Shown here: piece by piece, positions 1 to 64,000 of the stretch
Layout of the letters: every line of letters begins with the position of its first letter
Position numbering within the stretch: position 1 is the first letter of the stretch
Assembly: GCA_009885845.1 (NCBI GenBank)
Contig: VFJW01000017.1
Location: forward strand, 1 to 64,000
Length of the DNA: 64,000 nt
Origin: Geobacter sp.
GTDB lineage: Bacteria; Desulfobacterota; Desulfuromonadia; Geobacterales; Pseudopelobacteraceae
Direction of reading: 5' to 3'
Notes under the pieces: model-generated
What the model was told of the DNA's origin: nothing
The model's input: the letters and a program-made list of their open reading frames with translations, nothing else
The model's database searches: none
Position numbers and translations under genes: made by a program

Positions 1-1165
1 ATGTCGGCAGAGCTGATGAGGTAATGCGACCACCTTCGCACATGATGCAGGCGCGTTCAAGCGCATTTTCAAGTTCGCGGATATTGCCCGGCCAGCGATG
101 TGCCATCAAACTGCGCATTGCATCAGGTTCAATGCGCACGACCTGGCTTTCACTACCCCCTGAATAGCGCCTCAGAAAAAATTCTGCCAGCAGAGGTATA
201 TCTTCAACACGTTCGCGCAGCGGCGGCAAATGCAGACAAAACACATTCAGGCGAAAATACAGATCTTCCCGGAAGCGCCCCGTTACAACATCTGCAGACA
301 GATCGCGCGAGGTGGCAGAAATAACTCTGACATCGACTTTCCGTGAAGTTGAACCCCCTACCCTTCTTATTTCACTTTCCTGCAATACCCGCAGCAGCTT
401 GACCTGCAGCGCAAGTGGCATCTCGCCGATTTCATCCAGAAACAGCGTGCCGCCATCAGCCTGTTCAAAAAGCCCGGTTTTGTCACTGGAGGCATCAGTA
501 AAAGCACCCCGCACATGTCCGAACAATTCGCTTTCAAGCAGGCTTTCCGGGATTGCACCGCAATTTACCGCGACAAAAGGTTTTTGAGAGCGCCTGCCGT
601 TCTGATGAACCGCACGGGCAACCAGCTCTTTTCCGGTACCTGACTCGCCAAGTACCAGAATGGTCGTCTTCAGATCGGCAACTTTGCGTATCTGGGTAAA
701 AATCTCCTGCATCCGGGCGGTACGACTGAGAATGCCGCTATAAGAGAACTGGCCGGCAACTGTTTCCCGCAGCTGACTGTTTTCTTCTTTCAGCCGTTCC
801 CGTTCTTCAGCTTTTTTCAGCACCATAATTATTTCATCTTTTTTGAACGGCTTCGAGATGAAGTCATATGCGCCCCGCTTCATGCACTCTATGGCTGTTT
901 CTACAGAACCGTAGGCTGACATCATAATGATCGGAGCGGTGACATGTCTCTCAAGTGCCCGGATAAGAAACGTTTTACCATCCATTTCCGGCATTCGTAT
1001 ATCACAGAGAATATAGTCAAAGGCGGTATCCGCAGTACATCTCAACCCTTCTTCGCCATTCGCCGCCAGCTTTACCCGGTATCCCTGCCGAGTCAGCATA
1101 ACTGACAGCATATGGCGCATATTTTCTTCGTCATCAATGACCAGAATATGTGTAGTGCTGCTCAC
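1..1165 (-). CDS. sigma-54 dependent response regulator (NtrC family), truncated by the window edge at its C-terminus
   Basis: My reverse-strand translation gives a receiver domain ([15 protein letters not shown]), GESGTGKE Walker A and the GAFTDA loop. GTG start overlaps the stop of the upstream histidine kinase gene. Not in the ORF track because it has no stop inside the window. Confidence 0.9.
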
Positions 1166-2691
1166 GTCACCTCCTCTGTGGGCGCTGACGGCAACCAGAC
1201 AGTAAAACAGCTCCCTTCACCAACCTTGCTGGTCACCGTAATACGTCCGCCGAACCCCTCAACTATCCGTGCGGATATGGCAAGTCCCAGTCCTGTCCCT
1301 TTGCCGGGCGGCTTGGTAGTATAAAACGGATCAAAAATATGTTTTATGGCCTCCTCCGGAATTCCTGAGCCGCTGTCTGCCACATCGAGCCGGATATGGG
1401 CAGCATCCCGTCCGGCTTGTACTTTTATTGTCCCACCTGCAGGAGTCGCATCACGGCTGTTAAGGAGCAGGTTGATAACCACCTGCTGAAGCTGATGCTG
1501 ATCGCATTGTGCAGTCAACAGGACTTCACCGGTTTCAATGCTGACTGTTACCTGTTTGAAAGCACCCTGACGGTTCATCAGATCGACGGTTGAGAGCACA
1601 ACATCCCGGACGTCAGCGTGCTCACCGCAGGCGGTCCGCGGACGGGAGAAATCCAGCAGACCCCGCACAATCCGGTCAATCCGTGAGCAATCTTCAGTAA
1701 TGCGCCGGGCATAATCCTGAATGTCAGGGTTATCCGGCTGTTCATGTGCGCTCAGCTCTGCATACCCCATGATCGACGCGAGCGGCGTGCCGATTTCGTG
1801 CGCCATCCCGGCAGCCAGCAGACCGATTGAGGCCATTTTCTCCGTACGGATTGTTTCTTCGCGGGCTTGGCCCAGGTCACTGTTTGCTTTTTCGAGTGCG
1901 GTCATCTGTTCGGCTACCTGGCGATCTTTGGCTTGCAGGGTTGCGGCCATTTCATTGAACGCATGGGCCAGTCCTGCCAGTTCGGCACTTCCCGAAACAT
2001 TCAGCCGTTGATTATACTGGCCACCGGTTATTTTTTCCGTTGCCGTCAACAGGCGGTTTATCGGGTTGACAACAATCCGCGACAGCACAAAAGAGCCCAA
2101 ACCAAGTAGCAGTATAAAATCCAGCACAAAGTACGCCATCAGCATCTGCCGTGATCGATTCAAACGGGCTTTTTCAGGGGAGAGCGAGAGCAGCAAACCG
2201 GCTTTACCGACTGACTCCCCATCACGGATAACAGTGATGATCTGCACAATACCACTTCCGTCAGGACTGACAATGCTACCCTCGGCCATTTTTGACGCAC
2301 TCTGGAACGGCACGTATGGATCACTACCCTCGCGGCCTGCGGTGAAGATCGGTTTTCCATTCCGGTCAAGCAGGGTCAGACGGCTGAAAGTGGACTCTGC
2401 GGAGAGTTTTTGAATATATCGTGATGCCTGGGAATCGGGAGATATGAATCCATCCGGGTAGGTCGGTATTGAATCGGGGAGCAGTGCAACAAAAGCCTTG
2501 AGCAGCGTGCGGGCATGTTCCCCTTTTTGAGCATACAGATCGTTGGCAGCCGTTTTGAACGCCAGCAGACTGAAGAGCAGCCAGGTTAATACGAGCAGCA
2601 ATCCCAGAAAAGCCAGGATTGAAACAGTCAGACTGAGACGGTAACGGATCATGGCTACCCCTGGATAAAACCACTCAAACCCAGGTACCAC
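1162..2691 (-). CDS. sensor histidine kinase (two TM, HAMP, HisKA, HATPase_c)
   Basis: H-box GMAHEIGTPLASIMGY, N-box NLLLNSRDA, G-boxes GSGIP and GKGTGLGLA; overlaps the NtrC-family regulator. The true start is probably MIRYRLSLTV. Confidence 0.9.
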   Translation of the reverse strand: MVPGFEWFYPGVAMIRYRLSLTVSILAFLGLLLVLTWLLFSLLAFKTAANDLYAQKGEHARTLLKAFVALLPDSIPTYPDGFISPDSQASRYIQKLSAESTFSRLTLLDRNGKPIFTAGREGSDPYVPFQSASKMAEGSIVSPDGSGIVQIITVIRDGESVGKAGLLLSLSPEKARLNRSRQMLMAYFVLDFILLLGLGSFVLSRIVVNPINRLLTATEKITGGQYNQRLNVSGSAELAGLAHAFNEMAATLQAKDRQVAEQMTALEKANSDLGQAREETIRTEKMASIGLLAAGMAHEIGTPLASIMGYAELSAHEQPDNPDIQDYARRITEDCSRIDRIVRGLLDFSRPRTACGEHADVRDVVLSTVDLMNRQGAFKQVTVSIETGEVLLTAQCDQHQLQQVVINLLLNSRDATPAGGTIKVQAGRDAAHIRLDVADSGSGIPEEAIKHIFDPFYTTKPPGKGTGLGLAISARIVEGFGGRITVTSKVGEGSCFTVWLPSAPTEEVT

Positions 2692-3443
2692 CTGATGAGC
2701 GATCTGCCATAAAAAATATACAGCACCGCAGCAGAGGCAAGATAAGGTCCAAACGGGATTGCCAGTTTTGAATCCTTTTTCTGCAGCAGCATGATGGAAA
2801 CACCGGCAATCGAGCCGATCAGTGAGCTGGCAAAGAGGATAAACAGCACCGCTTTCCAGCCGAGAAAAGCACCCATCATGGCCAGCAGCTTGACATCACC
2901 GCCCCCCATGCCGTCTTTGCCGGTCAGCCGGTGGTACGCCCAGGCAACCAGCAGCAGACTGCCCCCCCCCAACAGAATACCAAGAAGTGAATTCAGCCAG
3001 GAATAACCCGGAATGAAAAACGACAGGATAAATCCGACGGCAATACCGGGCAGCGATATTTCATCAGGGATAATCTGATGTTCAATATCAATAAAGGTGA
3101 TCACAACCAGGGCAGAGCAGAACAGAAATAGAGTCGCAAACGCAAGTGTCGGGCCGAACCGGAGGAACAGCAGCAGAGTCAGGATGCCGTTGAGCAGTTC
3201 AACAAGTGGATACTGAAGAGAAATAGGGACTCCGCACCCCCGGCATTTCCCCCGGAGAAACAGATAGCTCAACAACGGAATATTGTCATACCAGCGAATC
3301 TGATAGGAACAGGCCGGGCAATGCGAGGGAGGAGAAACAATCGATTCGTTCTTCGGCAGACGACAGATACAAACATTGAGGAATGAGCCGACTACCATGC
3401 CGAAAACAAGAGCAAACAGGGGATATAAAACCGTTGGAGTCAT
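2655..3443 (-). CDS. pilD: type IV prepilin peptidase (A24 family)
   Basis: VGSFLNVCICRLP, CPxC motifs (CPACSYQIRWYDNIPLLS; RGKCRGCG), GxGDVKLLAMMGAFLGW. Confidence 0.93.
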   Translation of the reverse strand: MTPTVLYPLFALVFGMVVGSFLNVCICRLPKNESIVSPPSHCPACSYQIRWYDNIPLLSYLFLRGKCRGCGVPISLQYPLVELLNGILTLLLFLRFGPTLAFATLFLFCSALVVITFIDIEHQIIPDEISLPGIAVGFILSFFIPGYSWLNSLLGILLGGGSLLLVAWAYHRLTGKDGMGGGDVKLLAMMGAFLGWKAVLFILFASSLIGSIAGVSIMLLQKKDSKLAIPFGPYLASAAVLYIFYGRSLIRWYLGLSGFIQG

Positions 3444-5185
3444 CAGTCGATACTTTCTGTTACATCCATGGTGATTTGAGACTTCAGATACATCTCAACT
3501 TCGGCGGAGGTCGAGAACGCAAAACACCCTTCCGCAATCCTCGCCGCTCGCTCCAGAGTACAGCGGCGAAGAATCTGTTTCACGCGCAGGAGCGATCCGG
3601 AGCCCATTGAAAGTTCATCAAAACCAAGCCCAAGCAGGACTGGAAGATACAAAGGATCGCCGGCCATTTCGCCGCAAAGACAGGCGGGGATTCCGGCGCC
3701 ATGTGCGGCCTGAACAATGCGGCGCAGGGAACGGAGCACCGCAGGATGAAGCGGTTGATACAGGTGAGAGAGCTGTTCGTTGCTGCGGTCAATCGCCAGA
3801 GTGTACTGTATGAGATCGTTTGTGCCGACACTGAAGAAATCAACCTCACGGGCCAGAAGATCAGCCAGTGTTACTGCCGCCGGTATTTCAATCATCACTC
3901 CTATCTGTACCGCGCTGTCATAGAGGGTACCGGAAGCGTTAAGTTCGCGCTTTGATTCTTCAAGCAGCGCTTTTGCCGTGCGAACTTCCTCCATCCCCGA
4001 AATCATCGGGAACATGATTCTGACCGGACCGTCAGCACTGACCCGCAATATTGCCCGCAGCTGTTTTTTGAATTCATCCGGCATGCTCAAAGACAGTCGA
4101 ATCGCCCTGACACCAAGAGCCGGGTTGGTTTCCGCACTCTGGTCCATCCCTTCAAGGAGTTTGTCGCCACCGGCATCAAGAGTCCGTATAGTAAGCGGGT
4201 GCGGCGCGATTGCCTGCTGCATCGAGCGATACACCGCCAGCTGTTCTTCTTCATCCGGCATAAACGTACGGTTCATAAAGAGCATCTCGGTACGATACAG
4301 CCCTACGCCGCTTCCGCCATGAACCAGCACTGAAGCACCTTCTTCAGGTATTTCAACGTTGCCGCGCAGATGCATCGAATGTCCATCGCGGGTAACTGCC
4401 GGCAAATGAGCGGTTTTCAGAAGTTCATATTCAATATATTCATAATGCTGCTTACGGCTCAGTAATGCCTGAAACGTTTCCTGGTCGGGATCAACAATGA
4501 CAGTGCCTGACAATCCATCAACAATTACCGCGACACCATCCAGCAGAAGTCCGGTTATTCCGTCAATACCCATAACTGCCGGCAGATCGAGGGCGCGAGC
4601 CAGAATTGCCGTGTGAGACGTTCTGCCACCGATTTCCGTTATGATTGCAAGGACATGAGAGCGATTAATTTGAAGCATGTCGGCAGGAGAAAAATCGTGC
4701 GCTGCAATTATTATCTGCCCTTCCTGCTCCGGGAGCGGTTCATCCGCTTCACCGCTCATGCTGCGCAGCACCCGCTCAATAACCGTTTCCACATCGCTGA
4801 TACGTTCGCGAAGATACGGGTCGTCAATGCGGGCAAATTTTTCCCGATAGTGATGCAGCGTCCTGCGCAACGCCCCTTCAGCATTAATCAATCCGGTTTT
4901 GATACTTTCAGAGGTTTCTGTTATCAGGCGATCATCAGCAAGGATCATCAGGTGGGTTTCAATAAAGAAGAGATGGTCTTCACCATTTGTTTCAGCAAGG
5001 CGTGCTTTCAGCTGTTCCAGTTCGATGCGGGTATTTTCGATCGCCTGTGCGAGGCGGGCGGTTTCGTGACACACTGCTTCCGTCGGGATCTGAAATTCCA
5101 GTACAGCACTTCGACTGCGGTCAATAATACGCAACCTTCCCATGGCAATCCCGGGCGAAGCCGCGATTCCTGAGAAGATCCGCAT
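3443..5185 (-). CDS. ptsI: phosphoenolpyruvate-protein phosphotransferase (PTS enzyme I)
   Basis: Active-site GGRTSHTAILAR, GVGLYRTEMLF, FFSVGTNDLIQYTLAIDR, CGEMAGDP. Start at MRIFSGIAASPGIAMG chosen over the upstream Met. Confidence 0.95.
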   Translation of the reverse strand: MRIFSGIAASPGIAMGRLRIIDRSRSAVLEFQIPTEAVCHETARLAQAIENTRIELEQLKARLAETNGEDHLFFIETHLMILADDRLITETSESIKTGLINAEGALRRTLHHYREKFARIDDPYLRERISDVETVIERVLRSMSGEADEPLPEQEGQIIIAAHDFSPADMLQINRSHVLAIITEIGGRTSHTAILARALDLPAVMGIDGITGLLLDGVAVIVDGLSGTVIVDPDQETFQALLSRKQHYEYIEYELLKTAHLPAVTRDGHSMHLRGNVEIPEEGASVLVHGGSGVGLYRTEMLFMNRTFMPDEEEQLAVYRSMQQAIAPHPLTIRTLDAGGDKLLEGMDQSAETNPALGVRAIRLSLSMPDEFKKQLRAILRVSADGPVRIMFPMISGMEEVRTAKALLEESKRELNASGTLYDSAVQIGVMIEIPAAVTLADLLAREVDFFSVGTNDLIQYTLAIDRSNEQLSHLYQPLHPAVLRSLRRIVQAAHGAGIPACLCGEMAGDPLYLPVLLGLGFDELSMGSGSLLRVKQILRRCTLERAARIAEGCFAFSTSAEVEMYLKSQITMDVTESID

Positions 5186-5186
5186 A

Positions 5187-5453
5187 TCACTCCTCTCCGA
5201 AACCGTTGGCAATCAGGTCGCCAATTGCTTGAAAAGCCTCTGCTTCGTCCGGACCATCAACAGTCAGGCTAACAGTCGATCCTTTCGAAGCCGCCAGCAT
5301 CATAATACCCATGATGCTTTTACCGTTGACTTCCACACCCTCACGAGCCAGCTTGACGTCGGAACCGAACCTGCTGGAAGTCTTCACGAAGAGAGCTGAG
5401 GCGCGGGCATGGAGGCCGAGTTTGTTGACAATCTGATATTCTTTCTGAAGCAT
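5187..5453 (-). CDS. ptsH: phosphocarrier protein HPr
   Basis: NKLGLHARASALFVK (His15) and GKSIMGIMMLAASKGS (Ser46 motif). Confidence 0.95.
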   Translation of the reverse strand: MLQKEYQIVNKLGLHARASALFVKTSSRFGSDVKLAREGVEVNGKSIMGIMMLAASKGSTVSLTVDGPDEAEAFQAIGDLIANGFGEE

Positions 5454-5466
5454 CGTTCGGGCACCT

Positions 5467-5859
5467 CTACTTCAATAATTCACCGGCGACAATAATTCCT
5501 TCGCGACCGGTGCGATACAAATCGGCTGCAAGTTCGGCAACCGTCATTCGTTCGCGGTGCGAACAAAAATCAATCACCATCGGAAGATTCACCCCGGTGA
5601 CAACTTCAATACGCCCTTCCTTCAAAAACGACATCGCCATATTTGACGGTGTACCGCCAAAAAGATCGGTCATGATAATAGCCCCGTCTGACTGTACCGC
5701 TTCCACAGCCGACACAACGCGAGCCATAATGTCACCGGCCCGCTCATCAGGAGCGACTTCGACGGTGCTGCAGCATTCAACAGGACCGACAATCATCTCG
5801 GCAGACAACTTCAGGGCGGTCGCCAGCCCGGCGTGGGTAACGAGAACTAATCCAATCAT
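5467..5859 (-). CDS. PTS mannose-type EIIA domain protein
   Basis: MIGLVLVTHAGLATALK (active His), MTDLFGGTPSNMAMSFL; start re-set to the internal Met. Confidence 0.9.
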   Translation of the reverse strand: MIGLVLVTHAGLATALKLSAEMIVGPVECCSTVEVAPDERAGDIMARVVSAVEAVQSDGAIIMTDLFGGTPSNMAMSFLKEGRIEVVTGVNLPMVIDFCSHRERMTVAELAADLYRTGREGIIVAGELLK

Positions 5860-6719
5860 ATATGCCCCTTTTCTATGTCCCGGTGAATAATCCGCACAGA
5901 TGGCCACAATTCCTGTAAATGCATGCCGGTAGCTTCCGCTATGGCAACCGAACGGTGGCGGCCACCGGTACAACCGATCGAAATTGTTAAATACGATTTC
6001 CCTTCCTGTCGATGTGCCGGCAAAAGCATATCCAGAAGGGGGAAAAAATAATCAATAAATTGTGCCGTAACGACATTATCAAGGACATAGTCGCGAACAG
6101 CATCATCCAGGCCTGAGCTTCCTTTCAACTCCGGTACAAAAAACGGGTTCGGGAGAAACCGGACATCCATAACAATACTGGATTCCAGCGGCACTCCGTA
6201 CTTGAATCCGAATGATTGAACTTCAATTACCAGCTGATTTTCTTTCTCTTCGCCCCTGATTATTCTCAGAATGAAGTCCTTAAGCTGATGAACGGTAAAT
6301 TCGGAAGTATCAATTATTCTGGTGGCCATCTGTCGCAAACCGCCCAGACGGTCGCGTTCAATGCGGATACCTTCGGCAACCGTACAGGTGTCATCGACAG
6401 GATGGCGCCGACGCGTCTCGGAAAAACGCCGCAACAGGACGTCATCCAAAGCATCAAAGAAATATATTTCTACGGTATGACCGAGTTCGGTGATCTTGTG
6501 AAACGCACTTTCATATCCTTTGAAAAACTCCCGACCACGGATATCGGCTACCAGCACTATTCCCTTGAACGACTCATCCGATTTGACGATTAAATCAACA
6601 AAGCGCTTGAACAGGCGTATCGGCAGGTTATCAATGCAGTAATACCCTTCGTCTTCCAGGGCTCTGACCGCAGTAGATTTTCCGGAGCCGGACATGCCGG
6701 TGATGACGATAATACGCAT
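5856..6719 (-). CDS. rapZ: RNase adapter / nucleotide-binding protein RapZ (YvcJ family)
   Basis: VITGMSGSGKSTAVRALEDEGYYCIDNLP, SFGFKYGVP, ISIGCTGGRHRSVAIAE. Confidence 0.95.
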   Translation of the reverse strand: MRIIVITGMSGSGKSTAVRALEDEGYYCIDNLPIRLFKRFVDLIVKSDESFKGIVLVADIRGREFFKGYESAFHKITELGHTVEIYFFDALDDVLLRRFSETRRRHPVDDTCTVAEGIRIERDRLGGLRQMATRIIDTSEFTVHQLKDFILRIIRGEEKENQLVIEVQSFGFKYGVPLESSIVMDVRFLPNPFFVPELKGSSGLDDAVRDYVLDNVVTAQFIDYFFPLLDMLLPAHRQEGKSYLTISIGCTGGRHRSVAIAEATGMHLQELWPSVRIIHRDIEKGHI

Positions 6720-6722
6720 GGG

Positions 6723-7682
6723 CTACTCTACCTCATCCCCGAGCGGTCTGGCTTCAATACGGGCCAGAAGCCGTTCCTGAAAATCACGGGCCGAATGATA
6801 CCCCATCCCTTTCAGCAGATTATTCCGCGCTGCCACCTCGATAATTGACCCCAGATTGCGTCCGGGACGAACAGGAATGATGATGTGCGGTATCTCAACA
6901 CCGAGAATCGTCACCGTACGTTCATCCACTCCCAGTCGATCATACTCCTGCAATTCATCCCACTCAACCAGCTCCAGCTGCATATCCACAATTTTCTTGT
7001 CACGGATTGCCGAGACCCCGTAAAGATCCTTGATGTTGATGATACCAAGGCCACGAATCTCCATTAAAAACTGAAGCGACTCATCAGCCTGACCGATCAG
7101 CACTGCCGGCATTTTCTTCTTGATGAACACCATGTCGTCTGCCACCAGGCGATGTCCTCGAATGACAAGATCAAGAGCACATTCACTCTTGCCGATACCG
7201 CTTTTTCCGGTGAGAAGAACTCCGACACCCAGCACATCCATCAGCACTCCATGCAGATGAGTCGTCGGAATCAGTCGTTCCTCAAGGAATTTTGTTATCA
7301 GTGATATGAACGTCGATGATTGATGGGCGGTTGCAAGTACCGGAATTGCATGGGTATCCGCCAGATCGAGCAGGAGTTGTGGCGGGCGCAGATTTTTGGT
7401 AATGATGAAGCAGGATATGGGGAAACTGCAGAGAGCAGCCAGATTCTCTGCAGCAACCCGGTTGTCAATCTGCTGGATGTATGAAATTTCGGTGTTACCG
7501 AGCACCTGCACCCGGTCCGGATGCAGGTGTTCGGTATAACCGGCCAGAGCCAACCCCGGTTTTTGAATGCGTGAGCTGGAGACACGACGGGAGAGCCCCT
7601 GCTTGCCGGTCAGAAGTGACAAGCCGAGACCATATTCATTATCGTCCAGAAGGTCTTGTATCGAGAGAGAAATGCCGTCCAT
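6723..7682 (-). CDS. hprK: HPr kinase/phosphorylase
   Basis: LTGKSGIGKSECALDLVIRGHRLVADD Walker A, EIRGLGIINIKDLYG signature, RPGRNLGSIIEVAARN. Confidence 0.95.
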   Translation of the reverse strand: MDGISLSIQDLLDDNEYGLGLSLLTGKQGLSRRVSSSRIQKPGLALAGYTEHLHPDRVQVLGNTEISYIQQIDNRVAAENLAALCSFPISCFIITKNLRPPQLLLDLADTHAIPVLATAHQSSTFISLITKFLEERLIPTTHLHGVLMDVLGVGVLLTGKSGIGKSECALDLVIRGHRLVADDMVFIKKKMPAVLIGQADESLQFLMEIRGLGIINIKDLYGVSAIRDKKIVDMQLELVEWDELQEYDRLGVDERTVTILGVEIPHIIIPVRPGRNLGSIIEVAARNNLLKGMGYHSARDFQERLLARIEARPLGDEVE

Positions 7683-7697
7683 GATAGTTCTGTCGAG

Positions 7698-8246
7698 CTA
7701 GGCGCGCTGCGGCTCAATCAGGCCGAAATTCCCGTCCTTACGACGGTACAGGACATTAATATCGTTGCTGTCGGCATCGGTGAACACAATAAAATCCTTA
7801 TGAAGTAAATCCATCTGCATGACCGCTTCCTCTACCGACATAGGCTTGGCGGTCTCAGTGGTCGTTTTGATAACGACTGAATCAGAGGCAGCATCAATAC
7901 TCTCGGCTTCAAAAATCCTTTTTGAAAGCTGACGGCCATGCTCGTCCCCGTTCGGCTTATGGGCTTTAATCTTTTCCTTGTAACGGACAAGCTGGCGTTC
8001 AATTTTGTCGATGACCGCATCGATTGCGGCATACATGTCGTGTGTTGCCTCGGAGGCCTTGGTGCTGATACCTTTGGAATTAACGACGATTTCAACAATG
8101 TGCCGGATTTTCTTTTCTACGGAAAAGTAGACCTGTGCGTTAATCGGGCTGTCGATATACTTTGTGACCCGCTCAAGTTTTTCTTCAGCATACGCCTTAA
8201 GGGCTTCGCTCTGTTCCATGTGTCTGAATGTGGTAGTTACCTGCAT
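7698..8246 (-). CDS. hpf: long-form ribosome hibernation promoting factor
   Basis: N-terminal S30AE domain and C-terminal dimerisation domain (SVEEAVMQMDLLHKDFIVFTDADSNDINVLYRRKDGNFGLIEP). Confidence 0.93.
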   Translation of the reverse strand: MQVTTTFRHMEQSEALKAYAEEKLERVTKYIDSPINAQVYFSVEKKIRHIVEIVVNSKGISTKASEATHDMYAAIDAVIDKIERQLVRYKEKIKAHKPNGDEHGRQLSKRIFEAESIDAASDSVVIKTTTETAKPMSVEEAVMQMDLLHKDFIVFTDADSNDINVLYRRKDGNFGLIEPQRA

Positions 8247-8302
8247 ACAATCCTCCTGTGTGATTGGTGTTGTGATGTAGACGAAACCGGGAAATCAGTT
8301 CG

Positions 8303-9745
8303 TCAAAAATGTCTCTTTCGTTCAGAAGATGAGCCCAGATTAAGCATTTCCCGGTACTTGGTTACGGTACGGCGGGCAATATTAACCGTCTCACTCGTAA
8401 GCATCTCGGCAATTTTCTGATCGGAAAGCGGTTTTTGGGAATTCTCTTTTATGATTATCTCTTTAATTCTGTTTTTTACACTCTCTGAGGCGACAAAATC
8501 TCCTTCGCTTGTAGAAAGACCGCTGTTAAAGAAGTATTTCAGTTCCAGCAAGCCCTGCGGTGTCTGCATGTATTTGTTGGTGGTAACCCGGCTGATCGTT
8601 GACTCATGCATACCAATATCTTCGGCAATATCTCTCAGCACCAGAGGGCGCAGGTACTCTATGCCACGATCAAAATATTCGCGTTGAAACCGGATGATAC
8701 TTTTTGCAACCTTGTAGATGGTACGCTGCCGCTGCTGGATACTTTTGATCAGCCAGGCCGCTGAACGCATCTTGTCACTGATATATTGTTCGGTCTGGGA
8801 GTCGATTGTACCATTTCCGCGAACATCTGCATACTGCGTACTGACTTTCAAGCTGGGCAATCCGTCCTCATTGAGCATGACGACATAATCGTCTCCCACT
8901 TTATGCACAAAAATATCGGGCGAAATATAATGCACGTCTTCAGTACTGAATGTTGACCCGGGGCGGGGATCAAATCCGGAAATAATCCGGGAGGCCATCA
9001 GCACCTGATTCATGTCAACTTTCAAAACCCGGACAATCTGTTTGTAGTTACGTTTTTCCAGATCGCCGAGATGATTCTGCAGAATCCTTTCGACAATACT
9101 CCCCTTCATGCCCAGACTTCTGGCCTGTATCAGCAGGCACTCACGCAGATCACGCGCCGCAACGCCGGGGGGATCAAATTCCTGAATGCATTCAAGTACA
9201 TCAAGCACATCTTCTTCGGTTGCAGACGAAGCCACAGCAATTTCCTGCAGAGATGCCCGCAGATAGCCGTAATCATCAACGTTGCCGATGATCACTTCAC
9301 CGACACGAACATCCATTTCAGAATACTGTCCCATATGGAGCTGCCACAAAAGGTGATCGATCAGAGTACCTTTTTTTGTCAGCAGGTTTTCAAAGGAAGG
9401 GCGTTCATCCTCCCCGCCATACTGCTGCTCCCCGGAGCTGTAGTTGTAACCATCAATATAGCTGTCCCAGTCCCGCAGAGTCTCTTCGCCGGTTTCCACT
9501 TCATGGAAGTCGGCCGTGTCCTGCACCGGTTCAGGCTCCAATTCCGCGACTTCCAGGGTATCAGGTTCGGAGATCTCGTCCATTTCAGTGGCTTCTTCAA
9601 GAAGGGGATTCTCTTCAAGCTCCTGAACGACCAGGTCCTGGAGTTCAAGACGCGTTAACTGAAGCAGCTTGATAGCCTGCTGCAACTGAGGAGTCATCAC
9701 CAGTTGCTGGGACATTTTCAGTTGTTGGCGCATCTCCATTGCCAT
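8303..9745 (-). CDS. rpoN: RNA polymerase sigma-54 factor
   Basis: LKMSQQLVMTPQLQQAIKLLQL N-terminus, ESTISRVTTNKYMQTPQG, RpoN box ARRTVTKYREML. Confidence 0.96.
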   Translation of the reverse strand: MAMEMRQQLKMSQQLVMTPQLQQAIKLLQLTRLELQDLVVQELEENPLLEEATEMDEISEPDTLEVAELEPEPVQDTADFHEVETGEETLRDWDSYIDGYNYSSGEQQYGGEDERPSFENLLTKKGTLIDHLLWQLHMGQYSEMDVRVGEVIIGNVDDYGYLRASLQEIAVASSATEEDVLDVLECIQEFDPPGVAARDLRECLLIQARSLGMKGSIVERILQNHLGDLEKRNYKQIVRVLKVDMNQVLMASRIISGFDPRPGSTFSTEDVHYISPDIFVHKVGDDYVVMLNEDGLPSLKVSTQYADVRGNGTIDSQTEQYISDKMRSAAWLIKSIQQRQRTIYKVAKSIIRFQREYFDRGIEYLRPLVLRDIAEDIGMHESTISRVTTNKYMQTPQGLLELKYFFNSGLSTSEGDFVASESVKNRIKEIIIKENSQKPLSDQKIAEMLTSETVNIARRTVTKYREMLNLGSSSERKRHF

Positions 9746-9815
9746 GAAACAGTATCCTCGAACGTAATATAAAAATGGCACTGTAGGGGCGCAATGCTTG
9801 CGCCCTATCTATGCA

Positions 9816-10559
9816 TTACAGCCGGAAGTCTTTACCCAGATAAATTTCCTGAGCTTTTTTGCTCGTTGCTATCTCGTTTGGAGTGCCATATTCAAGCACA
9901 ACACCACTGCTCAAAATATATGCAGAATCACAAACTCCCAGGGTCTCCCGGACATTATGATCTGAAATTAGCACACCGATATTTTTGTTTTTGAGAGATA
10001 CGATCAATCCTTGAATATCAGCAACAGCAATTGGATCAATTCCGGCGAACGGCTCGTCAAGGAGAATGAAGGAAGGGTTTGTGATCAGTGCCCGGGCAAT
10101 TTCAACCCGACGCCGTTCACCGCCTGACAGCGCATACCCCTTGGATGAAGCAATGTGACTGATGGAAAACTCCTCCAGCAGCTGTTCCATTCTTTCCCGG
10201 CCACGGCGTTTATCAGACTCAACCGTTTCAATAATTGCCATCAGATTATCGGCAACAGAGAGCTTGCGAAAAACTGATGCTTCCTGAGGAAGGTAGCTGA
10301 TGCCACGTCGCGCCCGCTGATACATGGGAAGCCCGGTTATCTCTTCATCACCCAGAAACACCTGGCCGCCATCCGGTTGCGCTAATCCGACCACCATATA
10401 AAAGGTTGTGGTTTTACCCGCACCGTTTGGTCCCAACAGCCCGATAACCGACCCTGATGTGATCGCAATATCAACGCCGCCGACCACCTGTCGACTGCCG
10501 TAGCTTTTTTTGAGGGCTCTTGTCCAGAGCCGGGAAGAGTTAACGACTTCCGGCATCAT
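9816..10559 (-). CDS. lptB: LPS export ABC transporter ATP-binding protein
   Basis: GLLGPNGAGKTTTFYMVVGL, LSGGERRRVEIARAL, FILLDEPFAGIDPIAV; start at MMPEVVNSS overlapping lptA. Confidence 0.93.
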   Translation of the reverse strand: MMPEVVNSSRLWTRALKKSYGSRQVVGGVDIAITSGSVIGLLGPNGAGKTTTFYMVVGLAQPDGGQVFLGDEEITGLPMYQRARRGISYLPQEASVFRKLSVADNLMAIIETVESDKRRGRERMEQLLEEFSISHIASSKGYALSGGERRRVEIARALITNPSFILLDEPFAGIDPIAVADIQGLIVSLKNKNIGVLISDHNVRETLGVCDSAYILSSGVVLEYGTPNEIATSKKAQEIYLGKDFRL

Positions 10560-11130
10560 TCTTCCTCGCAGGCGGATTAATAATCGCTTCGACACGCGCC
10601 TTCGGATCGCCGTCGCTTGATACGTCACTTTTGTCATCATCTACAAAATAGGTAATTACTTTTCCGGTGATGCTGTCTCCTCCCTGGACAACCCGGGGAG
10701 ACCCGGTCAAAACGATACGGCCGGCGCCGGTTTCATACACCGCCTGATCAGAAAATCCGGTTTTATTCAGCTGGACAATCCGTACATTTCCGTACGCTTC
10801 AACCTTGTCCACTTCACCGTTTATCTCGGCATAGTTTACAATGAGCTTATCAGAAAATATGGTTAAGTCGCCCTGCTTGGCAACAACCTTGCCGAGAAAA
10901 GTCGCCGTTCTCGCTTTGTTGTCTGCGGTCATCTCGTTTGATTTAACAGTAATCGGCAGGCGTGAACGTTCCTTGTGAGCCGGAGCCGGAGTCGCAGACA
11001 GAGCAGCAGATGCTGAACACGGGAAGCACAGGCAGGTTATCGTCAAGTAAAGGATACAGAATTTCATCATAGTAATACCAGCCCGAACAAACCGTACCCA
11101 TTTATTTGTCTTGTTACACATGTTGAACAC
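10540..11130 (-). CDS. lptA: LPS transport periplasmic protein LptA (OstA-like)
   Basis: KSNEMTADNKARTATFLGKVVAKQGDLTIFSDKLIVNY; signal peptide; lptC-lptA-lptB order. The true start may be the internal MMKFCIL. Confidence 0.88.
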   Translation of the reverse strand: MFNMCNKTNKWVRFVRAGITMMKFCILYLTITCLCFPCSASAALSATPAPAHKERSRLPITVKSNEMTADNKARTATFLGKVVAKQGDLTIFSDKLIVNYAEINGEVDKVEAYGNVRIVQLNKTGFSDQAVYETGAGRIVLTGSPRVVQGGDSITGKVITYFVDDDKSDVSSDGDPKARVEAIINPPARKNDAGSR

Positions 11131-11154
11131 TCATTACCCACACTCAACAGAAAA

Positions 11155-11724
11155 TTATTTCATACGAACGGCTGCATCGACCAGGGAATAAAAACGGGCC
11201 TGCTGATTTTCTACGCCAAAATCCATTCCTACGGCATTAAGCAGTAATCTCTGTTGCCGGAAGACTACCGGATATGTCGTTGAAAATTGATCCGTTGCGC
11301 CAGTATATATAATCGAGCTGGTGGTAAAACGTGCTCCAGCTTCGGTCACCGCATGAACATGGCCGTTAAGCCGGATATTTTTCGTCGAGGTGGAATACTC
11401 ACCATAGTCAGCGGTAACCGTTACTGCGCCATGCGACTTGGCATGTGGAAATACCATCCTGATATCCGAGAGGTAGGCCGTGTCACCTTTTTTATCATAA
11501 TCGGCCTGTTCAGCATCAAGTTCCCACACAACAAGACCATCCTGAATTTCTGAGAAACGGGCTTTTTTCAGGACAACATCAATATTGTGGGGAAGCGGTT
11601 GATTAGCCGAATGTGCCGGTGCTGATTCAGAAGAATCATTCCGGAGAACGACGGTTGCGATGCCGATAATCGCCGCCACAACGAGAAGCGCCAGTAACGG
11701 CTTGATATAAGCAGGCGATACCAT
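11155..11724 (-). CDS. lptC: LPS export ABC transporter periplasmic protein LptC
   Basis: Single N-terminal TM, LptC-type beta-jellyroll pattern, position upstream of lptA. Confidence 0.83.
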   Translation of the reverse strand: MVSPAYIKPLLALLVVAAIIGIATVVLRNDSSESAPAHSANQPLPHNIDVVLKKARFSEIQDGLVVWELDAEQADYDKKGDTAYLSDIRMVFPHAKSHGAVTVTADYGEYSTSTKNIRLNGHVHAVTEAGARFTTSSIIYTGATDQFSTTYPVVFRQQRLLLNAVGMDFGVENQQARFYSLVDAAVRMK

Positions 11725-11817
11725 AATAGGGAGGAACTATATCATCGGGGAGCAGGACTGTCCAGCATAACGTGGCAGTTTTGATGTATTTGGCACAGAG
11801 TTTGTATTAGATACGTC

Positions 11818-12333
11818 CTAAAGCTCGTAGCGGGCGGCAACCTCATTCCAAAACCCCCGCCCTTTGAGAATCAGATCACATACTTCGCGTACCGCGCCCC
11901 GTCCGCCGACACTGGAGGTTACATAGTGTGCGACAGTGCGGGCTTCAATCAGAGCATCTGCAGGAGCGGCGGCAAAAATCACACGACGCATAACCGGGAC
12001 ATCAATAACATCATCTCCAACATAGGCAATCTGACTGTCAAGAAGTCCGGTTTTCTGTTTTATATCTTCATAACTTTCAAGTTTTTTCAGAGCACCCTGA
12101 TACACCAGATCGATCCCCAACTCTCTGGCTCTGATTTCGACAACCAGTGAGGTGCGACCGGTAATGATGCCAACCTCTATTCCATATCGCTGCAGCATTT
12201 TGATGCCGTGACCGTCCTTGACATTAAATACTTTGGTTTCGAGGCCGTTACCATCGTAAATAATGCCTCCATCAGTCATAACACCATCGACGTCAAGCAA
12301 AAGCAATCGAATGTCTGAAAGCTTGTCATACAT
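11818..12333 (-). CDS. kdsC: 3-deoxy-D-manno-octulosonate 8-phosphate phosphatase
   Basis: LLLDVDGVMTDG HAD motif, IITGRTS, YVGDDVIDVPVMR. Confidence 0.93.
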   Translation of the reverse strand: MYDKLSDIRLLLLDVDGVMTDGGIIYDGNGLETKVFNVKDGHGIKMLQRYGIEVGIITGRTSLVVEIRARELGIDLVYQGALKKLESYEDIKQKTGLLDSQIAYVGDDVIDVPVMRRVIFAAAPADALIEARTVAHYVTSSVGGRGAVREVCDLILKGRGFWNEVAARYEL

Positions 12334-13301
12334 CAGGCAATACCTGCTTTGAGGATATCATGCAGATGAATGATGCCGCACGGAGATGAAATCTGATCGT
12401 TTTCGAACACAAATAACGAGGTAATGGCACGCTGCTCCATAACCTGCAGTGCAGCTGCGGCAAGCTCCGAGCGTTTTATACGCAGCGGCCCATGTTTCAT
12501 AATTTCCGAGGCGCGTTGATTGAGAATGTCGAAACCCTTTTCAAGCGACCGGCGCAGGTCCCCATCCGTAATGACGCCTTTCAGCGCGCCGTGTGCATCG
12601 CAGACACCGGCTACTCCAAGACCTTTGGCGGTGATTACGAACAGGGCTTCTTTCATCAAGGTATCCTCCTGAACCAGGGGAATCGCTTCGCCGGTATGCA
12701 TCAGGTCTTCAACCCGTGTAATCAGTTTTTTACCCAGTGACCCGCCGGGATGAAAGATCGCAAAATCTTCCGCCTTGAAACCGCGCCGTCCCAGCAGCGC
12801 CACGGCAAGTGCGTCACCCATTGCCAGCGTGGCAGTGGTGGAGGCGGTGGGAGCGAGGCCGAGCGGGCAGGCCTCCTCAGAGACGGAAACGTCCAGAAAG
12901 ACATCACTCAGACGTGCCAGGTTTGATGCCGGATTGCCGCTCATGGCAACCAGATGGGCACCGAGACGTTTGATTGAGGGAAGTATTCTCAGGATTTCTT
13001 CCGTTTCACCACTGTTTGAAATGGCAATGACAACATCACCCTTCATGACCATGCCGAGATCACCGTGGATCCCTTCTGCCGGATGCAGAAAGAAAGCAGG
13101 GGTACCGGTGGAAGCCATGGTTGAGGCAATCTTCTGGCCGACCAGACCTGATTTGCCCATCCCGCTGACAATCACCCGTCCCGGGCTTGTCAATATCAGA
13201 TCAATTGCCTGTTCGAACGAAGCGTCTATGCGGTCCGCCATTGCTGACAGGGCAAGCGCTTCAATCCGGATTACCCGGCGTGCCTCTACAATCATATTCA
13301 T
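12333..13301 (-). CDS. kdsD: D-arabinose 5-phosphate isomerase (KpsF/GutQ family; SIS plus two CBS domains)
   Basis: [53 protein letters not shown]. Confidence 0.93.
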
Positions 13302-14131
13302 ACGGATGGTCTCTGCTTAACGACAAAATCAAGTGCCTTCAGGGTCTTAAGCAGGGCGGGAAGTTCAATCAGCGGGATCGAATTAGGACCGTCACAGAGC
13401 GCCTTGTCAGGATCCTCATGCACTTCCATAAAAATGCCATCAATCCCGGTGGCAACCGCCGCCCGTGACAGATACTCGACAAACTCGCGCTGACCGCCCG
13501 AACTATCCCCCTGACCACCAGGAAGCTGCACACTGTGAGTTGCGTCAAACACCACCGGATACCCGGTGGCCCGCATGACCGGAAAACTGCGCATATCCAC
13601 GACCAGATTATTATAGCCGAAGGAAGCACCGCGTTCAGTCAGGATGATATTCTCATTGCCGCTTGCGGCGATTTTACCGGCGACATTTTTCATATCCCAC
13701 GGAGCCAGAAACTGCCCTTTTTTGACATTGATAATCCGACCGCTCTGAGCCGCAGCGATCAACAGATCGGTCTGGCGACAGAGAAAAGCCGGGATCTGCA
13801 GGATATCAAGCACCTCGGCTGCCGGTTTGATCTGCTCGATGGAGTGAACATCCGAGATCACCGGCACACCAAGCGCTTCCTTGACCTTGCGTAAAATTGC
13901 CAGGCCCTCTTTCAGTCCCGGCCCGCGATAGGCATTGATTGAGGTACGGTTGGCCTTGTCGTAGGAAGCTTTGAAAATCAAGGGGATTGACAGACCGTTG
14001 CAGATCGCCATCAACCGTTCGGCGTGCCGCATGGTTGCGGTTTCATTCTCAATTACGCACGGCCCGGCGATCAGGACCAGCGGACGGTTACCGCCGATTT
14101 TTACATTTCCGGCAATAATTTCTCTGGTCAT
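13298..14131 (-). CDS. kdsA: 3-deoxy-8-phosphooctulonate synthase
   Basis: [45 protein letters not shown]. Confidence 0.95.
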
Positions 14132-14134
14132 GAC

Positions 14135-15760
<1,626 letters not shown>

Positions 15761-15781
15761 TCATTCGATAAAAAATATGTC

Positions 15782-16546
15782 CTATAGATGAAGTTTACGA
15801 TACTGCTCCTGTACTTTAAGCAGATCATCAGGCGTGTCGACTCCAATCGACTCGAATTCGGTTTCAACCACCCGTATTTTTACGCCATTCTCAATGGCAC
15901 GCAACTGCTCGAGCTTCTCGGATATTTCCAGAAACGTCGCAGGCATTGAGGCAAATTTCAGCAGAAAATCACGGCGATAGACATACAGGCCGACATGTTT
16001 GAAACAGAGCAGCTTACCGCAACAAAACGATTCATCCTTGAGATCTTTCCATTTATCGCGAAAAAACGGGAGCGGCGAACGGGAGAAATAGAGGGCATTG
16101 CCACGATGATCGGTCACCACTTTGACCACATTGGGAGACAGGAAGTCATGCAGGCATTTGATGCGCGTCTTGACGGTACTCATCTGCAGGTCGTCCTCTT
16201 CAAGGAACGGCTGTAGTGCCAGGTCGATTATAGCCGGGTCAATCAGCGGCTCATCACCCTGCACATTGACGATTATATCCGAATCAAGACCGGTAGCAAC
16301 CTCTGCCAGGCGGTCGGTGCCGGTTTCATGACCGGCGGAGGTCATGACAACTTCTCCGCCGAAGGCACTGACCGCATCAGCAATGCGTGAGTCATCAGTT
16401 GCCACAATAACCCGATCCACCAGCTTTGACTGGGCAGTACGCTGGTACACATGCTGGATCATCGGACGGCCGCCAATTTCCGCCAAAGCCTTACCGGGAA
16501 AACGTACCGATGCATAACGGGCAGGGATTACCGCTGTAATTTTCAT
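15782..16546 (-). CDS. kdsB: 3-deoxy-manno-octulosonate cytidylyltransferase
   Basis: [38 protein letters not shown]. Confidence 0.95.
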
Positions 16547-16769
16547 GCTGGAGAACCTTTTAAATCTCGGAATAATGACGAAAACGTCAGGTGTCCAGTG
16601 GTAGGACGTGACAAGTTACCGCAAAAGTGAAAGGGTGTCAAGATGCGAACGCGGGGCCTTTTTTGAGGTAATAAGCGGTGGCATACCATGGTGTTGACGA
16701 CAGACAAACCAGCCCTTTACATGGAATTACGTTGAAAAAGCGGCAACAATATTGACCTGACCTGCAGAG

Positions 16770-16893
16770 TAATTCCAATTTTAAATCAAAGATGATATCA
16801 AGGGGGTGAGGATTGAGGCGACGAAGCGTACAGATAGTACGTTGAGGAGCCGAAGACGAGCCAACGAAGATTGCGCTTTGATTTGGAATTGGT
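16770..16893. repeat. intergenic palindromic repeat element (copy A)
   Basis: Ends aattccaattttaaatcaaag ... ctttgatttggaattggtat are inverted; core gatgatatcaag...cgacgaagcgtacagatagtacgttgaggag...gacgagccaacg. Related sequence at 43390-43500 and a half-copy at 52245-52274. Confidence 0.65.
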
Positions 16894-16942
16894 ATAAGGT
16901 ACTTTGTCGGACATATCAGCACAAAGGAAGGAAGCCCCGGTT

Positions 16943-17410
16943 ATGCATCGCCCCTCCTGGGATCAGTATTTCATGGACATAACCCGCCTGGTTGCCACCC
17001 GTTCATCCTGCATGCGACGGCAGGTGGGGGCATTACTGGTTAAGGATCGCAACATCCTGGCCACCGGTTACAACGGTGTTCCGTCAGGGATTACCCACTG
17101 TGAAGCGGTCGGCTGCCTCCGCGAAAAACTCAAGGTTCCATCAGGTGAACGCCATGAACTCTGCCGAGGTCTTCATGCCGAGCAGAACGCAATCATCCAG
17201 GCCGCCAAACACGGCACCAGCATCGACGGTTCTACTTTGTACTGTACCACTATGCCTTGCATCATCTGCACAAAAATGATTATCAACGCGGGCATAACCA
17301 CCGTGATTTACGACGAAGGATATGCCGATGAACTGGCCCGCGAAATGATCGCTGAGGCTGCTATTCAGGTAGTACATTTTGCTGCAGAAGGCACGGGTGA
17401 AACCGAATGA
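16943..17410 (+). CDS. dCMP deaminase / ComE-type cytidine deaminase
   Basis: [34 protein letters not shown]; zinc motif [10 protein letters not shown]...[17 protein letters not shown]. Confidence 0.92.
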
Positions 17411-17859
17411 AATGTCCGTTTTGCAACAATCTGGACAGCAAGGTCGTTGATTCCCGCCCTGACAAAGGAGGCTCTGCGATTCGCCGTCGCCGTGAATGTG
17501 AACAGTGTGCAAAGCGCTTTACTACTCACGAGCGAATTGAAGAGATTCTTCCCCAGGTCTGCAAGAAAGATGGACGGCGCGAACAGTTTGACCGTATGAA
17601 GATAATCAACGGCATCGTCAAGGCATGTGAAAAGCGACCGATCTCCAAAGCCGACATCGAACTGCTGGTTGACCGACTTGAGACCCGTCTGCAGGAATCG
17701 ACCGAACGGGAAATTTCAACCACGACTATCGGCGAGTGGGTCATGAATGAGCTGCATGCTTTGGATGAAGTGGCCTATGTACGCTTTGCTTCAGTGTACC
17801 GCTCATTCCGTGACATCGGGGAATTCATGCAGGAGTTGCAGGATCTACTCAAAAAGTAA
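17407..17859 (+). CDS. nrdR: transcriptional repressor NrdR
   Basis: [48 protein letters not shown]-cone. Confidence 0.97.
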
Positions 17860-17863
17860 CAAA

Positions 17864-17926
17864 TTCTGGATGTTGGATTCTGGATGTTGAATTTCAATCC
17901 AAAATTCAAAATTCAAAATTTCTTTT
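17864..17926. repeat. short tandem/heptad repeat tract (ttctggatgttgga; ttcaaaa)
   Basis: ttctggatgttggattctggatgttgaatttc followed by aaaattcaaaattcaaaattt, directly upstream of ribD. Confidence 0.6.
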
Positions 17927-17940
17927 ATTTAAGAGCGTAC

Positions 17941-19047
17941 ATGACCTCCATCGACGCAAAACATATGAAACGTGCCATTACGCTGGCAAAAAAAGGGGTC
18001 GGGAAAACGCGCCCGAATCCTGCGGTCGGTTGTGTTGTTGTCAAAGATGGTGTGGTTATCGGTGAAGGGTGGCACAAAAAAGCGGGCGGACCTCACGCCG
18101 AAATCCACGCGTTACAGAGCGCCGGAAATGCAGCCAGAGGGTCAGACGTGTACGTGACTCTTGAGCCCTGCTGTCACACCGGAAAGACTCCCCCCTGCTG
18201 TGAGGCACTTATCAAGGCGGGAGTCAGACGTGTTATCGCCGGCATGCGCGACCCCAATCCGCAGGTAAACGGCGGCGGCTTGCAGGCATTGCAGCAGGCC
18301 GGAATAGAGACTGTATGTGATGTTCTGGAGAAGGAATGTCGGGCGATCAATCGCCCCTTCCTGAAATTTATTACGACCGGACATCCGTACGTCACCTATA
18401 AATGCGCCATGACACTGGACGGCAAGATAGCAAGCGTCACGGGCGAATCACGCTGGATCAGCTGCGAGGCCTCGCGCAGAATTGTACATCGTATGCGGGC
18501 GGATAGTGATGCTGTCATGGTCGGTGTTGATACCATTATCGCAGATGACCCGCAGCTGACTGTCCGGCACGTCACGGGACGCAACCCGCTCAGGATCATC
18601 GTCGACAGCCACTTGCGCACCCCGGAGAGCGTCGCGGTGTTAAGCGTTCAAATGGCCCGGGGAACGGTCATTGCCACCATAGAAACAGACCCTGCGGTGC
18701 ATGCCCGTTATCAGAAAAACGGCGCCACCCTGTTGGTCTGCAGCTCGGAAAACAACAGGGTGCAGCTGTATGACCTCTGGAACAGACTTGGTAAACTCGG
18801 CATCCATTCCCTCCTGCTTGAGGGGGGGAGCCATCTTGCCGGAGAAGCTCTCAGGCACGGCCTGATTGATGAATGTGTATTCTTTTATGCACCAAAAGTG
18901 ATCGGCAGCGACGGATTTTCTCCGTTCGCCATCACCGGCACCACCGATATGGCCCGTTCCATCAAGTTTCAGGATCTCAACATACGCCGTGTTGGTTCTG
19001 ATATGATGGTGACAGCGCGCCCGGAGAATGTATGTTTACTGGACTGA
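17941..19047 (+). CDS. ribD: bifunctional diaminohydroxyphosphoribosylaminopyrimidine deaminase / 5-amino-6-(5-phosphoribosylamino)uracil reductase
   Basis: KGVGKTRPNPAVGCVVVKDG, HAEIHAL, PCCHTGKTPPCCEALIKAG, KCAMTLDGKIAS. Confidence 0.95.
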   Translation: MTSIDAKHMKRAITLAKKGVGKTRPNPAVGCVVVKDGVVIGEGWHKKAGGPHAEIHALQSAGNAARGSDVYVTLEPCCHTGKTPPCCEALIKAGVRRVIAGMRDPNPQVNGGGLQALQQAGIETVCDVLEKECRAINRPFLKFITTGHPYVTYKCAMTLDGKIASVTGESRWISCEASRRIVHRMRADSDAVMVGVDTIIADDPQLTVRHVTGRNPLRIIVDSHLRTPESVAVLSVQMARGTVIATIETDPAVHARYQKNGATLLVCSSENNRVQLYDLWNRLGKLGIHSLLLEGGSHLAGEALRHGLIDECVFFYAPKVIGSDGFSPFAITGTTDMARSIKFQDLNIRRVGSDMMVTARPENVCLLD

Positions 19048-19673
19048 TTGAAGATATCGGCCGGGTGGCCTCCTTTCACCGTCAGGGGGGAGCTGGAATA
19101 CTGGTCGTAGATACCGCTCTGCCGATAAAAGATATCGCTGTCGGTGATTCTGTTGCCGTCAACGGAGCATGCCTGACGGTAACTGCAAAGAGCATCAGCA
19201 CCCTGACCTTTGACGTTTCTCCCGAAAGCCTTTCACGAACGACGGTCGGAAAACTTTCCGCCGACAGTCGTGTTAATCTGGAACGTGCACTCAGACTTGG
19301 TGACCGTCTTGGTGGGCATATTGTCAGCGGCCACGTCGACTGCGAGGGATTCCTGGCCCGTTCTGAAAGCCGATCCGGCAATCACCTGCTGCAGTTCGCT
19401 CTACCGACGGAACATGCCCGCTACCTGGTGGAGAAAGGTTCCGTAACGATTGACGGTATCAGCCTGACGGTCAATGCTGTCACTCAGGATGGCTTTTCGG
19501 TGAATATTATTCCGCATACATTCAAAACAACCACGCTTGGCGAACTCAGGGTCGGCAATAAAGTTAACATTGAAACCGACATTATCGGAAAGTATGTGGA
19601 ACGACTGACGCACCCCTGGAAGTCAGGGGGCGGCGTAAGCATGAAAACACTCGCAGAAAACGGCTTTATTTAA
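19032..19673 (+). CDS. ribE: riboflavin synthase alpha subunit
   Basis: MFTGLIEDIGRV, GDSVAVNGACLTV, GHIVSGHVD repeat motifs. Confidence 0.95.
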   Translation: MFTGLIEDIGRVASFHRQGGAGILVVDTALPIKDIAVGDSVAVNGACLTVTAKSISTLTFDVSPESLSRTTVGKLSADSRVNLERALRLGDRLGGHIVSGHVDCEGFLARSESRSGNHLLQFALPTEHARYLVEKGSVTIDGISLTVNAVTQDGFSVNIIPHTFKTTTLGELRVGNKVNIETDIIGKYVERLTHPWKSGGGVSMKTLAENGFI

Positions 19674-19688
19674 CAGGAAAGGTGAACC

Positions 19689-20894
19689 ATGTCCGTAGCA
19701 ACTATAGAAGAAGCGATTGAAGACATCCGTCAGGGGAAAATGGTTATTCTTGTGGATGATGAGGACCGTGAAAACGAAGGAGATCTGACCCTTGCCGCTG
19801 AAGCGGCCACTCCGGAAAATATCAATTTCATGGCAAAATACGGACGCGGACTGATCTGCCTGACTCTGACTCCGGAAAAATGCGATGAACTGGGATTACG
19901 GCCGATGGTGCGCGACAACACCTCCCCCTTTGAAACCGCATTTACGGTATCAATTGAGGCCAAACATGGCGTGACCACCGGCATATCGGCTGCCGATCGG
20001 GCACTTACGATTGTTACCGCCGTAGCTGACAACGCCAGCGCCAGGGATCTGGTCAGTCCCGGTCACATATTTCCGCTCAGATCCCGCAAAGGTGGCGTAC
20101 TCGTGCGACTTGGCCAGACCGAAGGTTCAGTCGATCTGGCGCGCCTTGCCGGACTGAAACCGGCCGGAGTTATCTGCGAAATCATGAATGACGACGGCAC
20201 CATGGCCCGAATGCCGGAACTGAAAAAATTTGCAAAAGAGCACGCCATTAAAATCTGTACAATTGCTGATCTGGTCGCCTACCGACTCAAGAACGAGCGA
20301 CTGGTGCGCACTGTCGCTGAGGCACGTCTTCCCTCCTCGTTCGGTGGAGAATGGCGGGCTATCGGCTTTGAAAACGATATCGACAAACTTGAGCATATCG
20401 CTCTGGTCAAGGGGGAACTGAAAAAAGATCACCCGGTACTGGTTCGGGTGCATTCGGAATGCCTGACCGGAGATGTACTCGGCAGTCAGCGCTGTGACTG
20501 CGGTGAACAGCTGCATCGCGCCATGGAACAGATTGCCGGCGAAGGGTGCGGAGTCATTCTGTACATGCGTCAGGAGGGGCGGGGCATCGGTCTGGTCAAC
20601 AAACTGAAAGCATATGAACTGCAGGATAACGGCCGTGACACGGTGGAAGCAAATCTGGAACTGGGCTTCAAAGCGGATCTGCGCGAGTACGGGATCGGTG
20701 CCCAGATTCTTCTGGCACTCGGTATCACCAAGATACGCCTACTGACCAATAACCCGAAAAAACTGATCGGCCTTCAGGGGTATGGCATTGACATTATCGA
20801 GCGGGTCTCAATAGAAGCGGAGCCGACTGACACAAACCGGGATTACCTTGAAACGAAACGCGAAAAGATGGGACATCTGTTGGGGAACCTCTGA
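19689..20894 (+). CDS. ribBA: 3,4-dihydroxy-2-butanone 4-phosphate synthase / GTP cyclohydrolase II
   Basis: [17 protein letters not shown] (RibB); [21 protein letters not shown] and RQEGRGIGL (RibA). Confidence 0.96.
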
Positions 20895-21436
20895 TGCGCA
20901 TCCTGCTTCACACCTGCTGCGGCCCCTGCGCTGTTTTCCCGCTGCAGCAACTGCGGGCGGCGGGTCACCAGGTGACCGGTTTTTTCTATAATCACAATAT
21001 TCATCCCTATCAGGAATATGCCCAACGTCGGGATACTGCAATTCTCATGGCAGAGCAGAATAGAATGCCGTTGATCATGCGTGATGACTATGATCTGGAG
21101 GGATTTCTGGCGAACGTAGCCGCTGAACCGGAGAAGCGCTGCAGCTACTGTTATTCCTCGCGACTGCGGACTGCTGCACAGGCTGCACTTGAGGGGGGCT
21201 TCGACGCATTTACCGCTTCACTGCTCTACAGCAGATATCAGAAGCATGACGAAATCAAGTTGCTTGGTGAACAGGTGGGAAATGAATTCGGAGTATCTTT
21301 TTATTATCAGGACTTTCGCTCAGGGTGGCAGGAGGGAATCCGGCTTTCAAAGGAGTCGGGACTGTATCGCCAGCAGTACTGCGGTTGTATCTACAGCGAG
21401 AAGGAACGTTATCTGCCAAAATCGAAAACTGCCTGA
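20894..21436 (+). CDS. queH: epoxyqueuosine reductase QueH (DUF208)
   Basis: LLHTCCGPCAVFPLQQL, RCSYCYSSRL, YCGCIYSE. Confidence 0.9.
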   Translation: MRILLHTCCGPCAVFPLQQLRAAGHQVTGFFYNHNIHPYQEYAQRRDTAILMAEQNRMPLIMRDDYDLEGFLANVAAEPEKRCSYCYSSRLRTAAQAALEGGFDAFTASLLYSRYQKHDEIKLLGEQVGNEFGVSFYYQDFRSGWQEGIRLSKESGLYRQQYCGCIYSEKERYLPKSKTA

Positions 21437-21459
21437 CCAGGTAATAGTTCAGAATTGAG

Positions 21460-21496
21460 CAACAAAAAAGCCCGTGCTGCCACGGGCTTTTTGTTG
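21460..21496 (+). terminator. rho-independent terminator after queH
   Basis: caacaaaaaaGCCCGTGctgcCACGGGCtttttgttg. Confidence 0.85.
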
Positions 21497-21597
21497 CTGT
21501 GTGCAATCAATGTCAATTAGTGAGTTAGAAGTTATTTTCTGCCACTGGTTCTCGTAGAAAATGACTTCGTTAACTCACTTATCCCGTTTATCGGGGC

Positions 21598-21765
21598 CTA
21601 GGCATGGATAGCGTTTACGGGGCAGGTATCTACACATGCTCCGCAGTCGATACAGGTATCGGCGTCGATAACACGCTTATCACCCTGCTCGCTGATAGAA
21701 TTTACAGGACAGGAGTCCTCACATGCTGCACAGTTTGTGCAATCATCAGTAATAGTATGGGCCAC
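21598..21765 (-). CDS. 2x[4Fe-4S] ferredoxin (55 aa)
   Basis: Translated by eye: (M)AHTITDDCTNCAACEDSCPVNSISEQGDKRVIDADTCIDCGACVDTCPVNAIHA; GTG start preceded by a strong aaggaggtg Shine-Dalgarno. Absent from the ORF track because of length. Confidence 0.93.
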   Translation of the reverse strand: MAHTITDDCTNCAACEDSCPVNSISEQGDKRVIDADTCIDCGACVDTCPVNAIHA

Positions 21766-22009
21766 AATTTCACCTCCTTGTAAGATTAGCTTCCCTGACG
21801 GAAAGAGGAGTGTGATGTACCATACCGGTTTTTAAATGTCCAGCAAAGAAATTTCCCCCCGGCAATTCCTTCTAAACATATTTTGTTGAATTCATTTCGC
21901 GTTCCGTGTATATATAAAAAACGGTTTTATTACAGCTAGTTATTTTAGTTTCGATGTTATTTTTTTACTTAGAATATAACAAAATATTATTTTTTTGAAG
22001 GGGTCATAC

Positions 22010-23275
22010 ATGATTATCATGGCGTTAAACTGCGGCAGTTCATCAGTAAAGTACCAGCTGTTTGATTGGCAGAAAATGGAGGTTGTCGCCAAAGGAATGG
22101 TAGAACGGGTTATTATTGGAGGCTCGTATATCGTTCATGAGGTTCCCGGACATGAGAATTATCATCAGGAACTGGATTGTGCCAATCATCAGGAAGCAAT
22201 TGATCTGGTCATTAAAACGGTTACTGATCCGTTTCATGGTGTCTTGAAAAGTGTCCACGAGATAAATGCCGTTGGGCATCGGGTTGTGCATGGCGGGGAA
22301 AAATTCACCTGTTCTGTCATGATCGATGAACATGTGCTGAATGCCGTTAAAGAAGTGCAGCACCTGGCTCCACTCCATAATCCGCCCAACATTGAAGGAA
22401 TCGAGGCCGCCCAGGCCCTGATGCCAACCGTCCCGCATATTGCCATTTTTGACACCGCTTTTCATCAGACAATGCCCGAGAATGCCTACATCTATCCACT
22501 CCCGTACGAATGGTACGAAAAGCACCAGGTGCGTCGCTACGGCTTTCACGGCACCTCTCATCTGTATGTATCGAAGCGCGCAGCGGCTCTGCTCGGCAAG
22601 GAATCGAAAGACACCAACATTGTCTCCATGCACATTGGCAACGGAGTTTCACACTGCGCCATCAAAAATGGCATTTCAGTGGATACCTCTATGGGACTTA
22701 CGCCGCTTGAAGGAGCGGTCATGGGAACCCGCTGCGGCGATATCGATCCGGCCATTCCTGCATTCATGATGCAGAAAGACAATCTGTCTGCCAGGGAGAT
22801 TGACAGCATTCTTAACAAAAAAAGCGGCATACTGGGTATTACTGGCCGTTTTACTGACCGGCGCGACGTCATCGAACACGCCAATGCAGGCGACAAACGA
22901 TGCCAACTGTCGCTCGAAATTGAATCCTACCGTTTAAAAAAATACATCGGTGCCTACATGGCCGCAGTCGGCAAACTTGACGCTGTTATTTTCACCGCCG
23001 GTGTCGGAGAAATGGGCGCTGCCATCCGCGAGAAAGCGATCGAGGGGCTTGAACATATTGGTATCATCCTTGACCGCGAACGCAACAAAGGCGCGATGAC
23101 CCGTAAGCGGGAAACCCTGATTACCACCGACGACTCCCCGGTCAAGGTATATGTCATCCCGACCGATGAGGAACTGGTGTTCACAGAAGATGTTGTCGGC
23201 ATACTCAACGGCACCTACACCGATCACATGAACTTTGAATATTCGTTTGCAAAAGCGGATTTCGTCAGAAAATAA
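22010..23275 (+). CDS. ackA: acetate kinase
   Basis: LNCGSSSVKYQLF, VGHRVVHGGEKF, AIFDTAFHQTMPE, RRYGFHGTSH, SMHIGNGVSHCAI. Confidence 0.96.
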   Translation: MIIMALNCGSSSVKYQLFDWQKMEVVAKGMVERVIIGGSYIVHEVPGHENYHQELDCANHQEAIDLVIKTVTDPFHGVLKSVHEINAVGHRVVHGGEKFTCSVMIDEHVLNAVKEVQHLAPLHNPPNIEGIEAAQALMPTVPHIAIFDTAFHQTMPENAYIYPLPYEWYEKHQVRRYGFHGTSHLYVSKRAAALLGKESKDTNIVSMHIGNGVSHCAIKNGISVDTSMGLTPLEGAVMGTRCGDIDPAIPAFMMQKDNLSAREIDSILNKKSGILGITGRFTDRRDVIEHANAGDKRCQLSLEIESYRLKKYIGAYMAAVGKLDAVIFTAGVGEMGAAIREKAIEGLEHIGIILDRERNKGAMTRKRETLITTDDSPVKVYVIPTDEELVFTEDVVGILNGTYTDHMNFEYSFAKADFVRK

Positions 23276-23293
23276 TTGGGCCTAAAACAGACA

Positions 23294-23454
23294 TTTAAAA
23301 CACGGAGGCACAGAGAACGCAGAGTAAGCATTAAGTTCTTAAACAAAAATGGCGGGACTATGAATATGAACTGTATTATTTGTCTTTAACCATCTAACCT
23401 GCTTTTGAATCTAAGGCTTACCCTCTGTGAACTCTGTGCCTCAGTGTTAAAACG
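23294..23454. repeat. long imperfect inverted repeat, MITE-like
   Basis: Left arm ttaaaacacggaggcacagagaacgcagagtaagc; right arm cttaccctctgtgaactctgtgcctcagtgttaaaa, near reverse complement, about 85-nt spacer. Confidence 0.6.
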
Positions 23455-23495
23455 CTTTTTATAGATTGAAATTTCAGAACCGATAAGAAGCATAG

Positions 23496-24707
23496 TCAAA
23501 ATGTCTTGGTAATCTCCCGGATCAGCGAAGTCGCATAGGACCCTTTCGGGAGAGCGAACCCCATCGTTACAGAGTCTCCGGAAACGCTCCAGAAGAGATC
23601 ACCCGCAGGCACCCGCAACGGCCTCCGCTCACCTTCCATGCGCAGACCACCCGGCAGGTCAAACTGTGATAGAGACATCCCCGCCGTCTCCAGAATCTCT
23701 CGCTCAAGCTCCCCTGCCGAACCTTCAGGATGTTTCATTTTGCAACCGAACATCGGCCCGCTGGCCGATATTTCAAACGCATCTGCCCTCCCCTGCTCCG
23801 TTTCAGCATCTTCAACAAGAAAACAGGCGCCATTGGCATGCTTACAGGCCAGATCACCGGTCATCACCGTGTCAATGGCGGTGATCCGCTGTGCGACAGT
23901 CTGATCAAACAGAAAAGATTGTACGGCCGAGAGGTACAGTTTTTTCAGGCGGGGATGAACAGCGGAAAACGCTTTCTCATATTCTCCCGGTCGGGCAACC
24001 AGCCGTTGCAGCACATCACGCTCGCTGCGACAGTGACGCGGGAAAAGCCGGAGCGCTTCGCTCAGTCCCCCCTGTCGATAGGCGCTAATCGCGGCGGACC
24101 ACGCCTCATCGCGCACCGCATCCGGCTCGCCGATCAGCCGGTCCACACAGTCACGCCAATCCCGGCGCAACATTGCAGCGCCGATCAGATGCGAATTACC
24201 TTGAGCGCCATAGCGCTGATAGCCGAAGTAGTTCGGAACGCCGCGTTTCGAGAGAATATCCAGAATGGCCGGGACCAGCTGAGAAGCCTCGGCGGAAACG
24301 CCCCGAATGACGATACGAAAACGATTCCCCTTGAGATGCCCAAGCTTCAACTTGTTGGAGTGACGCTGTGCCGAAACGACCCTGACACCGTCCAGCTCCA
24401 GGGCAAGCGCCTTCTCGGGAGCGAGCCGCTGTATGGAAATCGTCTGTCGGGTAACGCCTACGGAATCCTTCATTCCGGCATAGCCGATATCACGCTCCTG
24501 AACCTTCAGGCTCTGCACGATGCGCCGGATCGCCTCCAGCGTGGTGATGCCGCTCTTCTCGATGGTCAGATAGCAGTGTTCTCCGGAACCGCAGGGGAGA
24601 TAGGATGGGATCTCTTCAACATGGAAGTCTTCAGGAGATTCCTTTATCGTTCCGCCGCAGCCGGGTAGGCCTGCGGTCAGGTATGGGTGCATGATAGATG
24701 CAATCAT
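23496..24707 (-). CDS. truD: tRNA pseudouridine synthase D
   Basis: DIGYAGMKDSVGVTRQTISI, GHLKGNRFRIVIRG, VPNYFGYQRYGAQGNS. Confidence 0.95.
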   Translation of the reverse strand: MIASIMHPYLTAGLPGCGGTIKESPEDFHVEEIPSYLPCGSGEHCYLTIEKSGITTLEAIRRIVQSLKVQERDIGYAGMKDSVGVTRQTISIQRLAPEKALALELDGVRVVSAQRHSNKLKLGHLKGNRFRIVIRGVSAEASQLVPAILDILSKRGVPNYFGYQRYGAQGNSHLIGAAMLRRDWRDCVDRLIGEPDAVRDEAWSAAISAYRQGGLSEALRLFPRHCRSERDVLQRLVARPGEYEKAFSAVHPRLKKLYLSAVQSFLFDQTVAQRITAIDTVMTGDLACKHANGACFLVEDAETEQGRADAFEISASGPMFGCKMKHPEGSAGELEREILETAGMSLSQFDLPGGLRMEGERRPLRVPAGDLFWSVSGDSVTMGFALPKGSYATSLIREITKTF

Positions 24708-24778
24708 TTTATAATCCTATTAGTGTAAAGACTCCTAATTACTTAAAATTTCAGACTGCCATTCAGCACACTAACACA

Positions 24779-25166
24779 TCAATCTTCTAGAGCAAGACCC
24801 ACGCGGCGCAAGAGCAATCTACCTAATGAGGTAATTTGGTATCCAGACACTTCAAGCCCACCACTACTTTTATCAATAACGGGCAATCCGGTTTTTAGAT
24901 CTGTTTTAAGTTTTTTGGCCAAAAGCCTCATTTGAGAAAGATGTTCTTTGTAATTATCCTGTAATGCAGCTTTGTCATAAATAATTTGCTCTTGTCCCAT
25001 TATGGATGCGTGCGCGAGGTGATAAGTCCAGGCGAACATCCCCAACACCTATGTATTTATTGCTGCCGATGCAAACTTCTGCCTGGCATTGATGAAGCAA
25101 ATAGCTTGATTCAGAAACCAAAAAATCAAAAGCAGGTTCTATTTTATGTTGAACCGTGTCCATCAT
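24779..25166 (-). pseudogene. two overlapping short frames of unknown origin, possible frameshifted gene remnant
   Basis: ORFs 24779..25048 and 24975..25166 overlap in different frames. The composition looks protein-like but neither is a recognisable complete protein. Confidence 0.3.
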
Positions 25167-25416
25167 TAGCTCTGCTCCTCATCCCTGTTGCTATAGCGAG
25201 GGTCGCTTCTCCAAATTTCAAATTTGGAGAAATTTGCGGTCGAAAAACTGATTATTCTTCAACCAATGAATATTAGTTAGGACAGCAATTGTCTATAAAG
25301 AATCAAATCGTAAGAGACAAAAAACAAAAGACCGCTGCCCCCGCACTACACCGGCACAAGCGGCCTTACTCATCCACTTCCCACCATCGAAGCAAACCCA
25401 ATCCCCTTGACACTGC

Positions 25417-25749
25417 CTATGCCGCCAGCTTCTTCATCCGTTGCAGGGTATCTGGATATTTCCGCACCAGCATGATAAGCGTGGCGGCTTGGTCATTTGG
25501 TTTTGTCAGTCCCTGCTCCCATTTTTCAAGCGTCCGGGGAGAAACATGTAACTCATGTGCAAACACCGGACGGGACAGGTTCAACCGCTCCCGAGTATCC
25601 CGGATAAGCGCCGGTGTTACCTCCGGCTTGGTCGTTTGTTCCACTTTATAGGTTTTCAGAGTAATCTTGCCGGCAAGATGCTGGTTAATGTCTTCAATAC
25701 CCTGTATCAGCTCTTCAAAAAGGTTACGTTCTTTTTTCATCTGTTCCAT
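25417..25749 (-). CDS. HTH antitoxin, HigA/NadS-like
   Basis: RDTRERLNLSRPVFAHELHVSPRTLEKWEQGLTKPNDQAATLIMLVRKYP; directly downstream of and overlapping a RelE-like toxin. Confidence 0.88.
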   Translation of the reverse strand: MEQMKKERNLFEELIQGIEDINQHLAGKITLKTYKVEQTTKPEVTPALIRDTRERLNLSRPVFAHELHVSPRTLEKWEQGLTKPNDQAATLIMLVRKYPDTLQRMKKLAA

Positions 25750-26054
25750 ACCTCCACCAATTTCTTGAGATATTCCTTTTCCTTCTCTGTCAGGTCGCTT
25801 GCCTCGTTCTTAGCGTATATGTTCAGCAGATAGATATGACCTCTTGCTGTTCGCCAATAGTAAATCACTCGAACGCCACCGCTCTTGCCTTTGCCCTTTG
25901 CTCCCCAGCGTATCTTCCGAATGCCGCCAGAACCCTTGATAACATCGCCTTCGTCAGGATGTTCTATCAATTGAGCTTGCAACTTTCCTTGTTCTTCATC
26001 GGAAAGATAATCTGCAATGATTCGCGTATAATACGCAGTTTCTATAAAAACCAT
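25737..26054 (-). CDS. RelE/HigB-like toxin
   Basis: GSGGIRKIRWGAKGKGKSGGVRVIYYWRTARGHIYLLNIYAKNEASDLTEKEKEYLKKLVE. Confidence 0.88.
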   Translation of the reverse strand: MVFIETAYYTRIIADYLSDEEQGKLQAQLIEHPDEGDVIKGSGGIRKIRWGAKGKGKSGGVRVIYYWRTARGHIYLLNIYAKNEASDLTEKEKEYLKKLVEVWNR

Positions 26055-26236
26055 AATTAACTATACCCTTTTAGCGTATATCATTCAATTGGTTTTATGC
26101 AGACTTCATCAATCTCACGGCATTTCCGAAAATGAGCAAAAAAGAGTCAGTCCCTGACACAAGATAGAATTAAAGCATTCGTAATCTCCTCAGCCCAAAC
26201 ACTATTGCTACCTTAAAATTCCTGTTCATTGTTCAT

Positions 26237-26617
26237 TCATCCTTTCATCCGCATCATACCGGAAACGGCTCCGCTGACAAACGCCAGCAGCCAGCAGCTG
26301 TAGATCGTCAGGCTGACTCGATGAAACAGTACGTTGACAGCTTCTGCGCGATGCAGCAGTGACGCTGTCAACGCCAGCATAAAATGGAAACCCATTCCCG
26401 CCAGTGAGGCAATTCCGGTAATATTATGCCATTCGGGAGCTTTGCCGTACATCCGGGCAACAATGTTCATCTGGTGAGTACCGAGAAAATCGCACGCGAG
26501 GCCGATCCCGAAGATAACCAGGTGTTTCGGGTGCAATCCCTGTCTGCGACCGCTGAAAACAGCCCAGGTGTAGAATAACAGCGCCAGACTCATCCAGATG
26601 ACCGCTCTGATCAGCAT
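26237..26617 (-). CDS. HsmA/TIGR03987-like four-TM membrane protein
   Basis: Hydrophobic, HLVIFGIGLACDFLGTHQMNIVARM, HNITGIASLAGMGFHFMLALTASL. Confidence 0.6.
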   Translation of the reverse strand: MLIRAVIWMSLALLFYTWAVFSGRRQGLHPKHLVIFGIGLACDFLGTHQMNIVARMYGKAPEWHNITGIASLAGMGFHFMLALTASLLHRAEAVNVLFHRVSLTIYSCWLLAFVSGAVSGMMRMKG

Positions 26618-27081
26618 TACGAAAGCATTCCACTTTGACGCAGCGCTTCATACAGCACGATTCCGGCCGAAGTTGACAGGTTGAGACTGCGTACGTGTCC
26701 CGATGGCATTGGAATGGTGAATGAGGTCTCCTGATTGGCTTGCAGCAGATCTTCCGGCAGCCCTTTGGTCTCCTTGCCGAAAACAATGTAATCACCCGGC
26801 CGAAAACCTGCATCGAGATAACTGCTCTTGACCTTGGTACTCAAATAAAAGAACCGACCCTCCGGTACGCTATTACGGAGTGTTTCCAGATCAGGCCATT
26901 TTATCAGAGATACAAATTCCCAATAGTCGAGACCGGCACGCTTGAGATAGCGGTCATCAAGAGAGAATCCGAGCTTTCCGACAAGATGGAGAACGGAACC
27001 GGTCGCCGCACATAAACGGGCGATATTACCGGTGTTGGGGGGAATTTCTGGCTCAATGAGGACAATATTAAAAGGTTTCAT
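26617..27081 (-). CDS. trmL: tRNA (cytidine(34)-2'-O)-methyltransferase
   Basis: FNIVLIEPEIPPNTGNIARLCAATG, FGKETKGLPEDLL, IPMPSGHVRSLNLSTSAGIVLYEALRQ. Confidence 0.94.
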   Translation of the reverse strand: MKPFNIVLIEPEIPPNTGNIARLCAATGSVLHLVGKLGFSLDDRYLKRAGLDYWEFVSLIKWPDLETLRNSVPEGRFFYLSTKVKSSYLDAGFRPGDYIVFGKETKGLPEDLLQANQETSFTIPMPSGHVRSLNLSTSAGIVLYEALRQSGMLS

Positions 27082-27184
27082 AGCGGACACGTATACCACT
27101 TTTTACGGCTGCCATGCTTGCATTTTTTTCTCTTCGGGACTATTGTACACAGTCACAATTCCCTCTACATATGGAGAACATGTC

Positions 27185-28810
27185 ATGAAAATAATTGTAA
27201 CCGATGAAGTTTCGGCGGAGGGCCTGGCACTGCTGACCCAGGAACCCCGCATTCAGCTGGACGTAAAACTCGGCCTCAAAAAAGAGGAGTTGCTGGCGAT
27301 CATTGGCAACTATGAAATAATCATTACCCGCAGCGGCACGACCGTTGACAAAGCGCTTCTGGATGCGGCCACCCGCTTGAAGATGGTCGCCCGGGCGGGA
27401 GTCGGCATCGACAATGTCGATGTTGACTATGCAAGCTCAAAAGGGGTGATCGTTGTCAACGCCCCGTTCGGCAACACTAATAGTGCCGCGGAACATACCC
27501 TGGCGCTGCTGCTTTCATTCTGTCGCAACGTTCCGACCGCCAATAACAGTCTTAAATCGGGAGAATGGAAACGGGCTCCCTTTACCGGCATTGAGCTGAA
27601 AAACAAAATTGCAGGAGTCATCGGCATCGGTAAAGTCGGCGGCCGCGTTGCGACACGTCTGAAGGCATTTGAATGCGAGGTACTGGCCTGTGATCCGTAC
27701 ATTTCCGTCAAACGCGCCCATGACCTTGGAGTCAAACTGGTGTCCCATGACGAGATTTATAAAAACTGCGACATTATCACGGTGCACACTCCTCTCAATG
27801 AAGAAACAAAAGGTATGATCGGAAGCCGCGAATTCGGATTGATGAAAAGCGGTGTCATAGTCCTCAATGTGGCGCGTGGCGGCATAATTGATGAGCAGGC
27901 CATGCTGGACAACCTGAACAGCGGCAAAGTTGTTGGCGGAGCATTTGATGTCTGGAGTGAGGAGCCTCCTGCTACTGATATTCTCAAACAGCTGATCGCT
28001 CACAAGAACCTGGTTGTTACGCCGCATCTTGGTGCCAATACGTTTGAAGCACAGGTAAACGTCGCCATTGACGTTTCGCAGGAGATCGTCAATTACCTGG
28101 ACGATAAACCGCTCGAAAATGCCGTTAATATCCCCCGTTTCGACATGGCTCTGATGGATCAGATGCGGCCGTTCCTCAATCTGATGAGTGTTATCTGCGA
28201 TTTCGGCGTACAGCTGGTCGACACTAATCTTGAAAAGGTCACCTTCGGTTTCAGCGGCGCGATTGCTCATTATGACTGTTCACCGCTGGCCGTATGCGGT
28301 CTTTCGGTACTGCTCAACCGCAAGGTCGACCAGGACGTCAATATGGTCAACGCCACCCTGATAGCGGAGCAGATGGGGATTGTCGTTGAAGAGAACAAAT
28401 CCACACTGTCTGATGGTTTCTCCAATATCATCACCCTTACCCTTGATGGGCAGGGGAAACGGCGACTGATTGCCGGCACTCTCTTTGAAGGGCAGCCGCG
28501 CATTATCCGTCTGCGCGATTACACTATGGACTTCGCCCCGGATGAACATATGCTGCTACTGAACTACGAAGACCGCCCCGGCATGATCGGAAAAATCGGT
28601 ACGATCATGGGACTGCATGATATCAACATCGCCTCGATGAACCTCGGCCGCAGTGCAAAAAAAGGGGAGGCGATGGTCATTCTGTCTCTTGATTCCCCGG
28701 TACCGGCTCCGGTTGTTGCCGAACTTCAGTCCGCAACTGAAGCGACTTTTATCAAAGCTCTCAAGATGAGAAACGGCGCCTGCTCCCGCAACTGCGGCTG
28801 CGGGGTATAA
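27185..28810 (+). CDS. serA: D-3-phosphoglycerate dehydrogenase (with ACT domain)
   Basis: MKIIVTDEVSAEGLALL, VARAGVGIDNVD, GVIGIGKVGGRVA, C-terminal NYEDRPGMIGKIGTIMGLHDINIASM. Confidence 0.96.
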   Translation: MKIIVTDEVSAEGLALLTQEPRIQLDVKLGLKKEELLAIIGNYEIIITRSGTTVDKALLDAATRLKMVARAGVGIDNVDVDYASSKGVIVVNAPFGNTNSAAEHTLALLLSFCRNVPTANNSLKSGEWKRAPFTGIELKNKIAGVIGIGKVGGRVATRLKAFECEVLACDPYISVKRAHDLGVKLVSHDEIYKNCDIITVHTPLNEETKGMIGSREFGLMKSGVIVLNVARGGIIDEQAMLDNLNSGKVVGGAFDVWSEEPPATDILKQLIAHKNLVVTPHLGANTFEAQVNVAIDVSQEIVNYLDDKPLENAVNIPRFDMALMDQMRPFLNLMSVICDFGVQLVDTNLEKVTFGFSGAIAHYDCSPLAVCGLSVLLNRKVDQDVNMVNATLIAEQMGIVVEENKSTLSDGFSNIITLTLDGQGKRRLIAGTLFEGQPRIIRLRDYTMDFAPDEHMLLLNYEDRPGMIGKIGTIMGLHDINIASMNLGRSAKKGEAMVILSLDSPVPAPVVAELQSATEATFIKALKMRNGACSRNCGCGV

Positions 28811-28821
28811 CAGACCCTGCC

Positions 28822-29607
28822 ATGCAATTTCCTCATATTGATCCTGTTTTCCTGAGCATCGGCCCGCTCCAGTTCCGCTGGTACGGGCTGATGTATGTAC
28901 TCTCCTTTATCGCCACATATTTCATTATCTGCTCCGAAGTCCTTCGCAAAAAGCTCCCCCTGACCAAAGACAACGCTGCCGATCTGGTTTTTTACGGTGC
29001 CCTGGGTGTGGTCCTGGGAGGGCGTGCCGGATATATCCTGTTTTACAACCTCGGCTTTTATCTGGCAAACCCGCTTAAACTCTTTGCCGTCTGGGAAGGA
29101 GGGATGTCTTTCCATGGCGGTTTTCTGGGAGTCATGCTGGCCTTTTTGCTCTACGCACGCCGAAAAAATATTCCGTTTCTTGCGTTGATTGACATGGCGG
29201 CACTCTGCGCACCGGTTGGCCTGGGACTGGGAAGGATCGGCAACTTCATCAACGGAGAGCTCTACGGCAGAATAACAGCTGCCCCCTGGGGGATTATTTT
29301 CCCCGGCAGTGACGGTAGTTCCCGCCATCCATCACAGCTTTACGAAGCGTTTCTGGAAGGGCTGGCACTGTTTTTTATTGTGCGTTTTGTCTCAAGAAAA
29401 ACTACCGTAAGCGGTGTAACAACATGCGCCGCCATTGCCGGTTATGGACTGTTCCGTTTTATCGTCGAATTCTATCGACAGCCTGATACCCAGATCGGCC
29501 TGTTCTACGGGATGTTTTCCATGGGTCAACTGCTCAGTCTGCCAATGTTCATTATAGGAATCATCACGGCACTGCTGCTGTCAAGGCGCAAAAAAGTATC
29601 CGCATAA
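28822..29607 (+). CDS. lgt: prolipoprotein diacylglyceryl transferase
   Basis: GGMSFHGGFLGVMLAF, GLGLGRIGNFINGELYGR, RHPSQLYEAFLEG. Confidence 0.96.
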   Translation: MQFPHIDPVFLSIGPLQFRWYGLMYVLSFIATYFIICSEVLRKKLPLTKDNAADLVFYGALGVVLGGRAGYILFYNLGFYLANPLKLFAVWEGGMSFHGGFLGVMLAFLLYARRKNIPFLALIDMAALCAPVGLGLGRIGNFINGELYGRITAAPWGIIFPGSDGSSRHPSQLYEAFLEGLALFFIVRFVSRKTTVSGVTTCAAIAGYGLFRFIVEFYRQPDTQIGLFYGMFSMGQLLSLPMFIIGIITALLLSRRKKVSA

Positions 29608-29705
29608 TTCACCCGGAGCCGCTTCAGTTGCCCATCATTATTCTGGATTGAAAAAGTCCTGTTTTGCGCTATAGTGTAAGAAAAATAACCGGGAGGAATA
29701 CTGTC

Positions 29706-30227
29706 ATGATCAGCAAAAAAATGTCCGACTCGCTTAACACCCATATGAACCTTGAGCTTTTTTCTGCACACCTGTACCTCGTCATGTCATCCTGCGCTAA
29801 TGAAATGGGACTGAAAGGAGCCGCAAACTGGTTCTTTGTGCAGTACCGTGAAGAGATGATTCACTTCATGAAATTTTATACGTATCTGGCAGAACAGGGA
29901 ATTGTCATTTCAATGCCGTCCGGCAAGGCAGTGCCGAATAAATATAAATCACTGCTTGATATGATGCAGAAGACTCTCCTCCACGAACAATTGATTACCT
30001 CCTGCATTAACAATCTCAGTGAACAGGCTGTTCAGGAGAAAGATCACGCCACGCAGATCTTCCTGCAATGGTTTGTCACCGAACAGATCGAAGAGGAAAA
30101 TAACGATCGTGACCTGATTGCCAAACTCAAAATGGTCGGTGACAACGGGTACGGCATTCTGATGATCGACGGAGAAATGGGGCAGCGAGTCTTTGTGGCC
30201 CCGGTCGGTTCACCACTGGCGGTGTAG
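29706..30227 (+). CDS. ferritin-like protein
   Basis: MISKKMSDSLNTHMNLELFSAHLYLVMSSCANEMGLKGAANWFFVQYREEMIHFMKFYTYLAEQG; di-iron ligands present. Confidence 0.92.
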   Translation: MISKKMSDSLNTHMNLELFSAHLYLVMSSCANEMGLKGAANWFFVQYREEMIHFMKFYTYLAEQGIVISMPSGKAVPNKYKSLLDMMQKTLLHEQLITSCINNLSEQAVQEKDHATQIFLQWFVTEQIEEENNDRDLIAKLKMVGDNGYGILMIDGEMGQRVFVAPVGSPLAV

Positions 30228-30230
30228 CAG

Positions 30231-30473
30231 ATGCCGATGAAGATCCGCTTCTGCGAACATAACAAGGGCAAAGGAAAAGTTATTCGGAGACTTGAGGAAG
30301 AATTTCCTGATCTGAACATCAAGGTAAAGAGCTGTGTCAAGCAGTGCGGCGTCTGTCGGGATCAACCGGTAGCTGTTGTTGACAAAAAAAAAGTGGCCGG
30401 TAAGGACGGAGACGAATTATATGCCCGGATTGTCGAGCTGATTCGTAAGGATGCCGGGGCGGCTGATCAATAA
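30231..30473 (+). CDS. DUF1450-like small Cys-containing protein
   Basis: IRFCEHNKGKGK...VKSCVKQCGVCRDQPVAVVDKKKVAGKDGDELYARIVELI. Confidence 0.7.
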   Translation: MPMKIRFCEHNKGKGKVIRRLEEEFPDLNIKVKSCVKQCGVCRDQPVAVVDKKKVAGKDGDELYARIVELIRKDAGAADQ

Positions 30474-30498
30474 ATTTACTGGTAGGGAGGCACGTAAC

Positions 30499-30798
30499 AT
30501 GGTCAGACACACGATTCTGGTGCTATCACTGGTTATTAGTATCATTGCAGCATCATCAAATTCAGATGCCCTTCAAAATTTAGGGCCTGAGACGATTAGT
30601 CTGAAAAACGGTGTCAACCCCTTGCAATTCATGCACAGGAAACATCAGAATCTCAATAGCAGTGAATGTTTTCAGTGCCACGCGGAAGGCAAATGGAAGA
30701 TGGACAACTGGGGTAAAGAGCTTGCGCACTCGATGTGTATATCGTGCCATGACCTTAACGACAAAGGACCGGTAAAGTGTAAAGACTGTCATAAATAG
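30499..30798 (+). CDS. periplasmic triheme c-type cytochrome (c3/c7-like)
   Basis: Signal peptide plus CFQCH, CISCH, CKDCH heme motifs; FMHRKHQNL. Confidence 0.9.
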   Translation: MVRHTILVLSLVISIIAASSNSDALQNLGPETISLKNGVNPLQFMHRKHQNLNSSECFQCHAEGKWKMDNWGKELAHSMCISCHDLNDKGPVKCKDCHK

Positions 30799-30880
30799 AT
30801 ACGTAAACTGACCGGGCAGACACGTACCACCATGCCGTTGTTATCCGTCTTCAGATACGCATGAACAGGCCGCGGTACAC

Positions 30881-31756
30881 ATGAATAAACTTATTACCAA
30901 AGATGATTTTGATTATAGCGTCCCTCTGCTGATCGCATTTTCCGGTTGGCTAGTTCTGCTCGGCTATCTTTACTACCGCTATGTACAGTATAATCAGGAT
31001 GTCTTTGCGCTTATTACCGCAACTGGTGACAATCAAGCTTCGCTGCAGACCCTGCTGATCTTTTTCTCGCCTCTCATCTCAGGAATATTCGGTTTTGTCG
31101 TCAACCGCAGGCTTGTACTCTACAAGAGCAAATATCTAAAAGAGCGCACCATTAAAAAACTGGCCGAAAATGAGCTCATCGAGCTGGTTGACAACCTGAT
31201 ACTGAGCTTTGTCAATGCCCTTGATGCGAAAAGTACCTGGACCAAAGGGCACTCTTTGCGTGTCAGGCACTACAGCTCTAAAATTGCACGGGAACTCAAG
31301 TTAGGCGAGGAGGAGATCGATCAGCTAAGCATCTCTGCGCTGTTACATGATATCGGCAAAATAGGCACGTACGATGACATCCTCAACAAGGTTGAATCCC
31401 TTACTGAAAAAGAGTTTGAGTTGATTAAGCTGCATCCGGCCAATGCCGTAACCATTTTATCTCCTATCAGGGAGTTTAGAGAGTTTCTGCCCATTATCAA
31501 GAGTCACCATGAGCGGATGGACGGACGGGGATATCCTGACGGGCTGGCAGGCGATGCCATCCCGTTTCTCGCCAGAGTATTATGTGTTGCCGATGCCTAT
31601 GACGCCATAACCTCAAAGCGGCCATATAAAGACCTGATGGACAGGAACGAAGGATTGCATGAGGTGCAGATTAAATCAGGAAACCAGTTTGATCCGGTTG
31701 TTGTTGCCGCCCTGGTTGCCGCCCATAAAAAGCCTGACTTTGATTTCGTCGACTAA
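30881..31756 (+). CDS. membrane HD-GYP domain protein (putative c-di-GMP phosphodiesterase)
   Basis: Two N-terminal TM segments, LLHDIGKIG, HHERMDGRGYPDGLAG. Confidence 0.92.
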   Translation: MNKLITKDDFDYSVPLLIAFSGWLVLLGYLYYRYVQYNQDVFALITATGDNQASLQTLLIFFSPLISGIFGFVVNRRLVLYKSKYLKERTIKKLAENELIELVDNLILSFVNALDAKSTWTKGHSLRVRHYSSKIARELKLGEEEIDQLSISALLHDIGKIGTYDDILNKVESLTEKEFELIKLHPANAVTILSPIREFREFLPIIKSHHERMDGRGYPDGLAGDAIPFLARVLCVADAYDAITSKRPYKDLMDRNEGLHEVQIKSGNQFDPVVVAALVAAHKKPDFDFVD

Positions 31757-31895
31757 GAGCTTGTCCGCCTGATCCGACTCCGGATTATTGCACGTTTCAT
31801 CTTTTCCGATAATTTCCTTTTTTTCCTCGTGGACTGGACAATTCCCAATATGCGGTTATTATTGGTGGAAACCGCATGCAGGGGGGAATGTAATC

Positions 31896-32192
31896 ATGAG
31901 GAAAAATGTATGTCTGATGGTAGCGTTGACAGTTTTTCTTGTGGCGGCATCAATAAATTCGGATGCGCAGGATCCGGGACCCGACTCCATACTTCTTAAG
32001 AACGGTTCGACACCGTTACCGTTCACGCACAGGAAACATCAGAATCTGCAGAGCAGTGAATGCTTTCATTGCCACGCGGCAAACAAGTGGAAAATTGACG
32101 ATTGGGGCAAAGAGGTGGCGCATGCCATGTGCATATCGTGTCATGACTTGAATGAAAAGGGTCCGATTACGTGCAAGGACTGCCATAAATAA
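31896..32192 (+). CDS. periplasmic triheme c-type cytochrome, paralog of 30499..30798
   Basis: Signal peptide; CFHCH, CISCH, CKDCH; PLPFTHRKHQNLQSSECFHCHAANKWKIDDWGKEVAHAMCISCHDLNEKGPITCKDCHK. Confidence 0.9.
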   Translation: MRKNVCLMVALTVFLVAASINSDAQDPGPDSILLKNGSTPLPFTHRKHQNLQSSECFHCHAANKWKIDDWGKEVAHAMCISCHDLNEKGPITCKDCHK

Positions 32193-32209
32193 TCAATAAC
32201 ATATGAAAT

Positions 32210-32244
32210 AAAAACGGGTGAGACAATTGTCTCACCCGTTTTTT
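32210..32244 (+). terminator. rho-independent terminator after the second cytochrome
   Basis: aaaaaCGGGTGAGACAattGTCTCACCCGttttt. Confidence 0.87.
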
Positions 32245-32358
32245 CTCACTTACATCAGGTGTAGACAAGGGGGTGTAGACAAGGATGTCAGGGCTATGCC
32301 AGGGAGTGGATGAAACGGGTTCTGCCGACTATTACGTCACGATCCAAGCTGAAGCTCT

Positions 32359-32664
32359 ATGAATCGGTACTGCAAAGCCCTGAAAGAATCACAGATTGCC
32401 TACAAGACGCCGTACAGTACACGGCATAGCCTCTGCGCCTGGGCGCTCACAATCGGGATTAATCCGATGAAATTGGTAAACCTGATGGGGCATTCAAGCA
32501 AGCAGATGGTGTATCAAGTGTATGGTGATTACGTGGAAGATCTGGAAGATGATATGGATGAAATTGTTCGTTATTTTGGTGTGGATTTTCTCATAAAACC
32601 GGGCAAAAAAGTGTCAAAATTACTGTTTTATGGGGACAGTTTGGGGTCAGTAGGCACTTTTTAA
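32359..32664 (+). pseudogene. C-terminal fragment of a tyrosine integrase
   Basis: PYSTRHSLCAWALTIGINPMKLVNLMGHSSKQMVYQVYGDYVEDLEDDMDEI is a diverged homologue of the C-terminus of the intact integrase at 39746..41113. In-frame TGA shortly upstream of the ATG; N-terminal part missing. Confidence 0.85.
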
Positions 32665-32694
32665 AAATAAAAATGAATCATTTCAAGTACTTGA

Positions 32695-32718
32695 ATGGAG
32701 CGGGAAACGAGATTCGAA
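32695..32718. repeat. attL-like direct repeat (24 bp copy of tRNA-Gly 3' end)
   Basis: atggagcgggaaacgagattcgaa, identical to 41189-41212 in tRNA-Gly(CCC). Confidence 0.9.
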
Positions 32719-33005
32719 GGCGGCCTAGTAAGTCTGCAATTAATAACATTATCAAATACTTAGCTACAAATACTCACCTTCCAAAGTCCAGTAAAATCCA
32801 CTTAAATCTACCTCAATATAACGGATTAGTGAAAGTCTGGTGAAAGCTTCATGCTCTTGCTGGCTCCACGGCACGGACAAATCCGGGTACTGGCGTTGAA
32901 GAATTATTTCTATAATAATAAAACTGGATTCAAAACACGACAAGGATATTTATATAAAACATTAGATAAACAGTAATATAAAAATCAGACAATGGTGGGG
33001 ATAGT

Positions 33006-33608
33006 TTAACGTTCGATCTCTTCATGAAATCGGCAGAAATGAACCGATAACTTAAGTAAGAAAAGATAAAAGCCAACTTGGCTCAGAGTAAATTGCTTCT
33101 CTCTTGTTTTAGGCTCAAAAACTTTGAAAGGCATAGTGTGTACATCATCTAACAAAGCCACATAATCCTCTTCTAGCTTCCCCCCTTTTGGTAAAAAAAA
33201 CATATTACTGGTTTGTTGGACGCGGATAGATTGAAGCCGACTATCAATTTTTTGCTGAAGGAAACCTTTTGATACTAACATTTCAGCGTATTTGCTCAGC
33301 TTTATTATTGGGGCAAAAGATATCTTGGGAGGGAGGTCACGCTTATTTTCAACGCTAATATCACAACTATTAGAAAGAATAATACCTTTAATCTCTTTAC
33401 GATCTCCGTCTTCAAATCTGATAACTTCTAATTTTGACCAGCCATCACCCTGTAAAATATCTGTCGGATAAAGATCAATATAATAATCGAAAAAATTAGG
33501 AAAACTCTTAAGAGCTTGTACGAGGTTCTCTTTCGATTTTTGAGTCAAATAATACGGTATCTGGGTTCCGATGGATTCAACAGAGATTTCCATATCAAAT
33601 CCCATCAA
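33006..33608 (-). CDS. hypothetical protein (200 aa) with KGIILSNSCDIS motif
   Basis: Protein-like ORF; 4-bp overlap with the upstream ORF. Confidence 0.75.
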   Translation of the reverse strand: MMGFDMEISVESIGTQIPYYLTQKSKENLVQALKSFPNFFDYYIDLYPTDILQGDGWSKLEVIRFEDGDRKEIKGIILSNSCDISVENKRDLPPKISFAPIIKLSKYAEMLVSKGFLQQKIDSRLQSIRVQQTSNMFFLPKGGKLEEDYVALLDDVHTMPFKVFEPKTREKQFTLSQVGFYLFLLKLSVHFCRFHEEIER

Positions 33609-33958
33609 CTTTCATACAGCTCCCAAAGATTCTCATTTAAAACTGTTTCAAATTCAGGTTCAAGCCGTTCCTGATGAGTTAGCAGTCTTTCATATAAATT
33701 AGACATTTCGCCAACAAAGGGATCAATGTCGGACATATATTCACCTGAATAGATATTTCTATATTGGTCAAAAGTAGAAGGGCTAGCTAACGTATGATAT
33801 GTGGAACAATTAATGTTAGTTGGATTTACATTGTTGACTGGTGGCAACTGAACGCATGCATATAAGGCTGTCGCAATAAGGCTTGCAGTTAAATAACCTA
33901 CGGTTTGGGATGAGTCTTTTATTAGGTAGTTATTCATAGATTGGCTCCAGTGCAGCAA
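33605..33958 (-). CDS. hypothetical protein (117 aa)
   Basis: Translationally coupled between two ORFs in a compact operon; start possibly MNNYLIKDSS. Confidence 0.65.
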   Translation of the reverse strand: MLHWSQSMNNYLIKDSSQTVGYLTASLIATALYACVQLPPVNNVNPTNINCSTYHTLASPSTFDQYRNIYSGEYMSDIDPFVGEMSNLYERLLTHQERLEPEFETVLNENLWELYES

Positions 33959-34685
33959 TAGTTTCTGGTTTCAAGCAATCGAAAAATAACTTTACGTTTA
34001 TATCATGCAAGATGCTTAAAGATTTTGAAAGCCCTTTCAAGATATTTTTCATGTCTAAGTCTTTTACATTAACTATAGAGTCAATATCTATTATAAGTCC
34101 TTCTTTCTTTGTAGCGTTAAATGGTTTAAATTCAGCATTAGAGACAATTTGCACCACATTAATAATATCTTTTTTAGGTATCTCAACCCTTATTTGAAAT
34201 GTTTCTCCTCTTAAAGTATGTTCTCCTACAGTAAGACTTAAATTAACTAGAGAAGCTTTATCAGTCATACTTTTTGAAGGGATCAGGTCAACATATTTAA
34301 GTCCATACCTATTAACTGATGAAACAATTTTAGCAGTCTCAAGGTGTTTCATTGCAACTAATATTGCAGCTTTAAATGCTGTCCATCCAGGATATGGCAT
34401 TTTACACGCTACGGCCAAACTACGATCACTTATTAAATAGACAAAATTACCACATTCAATGCGTGTAAGAGGGGCAAATCGAAGGTTAGGGTCTGCAGAC
34501 CTTAGTTGTTCTGGTAATTGCGCTGCTGGTAGTTTCTCAATGTTTTTTGCACCAGATAGTTTGTTAAACAGAATGCCAGGTAGAATACTGGAGGCCGGAA
34601 GAACGCTAGTAAATCGAAGCTCAAAAACAGTATCAATTAGTGGCTCTTTTTTGAGTTTTTTGGGCATAGGCATTTTCATAGTCAT
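33930..34685 (-). CDS. TIGR04255-like family protein
   Basis: LKKEPLIDTVFELRFTS N-terminus and VNRYGLKYVDLIP motif fit this family as I know it. Confidence 0.7.
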   Translation of the reverse strand: MTMKMPMPKKLKKEPLIDTVFELRFTSVLPASSILPGILFNKLSGAKNIEKLPAAQLPEQLRSADPNLRFAPLTRIECGNFVYLISDRSLAVACKMPYPGWTAFKAAILVAMKHLETAKIVSSVNRYGLKYVDLIPSKSMTDKASLVNLSLTVGEHTLRGETFQIRVEIPKKDIINVVQIVSNAEFKPFNATKKEGLIIDIDSIVNVKDLDMKNILKGLSKSLSILHDINVKLFFDCLKPETIAALEPIYE

Positions 34686-34870
34686 AATCTCCAGCTAAAT
34701 ATAATAGAGGCACTATTCCAAAACGTCAATCTCTTACTGCAAAAGATATAACTGCCAGCTACAGTTCAGAGAACCTCCCCCGTTTTAGTAACACGTGGGC
34801 TTGAAAATACATCCTTCCAATATCACATGGTCAATCGGCATGCAATGTTGATCCACCATCGGCGTCCAAA

Positions 34871-36076
34871 TTAGCCCTGCACTTCTGACGTTTCTCCCTT
34901 ATTTTCTCGTTTTTTTTTGAAATTTTCATCATCCTGGCAATACGTCAAAGCATCGAATATAATTTCAGATAACCGCATAATGCTTTCCGGTTTGTCGAGT
35001 ATGATGCTACCGCTTGGGCCAAACTCAAGCCCTCGTCTTTTAATTCCTGCCTTATGCTGCTCCGTAAGTTCAATGGGGAAATATACTAAGGTTTTTTTTC
35101 TATCGCCATAGTAGCTAACAAGCCAGCGGTTTGTCTTGCCTTGAAAAAGCACGTTGTAATAGCTTTCGGTATCCTTGCCAATAATTTCATCCGCGTTTAT
35201 GACGCCGCTCAACATTTCTTTAACGATCGCCAGGATCTTCCGTTCGGCTGCTGTTGATACAATTTTGGGGTTAGTGGGATCTACTGAGTCGCCCGTTTCA
35301 AGGATTTCTTCTGTAGCAACTGGTTGGCTTGCCGCAGTTGCTGGGGTAAGTGTAAGAACAGGGTGTGGTGTTGATAACCCGCTTACGACCATTTCACTGA
35401 TAGCATCTTTCAAGGATTGTTTGACCAGCGGAGTAAAGGTTTCAAGAACTTTGGCGGTAAGTTTCAAGCTGGGAATAGCCCTGTTGGCAATGAATCGCAC
35501 AAACTCCGGATCGACCTCACGCAAACAGGTTCCAATGGTGCTAGTGAAAAGATCAAGATTATTGCGTTCTATCGCAAAGGACTTAAGCTTGTCAGGATTA
35601 AACATATCATAACGAAATTTGGCGAGTTGCTCTATATCAGTGTCATCCAGTTTATCAAAATTGACTGTAAGAAATGGTGTGGTGTCCATGACGTTGGGTA
35701 GTTTGAGATCAGTGAAAAATCGCCATTCAACTCCGTTGGTTATGGCTGCGACGGTGACGCTTGGAATGGAATTGAAGTAACGGGACAGCTGTCCATCATG
35801 GTTAGTGAGTTTATTGTTGTAGGGCTTGGCTTCGATGAACATAACTGGGCTGCCACCTGAAAAGAGAGCATAGTCTACACGCTCGCTAGCTTTTGCTCCT
35901 GGGAAATTGGCACCATATTCGGCTTTGACTTTTTGGGGATCGAAGGGGTTGAAGTCGAGGATGTTAAGCAATGGCAGTATCAATGCCTGCTTTGTGGTCT
36001 CCTCAGTTGTGCAATGGTTCCCGACATTCTTGATGTGTTCAACATGCTCCAACACCTTCTTCTTGAATTCTTCCAT
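34871..36076 (-). CDS. solo type I restriction R N-terminal-domain-like protein (HSDR_N type PD-(D/E)XK nuclease)
   Basis: ERVDYALFSGGSPVMFIEAKPYN (D...ExK) and GVEWRFFTDL; no helicase motifs. Confidence 0.78.
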   Translation of the reverse strand: MEEFKKKVLEHVEHIKNVGNHCTTEETTKQALILPLLNILDFNPFDPQKVKAEYGANFPGAKASERVDYALFSGGSPVMFIEAKPYNNKLTNHDGQLSRYFNSIPSVTVAAITNGVEWRFFTDLKLPNVMDTTPFLTVNFDKLDDTDIEQLAKFRYDMFNPDKLKSFAIERNNLDLFTSTIGTCLREVDPEFVRFIANRAIPSLKLTAKVLETFTPLVKQSLKDAISEMVVSGLSTPHPVLTLTPATAASQPVATEEILETGDSVDPTNPKIVSTAAERKILAIVKEMLSGVINADEIIGKDTESYYNVLFQGKTNRWLVSYYGDRKKTLVYFPIELTEQHKAGIKRRGLEFGPSGSIILDKPESIMRLSEIIFDALTYCQDDENFKKKRENKGETSEVQG

Positions 36077-36878
36077 AAATCCCCTCCGGCAGTAGATTTC
36101 ATGTCCCTATTTTGTATTAAAATCAGAATCTGCGTAATCCGTCAGATGAAATTGTAATTGACATATGCGGCCCTTCCCATTACACAGAAAATCTGTAACA
36201 CACTAATTAACTAAACTTTACCCAAGTTTGAAATATTCCAACAATTTGTAACCTATCGACCTGACATCGTCAACCGTAAATACTGATAATTCCTGAAGCG
36301 CAGTTCTTTTTTTCCTGCCTCTCACACTCCCAGGCTTGATTATGCGTTTCCGGACGCAAAAAACCCGACGCTCTTGTCTCTGTAATACATGACGCGGTTT
36401 TTGCGTGATGTGTGACGCCTCTCGTCCTTGGGGAAACAATACGCCGATACCACCGATCAGAGCGTTCAACCGTCGCAGCCTCATCGTGGCCGCTGCTCGC
36501 GGATCATACCACTTACCTTAGGCGTTTTGATTCTTGCCTGGCCGGTCTACGTCCGGCAATCCAGCATCTTTCCGCTGGTTTGACAGACGGCCTTCCAGCC
36601 TTGGCGAATATGACGCCGCTGTAACGGAACAGAGTGAAACGGCGTGAAGTGAAGTGCGGTGTGTTATGAGTTGTCGTAATACATTGAATCAATCCTGGTG
36701 AAAGTTAGACGGCGTATCCTCTTGCGCTGGCTGACTGTAGCGGTCTTCCCAGACTCGTTTTAACACGGCAAAACTATCCTCGGATAATCTGAGACGATTC
36801 CCATTCCATTAACAAGAATGTCTGAAAATACATCCCTTCCAAATATCAGCTCATATATGAATTAAAGTTAAATTTAAC

Positions 36879-36987
36879 GCACGCCCCATAAAGGCCGGCT
36901 TAGGCGGCTATAACGCCGACACCGGCCGTGGGTGCGGCGAACGGTAGTGAGCGCAAGTGTGTAAGGCGGAGCGATAGCTTCGCCGCC
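36879..36987. other. two strong GC-rich hairpins in non-coding DNA of the element
   Basis: ggccgg...ggcggctataacgccg...ccggcc at 36893-36927; ggcggagcgatagcttcgccgcc at 36965-36987. Confidence 0.6.
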
Positions 36988-37100
36988 AATATTATCGATC
37001 AATATCACCATAAGTCATAAAAGTTGAATAGTAATTAATCCCTTCATTTCCCGTATTCATGGTAAGTTGGGTAAAATCTTGATGGATTCTAGGAGTCACT

Positions 37101-38045
37101 ATGCTTGCAGTCGAGAAATGGGCACAAGGCAAGTCACTGTTCGTTGCCCATTTTGCCCCCCCGATAGCCGCCTTTGCACGTGAAATCCCTGATATCCTCC
37201 GGCACCAAAAAAAACACCGGCTTCTATCCCATACATTTCCTGTTCCGAATCTTCCTTCCTGGTATTCCTTCTACCGCTCAAGCAAACGCTATTTAGTTCC
37301 TTTCAAGGAAATGATTTCTGAATGTTCCCCATATGCTCAAAATTTGCTCGCGGTGGGTAGCGCAATGCAAGAACTCTCCCGCAAACCGGAAATGCTTGCA
37401 AATCTGGTTATTACTCCTGAATTGCTCGAAGAGGGTCAGCAGTTCTGGAACAATATGCATCAGCTTTCAATTGCTGAACTTCGGGACGATTTTAAAGATA
37501 CACCACTAGCGCCGGAAGTATGTGCCGTTGTCCAGCGTTACAAAGACAACCATGAAACCGAGCTTGCATTCTTGTTCCTGGTGGCTTTCCCCTGCTGGCT
37601 GCTCTACAAGGAATGGCCCTCAAAGCTCCATTGCAAGGCCCGCCAAGGAGACACCAACGCCATTCACAAATTGCTGCGCCTTGATCCCTTCCTGCTTCAT
37701 GATCCGGCAATCGGTAGAGAGGTACAGAAAGTTCGTATTCATGGCAGGCAGTCCCTTTTTGAAAACCTGCTGAATGCTCCCTTAAAACCGATAAAACTCA
37801 AGTTGACTAGCAGAACAATCAAAGACATGCTGGCTGGCCTGATCTCTCAATTGGCTGAAGCAATCAAACAACCTCTCACCTCAACAGATATACGGGATCT
37901 GTTCGATGCCATTGCCCAGGATGCAGACAAGCGGGACATTGACACCACACTCCCGGAAAGTCAGGAAGCATATTCCAAAGTTATCCAGCGTAACCGCCCC
38001 GACTGGAAACAACTGCTGCAACCCAGACATAAAAATCTCAAGTAG
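37101..38045 (+). CDS. hypothetical protein (314 aa), upstream of rep
   Basis: Long ORF with protein-like composition, 62 nt upstream of and co-oriented with the rep gene. Confidence 0.75.
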   Translation: MLAVEKWAQGKSLFVAHFAPPIAAFAREIPDILRHQKKHRLLSHTFPVPNLPSWYSFYRSSKRYLVPFKEMISECSPYAQNLLAVGSAMQELSRKPEMLANLVITPELLEEGQQFWNNMHQLSIAELRDDFKDTPLAPEVCAVVQRYKDNHETELAFLFLVAFPCWLLYKEWPSKLHCKARQGDTNAIHKLLRLDPFLLHDPAIGREVQKVRIHGRQSLFENLLNAPLKPIKLKLTSRTIKDMLAGLISQLAEAIKQPLTSTDIRDLFDAIAQDADKRDIDTTLPESQEAYSKVIQRNRPDWKQLLQPRHKNLK

Positions 38046-38107
38046 TGTCCGGGTAGTATTCCCTCTCACGTGACAACCTCCAGGAAAATTAAATTCTGGA
38101 GGTTTCC

Positions 38108-39403
38108 ATGAACAGCAAGAACAGCAAGAAGCAATCATTCATCAGTACTCTTGACATCAACCCTGAACAGACCACTCCCCAGACATCGGTAGTACCCGCA
38201 GCCCCGGCGGGGTGTGCCGGCTCTGCCGGCATCCCTGCCGGGGCTGCGGAACCTTTCTCAAGTATGGCGTCATCTGTAACACGCCATACTCTAAACCCAC
38301 TTCCTGCTGAAAACTTCCAGTTTCTTCTCTGTGGCATTGATTCTCTTGATCTCGGTTTGTTTGTTAAATGGGAAGCAAACTGGGAAAAGGTCAGTGCCGA
38401 TCTCGACAGCAAGAAACTGACAGCGCAGAATTCAAGAACGGTTCTCGACACAACCGAAATTGGCCGCGAGTTTCTGCATCTCGCCAGCGGTAAACCGCCT
38501 AATTATCGCTTTCATCTGCAATTCCTTGAATATCACCTCTATCTTGCCATTTCCAAAGTGTACGGTAACTCTCCCAATGTCTATGTGTCGTTCAATGCTG
38601 CTGCCCTTTGGCATGTCAAACTTCCTGGCCTCCTGGAGCTGCTGGAATTCGATCTTACCCACTTCGGTGGGACGATAGAACGCCTTCAACCTAGCCGTGT
38701 CGATCTCTGTGCCGATTTCAGACTAGATGCCCCTCTGAGTCTGCCTTTCCTGGAAAGTCACCGGATTGCTAAAAGTCGCAAAGTAGAAACCCACATGGAA
38801 GGCACTACGCTTGAAACATATTATAGCGGAACTCCTGGCGCTCCCTTGCGGCTCCGTATCTATGACAAGAGTAAAGAGATAATCAAAAGCAACAAGCAAT
38901 GGTTTGGTGCAATCTGGAATACCGATGATCTCACCAATATTTGGCGGGTTGAATTTCAGATCAGACGTTCTGTACTTCATCAGTACCGCATCCGTGATCT
39001 TGCTGGCCTCTGGGAAACAATCGGTTCTGTTTGGTGTTACCTTACTTCGGAATGGTTTTCTCTGCGCCTCCAGGACAACGACAAGGCTGAACGCCGCACT
39101 GTTCTCCCCTGGTGGCAATCCGTCCAGAATTGTGGTTCCCAGTTTGGTGCTGATAACGGGGCAAGACGAACCTTTGACAGCGATGACGTCCAGAGTATCA
39201 AGGAAATACTGCCGCATGTCTTTGGCCGGATGATCACTATTGCTGCTCTCTCAGGCGTTAAGGATCGCATTAAATCAATACATCATATGGCCAAGTTGCT
39301 GTTTGATACGACAGATGATGCAAAGTTTAATGATAAGCTCCAGGAGAAGCTGATCAAGATGGGCTATAGAGGAAAGCTCGGAGGTGATGACGATGAAGAA
39401 TAA
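38108..39403 (+). CDS. Rep_trans-like replication initiation factor / relaxase
   Basis: RLQPSRVDLCADFRL and YYSGTPGAPLRLRIYDKSKEI resemble Rep_trans motifs; followed by excisionase and integrase genes. Confidence 0.7.
   Translation: MNSKNSKKQSFISTLDINPEQTTPQTSVVPAAPAGCAGSAGIPAGAAEPFSSMASSVTRHTLNPLPAENFQFLLCGIDSLDLGLFVKWEANWEKVSADLDSKKLTAQNSRTVLDTTEIGREFLHLASGKPPNYRFHLQFLEYHLYLAISKVYGNSPNVYVSFNAAALWHVKLPGLLELLEFDLTHFGGTIERLQPSRVDLCADFRLDAPLSLPFLESHRIAKSRKVETHMEGTTLETYYSGTPGAPLRLRIYDKSKEIIKSNKQWFGAIWNTDDLTNIWRVEFQIRRSVLHQYRIRDLAGLWETIGSVWCYLTSEWFSLRLQDNDKAERRTVLPWWQSVQNCGSQFGADNGARRTFDSDDVQSIKEILPHVFGRMITIAALSGVKDRIKSIHHMAKLLFDTTDDAKFNDKLQEKLIKMGYRGKLGGDDDEE
38196..38249. repeat. 54-nt near-perfect hairpin inside the rep coding sequence
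   Basis: Outer arms ccgcagccccggc (38196-38208) and gccggggctgcgg (38237-38249); inner arms tgccggc/gccggca (38215-38221/38225-38231). Confidence 0.9.
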
Positions 39404-39683
39404 TATCATCCCCCGACCTCCTGAACTCCTAACCGTGGAACAGTTCGCGCAACGCCTCCAGGTATCTCGCGCCACTGTGTTTGCATGGATACAGAAACAG
39501 ATTCTCGTCCAGGGTCGGCATTTCCTCAAGATTGGCCGTGTCCTTCGCTTCACCTGGTCGGATGATTTTATTTCCATACTCTTGCAAGAATCCGCTGCGG
39601 CTGTGGTGGTTGCTCCCGTTACTCTTTCGCCTGTCGCTGTTTCCCGGAAGAAAACCGATAGCGCGTTAAATTGGGAGTACTGA
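39384..39683 (+). CDS. excisionase-family helix-turn-helix protein
   Basis: PPELLTVEQFAQRLQVSRATVFAWIQKQILVQGRHFLKIGRVLRFTWSDDFISILLQ. Confidence 0.82.
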   Translation: MMTMKNNIIPRPPELLTVEQFAQRLQVSRATVFAWIQKQILVQGRHFLKIGRVLRFTWSDDFISILLQESAAAVVVAPVTLSPVAVSRKKTDSALNWEY

Positions 39684-39745
39684 ATAATGAAACGGTTGTG
39701 CTATGGTGAAAACCGGACTTTGGAAGGTGGGTATTTTGTAGCGGA

Positions 39746-41113
39746 ATGGAGACTACTACCATGAAGCAATTACCCCACCTTGATGCATTGCTCTTTGACA
39801 ACGAGGAGAAAAAACAAGGCTGCATCCTCAGGAAAGCAGGCTCACGCAAGCTGTATATCCTCTTTTACTACTTCAACAAGCGAGTAGAGAAAACCACCGG
39901 CCTCAATGATACCGTAAAGAACCGAGAAAAGGTGCGGCTCTGGCTGGATCGCATCATTGAACGCCGTGACGTTGGCAAATTGATCTTTGCCGATGCCTTC
40001 CCAGGATCATCAGACAATGAGAAGGCTTACTTTGCCAAGTTGGAAGGGTGGCAGTTTGCACCGGAACCGAGGGATATACTTTTTGCTTCCTATGTTGAGG
40101 AATGGCTCAAGACCGTTTGGACACTTCAACCAGAGGGAACCTGGAAGAATGATTCCAGGCTGATTATAACCGGCTGGCTGTTACCACACTTCAAGGACAT
40201 GACCTTCTTCCAGATCAGCGGTGTGGAAATTCAGAAATTCCTTGCCAGCCTGAAATGGAGAACCGGAGCAAGAAAAGGGCAACCTCTTTCAAAGATACGG
40301 ATGAAGAATATCCTTATCCCGTTGCGATCCATCTGGAACGATGCCTGTGATCAATTCCGCTGGACATTGCACAATCCCTTCAGCAACCTGAAGAAACACT
40401 TTCCCAAGACTCGGGCAAAGAGAAGAGAAGGTTTCAGGTTCGATGAGTGGCTGGACTTTCACAAACACATCGATCCCTGGTATCAACCGATAGCTGAATT
40501 GATGATCCTAACCGGCATGATTAATTCTGAAGTGGCCGGATTGAGAAAAAGTGATATTCAGCCGGATTATATCATGGTGCAACACACCATCGTCAGAGGG
40601 GTAGAACATGACACCCCAAAGACATTTTACCGGATCAGAAAGATTCCAATCACCCAGGCCATCAGAAAACGGCTTGATATCCTCCTGGCACGAAGCACCG
40701 GTGACAAGCTGGTTACTACCAGGCGTGGCATGATCTTCCGCCCCGCCACCTTCCTGAAGGATATTTGGACAAAGGCTGCCAAAGCAAGCGGCATTATCGG
40801 TAAAGTTCCCTATTCAATGCGCCACAGTTTTGCCGCCTGGTCGCTTACCCTGCGGATTGATCCAAATCGACTTGTACGGCTCATGGGACATGGCACAAAG
40901 AAAATGATCTATGAGGTCTACGGGGATTACATCGAAGGGCTTGAAGAGGATTTCTGGCTTATTCTGGAATACTACGGCAGGGACTTCGCACAACCAAAAA
41001 TGAAACAATCAGCAACAATGATTGAGTACCAAAACGGCTTCACCTATCCGCCCTCAATTCCGCTGCATCCGTTCAATTTTCCCCAACAAAACGAAGCCCC
41101 GAGCTACCACTAA
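39746..41113 (+). CDS. tyrosine recombinase / phage-type integrase
   Basis: TGMINSEVAGLRKSDI, PYSMRHSFAAWSLTLRIDPNRLVRLMGHGTKKMIYEVYGDY (R..H-xx-R, Tyr). Confidence 0.95.
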   Translation: METTTMKQLPHLDALLFDNEEKKQGCILRKAGSRKLYILFYYFNKRVEKTTGLNDTVKNREKVRLWLDRIIERRDVGKLIFADAFPGSSDNEKAYFAKLEGWQFAPEPRDILFASYVEEWLKTVWTLQPEGTWKNDSRLIITGWLLPHFKDMTFFQISGVEIQKFLASLKWRTGARKGQPLSKIRMKNILIPLRSIWNDACDQFRWTLHNPFSNLKKHFPKTRAKRREGFRFDEWLDFHKHIDPWYQPIAELMILTGMINSEVAGLRKSDIQPDYIMVQHTIVRGVEHDTPKTFYRIRKIPITQAIRKRLDILLARSTGDKLVTTRRGMIFRPATFLKDIWTKAAKASGIIGKVPYSMRHSFAAWSLTLRIDPNRLVRLMGHGTKKMIYEVYGDYIEGLEEDFWLILEYYGRDFAQPKMKQSATMIEYQNGFTYPPSIPLHPFNFPQQNEAPSYH

Positions 41114-41189
41114 AAACCATTTTTTGTGATAGTTTTTGTGATAGTCGGGGCATTTCGCCATGAATCATAAATGATTCTATGTAGTTATA

Positions 41190-41264
41190 TGGAGCGGGAA
41201 ACGAGATTCGAACTCGCGACCTCAACCTTGGGAAGGTTGCACTCTACCACTGAGTTATTCCCGC
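41190..41264 (-). tRNA. tRNA-Gly(CCC), CCA encoded
   Basis: gcgggaataactcagtggtagagtgcaaccttcccaaggttgaggtcgcgagttcgaatctcgtttcccgctcca; anticodon loop TTCCCAA. Confidence 0.97.
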
Positions 41265-41279
41265 GTTTACTTGAAAAAG

Positions 41280-41317
41280 ACAAGTCTGATTACCCGTTTC
41301 AGCGTAATCAGACTTGT
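41280..41317 (-). terminator. hairpin between tRNA-Asn and tRNA-Gly with a T-run on the minus strand
   Basis: acaagtctgattac ... gtaatcagacttgt, 14-bp perfect stem; minus-strand downstream sequence ctttttc. Confidence 0.7.
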
Positions 41318-41323
41318 TTAAAC

Positions 41324-41399
41324 TGGCTCCCCTTCGCGGACTCGAACCACGGACAAGGTGATTAACAGTCACCTGCTCTACCAACTGAGCTAAAGGGGA
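41324..41399 (-). tRNA. tRNA-Asn(GTT), CCA encoded
   Basis: tcccctttagctcagttggtagagcaggtgactgttaatcaccttgtccgtggttcgagtccgcgaaggggagcca. Confidence 0.96.
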
Positions 41400-41512
41400 A
41401 TAGGCGCTCAAAAGCGAACCGTTATCTACCACGTGCCGTGTAAAAAAGTCAACCACATTTTATTCTGAAGCTGTAATAAAATCATCGTTCAGCAGGGTTG
41501 CAGGCGACTATC

Positions 41513-42013
41513 TTATTGACCCTGCAGGTTGGCATCCTTCTGCTCCAGCTCTTTGTCCATCTCAACCCGATAGCGCAGCAGAGACTCTCCCAGATGCGGC
41601 ATTGAAAGTGCCAGGATCTGAACGGCAAACAGGCCGGCATTCTTTGCTCCCGCCTTGCCGATCGCCATCGTTGCCACCGGAATACCGGCCGGCATCTGTA
41701 CCGTTGCATACAGTGCATCCACACCATTAAGAGCGCCACCCGGCATCGGCACACCAATAACCGGAAGAATTGTTTTAGATGCAACGACTCCCGCCAGATG
41801 TGCCGCCATTCCGGCACCGGCGATGATGACCCTGATGCCCCGATCGGCCGCTTCTGAAGCAAGCGCCAACGTTCGTACCGGTGAGCGGTGCGCCGATGAA
41901 ATCCGCATTTCGTACGGAACATCGAATGACCGGAGCATATCGGCCGCTTCCTGCATTATCGGAAGATCAGTATCGCTTCCCATCATCAGTAGTACAAGCG
42001 GGTCAGTTTTCAT
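41513..42013 (-). CDS. purE: N5-carboxyaminoimidazole ribonucleotide mutase
   Basis: MGSDTDLPIMQEAADML, ISSAHRSPVRTL, IAGAGMAAHLAGVVAS. Confidence 0.95.
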   Translation of the reverse strand: MKTDPLVLLMMGSDTDLPIMQEAADMLRSFDVPYEMRISSAHRSPVRTLALASEAADRGIRVIIAGAGMAAHLAGVVASKTILPVIGVPMPGGALNGVDALYATVQMPAGIPVATMAIGKAGAKNAGLFAVQILALSMPHLGESLLRYRVEMDKELEQKDANLQGQ

Positions 42014-42055
42014 TGTTTCACCTCAGCAGTTTATCTTCAGATTTTGAAACCGGAC

Positions 42056-43330
42056 TTATGGTCGCTCAAGAGCTTTTTTGCCTATATCGCTGCGATACTG
42101 GACGCCCGGCCAGGAGATTACAGACACTCCCTGATAGGCGGCGGTTATCGCATCTTTTACTGTCGCTCCCAGAGCGGTTACACCAAGAACCCTGCCGCCG
42201 TTTGTAACACAGGCACCATCCTTTTGTGCAGTACCAGCATGAAAAACATACAGATCCGTAAGCTCTGCTGCCTGTTCCAGACCGGAAATCACATCCCCCT
42301 TCCGGTAGTCGCCCGGGTAACCTTCAGATGCCATGACAACGCAGACGGCCGCCTTGTCATGCCACTCGATACCGACTGATCCAAGATCACCATTAGCAAC
42401 CGCGAGGAGGACAGGTACGATGTCCGACTTCATTCGCATCAGCAGCGGCTGGCACTCGGGATCTCCGAAGCGGGCATTAAATTCAAGAGTTTTTACTTCG
42501 CCGTCCTTAACCATTAAACCGGCATACAATACTCCGCGATACGGACGGCCCTCTGCAGCCATACCATCCACCGTCGGCCTGATCACCTGCTGCATGGCTT
42601 TTTCATGGATTGCAGGAGAGACCACCGGTGCCGGCGAATAGGCGCCCATCCCACCGGTATTCGGCCCCAGATCATTATCAAAGACAGCTTTATGATCCTG
42701 GGCACTCACCAGCGGAATGATGTTTTTTCCATCGGTAATAACGAGAAACGATGCTTCCTCACCGGTCAGAAACTCTTCGATGACGACCCGCGAACCGGCA
42801 GCCCCGAATGCGTTGCCGCTGAGCATGTCACGAACAGCCGCAATCGCCTCTTCACACGTTTGAGCAATAATAACACCTTTACCGGCCGCCAGACCGTCGG
42901 CTTTGACCACAATAGGCGCTCCGGTGCTGGTGATGAAAGCTTCAGCCTCAGCCTGATCGGTAAAAACACCGTAGGCAGCGGTAGGCACATCGTACTTTTT
43001 CATCAGATCCTTTGAAAAAGCCTTACTCCCCTCGATGAATGCCGCTTTTTGCGACGGACCGAACACTTTGAGTCCGTGCGACTCAAACAGATCAACGATC
43101 CCGAGCGAAAGCGGCTGTTCGGGGCCTACAACGGTAAGATCGATGCTGTTTTCATAGGCAAACGCCAGCAGCCGGTCCAGTTGATCAACGGCAATCGGAA
43201 TATTTTCGGCCAGATTCGCGGTCCCCGGATTACCCGGCGCACAATAGAGCTTCGTTACAAGTGGCGATTGGGCTATTTTCCAGACCAGCGCATGTTCGCG
43301 GCCGCCGCCACCGATTACAAGTATTTTCAT
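42056..43330 (-). CDS. purD: phosphoribosylamine-glycine ligase
   Basis: MKILVIGGGGREHALVWKIAQSP, VKADGLAAGKGVIIA, EFNARFGDPECQ. Confidence 0.96.
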   Translation of the reverse strand: MKILVIGGGGREHALVWKIAQSPLVTKLYCAPGNPGTANLAENIPIAVDQLDRLLAFAYENSIDLTVVGPEQPLSLGIVDLFESHGLKVFGPSQKAAFIEGSKAFSKDLMKKYDVPTAAYGVFTDQAEAEAFITSTGAPIVVKADGLAAGKGVIIAQTCEEAIAAVRDMLSGNAFGAAGSRVVIEEFLTGEEASFLVITDGKNIIPLVSAQDHKAVFDNDLGPNTGGMGAYSPAPVVSPAIHEKAMQQVIRPTVDGMAAEGRPYRGVLYAGLMVKDGEVKTLEFNARFGDPECQPLLMRMKSDIVPVLLAVANGDLGSVGIEWHDKAAVCVVMASEGYPGDYRKGDVISGLEQAAELTDLYVFHAGTAQKDGACVTNGGRVLGVTALGATVKDAITAAYQGVSVISWPGVQYRSDIGKKALERP

Positions 43331-43389
43331 ATAAACACCTCAAGCAGATAATAGTATTCGTATTGCAACTCCCGGCAACGTCTCGACGA

Positions 43390-43500
43390 AGACAGATTTG
43401 AGATGATAACAAGACGGCGAGGCAAAAACGACGCAGGCATAGCCTTATGCTATGTCGAGGAGTTTTTGACGAGCCGACGCCGTTTGCGCTCAAATATGGC
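43390..43500. repeat. intergenic palindromic repeat element (copy B)
   Basis: agatttgagatgataacaag...ggcgaggcaaaaacgacg...gcatagccttatgctatgtcgaggagtttttgacgagccgacgccgtttgcgctcaaatatgg; same architecture as copy A. Confidence 0.6.
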
Positions 43501-43506
43501 TTTGTC

Positions 43507-45069
43507 TTAGTGCCGGAAATGCCTCATACCGGTGAAGAGCATAGCAATCCCATGCTCATTGGCGGCTTTTATAACCTCTTCATCGCGGACACTGCCGCCG
43601 GTCTGTATGATCGCGGTTACACCCGCTTCTGCTGCGGCATCGACGCCGTCACGAAACGGGAAGAAGGCATCCGAGGCAAGCACCGTACCCCGGGTGTCAA
43701 GCAGCGCTTTCTGAACAGCAATCTTGGACGAATCAACACGGGACATCTGACCGGCACCAATGCCGACCGTCTGGTCACGGTTACTGAATACAATGGCATT
43801 CGACTTAACGTGCTTGCAGACCCGCCAGGCAAAATCAAGCGCCTCGTATTCTGAAACAGTCGGAGTTCGCTCGGTTACCACACGACATTCAAGGGCATTG
43901 ACCATTCCCAGGTCACGACCTTGCAGCAGTACTCCACCGGTAACACGCTTCAGATCGAATCCTCCGGCGACATAGCTGTCAAGTAGCGGCACCTGCATGA
44001 CACGTATATTCTTTTTAGAGGCAAATATTTCCAGAGCTTCTGCACTGTAACCGGGTGCAATAACCGCCTCCAGAAAGGTGGAGGTCAGCTCATGTGCCGT
44101 TTCTGCATCAACGGTGCGGTTAAAACCGACGATACCGCCGAAAGCTGAAACCGGATCACATTCACGAGCTTTGAGGTAGGCGGTCAGCGGCGAGTCTGCC
44201 AGCGCAACACCGCAAGGATTGGTGTGCTTGATGATAACAGCGGCACTCTGTTCAAATTCCTTGACGGTTTCAATGGCAGCGTCCAGATCAATGATATTGT
44301 TAAAGGAGAGTTCTTTACCCTGAAGCTGCCGGGCGTTGGAAACACACGGCTCGGAAATGCGGCTCTCAACATAAAAGGCGGCTGTTTGATGAGGATTTTC
44401 GCCATAACGAAGGTCCTGGGCTTTTTTGACCTGCAGAGTGAATGTGGCGGGATAATTCTGCACTTCACCCGAAAGCCGTGACCCCAGATAGTTGGATATT
44501 GCCCCGTCGTAGGCAGCAGTGTGTTGAAACACCTTGACCGCAAGAGAAAAGTTGGTGGTGACTGAAACAGAGCCGGAAGAGACTTTCATCTCTTCGAGCA
44601 CCCGCGCATAGTCGGCACTGTCAACCAGTACGGTAACATCAGGATAGTTTTTGGCCGCTGAGCGGAGCATGGTCGGGCCACCGATATCGATATTTTCGAT
44701 GGCCTCCTCAAGATGACATCCCTCCCTGGCTATTGCTGACTCAAAGGGATACAGGTTTACGACTACCATGTCGATGTTCTCGATGCCATGTTCGTTCATT
44801 TTGGCAACATGTTCAGGATTCGAACGCATTCCCAGCAGACCGCCATGCACCTTGGGGTGCAGGGTTTTCACCCGGCCATCCAGCATTTCCGGAAAACCGG
44901 TAAATTCTGAGACATCCTTGACGGTCAAACCGGCTTTCCGCAGCATACTTGCAGTACCGCCGGTGGAGAGCAGTTCTACTCCATATCCTGCCAATTGCTG
45001 TGCAAATTCAATAATTCCGTTTTTGTCAGAGACACTGATCAGCGCTCTGGTGATTTTAGCCATGCTCAT
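43507..45069 (-). CDS. purH: bifunctional AICAR transformylase / IMP cyclohydrolase
   Basis: [54 protein letters not shown]. Confidence 0.96.
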
Positions 45070-45170
45070 ACTCCTTGTTTAGTACGTGGGAATAAACACT
45101 CACCGCGGATCCGTTCCGAAGTGATAAAATGGAAATGTGTACCACGTTTCAGTCAGAATTTCCAACCATT

Positions 45171-46310
45171 CTATGTGAGATACACCCTCGGCACCCGCTT
45201 GCTGATACCGCAAAAAATCGCATACGGGATGGTATCCGCCAGGGTTGCCAGCTCTTCAGCATGAATACAGTTTCCCGCATCGTCAGGTCCCATCAGGGTC
45301 ACGGCATCACCCACTGCGACTCCTTCAATGCCGGTCACATCGAGCATGATCCAATCCATACAGACCGTCCCGACAACTCGGACACGCTGTCCACGGATCA
45401 AGACTTCACCTCGATTGGTGAGGGTGCGGGGATACCCGTCAGCATAACCGACCGGAACACTGGCAATCAGAGTACGCCGATCGGCGGTAAAACGGCGCCC
45501 GTAGCTGATGGCGGTTCCCGGTTCTACCCATTTGAGCATGGCGACGCAACTTTTAAGTCGCATAACCGGCTTGAGATCAAGCCTTCCTTTGAAATCGGCA
45601 GACGGCAAAGCACCATACAAAGCGATTCCAGGTCTGACCAGATTGCAGTCGGGGATATTCCCCTGTAATGCTGCGGCACTGTTGGCGATATGAATATAGT
45701 GCGGAGAATATCCTGCAGCGCGTATTTCTGCCAATGTCCTGGCAAAGCGCTCGCCTTGCAACAGAGTATACCTTTGGCCGGATTCATCAAGTTCATCTGC
45801 TACGGCAAAATGAGAAATCAGACCTTCGAGGGATATATGTTTTAATTTTTTCAGCTCTTCCAAAAAAAGGGGAATCTCGTCACTGGGCACACCAAGTCGC
45901 CCCATACCGGTATCGACCTTGAGATGAACCTGCGCCCGACGAAACAGTTTGCCCGTGGAAGCAGCCTGATTAAGCGCCTGAGCCTGTTCCAGTGAAAAAA
46001 TCACTGTAGACAGGTTGTACCCAATACATTGCCGTTCCTGGCCGGGATAGACGCCGCCAAGGAGAAGGATCGGCTTGTCACAGCCGCTTTTACGGAGTTG
46101 AATGCCTTCAGCCAGGAATGCAACGCCAAATGCGTTAACTCCCAGAGATTCCAATTCCCGACTGATATCCATAAAGCCGTGTCCGTAAGCATCTGCTTTT
46201 ACCACCGCAAGAATATCTGTCTGCTGCGGCAGCAATGAACGGATCAGGTGGTAATTGTGTTTCAGTGCGGAGAGATCAATCTCGGCGTATGTCGGACGTC
46301 CATCGAACAA
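45171..46310 (-). CDS. alr: alanine racemase
   Basis: [38 protein letters not shown]. Confidence 0.95.
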
Positions 46311-46341
46311 AATAGCATCACCTCAGGTTTAAGTTCAGCTT

Positions 46342-46404
46342 TCAGCAATCAGCAATCAGCATTCAAAATTCAAAATTCAAAATCCAAAATCCAAAATCCA
46401 AAAT
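46342..46404. repeat. short tandem repeat tract (cagcaat; ttcaaaa/tccaaaa heptads)
   Basis: ttcagcaatcagcaatcagcattcaaaattcaaaattcaaaatccaaaatccaaaatccaaaattg. Confidence 0.8.
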
Positions 46405-46418
46405 TGCTTTTCAAGCCG

Positions 46419-48767
46419 TTACAAGATCAGTTTTTTCCGCGCAGTTGCCAGACAGCGGGCCATATCGGCACTGCTGCGACACGTCAGTACCGTCCGCGCC
46501 AGACGGCGGCACACTTCAAAGCTGTTGTTCCGGATCGCCTGTTTCACAATCGGTATACTGGGGGCGGAGAGGCTGAATTCTCGAACCCCCATCCCGGTCA
46601 AAAGGAGGGCACATAATGGATCAGCCACCATTTCTCCGCAGACCGACACTTTTTTACCGGCTTTGTTGGCAGCATCGGCAACACGTTTAATGGAATGCAG
46701 GACCGCCGGGTGGTATGGATCATAATACTGCCTGACACTGGCATTGTTGCGGTCAGCTGCAAGCGTGTACTGGATCAGGTCATTGGTGCCGATACTGACA
46801 TAATCGACCTCCTGAATCAGATAGTCGATAATCTGCACAGCGGCGGGCACTTCGATCATGATTCCGAACGGGATATAGCCGGGAACATCATATCCTTCAC
46901 GCAGCAGTTCATTTCTGACAGAAGTGAGAATTTCTCTGATCTGACGGATTTCATCAAGGCTGCTGACCAGTGGAAACATGATCGTCGCATTTCCGGCATG
47001 AGCTGCAAGTAAAATACCGGCCAGCTGTTCCTTGAAGATGTCCTGGCGATCCAGCGAAACCCGAATCGAGCGCCACCCCAAAAACGGATTATCTTCATGT
47101 GGATACGGAAAATAAGAAAGTCCCTTATCACCACCGATATCAAGAGTACGGATATTAACAGTCTGGCCGGGGAATCCTTCGAGAACCTTTCGATAGATTC
47201 CGGCCTGCTCTTCACGACCCGGAAATGCGGTGCGCGCCATGTAGGGAAATTCGGTACGATAGAGCCCGACACCCTCGGCACCATGCAAATTCGCCACCCG
47301 GACATCAGAAACCAGGCCGATGTTGGCACTAAGAGCAATCGCGACACCATCGGTCGTAATCGCGGGCAGGTCTCGAAGACCTTCCATCTCCTTCATTCTG
47401 CCGACATACTCCTGTTCGAGACGCACGTACTCTATTTTGACAACGGCATTCGGGTTGAGAAAGACATGCCCCGATGTGCCGTCAATTATGATTTCATCTT
47501 TGACATTAGCAGCTGCCATTACCCCCTGCACACCGAGTACAGCAGGGATGCCAAGAGATTTTGCCATAATTGCGGCATGAGAATAGGCGTTACCCTTTTC
47601 CGTCACAATGCCGAGAATTTTGTCCGGATCGAGCATTGCCAGGTTGGAGGGAAAAATCTCGTCAGCCACGAGTACCCGTTTTTCCTTGAGCGTCACCTCA
47701 CTGGAATTATTACCTTCAATGGCATCGATCACCCGCCGCCCGATGTCTTCCATATCCGCCGAACGCTCGCGCAGATACGGATCCTCCATGGCAGAAAAAG
47801 CCTGGATGTAATGCTGAACAACATCATGAACCGCACGGGTCGCGCCCATCCCCACTTCGATCAGATCAGTTACCTTGGCTGAGAAACTCCGATCTTCCAG
47901 AATCATCAGATGGGTATGGAAGATAGCGGCATCATCGGCCGAGAGCGTCTCACTGACCCGTTTTTCCATGTAAATAGTCTGGATCTTGGCCTTTTCAAGA
48001 GCCTGCAAAAATTTATGCTGTTCTTCAGCAGCAGTACCTACCTTGGCAAGTTTGATTACTTTGTCATTGAATCGGTCAAGGATGTATATTTTCCCTCGAC
48101 TGAAACCGGCCGAGACTGCGGTTCCAACCAGCGTCCTCGATACAGGAGTTCTCTTCGTGCTCCTGGAACCGGAAGATGCCGCTTCACCTTCAGATCCGTT
48201 GCGGATTTTGGCAAGCTCCTTCTCAAACCAGGCCCGTTCCTGTTCCTTGTTCTGAATCGAATCAAGCAACCGACCGGTATGAACGATGCTCCCGATCTGA
48301 AATGAGATGGTACGCAGAATGCTGATTTCGTCGAGGCTGAAACTGCGTGTTTCGCGGGTCTGCACTACGATGACGCCAATCGGGGCCTTATGCTCGAACA
48401 GCGGCAATCCCAGAAACGAGAGAAACCGTTCCTCTTTCGCCTCCTTGAAATATTTGAAGCGCGGATGCGCCGGGGCATTATCGGTCATAACCATCGCGCG
48501 GGTTTCAACGGCAAGACCGGTCAGACCTTCATGAACCTTCATGGAGATCCGATTGACGGAAGATCTGGAAAGTCCTTTGGTTGCTTTCAGAGTCAGGGTC
48601 TCGCCATCTTTCTCGAGCAGATAGATAGAACAGACATCGCTCCCCATCCGTTTGGCGACCAGGGTGACGATATTGTCGAGCGTATCCTGCAGATCATGTG
48701 AATGCAGGATAATCGAACTGATGTCTTCTAATGTGCGTAAACCGAGAGATTGCTGTGGTTCTTTCAT
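46419..48767 (-). CDS. ptsP: PTS enzyme I-Ntr (GAF-domain phosphoenolpyruvate-protein phosphotransferase)
   Basis: N-terminal GAF domain; EKGNAYSHAAIMAKSLGIPAV active site; GVGLYRTEFPYM; SIGTNDLIQYTLAADR. Confidence 0.94.
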   Translation of the reverse strand: MKEPQQSLGLRTLEDISSIILHSHDLQDTLDNIVTLVAKRMGSDVCSIYLLEKDGETLTLKATKGLSRSSVNRISMKVHEGLTGLAVETRAMVMTDNAPAHPRFKYFKEAKEERFLSFLGLPLFEHKAPIGVIVVQTRETRSFSLDEISILRTISFQIGSIVHTGRLLDSIQNKEQERAWFEKELAKIRNGSEGEAASSGSRSTKRTPVSRTLVGTAVSAGFSRGKIYILDRFNDKVIKLAKVGTAAEEQHKFLQALEKAKIQTIYMEKRVSETLSADDAAIFHTHLMILEDRSFSAKVTDLIEVGMGATRAVHDVVQHYIQAFSAMEDPYLRERSADMEDIGRRVIDAIEGNNSSEVTLKEKRVLVADEIFPSNLAMLDPDKILGIVTEKGNAYSHAAIMAKSLGIPAVLGVQGVMAAANVKDEIIIDGTSGHVFLNPNAVVKIEYVRLEQEYVGRMKEMEGLRDLPAITTDGVAIALSANIGLVSDVRVANLHGAEGVGLYRTEFPYMARTAFPGREEQAGIYRKVLEGFPGQTVNIRTLDIGGDKGLSYFPYPHEDNPFLGWRSIRVSLDRQDIFKEQLAGILLAAHAGNATIMFPLVSSLDEIRQIREILTSVRNELLREGYDVPGYIPFGIMIEVPAAVQIIDYLIQEVDYVSIGTNDLIQYTLAADRNNASVRQYYDPYHPAVLHSIKRVADAANKAGKKVSVCGEMVADPLCALLLTGMGVREFSLSAPSIPIVKQAIRNNSFEVCRRLARTVLTCRSSADMARCLATARKKLIL

Positions 48768-48825
48768 ACCTGTCCCTGAAGCAGAAAATATCTTTGATGG
48801 AAAATAGGTGTTTTAGCTCATAAAC

Positions 48826-49797
48826 TCAAGGATTACCGCGCTTGAGCGTACCACGTGCCTTTAAAATCCGGTCACTCTCTTCCCGTTTACGCTCTGACTG
48901 TGCTTTTTCGCCCTTCATTTCATATATTCTGGACATCTCAAGCAGATCATGTGCAGCGCCCTCCGGATCACCGCCGTTACTGCTTGTGTCATAGGCCCGT
49001 CGATAATAATCCAGAGCCTGATCAGGATAATTTTGCGCCAGTGACAGAAGCGCAAGAGCACGGAGATCGGCGGATATTTTTCTGCTTTTGCCGAGACTTT
49101 TGTCAATAACAAGCGCCTGATTGTAGAATTCAGCAGCTTCGATTTTTCTATTTCCGGTAGCAAGAATATCCCCTAAAAGCCGGAGGGAATTTGCCTCCTC
49201 ATGTTGGATTGCTTCCCCTCTGTTTAGTGAGAGGGCTTCCAGCGACTTCAACTCAGCCTGGGCCACCTCCCCCTTCAAAAACAGAATCCTGGCCAGAAGA
49301 TTAATTCTCGCACCTGCGTTTGAATCTTTTTCGGCAGCGACAGCCTTTCCGGCCCACTCATACGCATTATCAAGTTCCCCTGACATCAGTGTTACCAATG
49401 CCATTTCAAATGCGACTTCAGAGTAAAGCTTCGAGCGGGGGGTAGCGAGAGAGACTGCTTCCGTTACACTGGCGCGCGCGTTCTTATAATCCCTGTCAGT
49501 GCGAAGAACTCTTGAGCTGTTTACCAATGCGACAACAATCCCGTCACTGTTTTCTATTGATCGGTACACCCTGAGCGCCTCGGCAAAGTACTCAAGAGCC
49601 ATTGAGTTTTCTCCCCGTGCTTCGGCTTTAATACCGCGCTGATTATGCTGTATCGCTTCCATCTGAGCGGCAGGTTGCGTAACCGGGTTTTTTCCGGCAC
49701 AGCCGACGGTAAAAATCAGCATGGTAGATGCTAACAACAGGCTCCAGACTACCTGCCCCATTCTGTGATACCTATTCATGGCTGTCACCCGGGACAA
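48826..49797 (-). CDS. TPR-repeat lipoprotein
   Basis: Lipobox-like LIFTVGCAGK, several TPR-like helical repeats. Confidence 0.75.
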   Translation of the reverse strand: MSRVTAMNRYHRMGQVVWSLLLASTMLIFTVGCAGKNPVTQPAAQMEAIQHNQRGIKAEARGENSMALEYFAEALRVYRSIENSDGIVVALVNSSRVLRTDRDYKNARASVTEAVSLATPRSKLYSEVAFEMALVTLMSGELDNAYEWAGKAVAAEKDSNAGARINLLARILFLKGEVAQAELKSLEALSLNRGEAIQHEEANSLRLLGDILATGNRKIEAAEFYNQALVIDKSLGKSRKISADLRALALLSLAQNYPDQALDYYRRAYDTSSNGGDPEGAAHDLLEMSRIYEMKGEKAQSERKREESDRILKARGTLKRGNP

Positions 49798-50746
49798 AGT
49801 CTATCTCATTCGGTGCAGGAGCGGAACTTTTCAGCGGCCAGATATCCATAACTGCATCAATAGCCTTATTGGCCCTGTGAAGTGCATCTTCTGCGCTGTT
49901 TAGCAAAACGGGTGTTTTAGGCAGTGCTTTACCGGTAATTTTCTCCAGATTACTGCTGGTCTTTTCCAGATTGTCCATCGTAGTGGCTGCTTTTTCCAGA
50001 AGCTTCGGAAGTTTTTGTTCAAACGCAGCCACAGATCTGTCTGCTTTTTCCAGAACAGGGTCAATGGCTTTGATTCTGACACCGGCATCTCTCATCAGGG
50101 TCTCGGCATCACTGGATATGCGACCGACTTTCAGTCTGGATTCAACCATCAACTCATCTATTTTTTCTCTTGTACCATGCAGGTCAGTGGTAATTTCTCT
50201 GATATTTTTCATTGACTGCTTGATGTCTCCATTGGGGTCATTAACGTAATTTATAATTTCTTTCACTTCGATCAGCACCGGCTTGACCCTTTCTGCAATA
50301 TCATTGGCTATTTCCTCAAGCCCCTTGGTGTTCTCAAAGGTGATAAACGCTCCATCGTTCAGAACTTCTGAACCGGCCTTTCCGACAGAAACTTCAATGA
50401 TGCTGTCACCAATCATCCCCTCCTTGACTAATTTTGCGACCGAATCACTTTTTATCCATTTCTGGTATTTTTTTTCGATCTGTATCTCAATATCCACTTT
50501 TGCCTGTTCGTTCAGAGATATCGAATTAATCCTGCCGATACGGAAACCGGAGAGCTTTACGGGCATACCCCGGGAGAATCCGGTGCCTCTGTCCGCGGAA
50601 AACTTGAGCAGATATTTTTGGGTGAACATGTCTTTATCAACACCAATGAAAATGACAACGGCTAAAAATCCGAGAGTGGCAACAACGGCAAAAATGCCGA
50701 TTTTCTTTTCCAGGTGCCTGAAACGGCTGTCTTCTTCTATACTCAT
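49772..50746 (-). CDS. MlaD/MCE family protein
   Basis: KYLLKFSADRGTGFSRGMPVKLSGFRIGRINSISLNEQAKVDIEIQIE; coiled-coil C-terminus. Confidence 0.9.
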   Translation of the reverse strand: MSIEEDSRFRHLEKKIGIFAVVATLGFLAVVIFIGVDKDMFTQKYLLKFSADRGTGFSRGMPVKLSGFRIGRINSISLNEQAKVDIEIQIEKKYQKWIKSDSVAKLVKEGMIGDSIIEVSVGKAGSEVLNDGAFITFENTKGLEEIANDIAERVKPVLIEVKEIINYVNDPNGDIKQSMKNIREITTDLHGTREKIDELMVESRLKVGRISSDAETLMRDAGVRIKAIDPVLEKADRSVAAFEQKLPKLLEKAATTMDNLEKTSSNLEKITGKALPKTPVLLNSAEDALHRANKAIDAVMDIWPLKSSAPAPNEIDFVPGDSHE

Positions 50747-51411
50747 ATACCCTGCCCCCTGATAAGATTCACTAACCCGGCTTCAGGAAGAAACCGGGCA
50801 GTATCCTGCCTGGCTGTTATGAAAAGAGAGGCTCTTCCCGGTTTTTCATGATGGAACTCCCCGGCAACGCTGAAAAACAGTTCCATCTCTTTTTGATCAA
50901 GCCTTGATGCCGGAGATTCATACAGCATGAAATCGGGAGCTGTTATCATTGCCCTGGCAAATCCGATCATCTTTTTCTGTACAGCGGTCAGAGTACTTGT
51001 GGCAGCCATAAGCTTACCGGTTATACCGAGACGATCAAGAACAGCCATTGCCCGTTCCTTAATCTCACCATGGCTCAACTGCTGATGATAATGTAGGGGC
51101 AGCGTGAGGTTTTCCCACACCGTGAGATTTGACACCAACCCTCCAGCCGGGGAGACAATACCGATTTTACTACGGATGTCTCTCAGTTCCCGATCAGAAA
51201 GTGACGTTGAATCAGAATTATGCAGGTAAATCTTTCCGGAACGAGGCTTGTCCAGACACAAAAAAAGCCTGGCAAGCTGCCAATTTATCTCTTCTTTGGG
51301 GGTAACAAGAATAGTCATGCTTCCACGTGCGACGGCAAATGAGATCGGAACCGGGATCTCCTGCTGAAATAATTGCTCAACCCTGAGTATTTCAGCCATT
51401 TCACTGTTCAT
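50743..51411 (-). CDS. degenerate ABC ATPase-like protein (MlaF position)
   Basis: ABC-fold pattern (DKPRSGKIYL, VSNLTVWENLTLPLHYH, FARAMITAPDFMLYESP) but no Walker A GxxGxGK[ST]. Confidence 0.78.
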   Translation of the reverse strand: MNSEMAEILRVEQLFQQEIPVPISFAVARGSMTILVTPKEEINWQLARLFLCLDKPRSGKIYLHNSDSTSLSDRELRDIRSKIGIVSPAGGLVSNLTVWENLTLPLHYHQQLSHGEIKERAMAVLDRLGITGKLMAATSTLTAVQKKMIGFARAMITAPDFMLYESPASRLDQKEMELFFSVAGEFHHEKPGRASLFITARQDTARFLPEAGLVNLIRGQGI

Positions 51412-52196
51412 ACGTTCCTGAAGATCGTAGCGGCAAATGTGATTACGCCGTCAGTAATGAATACGAGAAAAAGGCTTTGCATCACACCTTTGGTGGCAGC
51501 CTGAGGTATTCTGGTTGTACTCGATCCGACATCCAGACCCTGGCAACAACAGGCAGCAGAAAGAAACAGCCCGAAAAACAGGCTTTTTATCACGGATACC
51601 GATAAATCAGCCATGGCAAGGTTTACTAAAAGTCCTTGTGACAACTTTTCAAGTGACACATGCCATCCGAACGATGCGACAAGAAATCCCCCGAAAATTG
51701 AGAAAATTTCAAAATATACCGTCAGTATGATAACTGCCGCTGTCACCCCGAAAACCCTCGGCATCACAAGGTACTGTCCGGTTGATATCCCAAGCGACTC
51801 GATGCTGTCAATCTCCCCGTGTATTTTCATAGTACCTAATTCAGTCGCAATTGCAGCACCACTTCTGGCGATAACAATAACCGCTGTCAGAAGAGGACCA
51901 AGTTCCCTTATTACCACCAGCACCATCACTTTGCCAATGAGCGGCTCATTGCCTCCACCAACGAGGCCGATCATCTGTGTTATGATGACAGTGCCAATGG
52001 CCAGCGAAATGATTATGATAATTTTGAGTGATTCATATCCGGTGAAATAGAGCTGTTTGAGGAAGACCTGAGAAACCGGGCGCCACCCCGGTTTGAGTGG
52101 ATTCGGCACATCCCTGAAGGCAGCCGCAATTATTGCACATAACCCCGCGAGGTTGCTGACAAGCACTATCACCAATTGGCCAATTTTGCTGATCAT
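51408..52196 (-). CDS. MlaE family ABC transporter permease
   Basis: MKIHGEIDSIESLGISTGQYLVMPRVFGV, VIKSLFFGLFLSAACCCQG. Confidence 0.92.
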   Translation of the reverse strand: MISKIGQLVIVLVSNLAGLCAIIAAAFRDVPNPLKPGWRPVSQVFLKQLYFTGYESLKIIIIISLAIGTVIITQMIGLVGGGNEPLIGKVMVLVVIRELGPLLTAVIVIARSGAAIATELGTMKIHGEIDSIESLGISTGQYLVMPRVFGVTAAVIILTVYFEIFSIFGGFLVASFGWHVSLEKLSQGLLVNLAMADLSVSVIKSLFFGLFLSAACCCQGLDVGSSTTRIPQAATKGVMQSLFLVFITDGVITFAATIFRNV

Positions 52197-52244
52197 TACA
52201 TATGTTCCTTGCGGTTTAGAGCCTGCACTCGAATACAGCTGAAT

Positions 52245-52274
52245 AATTCCAATTCCAAATCAAAGCGCTCTCTT
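52245..52274. repeat. half-copy of the intergenic repeat (copy C)
   Basis: attccaattccaaatcaaagcgc is the reverse complement of the right end of copy A (gcgctttgatttggaattgg). Confidence 0.5.
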
Positions 52275-52284
52275 CACAGATGTT

Positions 52285-52956
52285 TCATACATAGCCAAGC
52301 GCAATGAGCGCCTTCCATACACCAACAATCCCGAGCAGAGCAACAACTGCCCCCATACCGCGCTGAAACTTGTGACGGCCCAAAGCAGAAAGTGCAGAAG
52401 CCGCCTGCCCGTATGCCAGAAGAACCGGCAGTGTACCGCATCCGAAGGCCAGCATCATACTCGCGCCTTTCAGAGCTGAGCCGCTGGTAGCTGCTGAAAT
52501 AAGAACTCCGTATATCAGTCCGCACGGCAAAAAACCCATCAAAACACCCGCCGGGAGAGCAGCCAGCACAGATTTGCTCTCGGTAAGGCGGGACAGCAGG
52601 CGCCTCAAAGTGCCCCATTCCGGACCATCGAGCATCGATATTCCGAATGCACGCACACCCAGGATGGTAAAGATTCCGATTAGTGTAACGAAAAGATTGG
52701 CGCCCAGAAACAGCCACTTTACCATTGGTTTCAGCGTATCAACCAGGCCTGCCCGGGCGGCCAGACCGACCAGAAGTCCAAGCAGACTGTAGGTACATAT
52801 TCGGCCGGCATGGTACAAGAGAGTAAAAAGAAAACGACGGTCGGCATCAGATTCAGATTGTGATACTGCCAGTGCGGTAACAATGCCGCCACACATGCCG
52901 AGACAATGCCCGCTGCCGGCAAGACCGACTGAAAATGCCAACCAGATTTCAACCAT
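52285..52956 (-). CDS. sulfite exporter TauE/SafE-like (UPF/DsbD_2-type) membrane protein
   Basis: GLAGSGHCLGMCGGIVTAL, PAGVLMGFLPCGLIYGVLISAA. Confidence 0.8.
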   Translation of the reverse strand: MVEIWLAFSVGLAGSGHCLGMCGGIVTALAVSQSESDADRRFLFTLLYHAGRICTYSLLGLLVGLAARAGLVDTLKPMVKWLFLGANLFVTLIGIFTILGVRAFGISMLDGPEWGTLRRLLSRLTESKSVLAALPAGVLMGFLPCGLIYGVLISAATSGSALKGASMMLAFGCGTLPVLLAYGQAASALSALGRHKFQRGMGAVVALLGIVGVWKALIALGYV

Positions 52957-52960
52957 CCCT

Positions 52961-53902
52961 TCAGGATTCCAGTGCGCCGATCATACTCTTTATATCATCA
53001 ATTCCGTTAGCAACCAGCCACGCTTCCATATCCTCGGCGATTTTCTGAGCTGCACCCGGGTTGATAAAACTGGCAGTGCCGATCTGAACGGCAGAAGCTC
53101 CGGCCAGCATGAATTCAAGGGCATCAACCGCGTTCATAATACCGCCGATCCCGATAACCGGCACTTTAACCGCCTTTGCCACCTGCCAGACCATGCGCAG
53201 GGCAACAGGTTTGATGGCCGGTCCGGAAAAGCCGCCGGTGATATTTGCCAGTATCGGACGGCGTTTGTTCAAATCAATGGCCATACCGATCAGGGTATTG
53301 ATCAGCGATAACGCATCGGCACCGGCATTTTCGCACGCCCGGGCCATGGCCACCACATCGGTCACGTTGGGAGAGAGCTTGACAATCAGCGGCTTACCCG
53401 TCACTGCCCGGCAGGCAGAAACAACAGATGCCGCGCAGTCCGGATCAGTTCCGAAGACGATCCCCCCCTGCTTGACATTCGGGCAGGAAATATTAATCTC
53501 AAGAGCAGACACTTCAGGGATTTCATTCAGTCGACGGGCCATTTCGGCATACTCATCTACGGTGTTGCCAAAAAAATTGGCGATTGCGGGAGTGTTGACT
53601 GTACGAAAATACGGAACTTTTTTTGCGATAAAGGCATCTATACCGACATTCTGCAAGCCGATTGCGTTCAACATGCCGCCCGGTGTTTCGACAATGCGCG
53701 GCGTCGGATTACCCGCCCGGGCATTGAGTGAAAGTCCTTTGGTGATAAAGGCTCCGATCGATTCCATATCGACATATTCTGCAAACTCCTCGCCATAGCC
53801 GAACGTGCCGGAGGCGGTTATTACCGGGTTCCGGAGCTGCATACCGGCCAGGTTAACGCTCATATCAGGTTTCATGGCTGATTTCATGGTCACTCCCCCC
53901 AT
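52961..53902 (-). CDS. pyrD: dihydroorotate dehydrogenase B catalytic subunit
   Basis: NPVITASGTFGYGEEF, EINISCPNVKQGG, VIGIGGIMNAVDALEFMLAGASAVQIGT; paired with PyrK. Confidence 0.94.
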   Translation of the reverse strand: MGGVTMKSAMKPDMSVNLAGMQLRNPVITASGTFGYGEEFAEYVDMESIGAFITKGLSLNARAGNPTPRIVETPGGMLNAIGLQNVGIDAFIAKKVPYFRTVNTPAIANFFGNTVDEYAEMARRLNEIPEVSALEINISCPNVKQGGIVFGTDPDCAASVVSACRAVTGKPLIVKLSPNVTDVVAMARACENAGADALSLINTLIGMAIDLNKRRPILANITGGFSGPAIKPVALRMVWQVAKAVKVPVIGIGGIMNAVDALEFMLAGASAVQIGTASFINPGAAQKIAEDMEAWLVANGIDDIKSMIGALES

Positions 53903-54708
53903 TTCAGTTCACCCGACTCAAAGACCGGACCTTCAGTGCAGACACAGCGAAAGTCAGGAGTATCCGGTGAGTGAGAGTGCCCCGGGGCAACACAGCCAAG
54001 ACAGGCGCCAACACCGCACGCCATATACCCTTCCAGCGAAACCTGGCAGGAAATGCCCCGCTCTGCAGCGATTCCGGCAACAGCATTCAACATGCCGTGC
54101 GGTCCGCAGGCATATATAGCCGCCCGCCCCTGTATGTGATCCAGACGCCGCAGCAACGCTTCTGTCACCAGACCCTGTTCTCCAAGTGAGCCATCTTCGG
54201 TGGCGGTATAACACTCAACACCCAACCGCTCGAACTCGGTGATACAAAGAATATCATCCCTGGTGCGCCCACCGGCAAAAAGCCTCACTTTCGATTTCGT
54301 AGCCAGTTCCTTCGCCAGAAGATACAGAGGCGCCAGCCCTACTCCTCCGCCAACAATCAACTTTTCTTCATCCGGCGATCCCTGATCAAATCCGCGGCCA
54401 AGCGGACCGAGAACATCAAGCAGATCGGAACCATGCAGGGTTGAAAGCATTGAAGTCCCCTTTCCCACCACCCGGTACAGCATTTCCAGATACGGCTGGG
54501 ACTGTCCGCCACTCTGGGCGGGGATATACGTGCCGACGTCAAAAATACCGAATGGACGACGCAGCAGCGGATCGATTGCACCGTTCACGCGCACCATGAC
54601 AAACTGGCCGGGGCGTGACGCAGCACATTCGGGTGGAGCTGTCATTCGCATCCGCCAATACCCGGGCGAGACCTCCACGTTTGAGAGAATAAGTGAAGTA
54701 AACTGCAT
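53890..54708 (-). CDS. pyrK: dihydroorotate dehydrogenase electron transfer subunit
   Basis: GQFVMVRV, GVGLAPLYLLAKEL, EGYMACGVGACLGCVA [2Fe-2S] ligands. Confidence 0.94.
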   Translation of the reverse strand: MQFTSLILSNVEVSPGYWRMRMTAPPECAASRPGQFVMVRVNGAIDPLLRRPFGIFDVGTYIPAQSGGQSQPYLEMLYRVVGKGTSMLSTLHGSDLLDVLGPLGRGFDQGSPDEEKLIVGGGVGLAPLYLLAKELATKSKVRLFAGGRTRDDILCITEFERLGVECYTATEDGSLGEQGLVTEALLRRLDHIQGRAAIYACGPHGMLNAVAGIAAERGISCQVSLEGYMACGVGACLGCVAPGHSHSPDTPDFRCVCTEGPVFESGELKWGE

Positions 54709-55169
54709 TACGGGATCTCCTTGAGTGGTTTTTCCATCAAAACTGCATCTTCGGTATGATCATAATAACGGCTTCTGATTCCCGTCCGTCCGAATCCAAT
54801 CCGTTCGTAGAGAGAAATAGCGGCACTATTTGAGGCCCGTACTTCCAGCAACAGCCTCTTTGCCCCCTTTTCACGCGCTAAGACGACCGCACGCTCCAGC
54901 AGCAGCCGCGCTATTCCCCTCCCCCGAAGAGTCGGTGATACAGCAACGTTCAATACCTGCGCTTCTTCGAAAAGACACATCAGACAGAGGTATCCGACTA
55001 CACTTCCTTCATCTACTGCTACGAGCGGCCAGGAATAGGAAGCTGAAATCTCATCCCGAAAATGTTCCCTGCTCCAGGGCGTTGCATAGGATGCCTGTTC
55101 TATCGCCGCGACAACATCAAGATCCTGCTCTATCATCGGTCGAACGTGAATTTTCGTAAGTGCATCCAT
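54708..55169 (-). CDS. rimI: ribosomal-protein-alanine N-acetyltransferase (GNAT)
   Basis: MIEQDLDVVAAIEQASYATPWSREHF, LNVAVSPTLRGRGIARLLLERAV, GFGRTGIRSRYY; start re-set. Confidence 0.9.
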   Translation of the reverse strand: MDALTKIHVRPMIEQDLDVVAAIEQASYATPWSREHFRDEISASYSWPLVAVDEGSVVGYLCLMCLFEEAQVLNVAVSPTLRGRGIARLLLERAVVLAREKGAKRLLLEVRASNSAAISLYERIGFGRTGIRSRYYDHTEDAVLMEKPLKEIP

Positions 55170-55319
55170 GGCCGCACATAATAAGCAATGCTGCCTCTCT
55201 TGTAAACGCTTTATACTCAAAATATTTCCATCCGGAAACTCCGGATGAGAAACGGTTGGTTTTGGGGTGAGATAGAGTATTTGAGCTGAAGAATGGTAGA
55301 TACGTGGGGCTGATTTACA

Positions 55320-55357
55320 CAAAAAAACGGGGTGGTTACCTACCCACCCCGTCACAA
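55320..55357 (-). terminator. rho-independent terminator after the hydrogenase operon
   Basis: Minus strand: gACGGGGTGGgtaggtaaCCACCCCGTttttttgtg. Confidence 0.8.
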
Positions 55358-55376
55358 TGCCTACATTCAAATCCGG

Positions 55377-56099
55377 CTACTTCTTGACTCTGATAAAGCA
55401 GCCGTTTTCGTCACACTCTTTGCCTTCAGAAAAAACATGCACCTTGGTGGTATATTTGTAACCGCTGAAAATACTGGTTATCTCGCCCCCCTTTTCCTTA
55501 ATGTCCAATAGCCAGACACTGTAGATATGGTTGATGACAAAACAGATTATCAGCCACATGCCGATATGGTGATACAGGTGCATTGTCTGGGTGGACATGA
55601 GCAGGTACACCGGTTTCAAGGCGGTAGCCATAACTCCGCCTGGAGCATGTTCGGCATACAGCGCAAATCCGCTCGCAAACATTCCGAAGAAGATCAGGAA
55701 GAGTCCAACATACGCCGTAACAGCAAGCGGATTATGTCCGACTGCATCCGGCGTTTTGCGATCGATGAAAAAATAAAACTTCAGCATCACCAGAATTTCA
55801 GCCCTTCCCTCCTTGGTAAGAAAGGGGAAGTATTCCCGCCACCCCGAGAAACAATGATCGTTAAGGGACCAGAGAAGGCGGGAGATGACGCTGATAATGA
55901 GGGCGTAGCCGGCCACAAAATGAATAAAGCGAACCCAGCCCATCACAAATGACTGCGGTGAACTCCCGGCAATCACCGGATACCCGATCAGAAAGCCGGT
56001 GATCGACAAAAGCAGAATAGACAGCGCGTTGACCCAATGGCAGATGCGAACCGGCAGCTGCCATACGTAATATCTTTTAAATATTAAAGGTTCGCTCAT
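55377..56099 (-). CDS. Ni/Fe-hydrogenase b-type cytochrome subunit
   Basis: RICHWVNALSILLLSITGFLIG, RFIHFVAGYALI, HLYHHIGMWLIICFVINHIYSVW. Confidence 0.9.
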   Translation of the reverse strand: MSEPLIFKRYYVWQLPVRICHWVNALSILLLSITGFLIGYPVIAGSSPQSFVMGWVRFIHFVAGYALIISVISRLLWSLNDHCFSGWREYFPFLTKEGRAEILVMLKFYFFIDRKTPDAVGHNPLAVTAYVGLFLIFFGMFASGFALYAEHAPGGVMATALKPVYLLMSTQTMHLYHHIGMWLIICFVINHIYSVWLLDIKEKGGEITSIFSGYKYTTKVHVFSEGKECDENGCFIRVKK

Positions 56100-56111
56100 G
56101 GTAGCTCCCTC

Positions 56112-57809
56112 CTAGGATACCTTGACCTTGACCATTTCATTGCCGTTTGCATCCAGTACATGGACGGCACAGGCAAGGCAGGGGTCAAAGGAATGGATGG
56201 TGCGCAGAATCTCCAAAGGTTTATTGGGATCAGCAATCGGAGTCCCGACCAAAGCGGCCTCATAAGGTCCGCGCTGTCCTTTGGCATCCCGGGGCGAGGC
56301 GTTCCATGTTGAAGGAACAACCGCCTGATAGTTGAGAATTTTCTGATCCTTGATCTTGATCCAGTGACCGAGTCCTCCGCGCGGAGCCTCATGCATACCA
56401 TAACCGCTGGCTTCTGCCGGCCATGAGGATGGATCCCACTTCTCATTGGCATGGATACGATAATCACCTTTGGAGATATTGTTGATCAGCTCATCCAGAA
56501 ATTTGGGGGTCTGCTGTGCGTTCAGCAGACAATCAATACCACGCGCAGCAGTACGTCCCAGCGTCGAGAACAGCGCAGCGGCTCCAACGCCCAATTTGCT
56601 GAGGACCAGATCCACGACCGCTTTGGTTTCCTTGTGCCCGGAAGCATAGGCAACCAGAACTCGGGCCAACGGACCGACTTCCATCGCTTTTTCATCGTAG
56701 CGCGGGGATTTTACAAATGAATATTTGGCGTTAGTGTCGAGATTTTTATACGGCGGAGTGGGGCCGGTATAGCGTACTTCCGTCTCGCCATCAAACGGGT
56801 GCAGGCCCTTGCCTGTTCCGGCAGAATTTTCAAACCAGGAATGGTCAACATATTCTGCAATCTTGCCCTGATCAACTTTAAGAACTTTGGACAGATCCTT
56901 GTTCAGAATAGCACCGGACGGGAACCACATATTGCCGCTGGCATCCGGGAAGTCGCCGTAACACATATAGTTGCCGACACCGCCGCCGATGGCTGCCCAG
57001 TCCTTGTAGAAGGAGGCGACAGCCAGCAGGTCGGGGATATAGACTTTCTCAACAAAATCCTGGGCTTTTTTCAGCAGGCGCTTGATCTCGATGAGCTTAT
57101 CGGCATTCAGGGCATTCTGGGAATCAGGATCTATCGGGATCGCCATGCCGCCGACCAGAAATGTTTGCGGATGCGGGTTCTTGCTCCCGAGTATTGCGTG
57201 GATCTTGATGACATCCTTCTGCCACTCCAGAGCTTCCAGATAATGAGCGGTCGCCATCAGGTTGGCTTCGGGCGGAAGCTTGTACGCAGGATGTCCCCAG
57301 TAGGCATTGGCAAAAGGACCGAGGCGTCCTGAAGCGACAAAAGCCTTTACCTTATCCTGAACGGCCTTGAAATAGGTGGCCGAGTTATTAGGCCATTCCG
57401 AGATCGATGCGGCCAGCTTGGATGTAGCAGTCGGATCAGCTTTGAGCCCGGACGTAATATCCACCCAATCAAGAGCGTGTAGATGGTAAAAGTGAATGAC
57501 GTGATCCTGTACGTTCTGGGTGCCGATAATAATATTACGAATCAGTTCGGCGTTAGGCGGGATCTTGATTTTGAGAGCGTTCTCAACAGCACGGACGGAT
57601 GCGATGGAATGAACGGTAGTACAGACACCGCAGAAACGCTGGGTCCAGTACCAGGCATCACGAGGATCCCTCCCCTTGAGAATTTTTTCGATGCCACGAA
57701 ACATGGTGGCAGAACTCCAGGCATCAATGATCTTACCGCCAGTCACCTCGGCCTCGATGCGAAGATGCCCTTCAATCCTGGTAATCGGGTCGACAACTAT
57801 CTTGGCCAT
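56112..57809 (-). CDS. [NiFe] hydrogenase large subunit
   Basis: RIEGHLRIE, QRFCGVCTTVHSIASVRAVE, C-terminal HSFDPCLACAVHV. Confidence 0.95.
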   Translation of the reverse strand: MAKIVVDPITRIEGHLRIEAEVTGGKIIDAWSSATMFRGIEKILKGRDPRDAWYWTQRFCGVCTTVHSIASVRAVENALKIKIPPNAELIRNIIIGTQNVQDHVIHFYHLHALDWVDITSGLKADPTATSKLAASISEWPNNSATYFKAVQDKVKAFVASGRLGPFANAYWGHPAYKLPPEANLMATAHYLEALEWQKDVIKIHAILGSKNPHPQTFLVGGMAIPIDPDSQNALNADKLIEIKRLLKKAQDFVEKVYIPDLLAVASFYKDWAAIGGGVGNYMCYGDFPDASGNMWFPSGAILNKDLSKVLKVDQGKIAEYVDHSWFENSAGTGKGLHPFDGETEVRYTGPTPPYKNLDTNAKYSFVKSPRYDEKAMEVGPLARVLVAYASGHKETKAVVDLVLSKLGVGAAALFSTLGRTAARGIDCLLNAQQTPKFLDELINNISKGDYRIHANEKWDPSSWPAEASGYGMHEAPRGGLGHWIKIKDQKILNYQAVVPSTWNASPRDAKGQRGPYEAALVGTPIADPNKPLEILRTIHSFDPCLACAVHVLDANGNEMVKVKVS

Positions 57810-57812
57810 ATC

Positions 57813-58952
57813 TTAATCCTCCTTGGTTTTTTCAGCAGGGTCTTTATCTTTACGCAATGCACTGATGGCGCCATGAACGGCAAACGCCGCACCTACTCCG
57901 ACTGCCATGCCGAGTCCGATCTTGTCGGCGGTGTGCTCAATACCGAAGCCTGGTACGTTAGGCAGGCGTTTATACATGGGGCCCATTGCATCCCAGAACT
58001 GCGGCTCGGAACATCCGGCACAGGGGTGACCAGCTGCAACCGGCCAACTGGTTTTTTCATTGTAGCGCTGGGTGGGGCAATTATGAAATGTTGCCGGCCC
58101 CTTACAGCCCATTTTGTAGAGACAGAACCCTTTTCGGTGGCCTTCATCACCCCAGATTTCAACATACTGGCCGGCATCAAAATGCGGACGACGCTCGCAG
58201 TTGTCATGGATACGCTTGCCATATGCAAACAGAGGACGCCCGTGGCTGTCAAGGGCCGGGATCTTGCCGAAGACCAGATAATGAACAACCGTAGCGGTCA
58301 GGTTATCAGCGTTGCACGGGCAGCCGGGCAGATTGATAATGGTCGCACCCGGCACCGCATCCCGAACGCCGACAGCGCCGGTCGGATTGGGAATTGCTGC
58401 CGCAATGCCGCCATAAGCAGCACACGTTCCTATAGCTATTGTTGCAAAAGCGCTGCCGCAGACCCGTCGGGCGATTTCCAGATGTGTCTTGCCGCTGGTA
58501 CATCCGTAAACACCGCCATCCTTCATGGAGATGGAACCTTCAACCACACAGATGTATTTGCCTTTATATTTGGTAATGGTCGATTCAAGCGCTTCATCAG
58601 CCTGATGGCCGGCAGCAGCCATAATCGTCTCGTGATAATCCACCGAGAGAATATCAAGAATAAGCTCACCAACGGTCGGATTGGCGGCACGCAGCAGTGC
58701 TTCAGAGTCGCCGGTGCAATCCTGGAAGTTCAGCCAGACCAGCGTCGGACGCTTGACCTCGTCCAGAGCCTGAGCGACTGTCGGCGCAAAAGATGCCGGC
58801 AGCGACATTGCTGCGGTCATGGCAGAACAGAACTTGAGGAAATCACGTCGTGACACCCCTCGCTTCTTGAGAATCTCGCCAATCGAAAATTCCTGTTTGC
58901 CCGAAATTTGTTCGGTTTTTTCTGATACGTTACTGCTTTTGTTACTGCTCAT
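57813..58952 (-). CDS. [NiFe] hydrogenase small subunit with Tat signal
   Basis: SRRDFLKFCSAMTAAMSL; VWLNFQDCTGDSEALLRA; GTCAAYGGI; LPGCPCN; HDNCERR; C-terminal TM. Confidence 0.95.
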   Translation of the reverse strand: MSSNKSSNVSEKTEQISGKQEFSIGEILKKRGVSRRDFLKFCSAMTAAMSLPASFAPTVAQALDEVKRPTLVWLNFQDCTGDSEALLRAANPTVGELILDILSVDYHETIMAAAGHQADEALESTITKYKGKYICVVEGSISMKDGGVYGCTSGKTHLEIARRVCGSAFATIAIGTCAAYGGIAAAIPNPTGAVGVRDAVPGATIINLPGCPCNADNLTATVVHYLVFGKIPALDSHGRPLFAYGKRIHDNCERRPHFDAGQYVEIWGDEGHRKGFCLYKMGCKGPATFHNCPTQRYNEKTSWPVAAGHPCAGCSEPQFWDAMGPMYKRLPNVPGFGIEHTADKIGLGMAVGVGAAFAVHGAISALRKDKDPAEKTKED

Positions 58953-59173
58953 ATCTAACCCCCTTTCAGAAGATTCTGCTGATTATATGAGAAAACCGCT
59001 CATTTAATTCTTTACTGTCGCGGACAGGTATAAAATATAAACCGGTTTTATTGCAACAGAAATATAAATGTATACACAGTGTTACTAAATAAAATTTCTG
59101 ATGCACAATTGATGCAAAATAGATCTGGTTTTAGTTCGAAAACTCCGGACATGAAACTGTCTGAATCTAAAGG

Positions 59174-61672
59174 TTATTTTCGGGTCTTTTTAATTTTTTT
59201 CTTTTTCAGATGTTCTTTGACCCGCTTTTGCGCTCTCGCAATCAATAAGCGATGACTTCCTTCACCCTGACCATCAGCAGGTGTCCGCTGCACATAGGAA
59301 CCATCCGGCAGCATCTCCCAGGCAGAGCGCTGGTCCGCCAGATGCGTGTCAAACACAAGGCGTAATTCTCTGGCCAGACCGGGCGGTTCAACCGGGCAGA
59401 GAATCTCAACCCGTGCCTCCAGGTTACGCTTCATTGCATCGGCTGAAGAAATGAAATACTCTTCTGCACCGCCGTTCCGGAAATAGTAGATACGCGCATG
59501 TTCCAGAAACCTGCCGACCACACTTATCACGCGGACCGTATCGGAAAGACCCGGTATGCCGGGTCGCAAGCGACACGTGTCACGAACAATCAGATCGATT
59601 ATTACTCCGGCCATCGAAGCACGGTACAAAGCACGTACAACATCTCCATCCTCGAGAGCATTAATTTTGAATTGTATCAACCCGTCTCCGGCACCCTTGT
59701 GCAGATTGATCTCACGTTCTATTTTATCAAGCAGCGCTTTTTTCAGCATCCGTGGAGCCAGAGCGAGCTTTGAATACTTTCGCTTCAGCATGAAACCGGT
59801 AGTGAGAAAATTGAACAACTCCGTAACATCTTCGGCAATCACCTGATCACAGGTCAACAGGCCGACATCGCTATACAGGCGGGCGGTTTCAGCATGATAA
59901 TTGCCGGTTCCGATATGCAGGTAGCGCCGCAGGCCGTTATAATCCTGACGCACGACCATGATAACCTTGCAGTGAGTCTTCAAACCAACAACACCATACG
60001 TGACGTGTACTCCGGCCTCCTCCATCCGCTCTGCCAGACTGATGTTGGTCGCCTCGTCAAAACGTGCTTTCAGCTCGACAACAACGGCGACCTGTTTGCC
60101 GTTATGCGCAGCAAGAATGAGAGCATCTATGATCCGGCTTTGACGGGAGGTGCGATAGAGCGTCATTTTGATCCCCCTCACCTTGGGATCAGTTGCCGCC
60201 TCACGCAGAAAACGCTCGACAGAGGTAGAAAACGATTCATAGGGATGCTGCAGGAGAATTGCACCGGCTTCCCGAATAATATGAAAGATGTTGCGCTGTG
60301 TTTGCAGGAGCGGATGGTCTACCGGATAATGGGGGGGATCATGAAGACGGGGGAAATCAAGCCGCGTCAGCTCGAAAAGATCGCGCAGTGCAAGCAGACC
60401 GGGGGCCTCAAAAACATCAGTTGCCTCATCAAGTTCCAACTCGGCAGCAAGACGACCACGATGGACCGGATCCATGCCACTACCGATTTCCAGACGGACG
60501 ATCGGAGCAAATTTGCGTTCCTTCAACTCCGACTCGATCATCTCCATCAGATCGTCGGCTTCTTCTTCATCTTTTTCGGTATTGGCATTTCTGGTTACCC
60601 GGAAAAGTTCGCATGAGACAACCTCCATGCCTGGAAAGAGCATATCCAGGTTGTTCATCATAAGTTCTTCAAGACGGATAAAATGATCCCCTTTGCCGAT
60701 TCGGATAAAACGGGGTGTACCGGCGTTAACGGGAACTTTGATCCGCACCAGGGAAACCTGTTTCGTTTTCGGATAACGGAGTGAAACCAGCAGATTGAGC
60801 GAAAGATTGGATATGAATGGAAACGGGTGAGCTGGATCTATTGATTGCGGAGTCAGCAGTGGAAAAATATTCAGGTAGTAAAATTCCCTCAGCAGTTTCT
60901 TTTCCTTGGGAGTCAGTTCATCATAACGCTCTATTCGGATGTTTTTTTCATCCAGCAGAATCAAAACTTCAGAAAACAACTTTTCTTTCAGACTCTCTAT
61001 GTCGCGAACTTCAGCATAACATTCTGTCACCTGCTGACGCGCCGTCCGGCCATCAAGGGTCAATTCCCGCATCCCGGCCCCGATCTGCTGTTTCAGGCCG
61101 CCGATGCGTTTCATAAAAAACTCGTCCAGATTACCACTGACAATGGCGATAAATTTGAGTCGTTCCAGCAGCGGCGTGCGCTCATCTTCGGCTTCATGCA
61201 GCACACGACGATTGAAGAACAACCAGGTTAACTCCCTGTTCAGGAACCACTTGCTTTCAGAGAGGTCAAACTGTGCAGCTCCCTGGGCGGAAATATCACT
61301 CTTTAGTTTAGCAGCGACCTTCACTTTGACAGACACCAGTTTTGAGGATTTAGATTTGGCGGTTTTTGTCTTGGCAGACTTCGACTCGGAGGCTTTCTGT
61401 TTGGCGACTTTCGGTTTTGGGTTTTTGGACTTATCGTCCTTTGGTTTGGCTGCCTTTGGTTTGGCTGCCTTTGGTTTGGCTGCCTTTGGTTTAGCTGCCT
61501 TTGGTTTAGCTGCCTTTGGTTTAGCTGCCTTTGGTTTAGCTGCCTTTGGTTTAGCTGCCTTAGGCTTGGTGATCTTCCAGGTGGTGATCTCATTAACATC
61601 GACAGGTAGTGAACTGCTGCTGAAAATATCCATTGGTGGGGTAAGTAACTCCATCTTTTCTGGTTCTGTCAC
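59174..61672 (-). CDS. ppk1: polyphosphate kinase 1 with a low-complexity Lys/Pro/Ala-rich N-terminal extension
   Basis: FLNRELTWLFFNRRVLHEAEDERTPLLERLKF, VRGIKMTLYRTSRQSRI, HIGTGNYHAETARLYSDVGLLT; N-terminal (KPKAA)n. Confidence 0.95.
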   Translation of the reverse strand: MTEPEKMELLTPPMDIFSSSSLPVDVNEITTWKITKPKAAKPKAAKPKAAKPKAAKPKAAKPKAAKPKAAKPKAAKPKDDKSKNPKPKVAKQKASESKSAKTKTAKSKSSKLVSVKVKVAAKLKSDISAQGAAQFDLSESKWFLNRELTWLFFNRRVLHEAEDERTPLLERLKFIAIVSGNLDEFFMKRIGGLKQQIGAGMRELTLDGRTARQQVTECYAEVRDIESLKEKLFSEVLILLDEKNIRIERYDELTPKEKKLLREFYYLNIFPLLTPQSIDPAHPFPFISNLSLNLLVSLRYPKTKQVSLVRIKVPVNAGTPRFIRIGKGDHFIRLEELMMNNLDMLFPGMEVVSCELFRVTRNANTEKDEEEADDLMEMIESELKERKFAPIVRLEIGSGMDPVHRGRLAAELELDEATDVFEAPGLLALRDLFELTRLDFPRLHDPPHYPVDHPLLQTQRNIFHIIREAGAILLQHPYESFSTSVERFLREAATDPKVRGIKMTLYRTSRQSRIIDALILAAHNGKQVAVVVELKARFDEATNISLAERMEEAGVHVTYGVVGLKTHCKVIMVVRQDYNGLRRYLHIGTGNYHAETARLYSDVGLLTCDQVIAEDVTELFNFLTTGFMLKRKYSKLALAPRMLKKALLDKIEREINLHKGAGDGLIQFKINALEDGDVVRALYRASMAGVIIDLIVRDTCRLRPGIPGLSDTVRVISVVGRFLEHARIYYFRNGGAEEYFISSADAMKRNLEARVEILCPVEPPGLARELRLVFDTHLADQRSAWEMLPDGSYVQRTPADGQGEGSHRLLIARAQKRVKEHLKKKKIKKTRK
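61437..61572. repeat. 15-bp tandem repeat (tttggtttagctgcc) encoding KPKAA units in ppk1
   Basis: About nine consecutive tttggttt[a/g]gctgcc units. Confidence 0.92.
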
Positions 61673-61761
61673 TGGAAGGCTCCCTGATGGGGGTAGTTGA
61701 TATTTAAAATAATACTACATTGTTTCCGCTCAACGGCAAGCGATTGAGAAAAATTTAGCGC

Positions 61762-64000
61762 TTACGTGTTTCCCTGGCGAACCTTCTCCGCTAACTGCCG
61801 GTACACGTCGCGCCCCTGGGCGTCCCGCTCCACAGCCATGATGAACAGCCCCCGACCATTGCTTTTCTCTTCCCACAATTGGCCGATCTGGCGTTTTTCC
61901 TTCGAGTCGTCGTTAGTTTTATACCCCTCACCCTTGTATTCTACAACCAGTATCCGGCCGTCGTACAGTTCGGCCACAAAGTCAGGATAAAAGCGGTCAG
62001 TGGCGGTGGGGAGCCAGAAAGAGGCCCGAGGCTGCACGGCCAGATTTCTTACCCACTGTTTGACCTCTTTCAGGGCGGCAATGGCGCAGGCGCACTCGTA
62101 CTCTTCCCCCTTGCTCTTCATTTCGCCGATCATGGGGTAGTAGTGTTTCTTCGAGAGGTCGAAGCGCCCCTGATAATACCAGTTGGCCGGGTAAACATTT
62201 GGATCATAGTTGAAGGCGTACTCGAAACTGGTTTCCACTGTTGCCTGAGAGCCGAAGAGTGTCTCCTGAAAACCGCGTGCGCAGGCTTCCTGACGAAATC
62301 CTTTGATCTTCTCCGCCAGCAGCTTGGCCAGGATAAAGCGGCTGCGCACCAGCACCGCCATTTCCAACCGCAGACGATCTCGCAGGTCGGCCACAGTGCG
62401 ACGCAGGAACTCCAGCATCACCTCCTGGCGCACGTCGGGCTGGCGAGCGGCCTTGTCCAGCCAGCGCACCAGTTGCGCCTCGCTCCAGTCGGTATTTACA
62501 TGGCTCAGGTCAAGCTGCTGCTCCTGTCCCAAAAGGCCGAAAACAACCTTCTTCCCGCGAATGTCGAACTCGAAAGTTCGCGCCCCCTCATCCACGGCGA
62601 TCTCGGCCGGGGTCAGGGCATGGGGGAAGTCCAGCAGGCTCCAGCCCCGCGCATCCAGGAACAGTTCCTTCTCCGCCAGCTCCAGTTCGCCCTGAATCGC
62701 CACGCAGAGGCGCGGCGCGCTGAAACGCTCCCCCCGCTCAGACGGTGACAGACTTTTCTGCACATAGCGCCGGTGTGAGACAATGGTCTTGCGCAGTTCC
62801 ACCTGAGCAGCCTTGGGCGCAGCGGCAACGATCTTCTCCTCCAGTTCGTCCGATATCGCACCCGTCACGGTCAATTTCAACTCACCATCATCTCCCCGTT
62901 CAAGCGCAACCCCTTGTGGCGCTTCCTGCTCGATCCAATCAAATTTATACTCTTCACCGCAGGCAACCACCAGCGGATCCGGCTCCCGGTGTCCCCACAG
63001 CGGCAGATCATCTTCGGGGATCAGCGGCGGCTGTGCGGCCTGGATAAATTCGGATGCCTCTTCCTCTTCGAAACCCATCGAGACCAGCCGGTCGTGCAGG
63101 TCGTTAGCCGCATGAGCAAAATTAGGGGAGGTGACAAAAGCATAGGCCCGGTTCAATTCCTCCTGAGTCCGGCGCTCTGCATAGGGCATGCGCAACACCC
63201 GCCCGAGAAGCTGTTCCACGTCTTTGCCGGAATGGATGTTGGCCGCCGAACAGAACACATATGCAAAGGAACAGTCCCACCCCTCCTTGAGCGCCTCCAC
63301 GGTGATGACATATTCCACCCTGCAAGCGCGGTCGAAAAGGTCGATGCCGTCCAGCTCGCGTTGATTCCCGGTTGCTATGGCGATCCGCTCCCTGGGGATC
63401 AGTTCATTCTCCATCAGATGCTTCAGCACCACTTCAACCGTCACCTCACGATCCTTACTTTCGGCCTGGATCAGGGCTATCGGGCGGATAAAAGCCGAGT
63501 CAGAGACAGCCAATTCTTCAAGGCGCTTGCGGGTCAGCACCGCGTCGCGTATCGCCTCCTGCCAGTTTTTGTGTTCCTTGAGGATGATCGGCAGCTTGAT
63601 CATCTCTTCGCCCTTCAACTCCGCCGCCGACACGCGGCAGATCACGTTGCTGCCACTGCTGCGGGAAGAATCTGGCGTAGCGGTGAACTCTACGATACAG
63701 GCCGGGCTGATGCGCTGCAGGACCTCGAAAGTCAGGGAGGTACGGGCGTTGTGGGCCTCGTCCATGATCACCAGCGGTTTATGGAGGTGCAGCAGATTGG
63801 CGAAGGAAAACTTGATCTGCCCTTTGTCCGGCCCCTCCTCGACCCGCTCCAGGCCGGGCGTGTTCGGCGACACACGTGAGAAGTGCGACTCGTAGTTCTC
63901 GTTGTGGGAATAGATGCGGCGTCCCTCGGTCTTGTCCACCCGCAGCGTCGCCAGGGTGCCGACGATCACGCAGACCCGCTCGGTCAGATCCTGGGGGCGG
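61762..64000 (-). CDS. type III-like restriction enzyme Res subunit / DEAD-box helicase with C-terminal nuclease domain (N-terminus beyond the window)
   Basis: VIMDEAHNA (motif II), EFTATPD, VEALKEGWDCSFAYVFCSAANIHSGKDVEQLLGRVLRMPYA, C-terminal FYPDFVAELYDGRILVVEYKGE. The frame stays open to 64000 (PQDLTERVCVIVGTL). Confidence 0.88.
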   Translation of the reverse strand, partial: RPQDLTERVCVIVGTLATLRVDKTEGRRIYSHNENYESHFSRVSPNTPGLERVEEGPDKGQIKFSFANLLHLHKPLVIMDEAHNARTSLTFEVLQRISPACIVEFTATPDSSRSSGSNVICRVSAAELKGEEMIKLPIILKEHKNWQEAIRDAVLTRKRLEELAVSDSAFIRPIALIQAESKDREVTVEVVLKHLMENELIPRERIAIATGNQRELDGIDLFDRACRVEYVITVEALKEGWDCSFAYVFCSAANIHSGKDVEQLLGRVLRMPYAERRTQEELNRAYAFVTSPNFAHAANDLHDRLVSMGFEEEEASEFIQAAQPPLIPEDDLPLWGHREPDPLVVACGEEYKFDWIEQEAPQGVALERGDDGELKLTVTGAISDELEEKIVAAAPKAAQVELRKTIVSHRRYVQKSLSPSERGERFSAPRLCVAIQGELELAEKELFLDARGWSLLDFPHALTPAEIAVDEGARTFEFDIRGKKVVFGLLGQEQQLDLSHVNTDWSEAQLVRWLDKAARQPDVRQEVMLEFLRRTVADLRDRLRLEMAVLVRSRFILAKLLAEKIKGFRQEACARGFQETLFGSQATVETSFEYAFNYDPNVYPANWYYQGRFDLSKKHYYPMIGEMKSKGEEYECACAIAALKEVKQWVRNLAVQPRASFWLPTATDRFYPDFVAELYDGRILVVEYKGEGYKTNDDSKEKRQIGQLWEEKSNGRGLFIMAVERDAQGRDVYRQLAEKVRQGNT

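Follow-up and report, generated by a model that had tools for sequence, protein, structure and literature searches.

Do three closely packed genes at one end of a small integrative element form a single functional module, and what might such a module do? They had been noticed in a preliminary description of the window, i.e. the whole stretch of 64,000 nt that was analysed. The genes are intact open reading frames on the minus strand (33006-34685) and form one tight operon, in the following arrangement:

34701..34729, minus strand: promoter-like TTGACG-17-TATTAT with 10 of 12 consensus matches, ending 15 nt upstream of the gene 1 start (promoter-like sites are no more frequent in the region than expected by chance).
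33930..34685, minus strand: gene 1, TIGR04255 family protein of 251 aa, start ATG 34685.
33605..33937, minus strand: gene 2, 110 aa, start most likely ATG 33937, stop 33605.
33006..33593, minus strand: gene 3, 195 aa, start most likely ATG 33593 (ATG 33605 possible).

With these starts, gene 2 overlaps the stop of gene 1 by 8 nt (ATG 33937), and gene 3 begins 11 nt downstream of the end of gene 2 (ATG 33593 and 33605, respectively). The three minus-strand reading frames of the preliminary description were thus retained, but their lengths and overlaps were not: gene 2 most likely starts at ATG 33937 and not at 33958, the longer overlaps having arisen because upstream TTG codons were taken as starts. 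We prefer the shorter starts because of the family alignments, in which gene 3 of the relatives begins at the same place as the window gene from ATG 33593, and because the gene 1/gene 2 overlap of -8 recurs in relatives.

Searches of Pfam, NCBIfam and PADLOC with the three proteins gave TIGR04255 for gene 1 as the sole match. Its score of 118.9 bits (cut-off 30) over model positions 1-251 of 252 turns what had been described as a resemblance into a clear family assignment. The HMMs of PADLOC-DB 2.0.0 gave no match for genes 1-3 up to an E value of 1, in agreement with the earlier view that the operon corresponds to no described system, and sequence searches of the PDB with single proteins and profiles returned nothing significant. 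All three proteins match unannotated phage families, i.e. phrog_5464 (gene 1, E 2e-59), phrog_5728 (gene 2, E 1e-5) and phrog_4575 (gene 3, E 3e-62).

An 8.5-kb element is inserted at a tRNA-Gly gene, and the operon lies within it, immediately next to the distal att site. The relevant features are:

32695..32718, minus strand: distal att site adjoining the operon, a stretch of 24 bp identical to the tRNA-Gly 3' end.
41189..41212, minus strand: att site at the tRNA-Gly end, a 24-bp exact repeat at the tRNA-Gly gene (41190-41264).
39746..41113, plus strand: tyrosine integrase of the element (Arm-DNA-bind_2 and Phage_integrase), adjoining the tRNA-Gly gene.
34871-36076: orphan HSDR_N endonuclease upstream of the operon (phrog_4225, E 1e-125).

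No copy of the 24-bp att repeat is expected by chance, and the att repeats and the tyrosine integrase bear out the earlier placement of the genes at the distal end of an integrative element. The preliminary description had also counted the neighbouring solo nuclease in favour of an anti-phage function. No helicase or methylase partners were found near the HSDR_N gene, and every other fetched locus with the trio lacks it; it is therefore a neighbour and not a part of the module.

Additional features of the region were observed. Outside the distal att site, positions 32359-32664 encode a C-terminal fragment of a tyrosine integrase that resembles the C-terminus of the intact integrase of the element, which suggests the remnant of an older related insertion at the same tRNA. 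A 25-nt inverted repeat with 92% complementarity (32768-32792 and 39712-39736) flanks most of the element; its 22-nt core is present at these two places only, with none expected by chance, and its right copy (39712-39736) immediately precedes the integrase gene, so that the repeats are possibly arm sites of the integrase. Farther away, two similar small cytochrome c7-like genes (30451-30798 and 31788-32192) lie on either side of an HD-domain gene (30881-31756), apparently after a local duplication.

Genome and viral contigs were scanned with a four-sequence gene 3 alignment, which yielded 95 loci. When the window, phage and plasmid loci are included, 89 of about 100 loci contain all three genes, once each, in the same order and on the same strand, and neighbouring genes have short overlaps; some of the viral-contig loci are near-copies of one another, and the non-redundant set has n=67. 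Such a recurrence of the trio in one fixed order shows that the operon is not just a chance arrangement, and the gene-neighbourhood check supports the one functional module that had been proposed. The hosts, as labelled in the records, belong to the Pseudomonadota, Desulfobacterota, Bacteroidota, Verrucomicrobiota, Fibrobacterota, Campylobacterota, Cloacimonadota and Ignavibacteria. Relatives of gene 3 were found in none of the 38 other genomes of the window's own genus and order, and the cassette is therefore sporadic.

Outside the window, the trio is found in the P2-like Pseudomonas phage Dobby (next to the portal gene, with the integrase gene on its other side), behind the CI repressor of phage VW-6S, and on a plasmid of Phocaeicola (Bacteroidota). 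In E. coli, 92 of 5,426 complete genomes (about 1.7%) contain the module with at least 99% identity to one viral-contig copy (L065). In the one record examined, NZ_CP028578.2 (L246:16001-17728), it is located in a lambdoid prophage, where it occupies the interval from antiterminator Q to the lysis genes and is read from the opposite strand. In the E. coli records listed, the three genes are annotated as no more than one member of the TIGR04255 family and two hypothetical proteins. The proteins of the E. coli prophage version are WP_000907077, WP_125282403 and WP_000069422. A tblastn search of phages with gene 2, a query that is short or divergent, gave no match. The flanks of 27 chromosomal loci contain integrases and a few restriction-modification and reverse transcriptase genes, and no dense defence islands. 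The view of the operon as mobile-element cargo, which the preliminary description had put forward, extends from the integrative element to phages, prophages and a plasmid.

TIGR04255 is present in 76 of the 1,235 genomes searched (four phyla; three of the phylum samples each include one genome picked for carrying the trio), and in 9 of the 10 genomes with gene 3 matches. Among the TIGR04255 loci whose downstream sequence extends for 900 nt or more, a second gene follows within 25 nt in 70 of 79 cases, in 63 with a third gene as well, and 9 of the 79 have no tight second gene. The starts of the second genes are found at -4 in 28 cases and at -8 in 11 cases.

The third genes are diverse. Gene-3-like third genes aside, Pfam searches with the remaining 52 gave PemK_toxin (6), PIN (4), HEPN (2), HicA (1), PIN_3 (1) and DUF7689 (3) and nothing else; many third genes have no Pfam match, and similarity clustering of the third genes resulted in 18 groups, several without an identified family. 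On a gene 1 tree, the type of the third gene is clustered, yet the 12 types require 19 changes, compared with a minimum of 11 and a mean of 38.8 after shuffling; the count is rough because the tree is a quick one with several long branches. The 19 changes indicate that third genes have been exchanged.

Several groups of third genes deserve mention on their own. LSVTRH/NHANI-like proteins without a Pfam match (L114, L115, L116, L118, L140, L143, L153, L156, L164, L166 and L171) are a candidate new toxin family, and DUF7689, found in the toxin position behind TIGR04255 at L106, L109 and L121, is a candidate toxin domain. The third genes of L133, L146, L149 and L155 have a QG...(S/T)xxC pattern that recalls gene 3, and some of the second genes at these loci contain a helix-turn-helix-like region.

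The AlphaFold2 model of gene 1 (pLDDT 94.6) consists of two beta-alpha-beta repeats and is weakly TBP-like, with TM-scores near 0.3; in a viral structure library the best match was unnamed and the others were TBP-like. Homology to SecB was considered and rejected, since hhalign against a 30-sequence SecB profile gave a P value of 0.17 and SecB was absent from the best 50 structure matches.

For gene 3, the AlphaFold2 model (pLDDT 88) was informative. Foldseek retrieved 36 PDB matches at E<1e-3, all of them MazF-family chains (best 1.3e-5), with TM-scores by target length of about 0.7. Alignment with a 31-sequence PemK profile by hhalign gave a global score of 25.1, compared with a maximum of 9.1 for 100 column-shuffled profiles, and placed LQGD opposite kRGD, IILSN opposite LVISN, and ALLDDVHTMP opposite the corresponding PemK strand. 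Two motifs stand out:

33444..33452, minus strand: QGD motif, gene 3 residues 48-50, opposite the (K/R)GD of MazF/PemK; Q48 and D50 invariant (n=63).
33360..33380, minus strand: ILSNSCD motif, gene 3 residues 72-78, opposite the PemK LVISN strand; S74, N75, C77 and D78 invariant (n=63).

The invariant set of gene 3 comprises P13, L16, Q48, D50, S74, N75, C77, D78, N83, P135, S183, R188 and R195. The ILSNSCDIS motif pointed out earlier corresponds to residues 72-80. The preliminary description had found nothing else recognisable in the second and third proteins (117 and 200 aa by its starts); this still holds for Pfam and NCBIfam, but no longer for gene 3 at the level of structure, where Foldseek points to a MazF fold.

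The Pfam PemK model (PF02452) matches neither gene 3 nor any of 64 relatives. MazF enzymes have a catalytic pair, a conserved Arg and a conserved Thr (R25 and T48 in B. subtilis). These residues are not conserved at the aligned positions of gene 3, in a region in which the alignment is remote; e.g. position 69 is K in 17, R in 17, P in 13, N in 6 and Q in 5 of the relatives (n=63). Catalysis is unproven because the Arg/Thr positions vary and the Pfam PemK model is missed. Taken together, the fold match, the Pfam miss and the variable catalytic pair characterise gene 3 as a protein with a predicted MazF/PemK fold that is a probable toxin with a putative RNA target, outside PF02452.

Gene 2 appears to be composed of two parts:

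33845..33901, minus strand: hydrophobic N-terminal segment, gene 2 residues 13-31, the putative gene-1-dependent part and a possible counterpart of the chaperone-addiction segment of TAC (toxin-antitoxin-chaperone) systems.
33608..33664, minus strand: acidic tail LEPEFETVLNENLWELYES, gene 2 residues 92-110, the best conserved and putative toxin-binding part.

In this subfamily, the N-terminal half is charge-poor and has the hydrophobic peak (median KD13 1.93 versus 0.92 for the C-terminal half, P 2e-13), a feature that is not clear across all second genes (P 0.15). A natural swap is seen on comparison of two loci, L105 and L107. Their gene 1 proteins are 84% identical, and the DNA similarity extends into gene 2 but ends after about 75-80 codons; past this junction, what is left of gene 2 is wholly different, as is the third gene, which encodes a QGDIF/TQDCD protein in one and PemK in the other. 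The reverse is found at PemK loci with an unrelated gene 1 (normalised similarity 0.09), where the C-terminal half of gene 2 reaches 0.49 and the N-terminal half 0.07. PIN loci likewise have a common C-terminal half and different N-terminal halves with an unrelated gene 1. A profile search also detected the PemK-type C-terminal motif on other N-termini beside PemK genes without TIGR04255 (L249 and L251).

Within the gene-3 subfamily, similarity at the C-terminal end of gene 2 follows gene 3 (partial rank r 0.46 given gene 1) and not gene 1 (0.06 given gene 3). The N-terminal end has a weak link to gene 1 (partial r 0.11) compared with -0.01 for gene 3. The C-termini of the PIN and PemK antitoxins had no matches in plasmids or, as single sequences, in genomes, and the profile of the PIN antitoxin C-terminus retrieved only its own source locus. 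We infer that gene 2 is a chimeric antitoxin, with a C-terminal half that goes with the toxin and an N-terminal half that goes with gene 1; the latter link depends mainly on one swap, that of L105 with L107/L108.

What could be the function of a conserved first protein that is combined with exchangeable toxins? In TAC systems, a SecB-like chaperone protects an antitoxin bearing an addiction segment, and this segment is transferable from one toxin family to another (PMC5105189, PMC6377645). The segment that marks a TAC antitoxin is the ChAD extension, which makes the antitoxin dependent on the chaperone and is C-terminal; gene 2 has a gene-1-linked segment at its N-terminus. Sequence and model comparisons support the operon, its conservation, the exchange of toxin classes, a chimeric antitoxin and the fold of the toxin, and we regard a tripartite architecture of toxin, antitoxin and partner as likely. 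Gene 3 would be the toxin of MazF/PemK fold, presumably directed against RNA. Gene 2 would be the antitoxin, binding the toxin with its C-terminal half and relying on gene 1 for its N-terminal half, and gene 1 would be a dedicated partner that takes the place of SecB and keeps the antitoxin folded and stable. In the resting state, gene 1 would shield gene 2, and gene 2 would hold gene 3 back. If an infecting phage or a stress were to titrate away or eliminate gene 1, or if the cell lost the element, gene 2 would fail and gene 3 would halt growth. What we infer from the data is the toxicity, the RNA target, direct binding, a phage trigger and the function of gene 1 as a chaperone or sensor. A chaperone role of gene 1, which is drawn by analogy with TAC, has about an even chance of being correct.

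The TBP-like fold makes a different role of gene 1 a serious rival, namely that it is the transcriptional regulator of the operon and docks on the N-terminal half of gene 2, with genes 2 and 3 still acting as antitoxin and toxin. The N-terminus of the antitoxin is often a DNA-binding domain in two-gene TA systems, and in paaR-paaA-parE the DNA binding is supplied by a separate protein, PaaR. In line with such a role, the gene-1-linked part of gene 2 stands in for the N-terminus of PemK antitoxins without TIGR04255, and gene 1 of the window is basic (pI 9.3). However, most TIGR04255 proteins are acidic, with a median pI of 5.75 and a net charge of -5, the structural similarity of gene 1 to TATA-binding-protein repeats is low, and the hydrophobic, charge-poor N-terminal half of gene 2 in this subfamily would better suit a chaperone client. 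We therefore consider a regulator unlikely. A lack of any joint function, i.e. decayed or structural phage genes, is highly improbable: all three genes do match unannotated phage families, but they are intact, have invariant motifs, retain their order across several phyla, and gene 1 is repeatedly paired with known toxin families. That the genes do not co-occur elsewhere or are decayed phage genes, which the preliminary description had named as the outcome that would speak against it, is ruled out by the conservation data.

The remaining alternatives concern the selected function and leave the tripartite architecture in place. Gene 1 could mainly be an infection sensor, a special case of the tripartite explanation in which a phage protein binds gene 1, the toxin is freed and defence is the main selected function. 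CmdTAC provides a precedent, in which competition for the CmdC chaperone by the capsid protein of a phage frees the toxin (PMC11618068). Relatives of the trio occupy positions typical of exclusion genes, i.e. the portal-proximal region of a P2-like phage, a site next to CI, and the interval between Q and lysis genes; in P2-like phages, a defence hotspot has been described close to cos and adjoining the portal gene (PMC9122126). An anti-phage role is thus plausible from the phage and prophage positions of the relatives. Maintenance TA modules can, however, occupy the same positions, the PADLOC models have no match, and the surroundings of the 27 chromosomal loci are not dense defence islands, so that a predominant sensor function is a tentative reading. 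A pure addiction module, which prevents loss of the element or prophage and has no defence role, would be compatible with the TA architecture and with the location close to one end of an integrative element, on a Bacteroidota plasmid and in prophages. Addiction does not conflict with the retention of a third component with exchangeable toxins in so many contexts, but alone leaves it unexplained, and we regard a pure addiction module as rather unlikely.

In its widest form, the tripartite explanation states that TIGR04255 represents a second class of TA chaperone-sensors, structurally unrelated to SecB, that serves many exchangeable toxins (MazF-fold, PemK, PIN, HEPN, HicA-like and several that would be new) via chimeric antitoxins, and that at least the phage-borne members sense infection. 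We put the chance of this generalisation slightly below even. The trio appears, on the basis of sequence, to be a variant of tripartite TA systems with a common partner that had not been recognised before. The full-text literature searched, which covers few subscription journals, preprints and supplements, contained no paper with TIGR04255 or the E. coli and phage protein accessions tried; TIGR04255 is an orphan family, for which this search found no stated function. If the proposal is correct, TIGR04255 gains a testable role as the constant part of many three-gene TA operons, the TAC principle of a partner-dependent antitoxin has arisen with a non-SecB protein, and third genes such as DUF7689 and the LSVTRH/NHANI family are flagged as candidate toxins. 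The near-identical module in E. coli makes the proposal testable at once in laboratory strains, and the natural swap within gene 2 (L105 versus L107) is a direct design for determining which half binds which partner.

How does the operon compare with known systems? Relatives of the trio are found in accessory positions of P2-like phages and prophages comparable to those of the P2/P4 hotspot systems old-tin and gop-beta-cII (PMC9122126), which consist of other proteins; the trio has no sequence match to the PADLOC models. With MazEF/PemIK (PF02452), gene 3 shares the predicted fold and the aligned GD and (L/I)SN...N motifs, and true PemK toxins are the third genes of some TIGR04255 operons. In contrast to the PF02452 proteins, gene 3 is nearly double in length, is missed by the Pfam model, lacks the conserved catalytic pair and has invariant residues of its own (Q48, D50, S74, N75, C77, D78, N83, S183, R188 and R195). 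Panacea (DUF4065; PMC8832971) also combines one conserved component with many toxins, but its shared part is a domain of the antitoxin. In the TIGR04255 operons, the constant component is a third protein in its own right, and the antitoxin varies at its C-terminus with the toxin. The operon also has parallels to the TAC systems (HigBA, HicAB or MqsRA with a SecB-like protein; the anti-phage CmdTAC). Both are three-gene operons in which several toxin families, including HicA-like toxins, are combined with one type of third component, and in both the antitoxin has an extra segment beyond its toxin-binding part. They differ in that the third component here is TIGR04255, without detectable similarity to SecB, that the extra segment of the antitoxin is N-terminal instead of C-terminal, that the toxins include PemK, PIN, HEPN and the MazF-fold family, and that gene 1, the putative partner, is the first gene of the operon.
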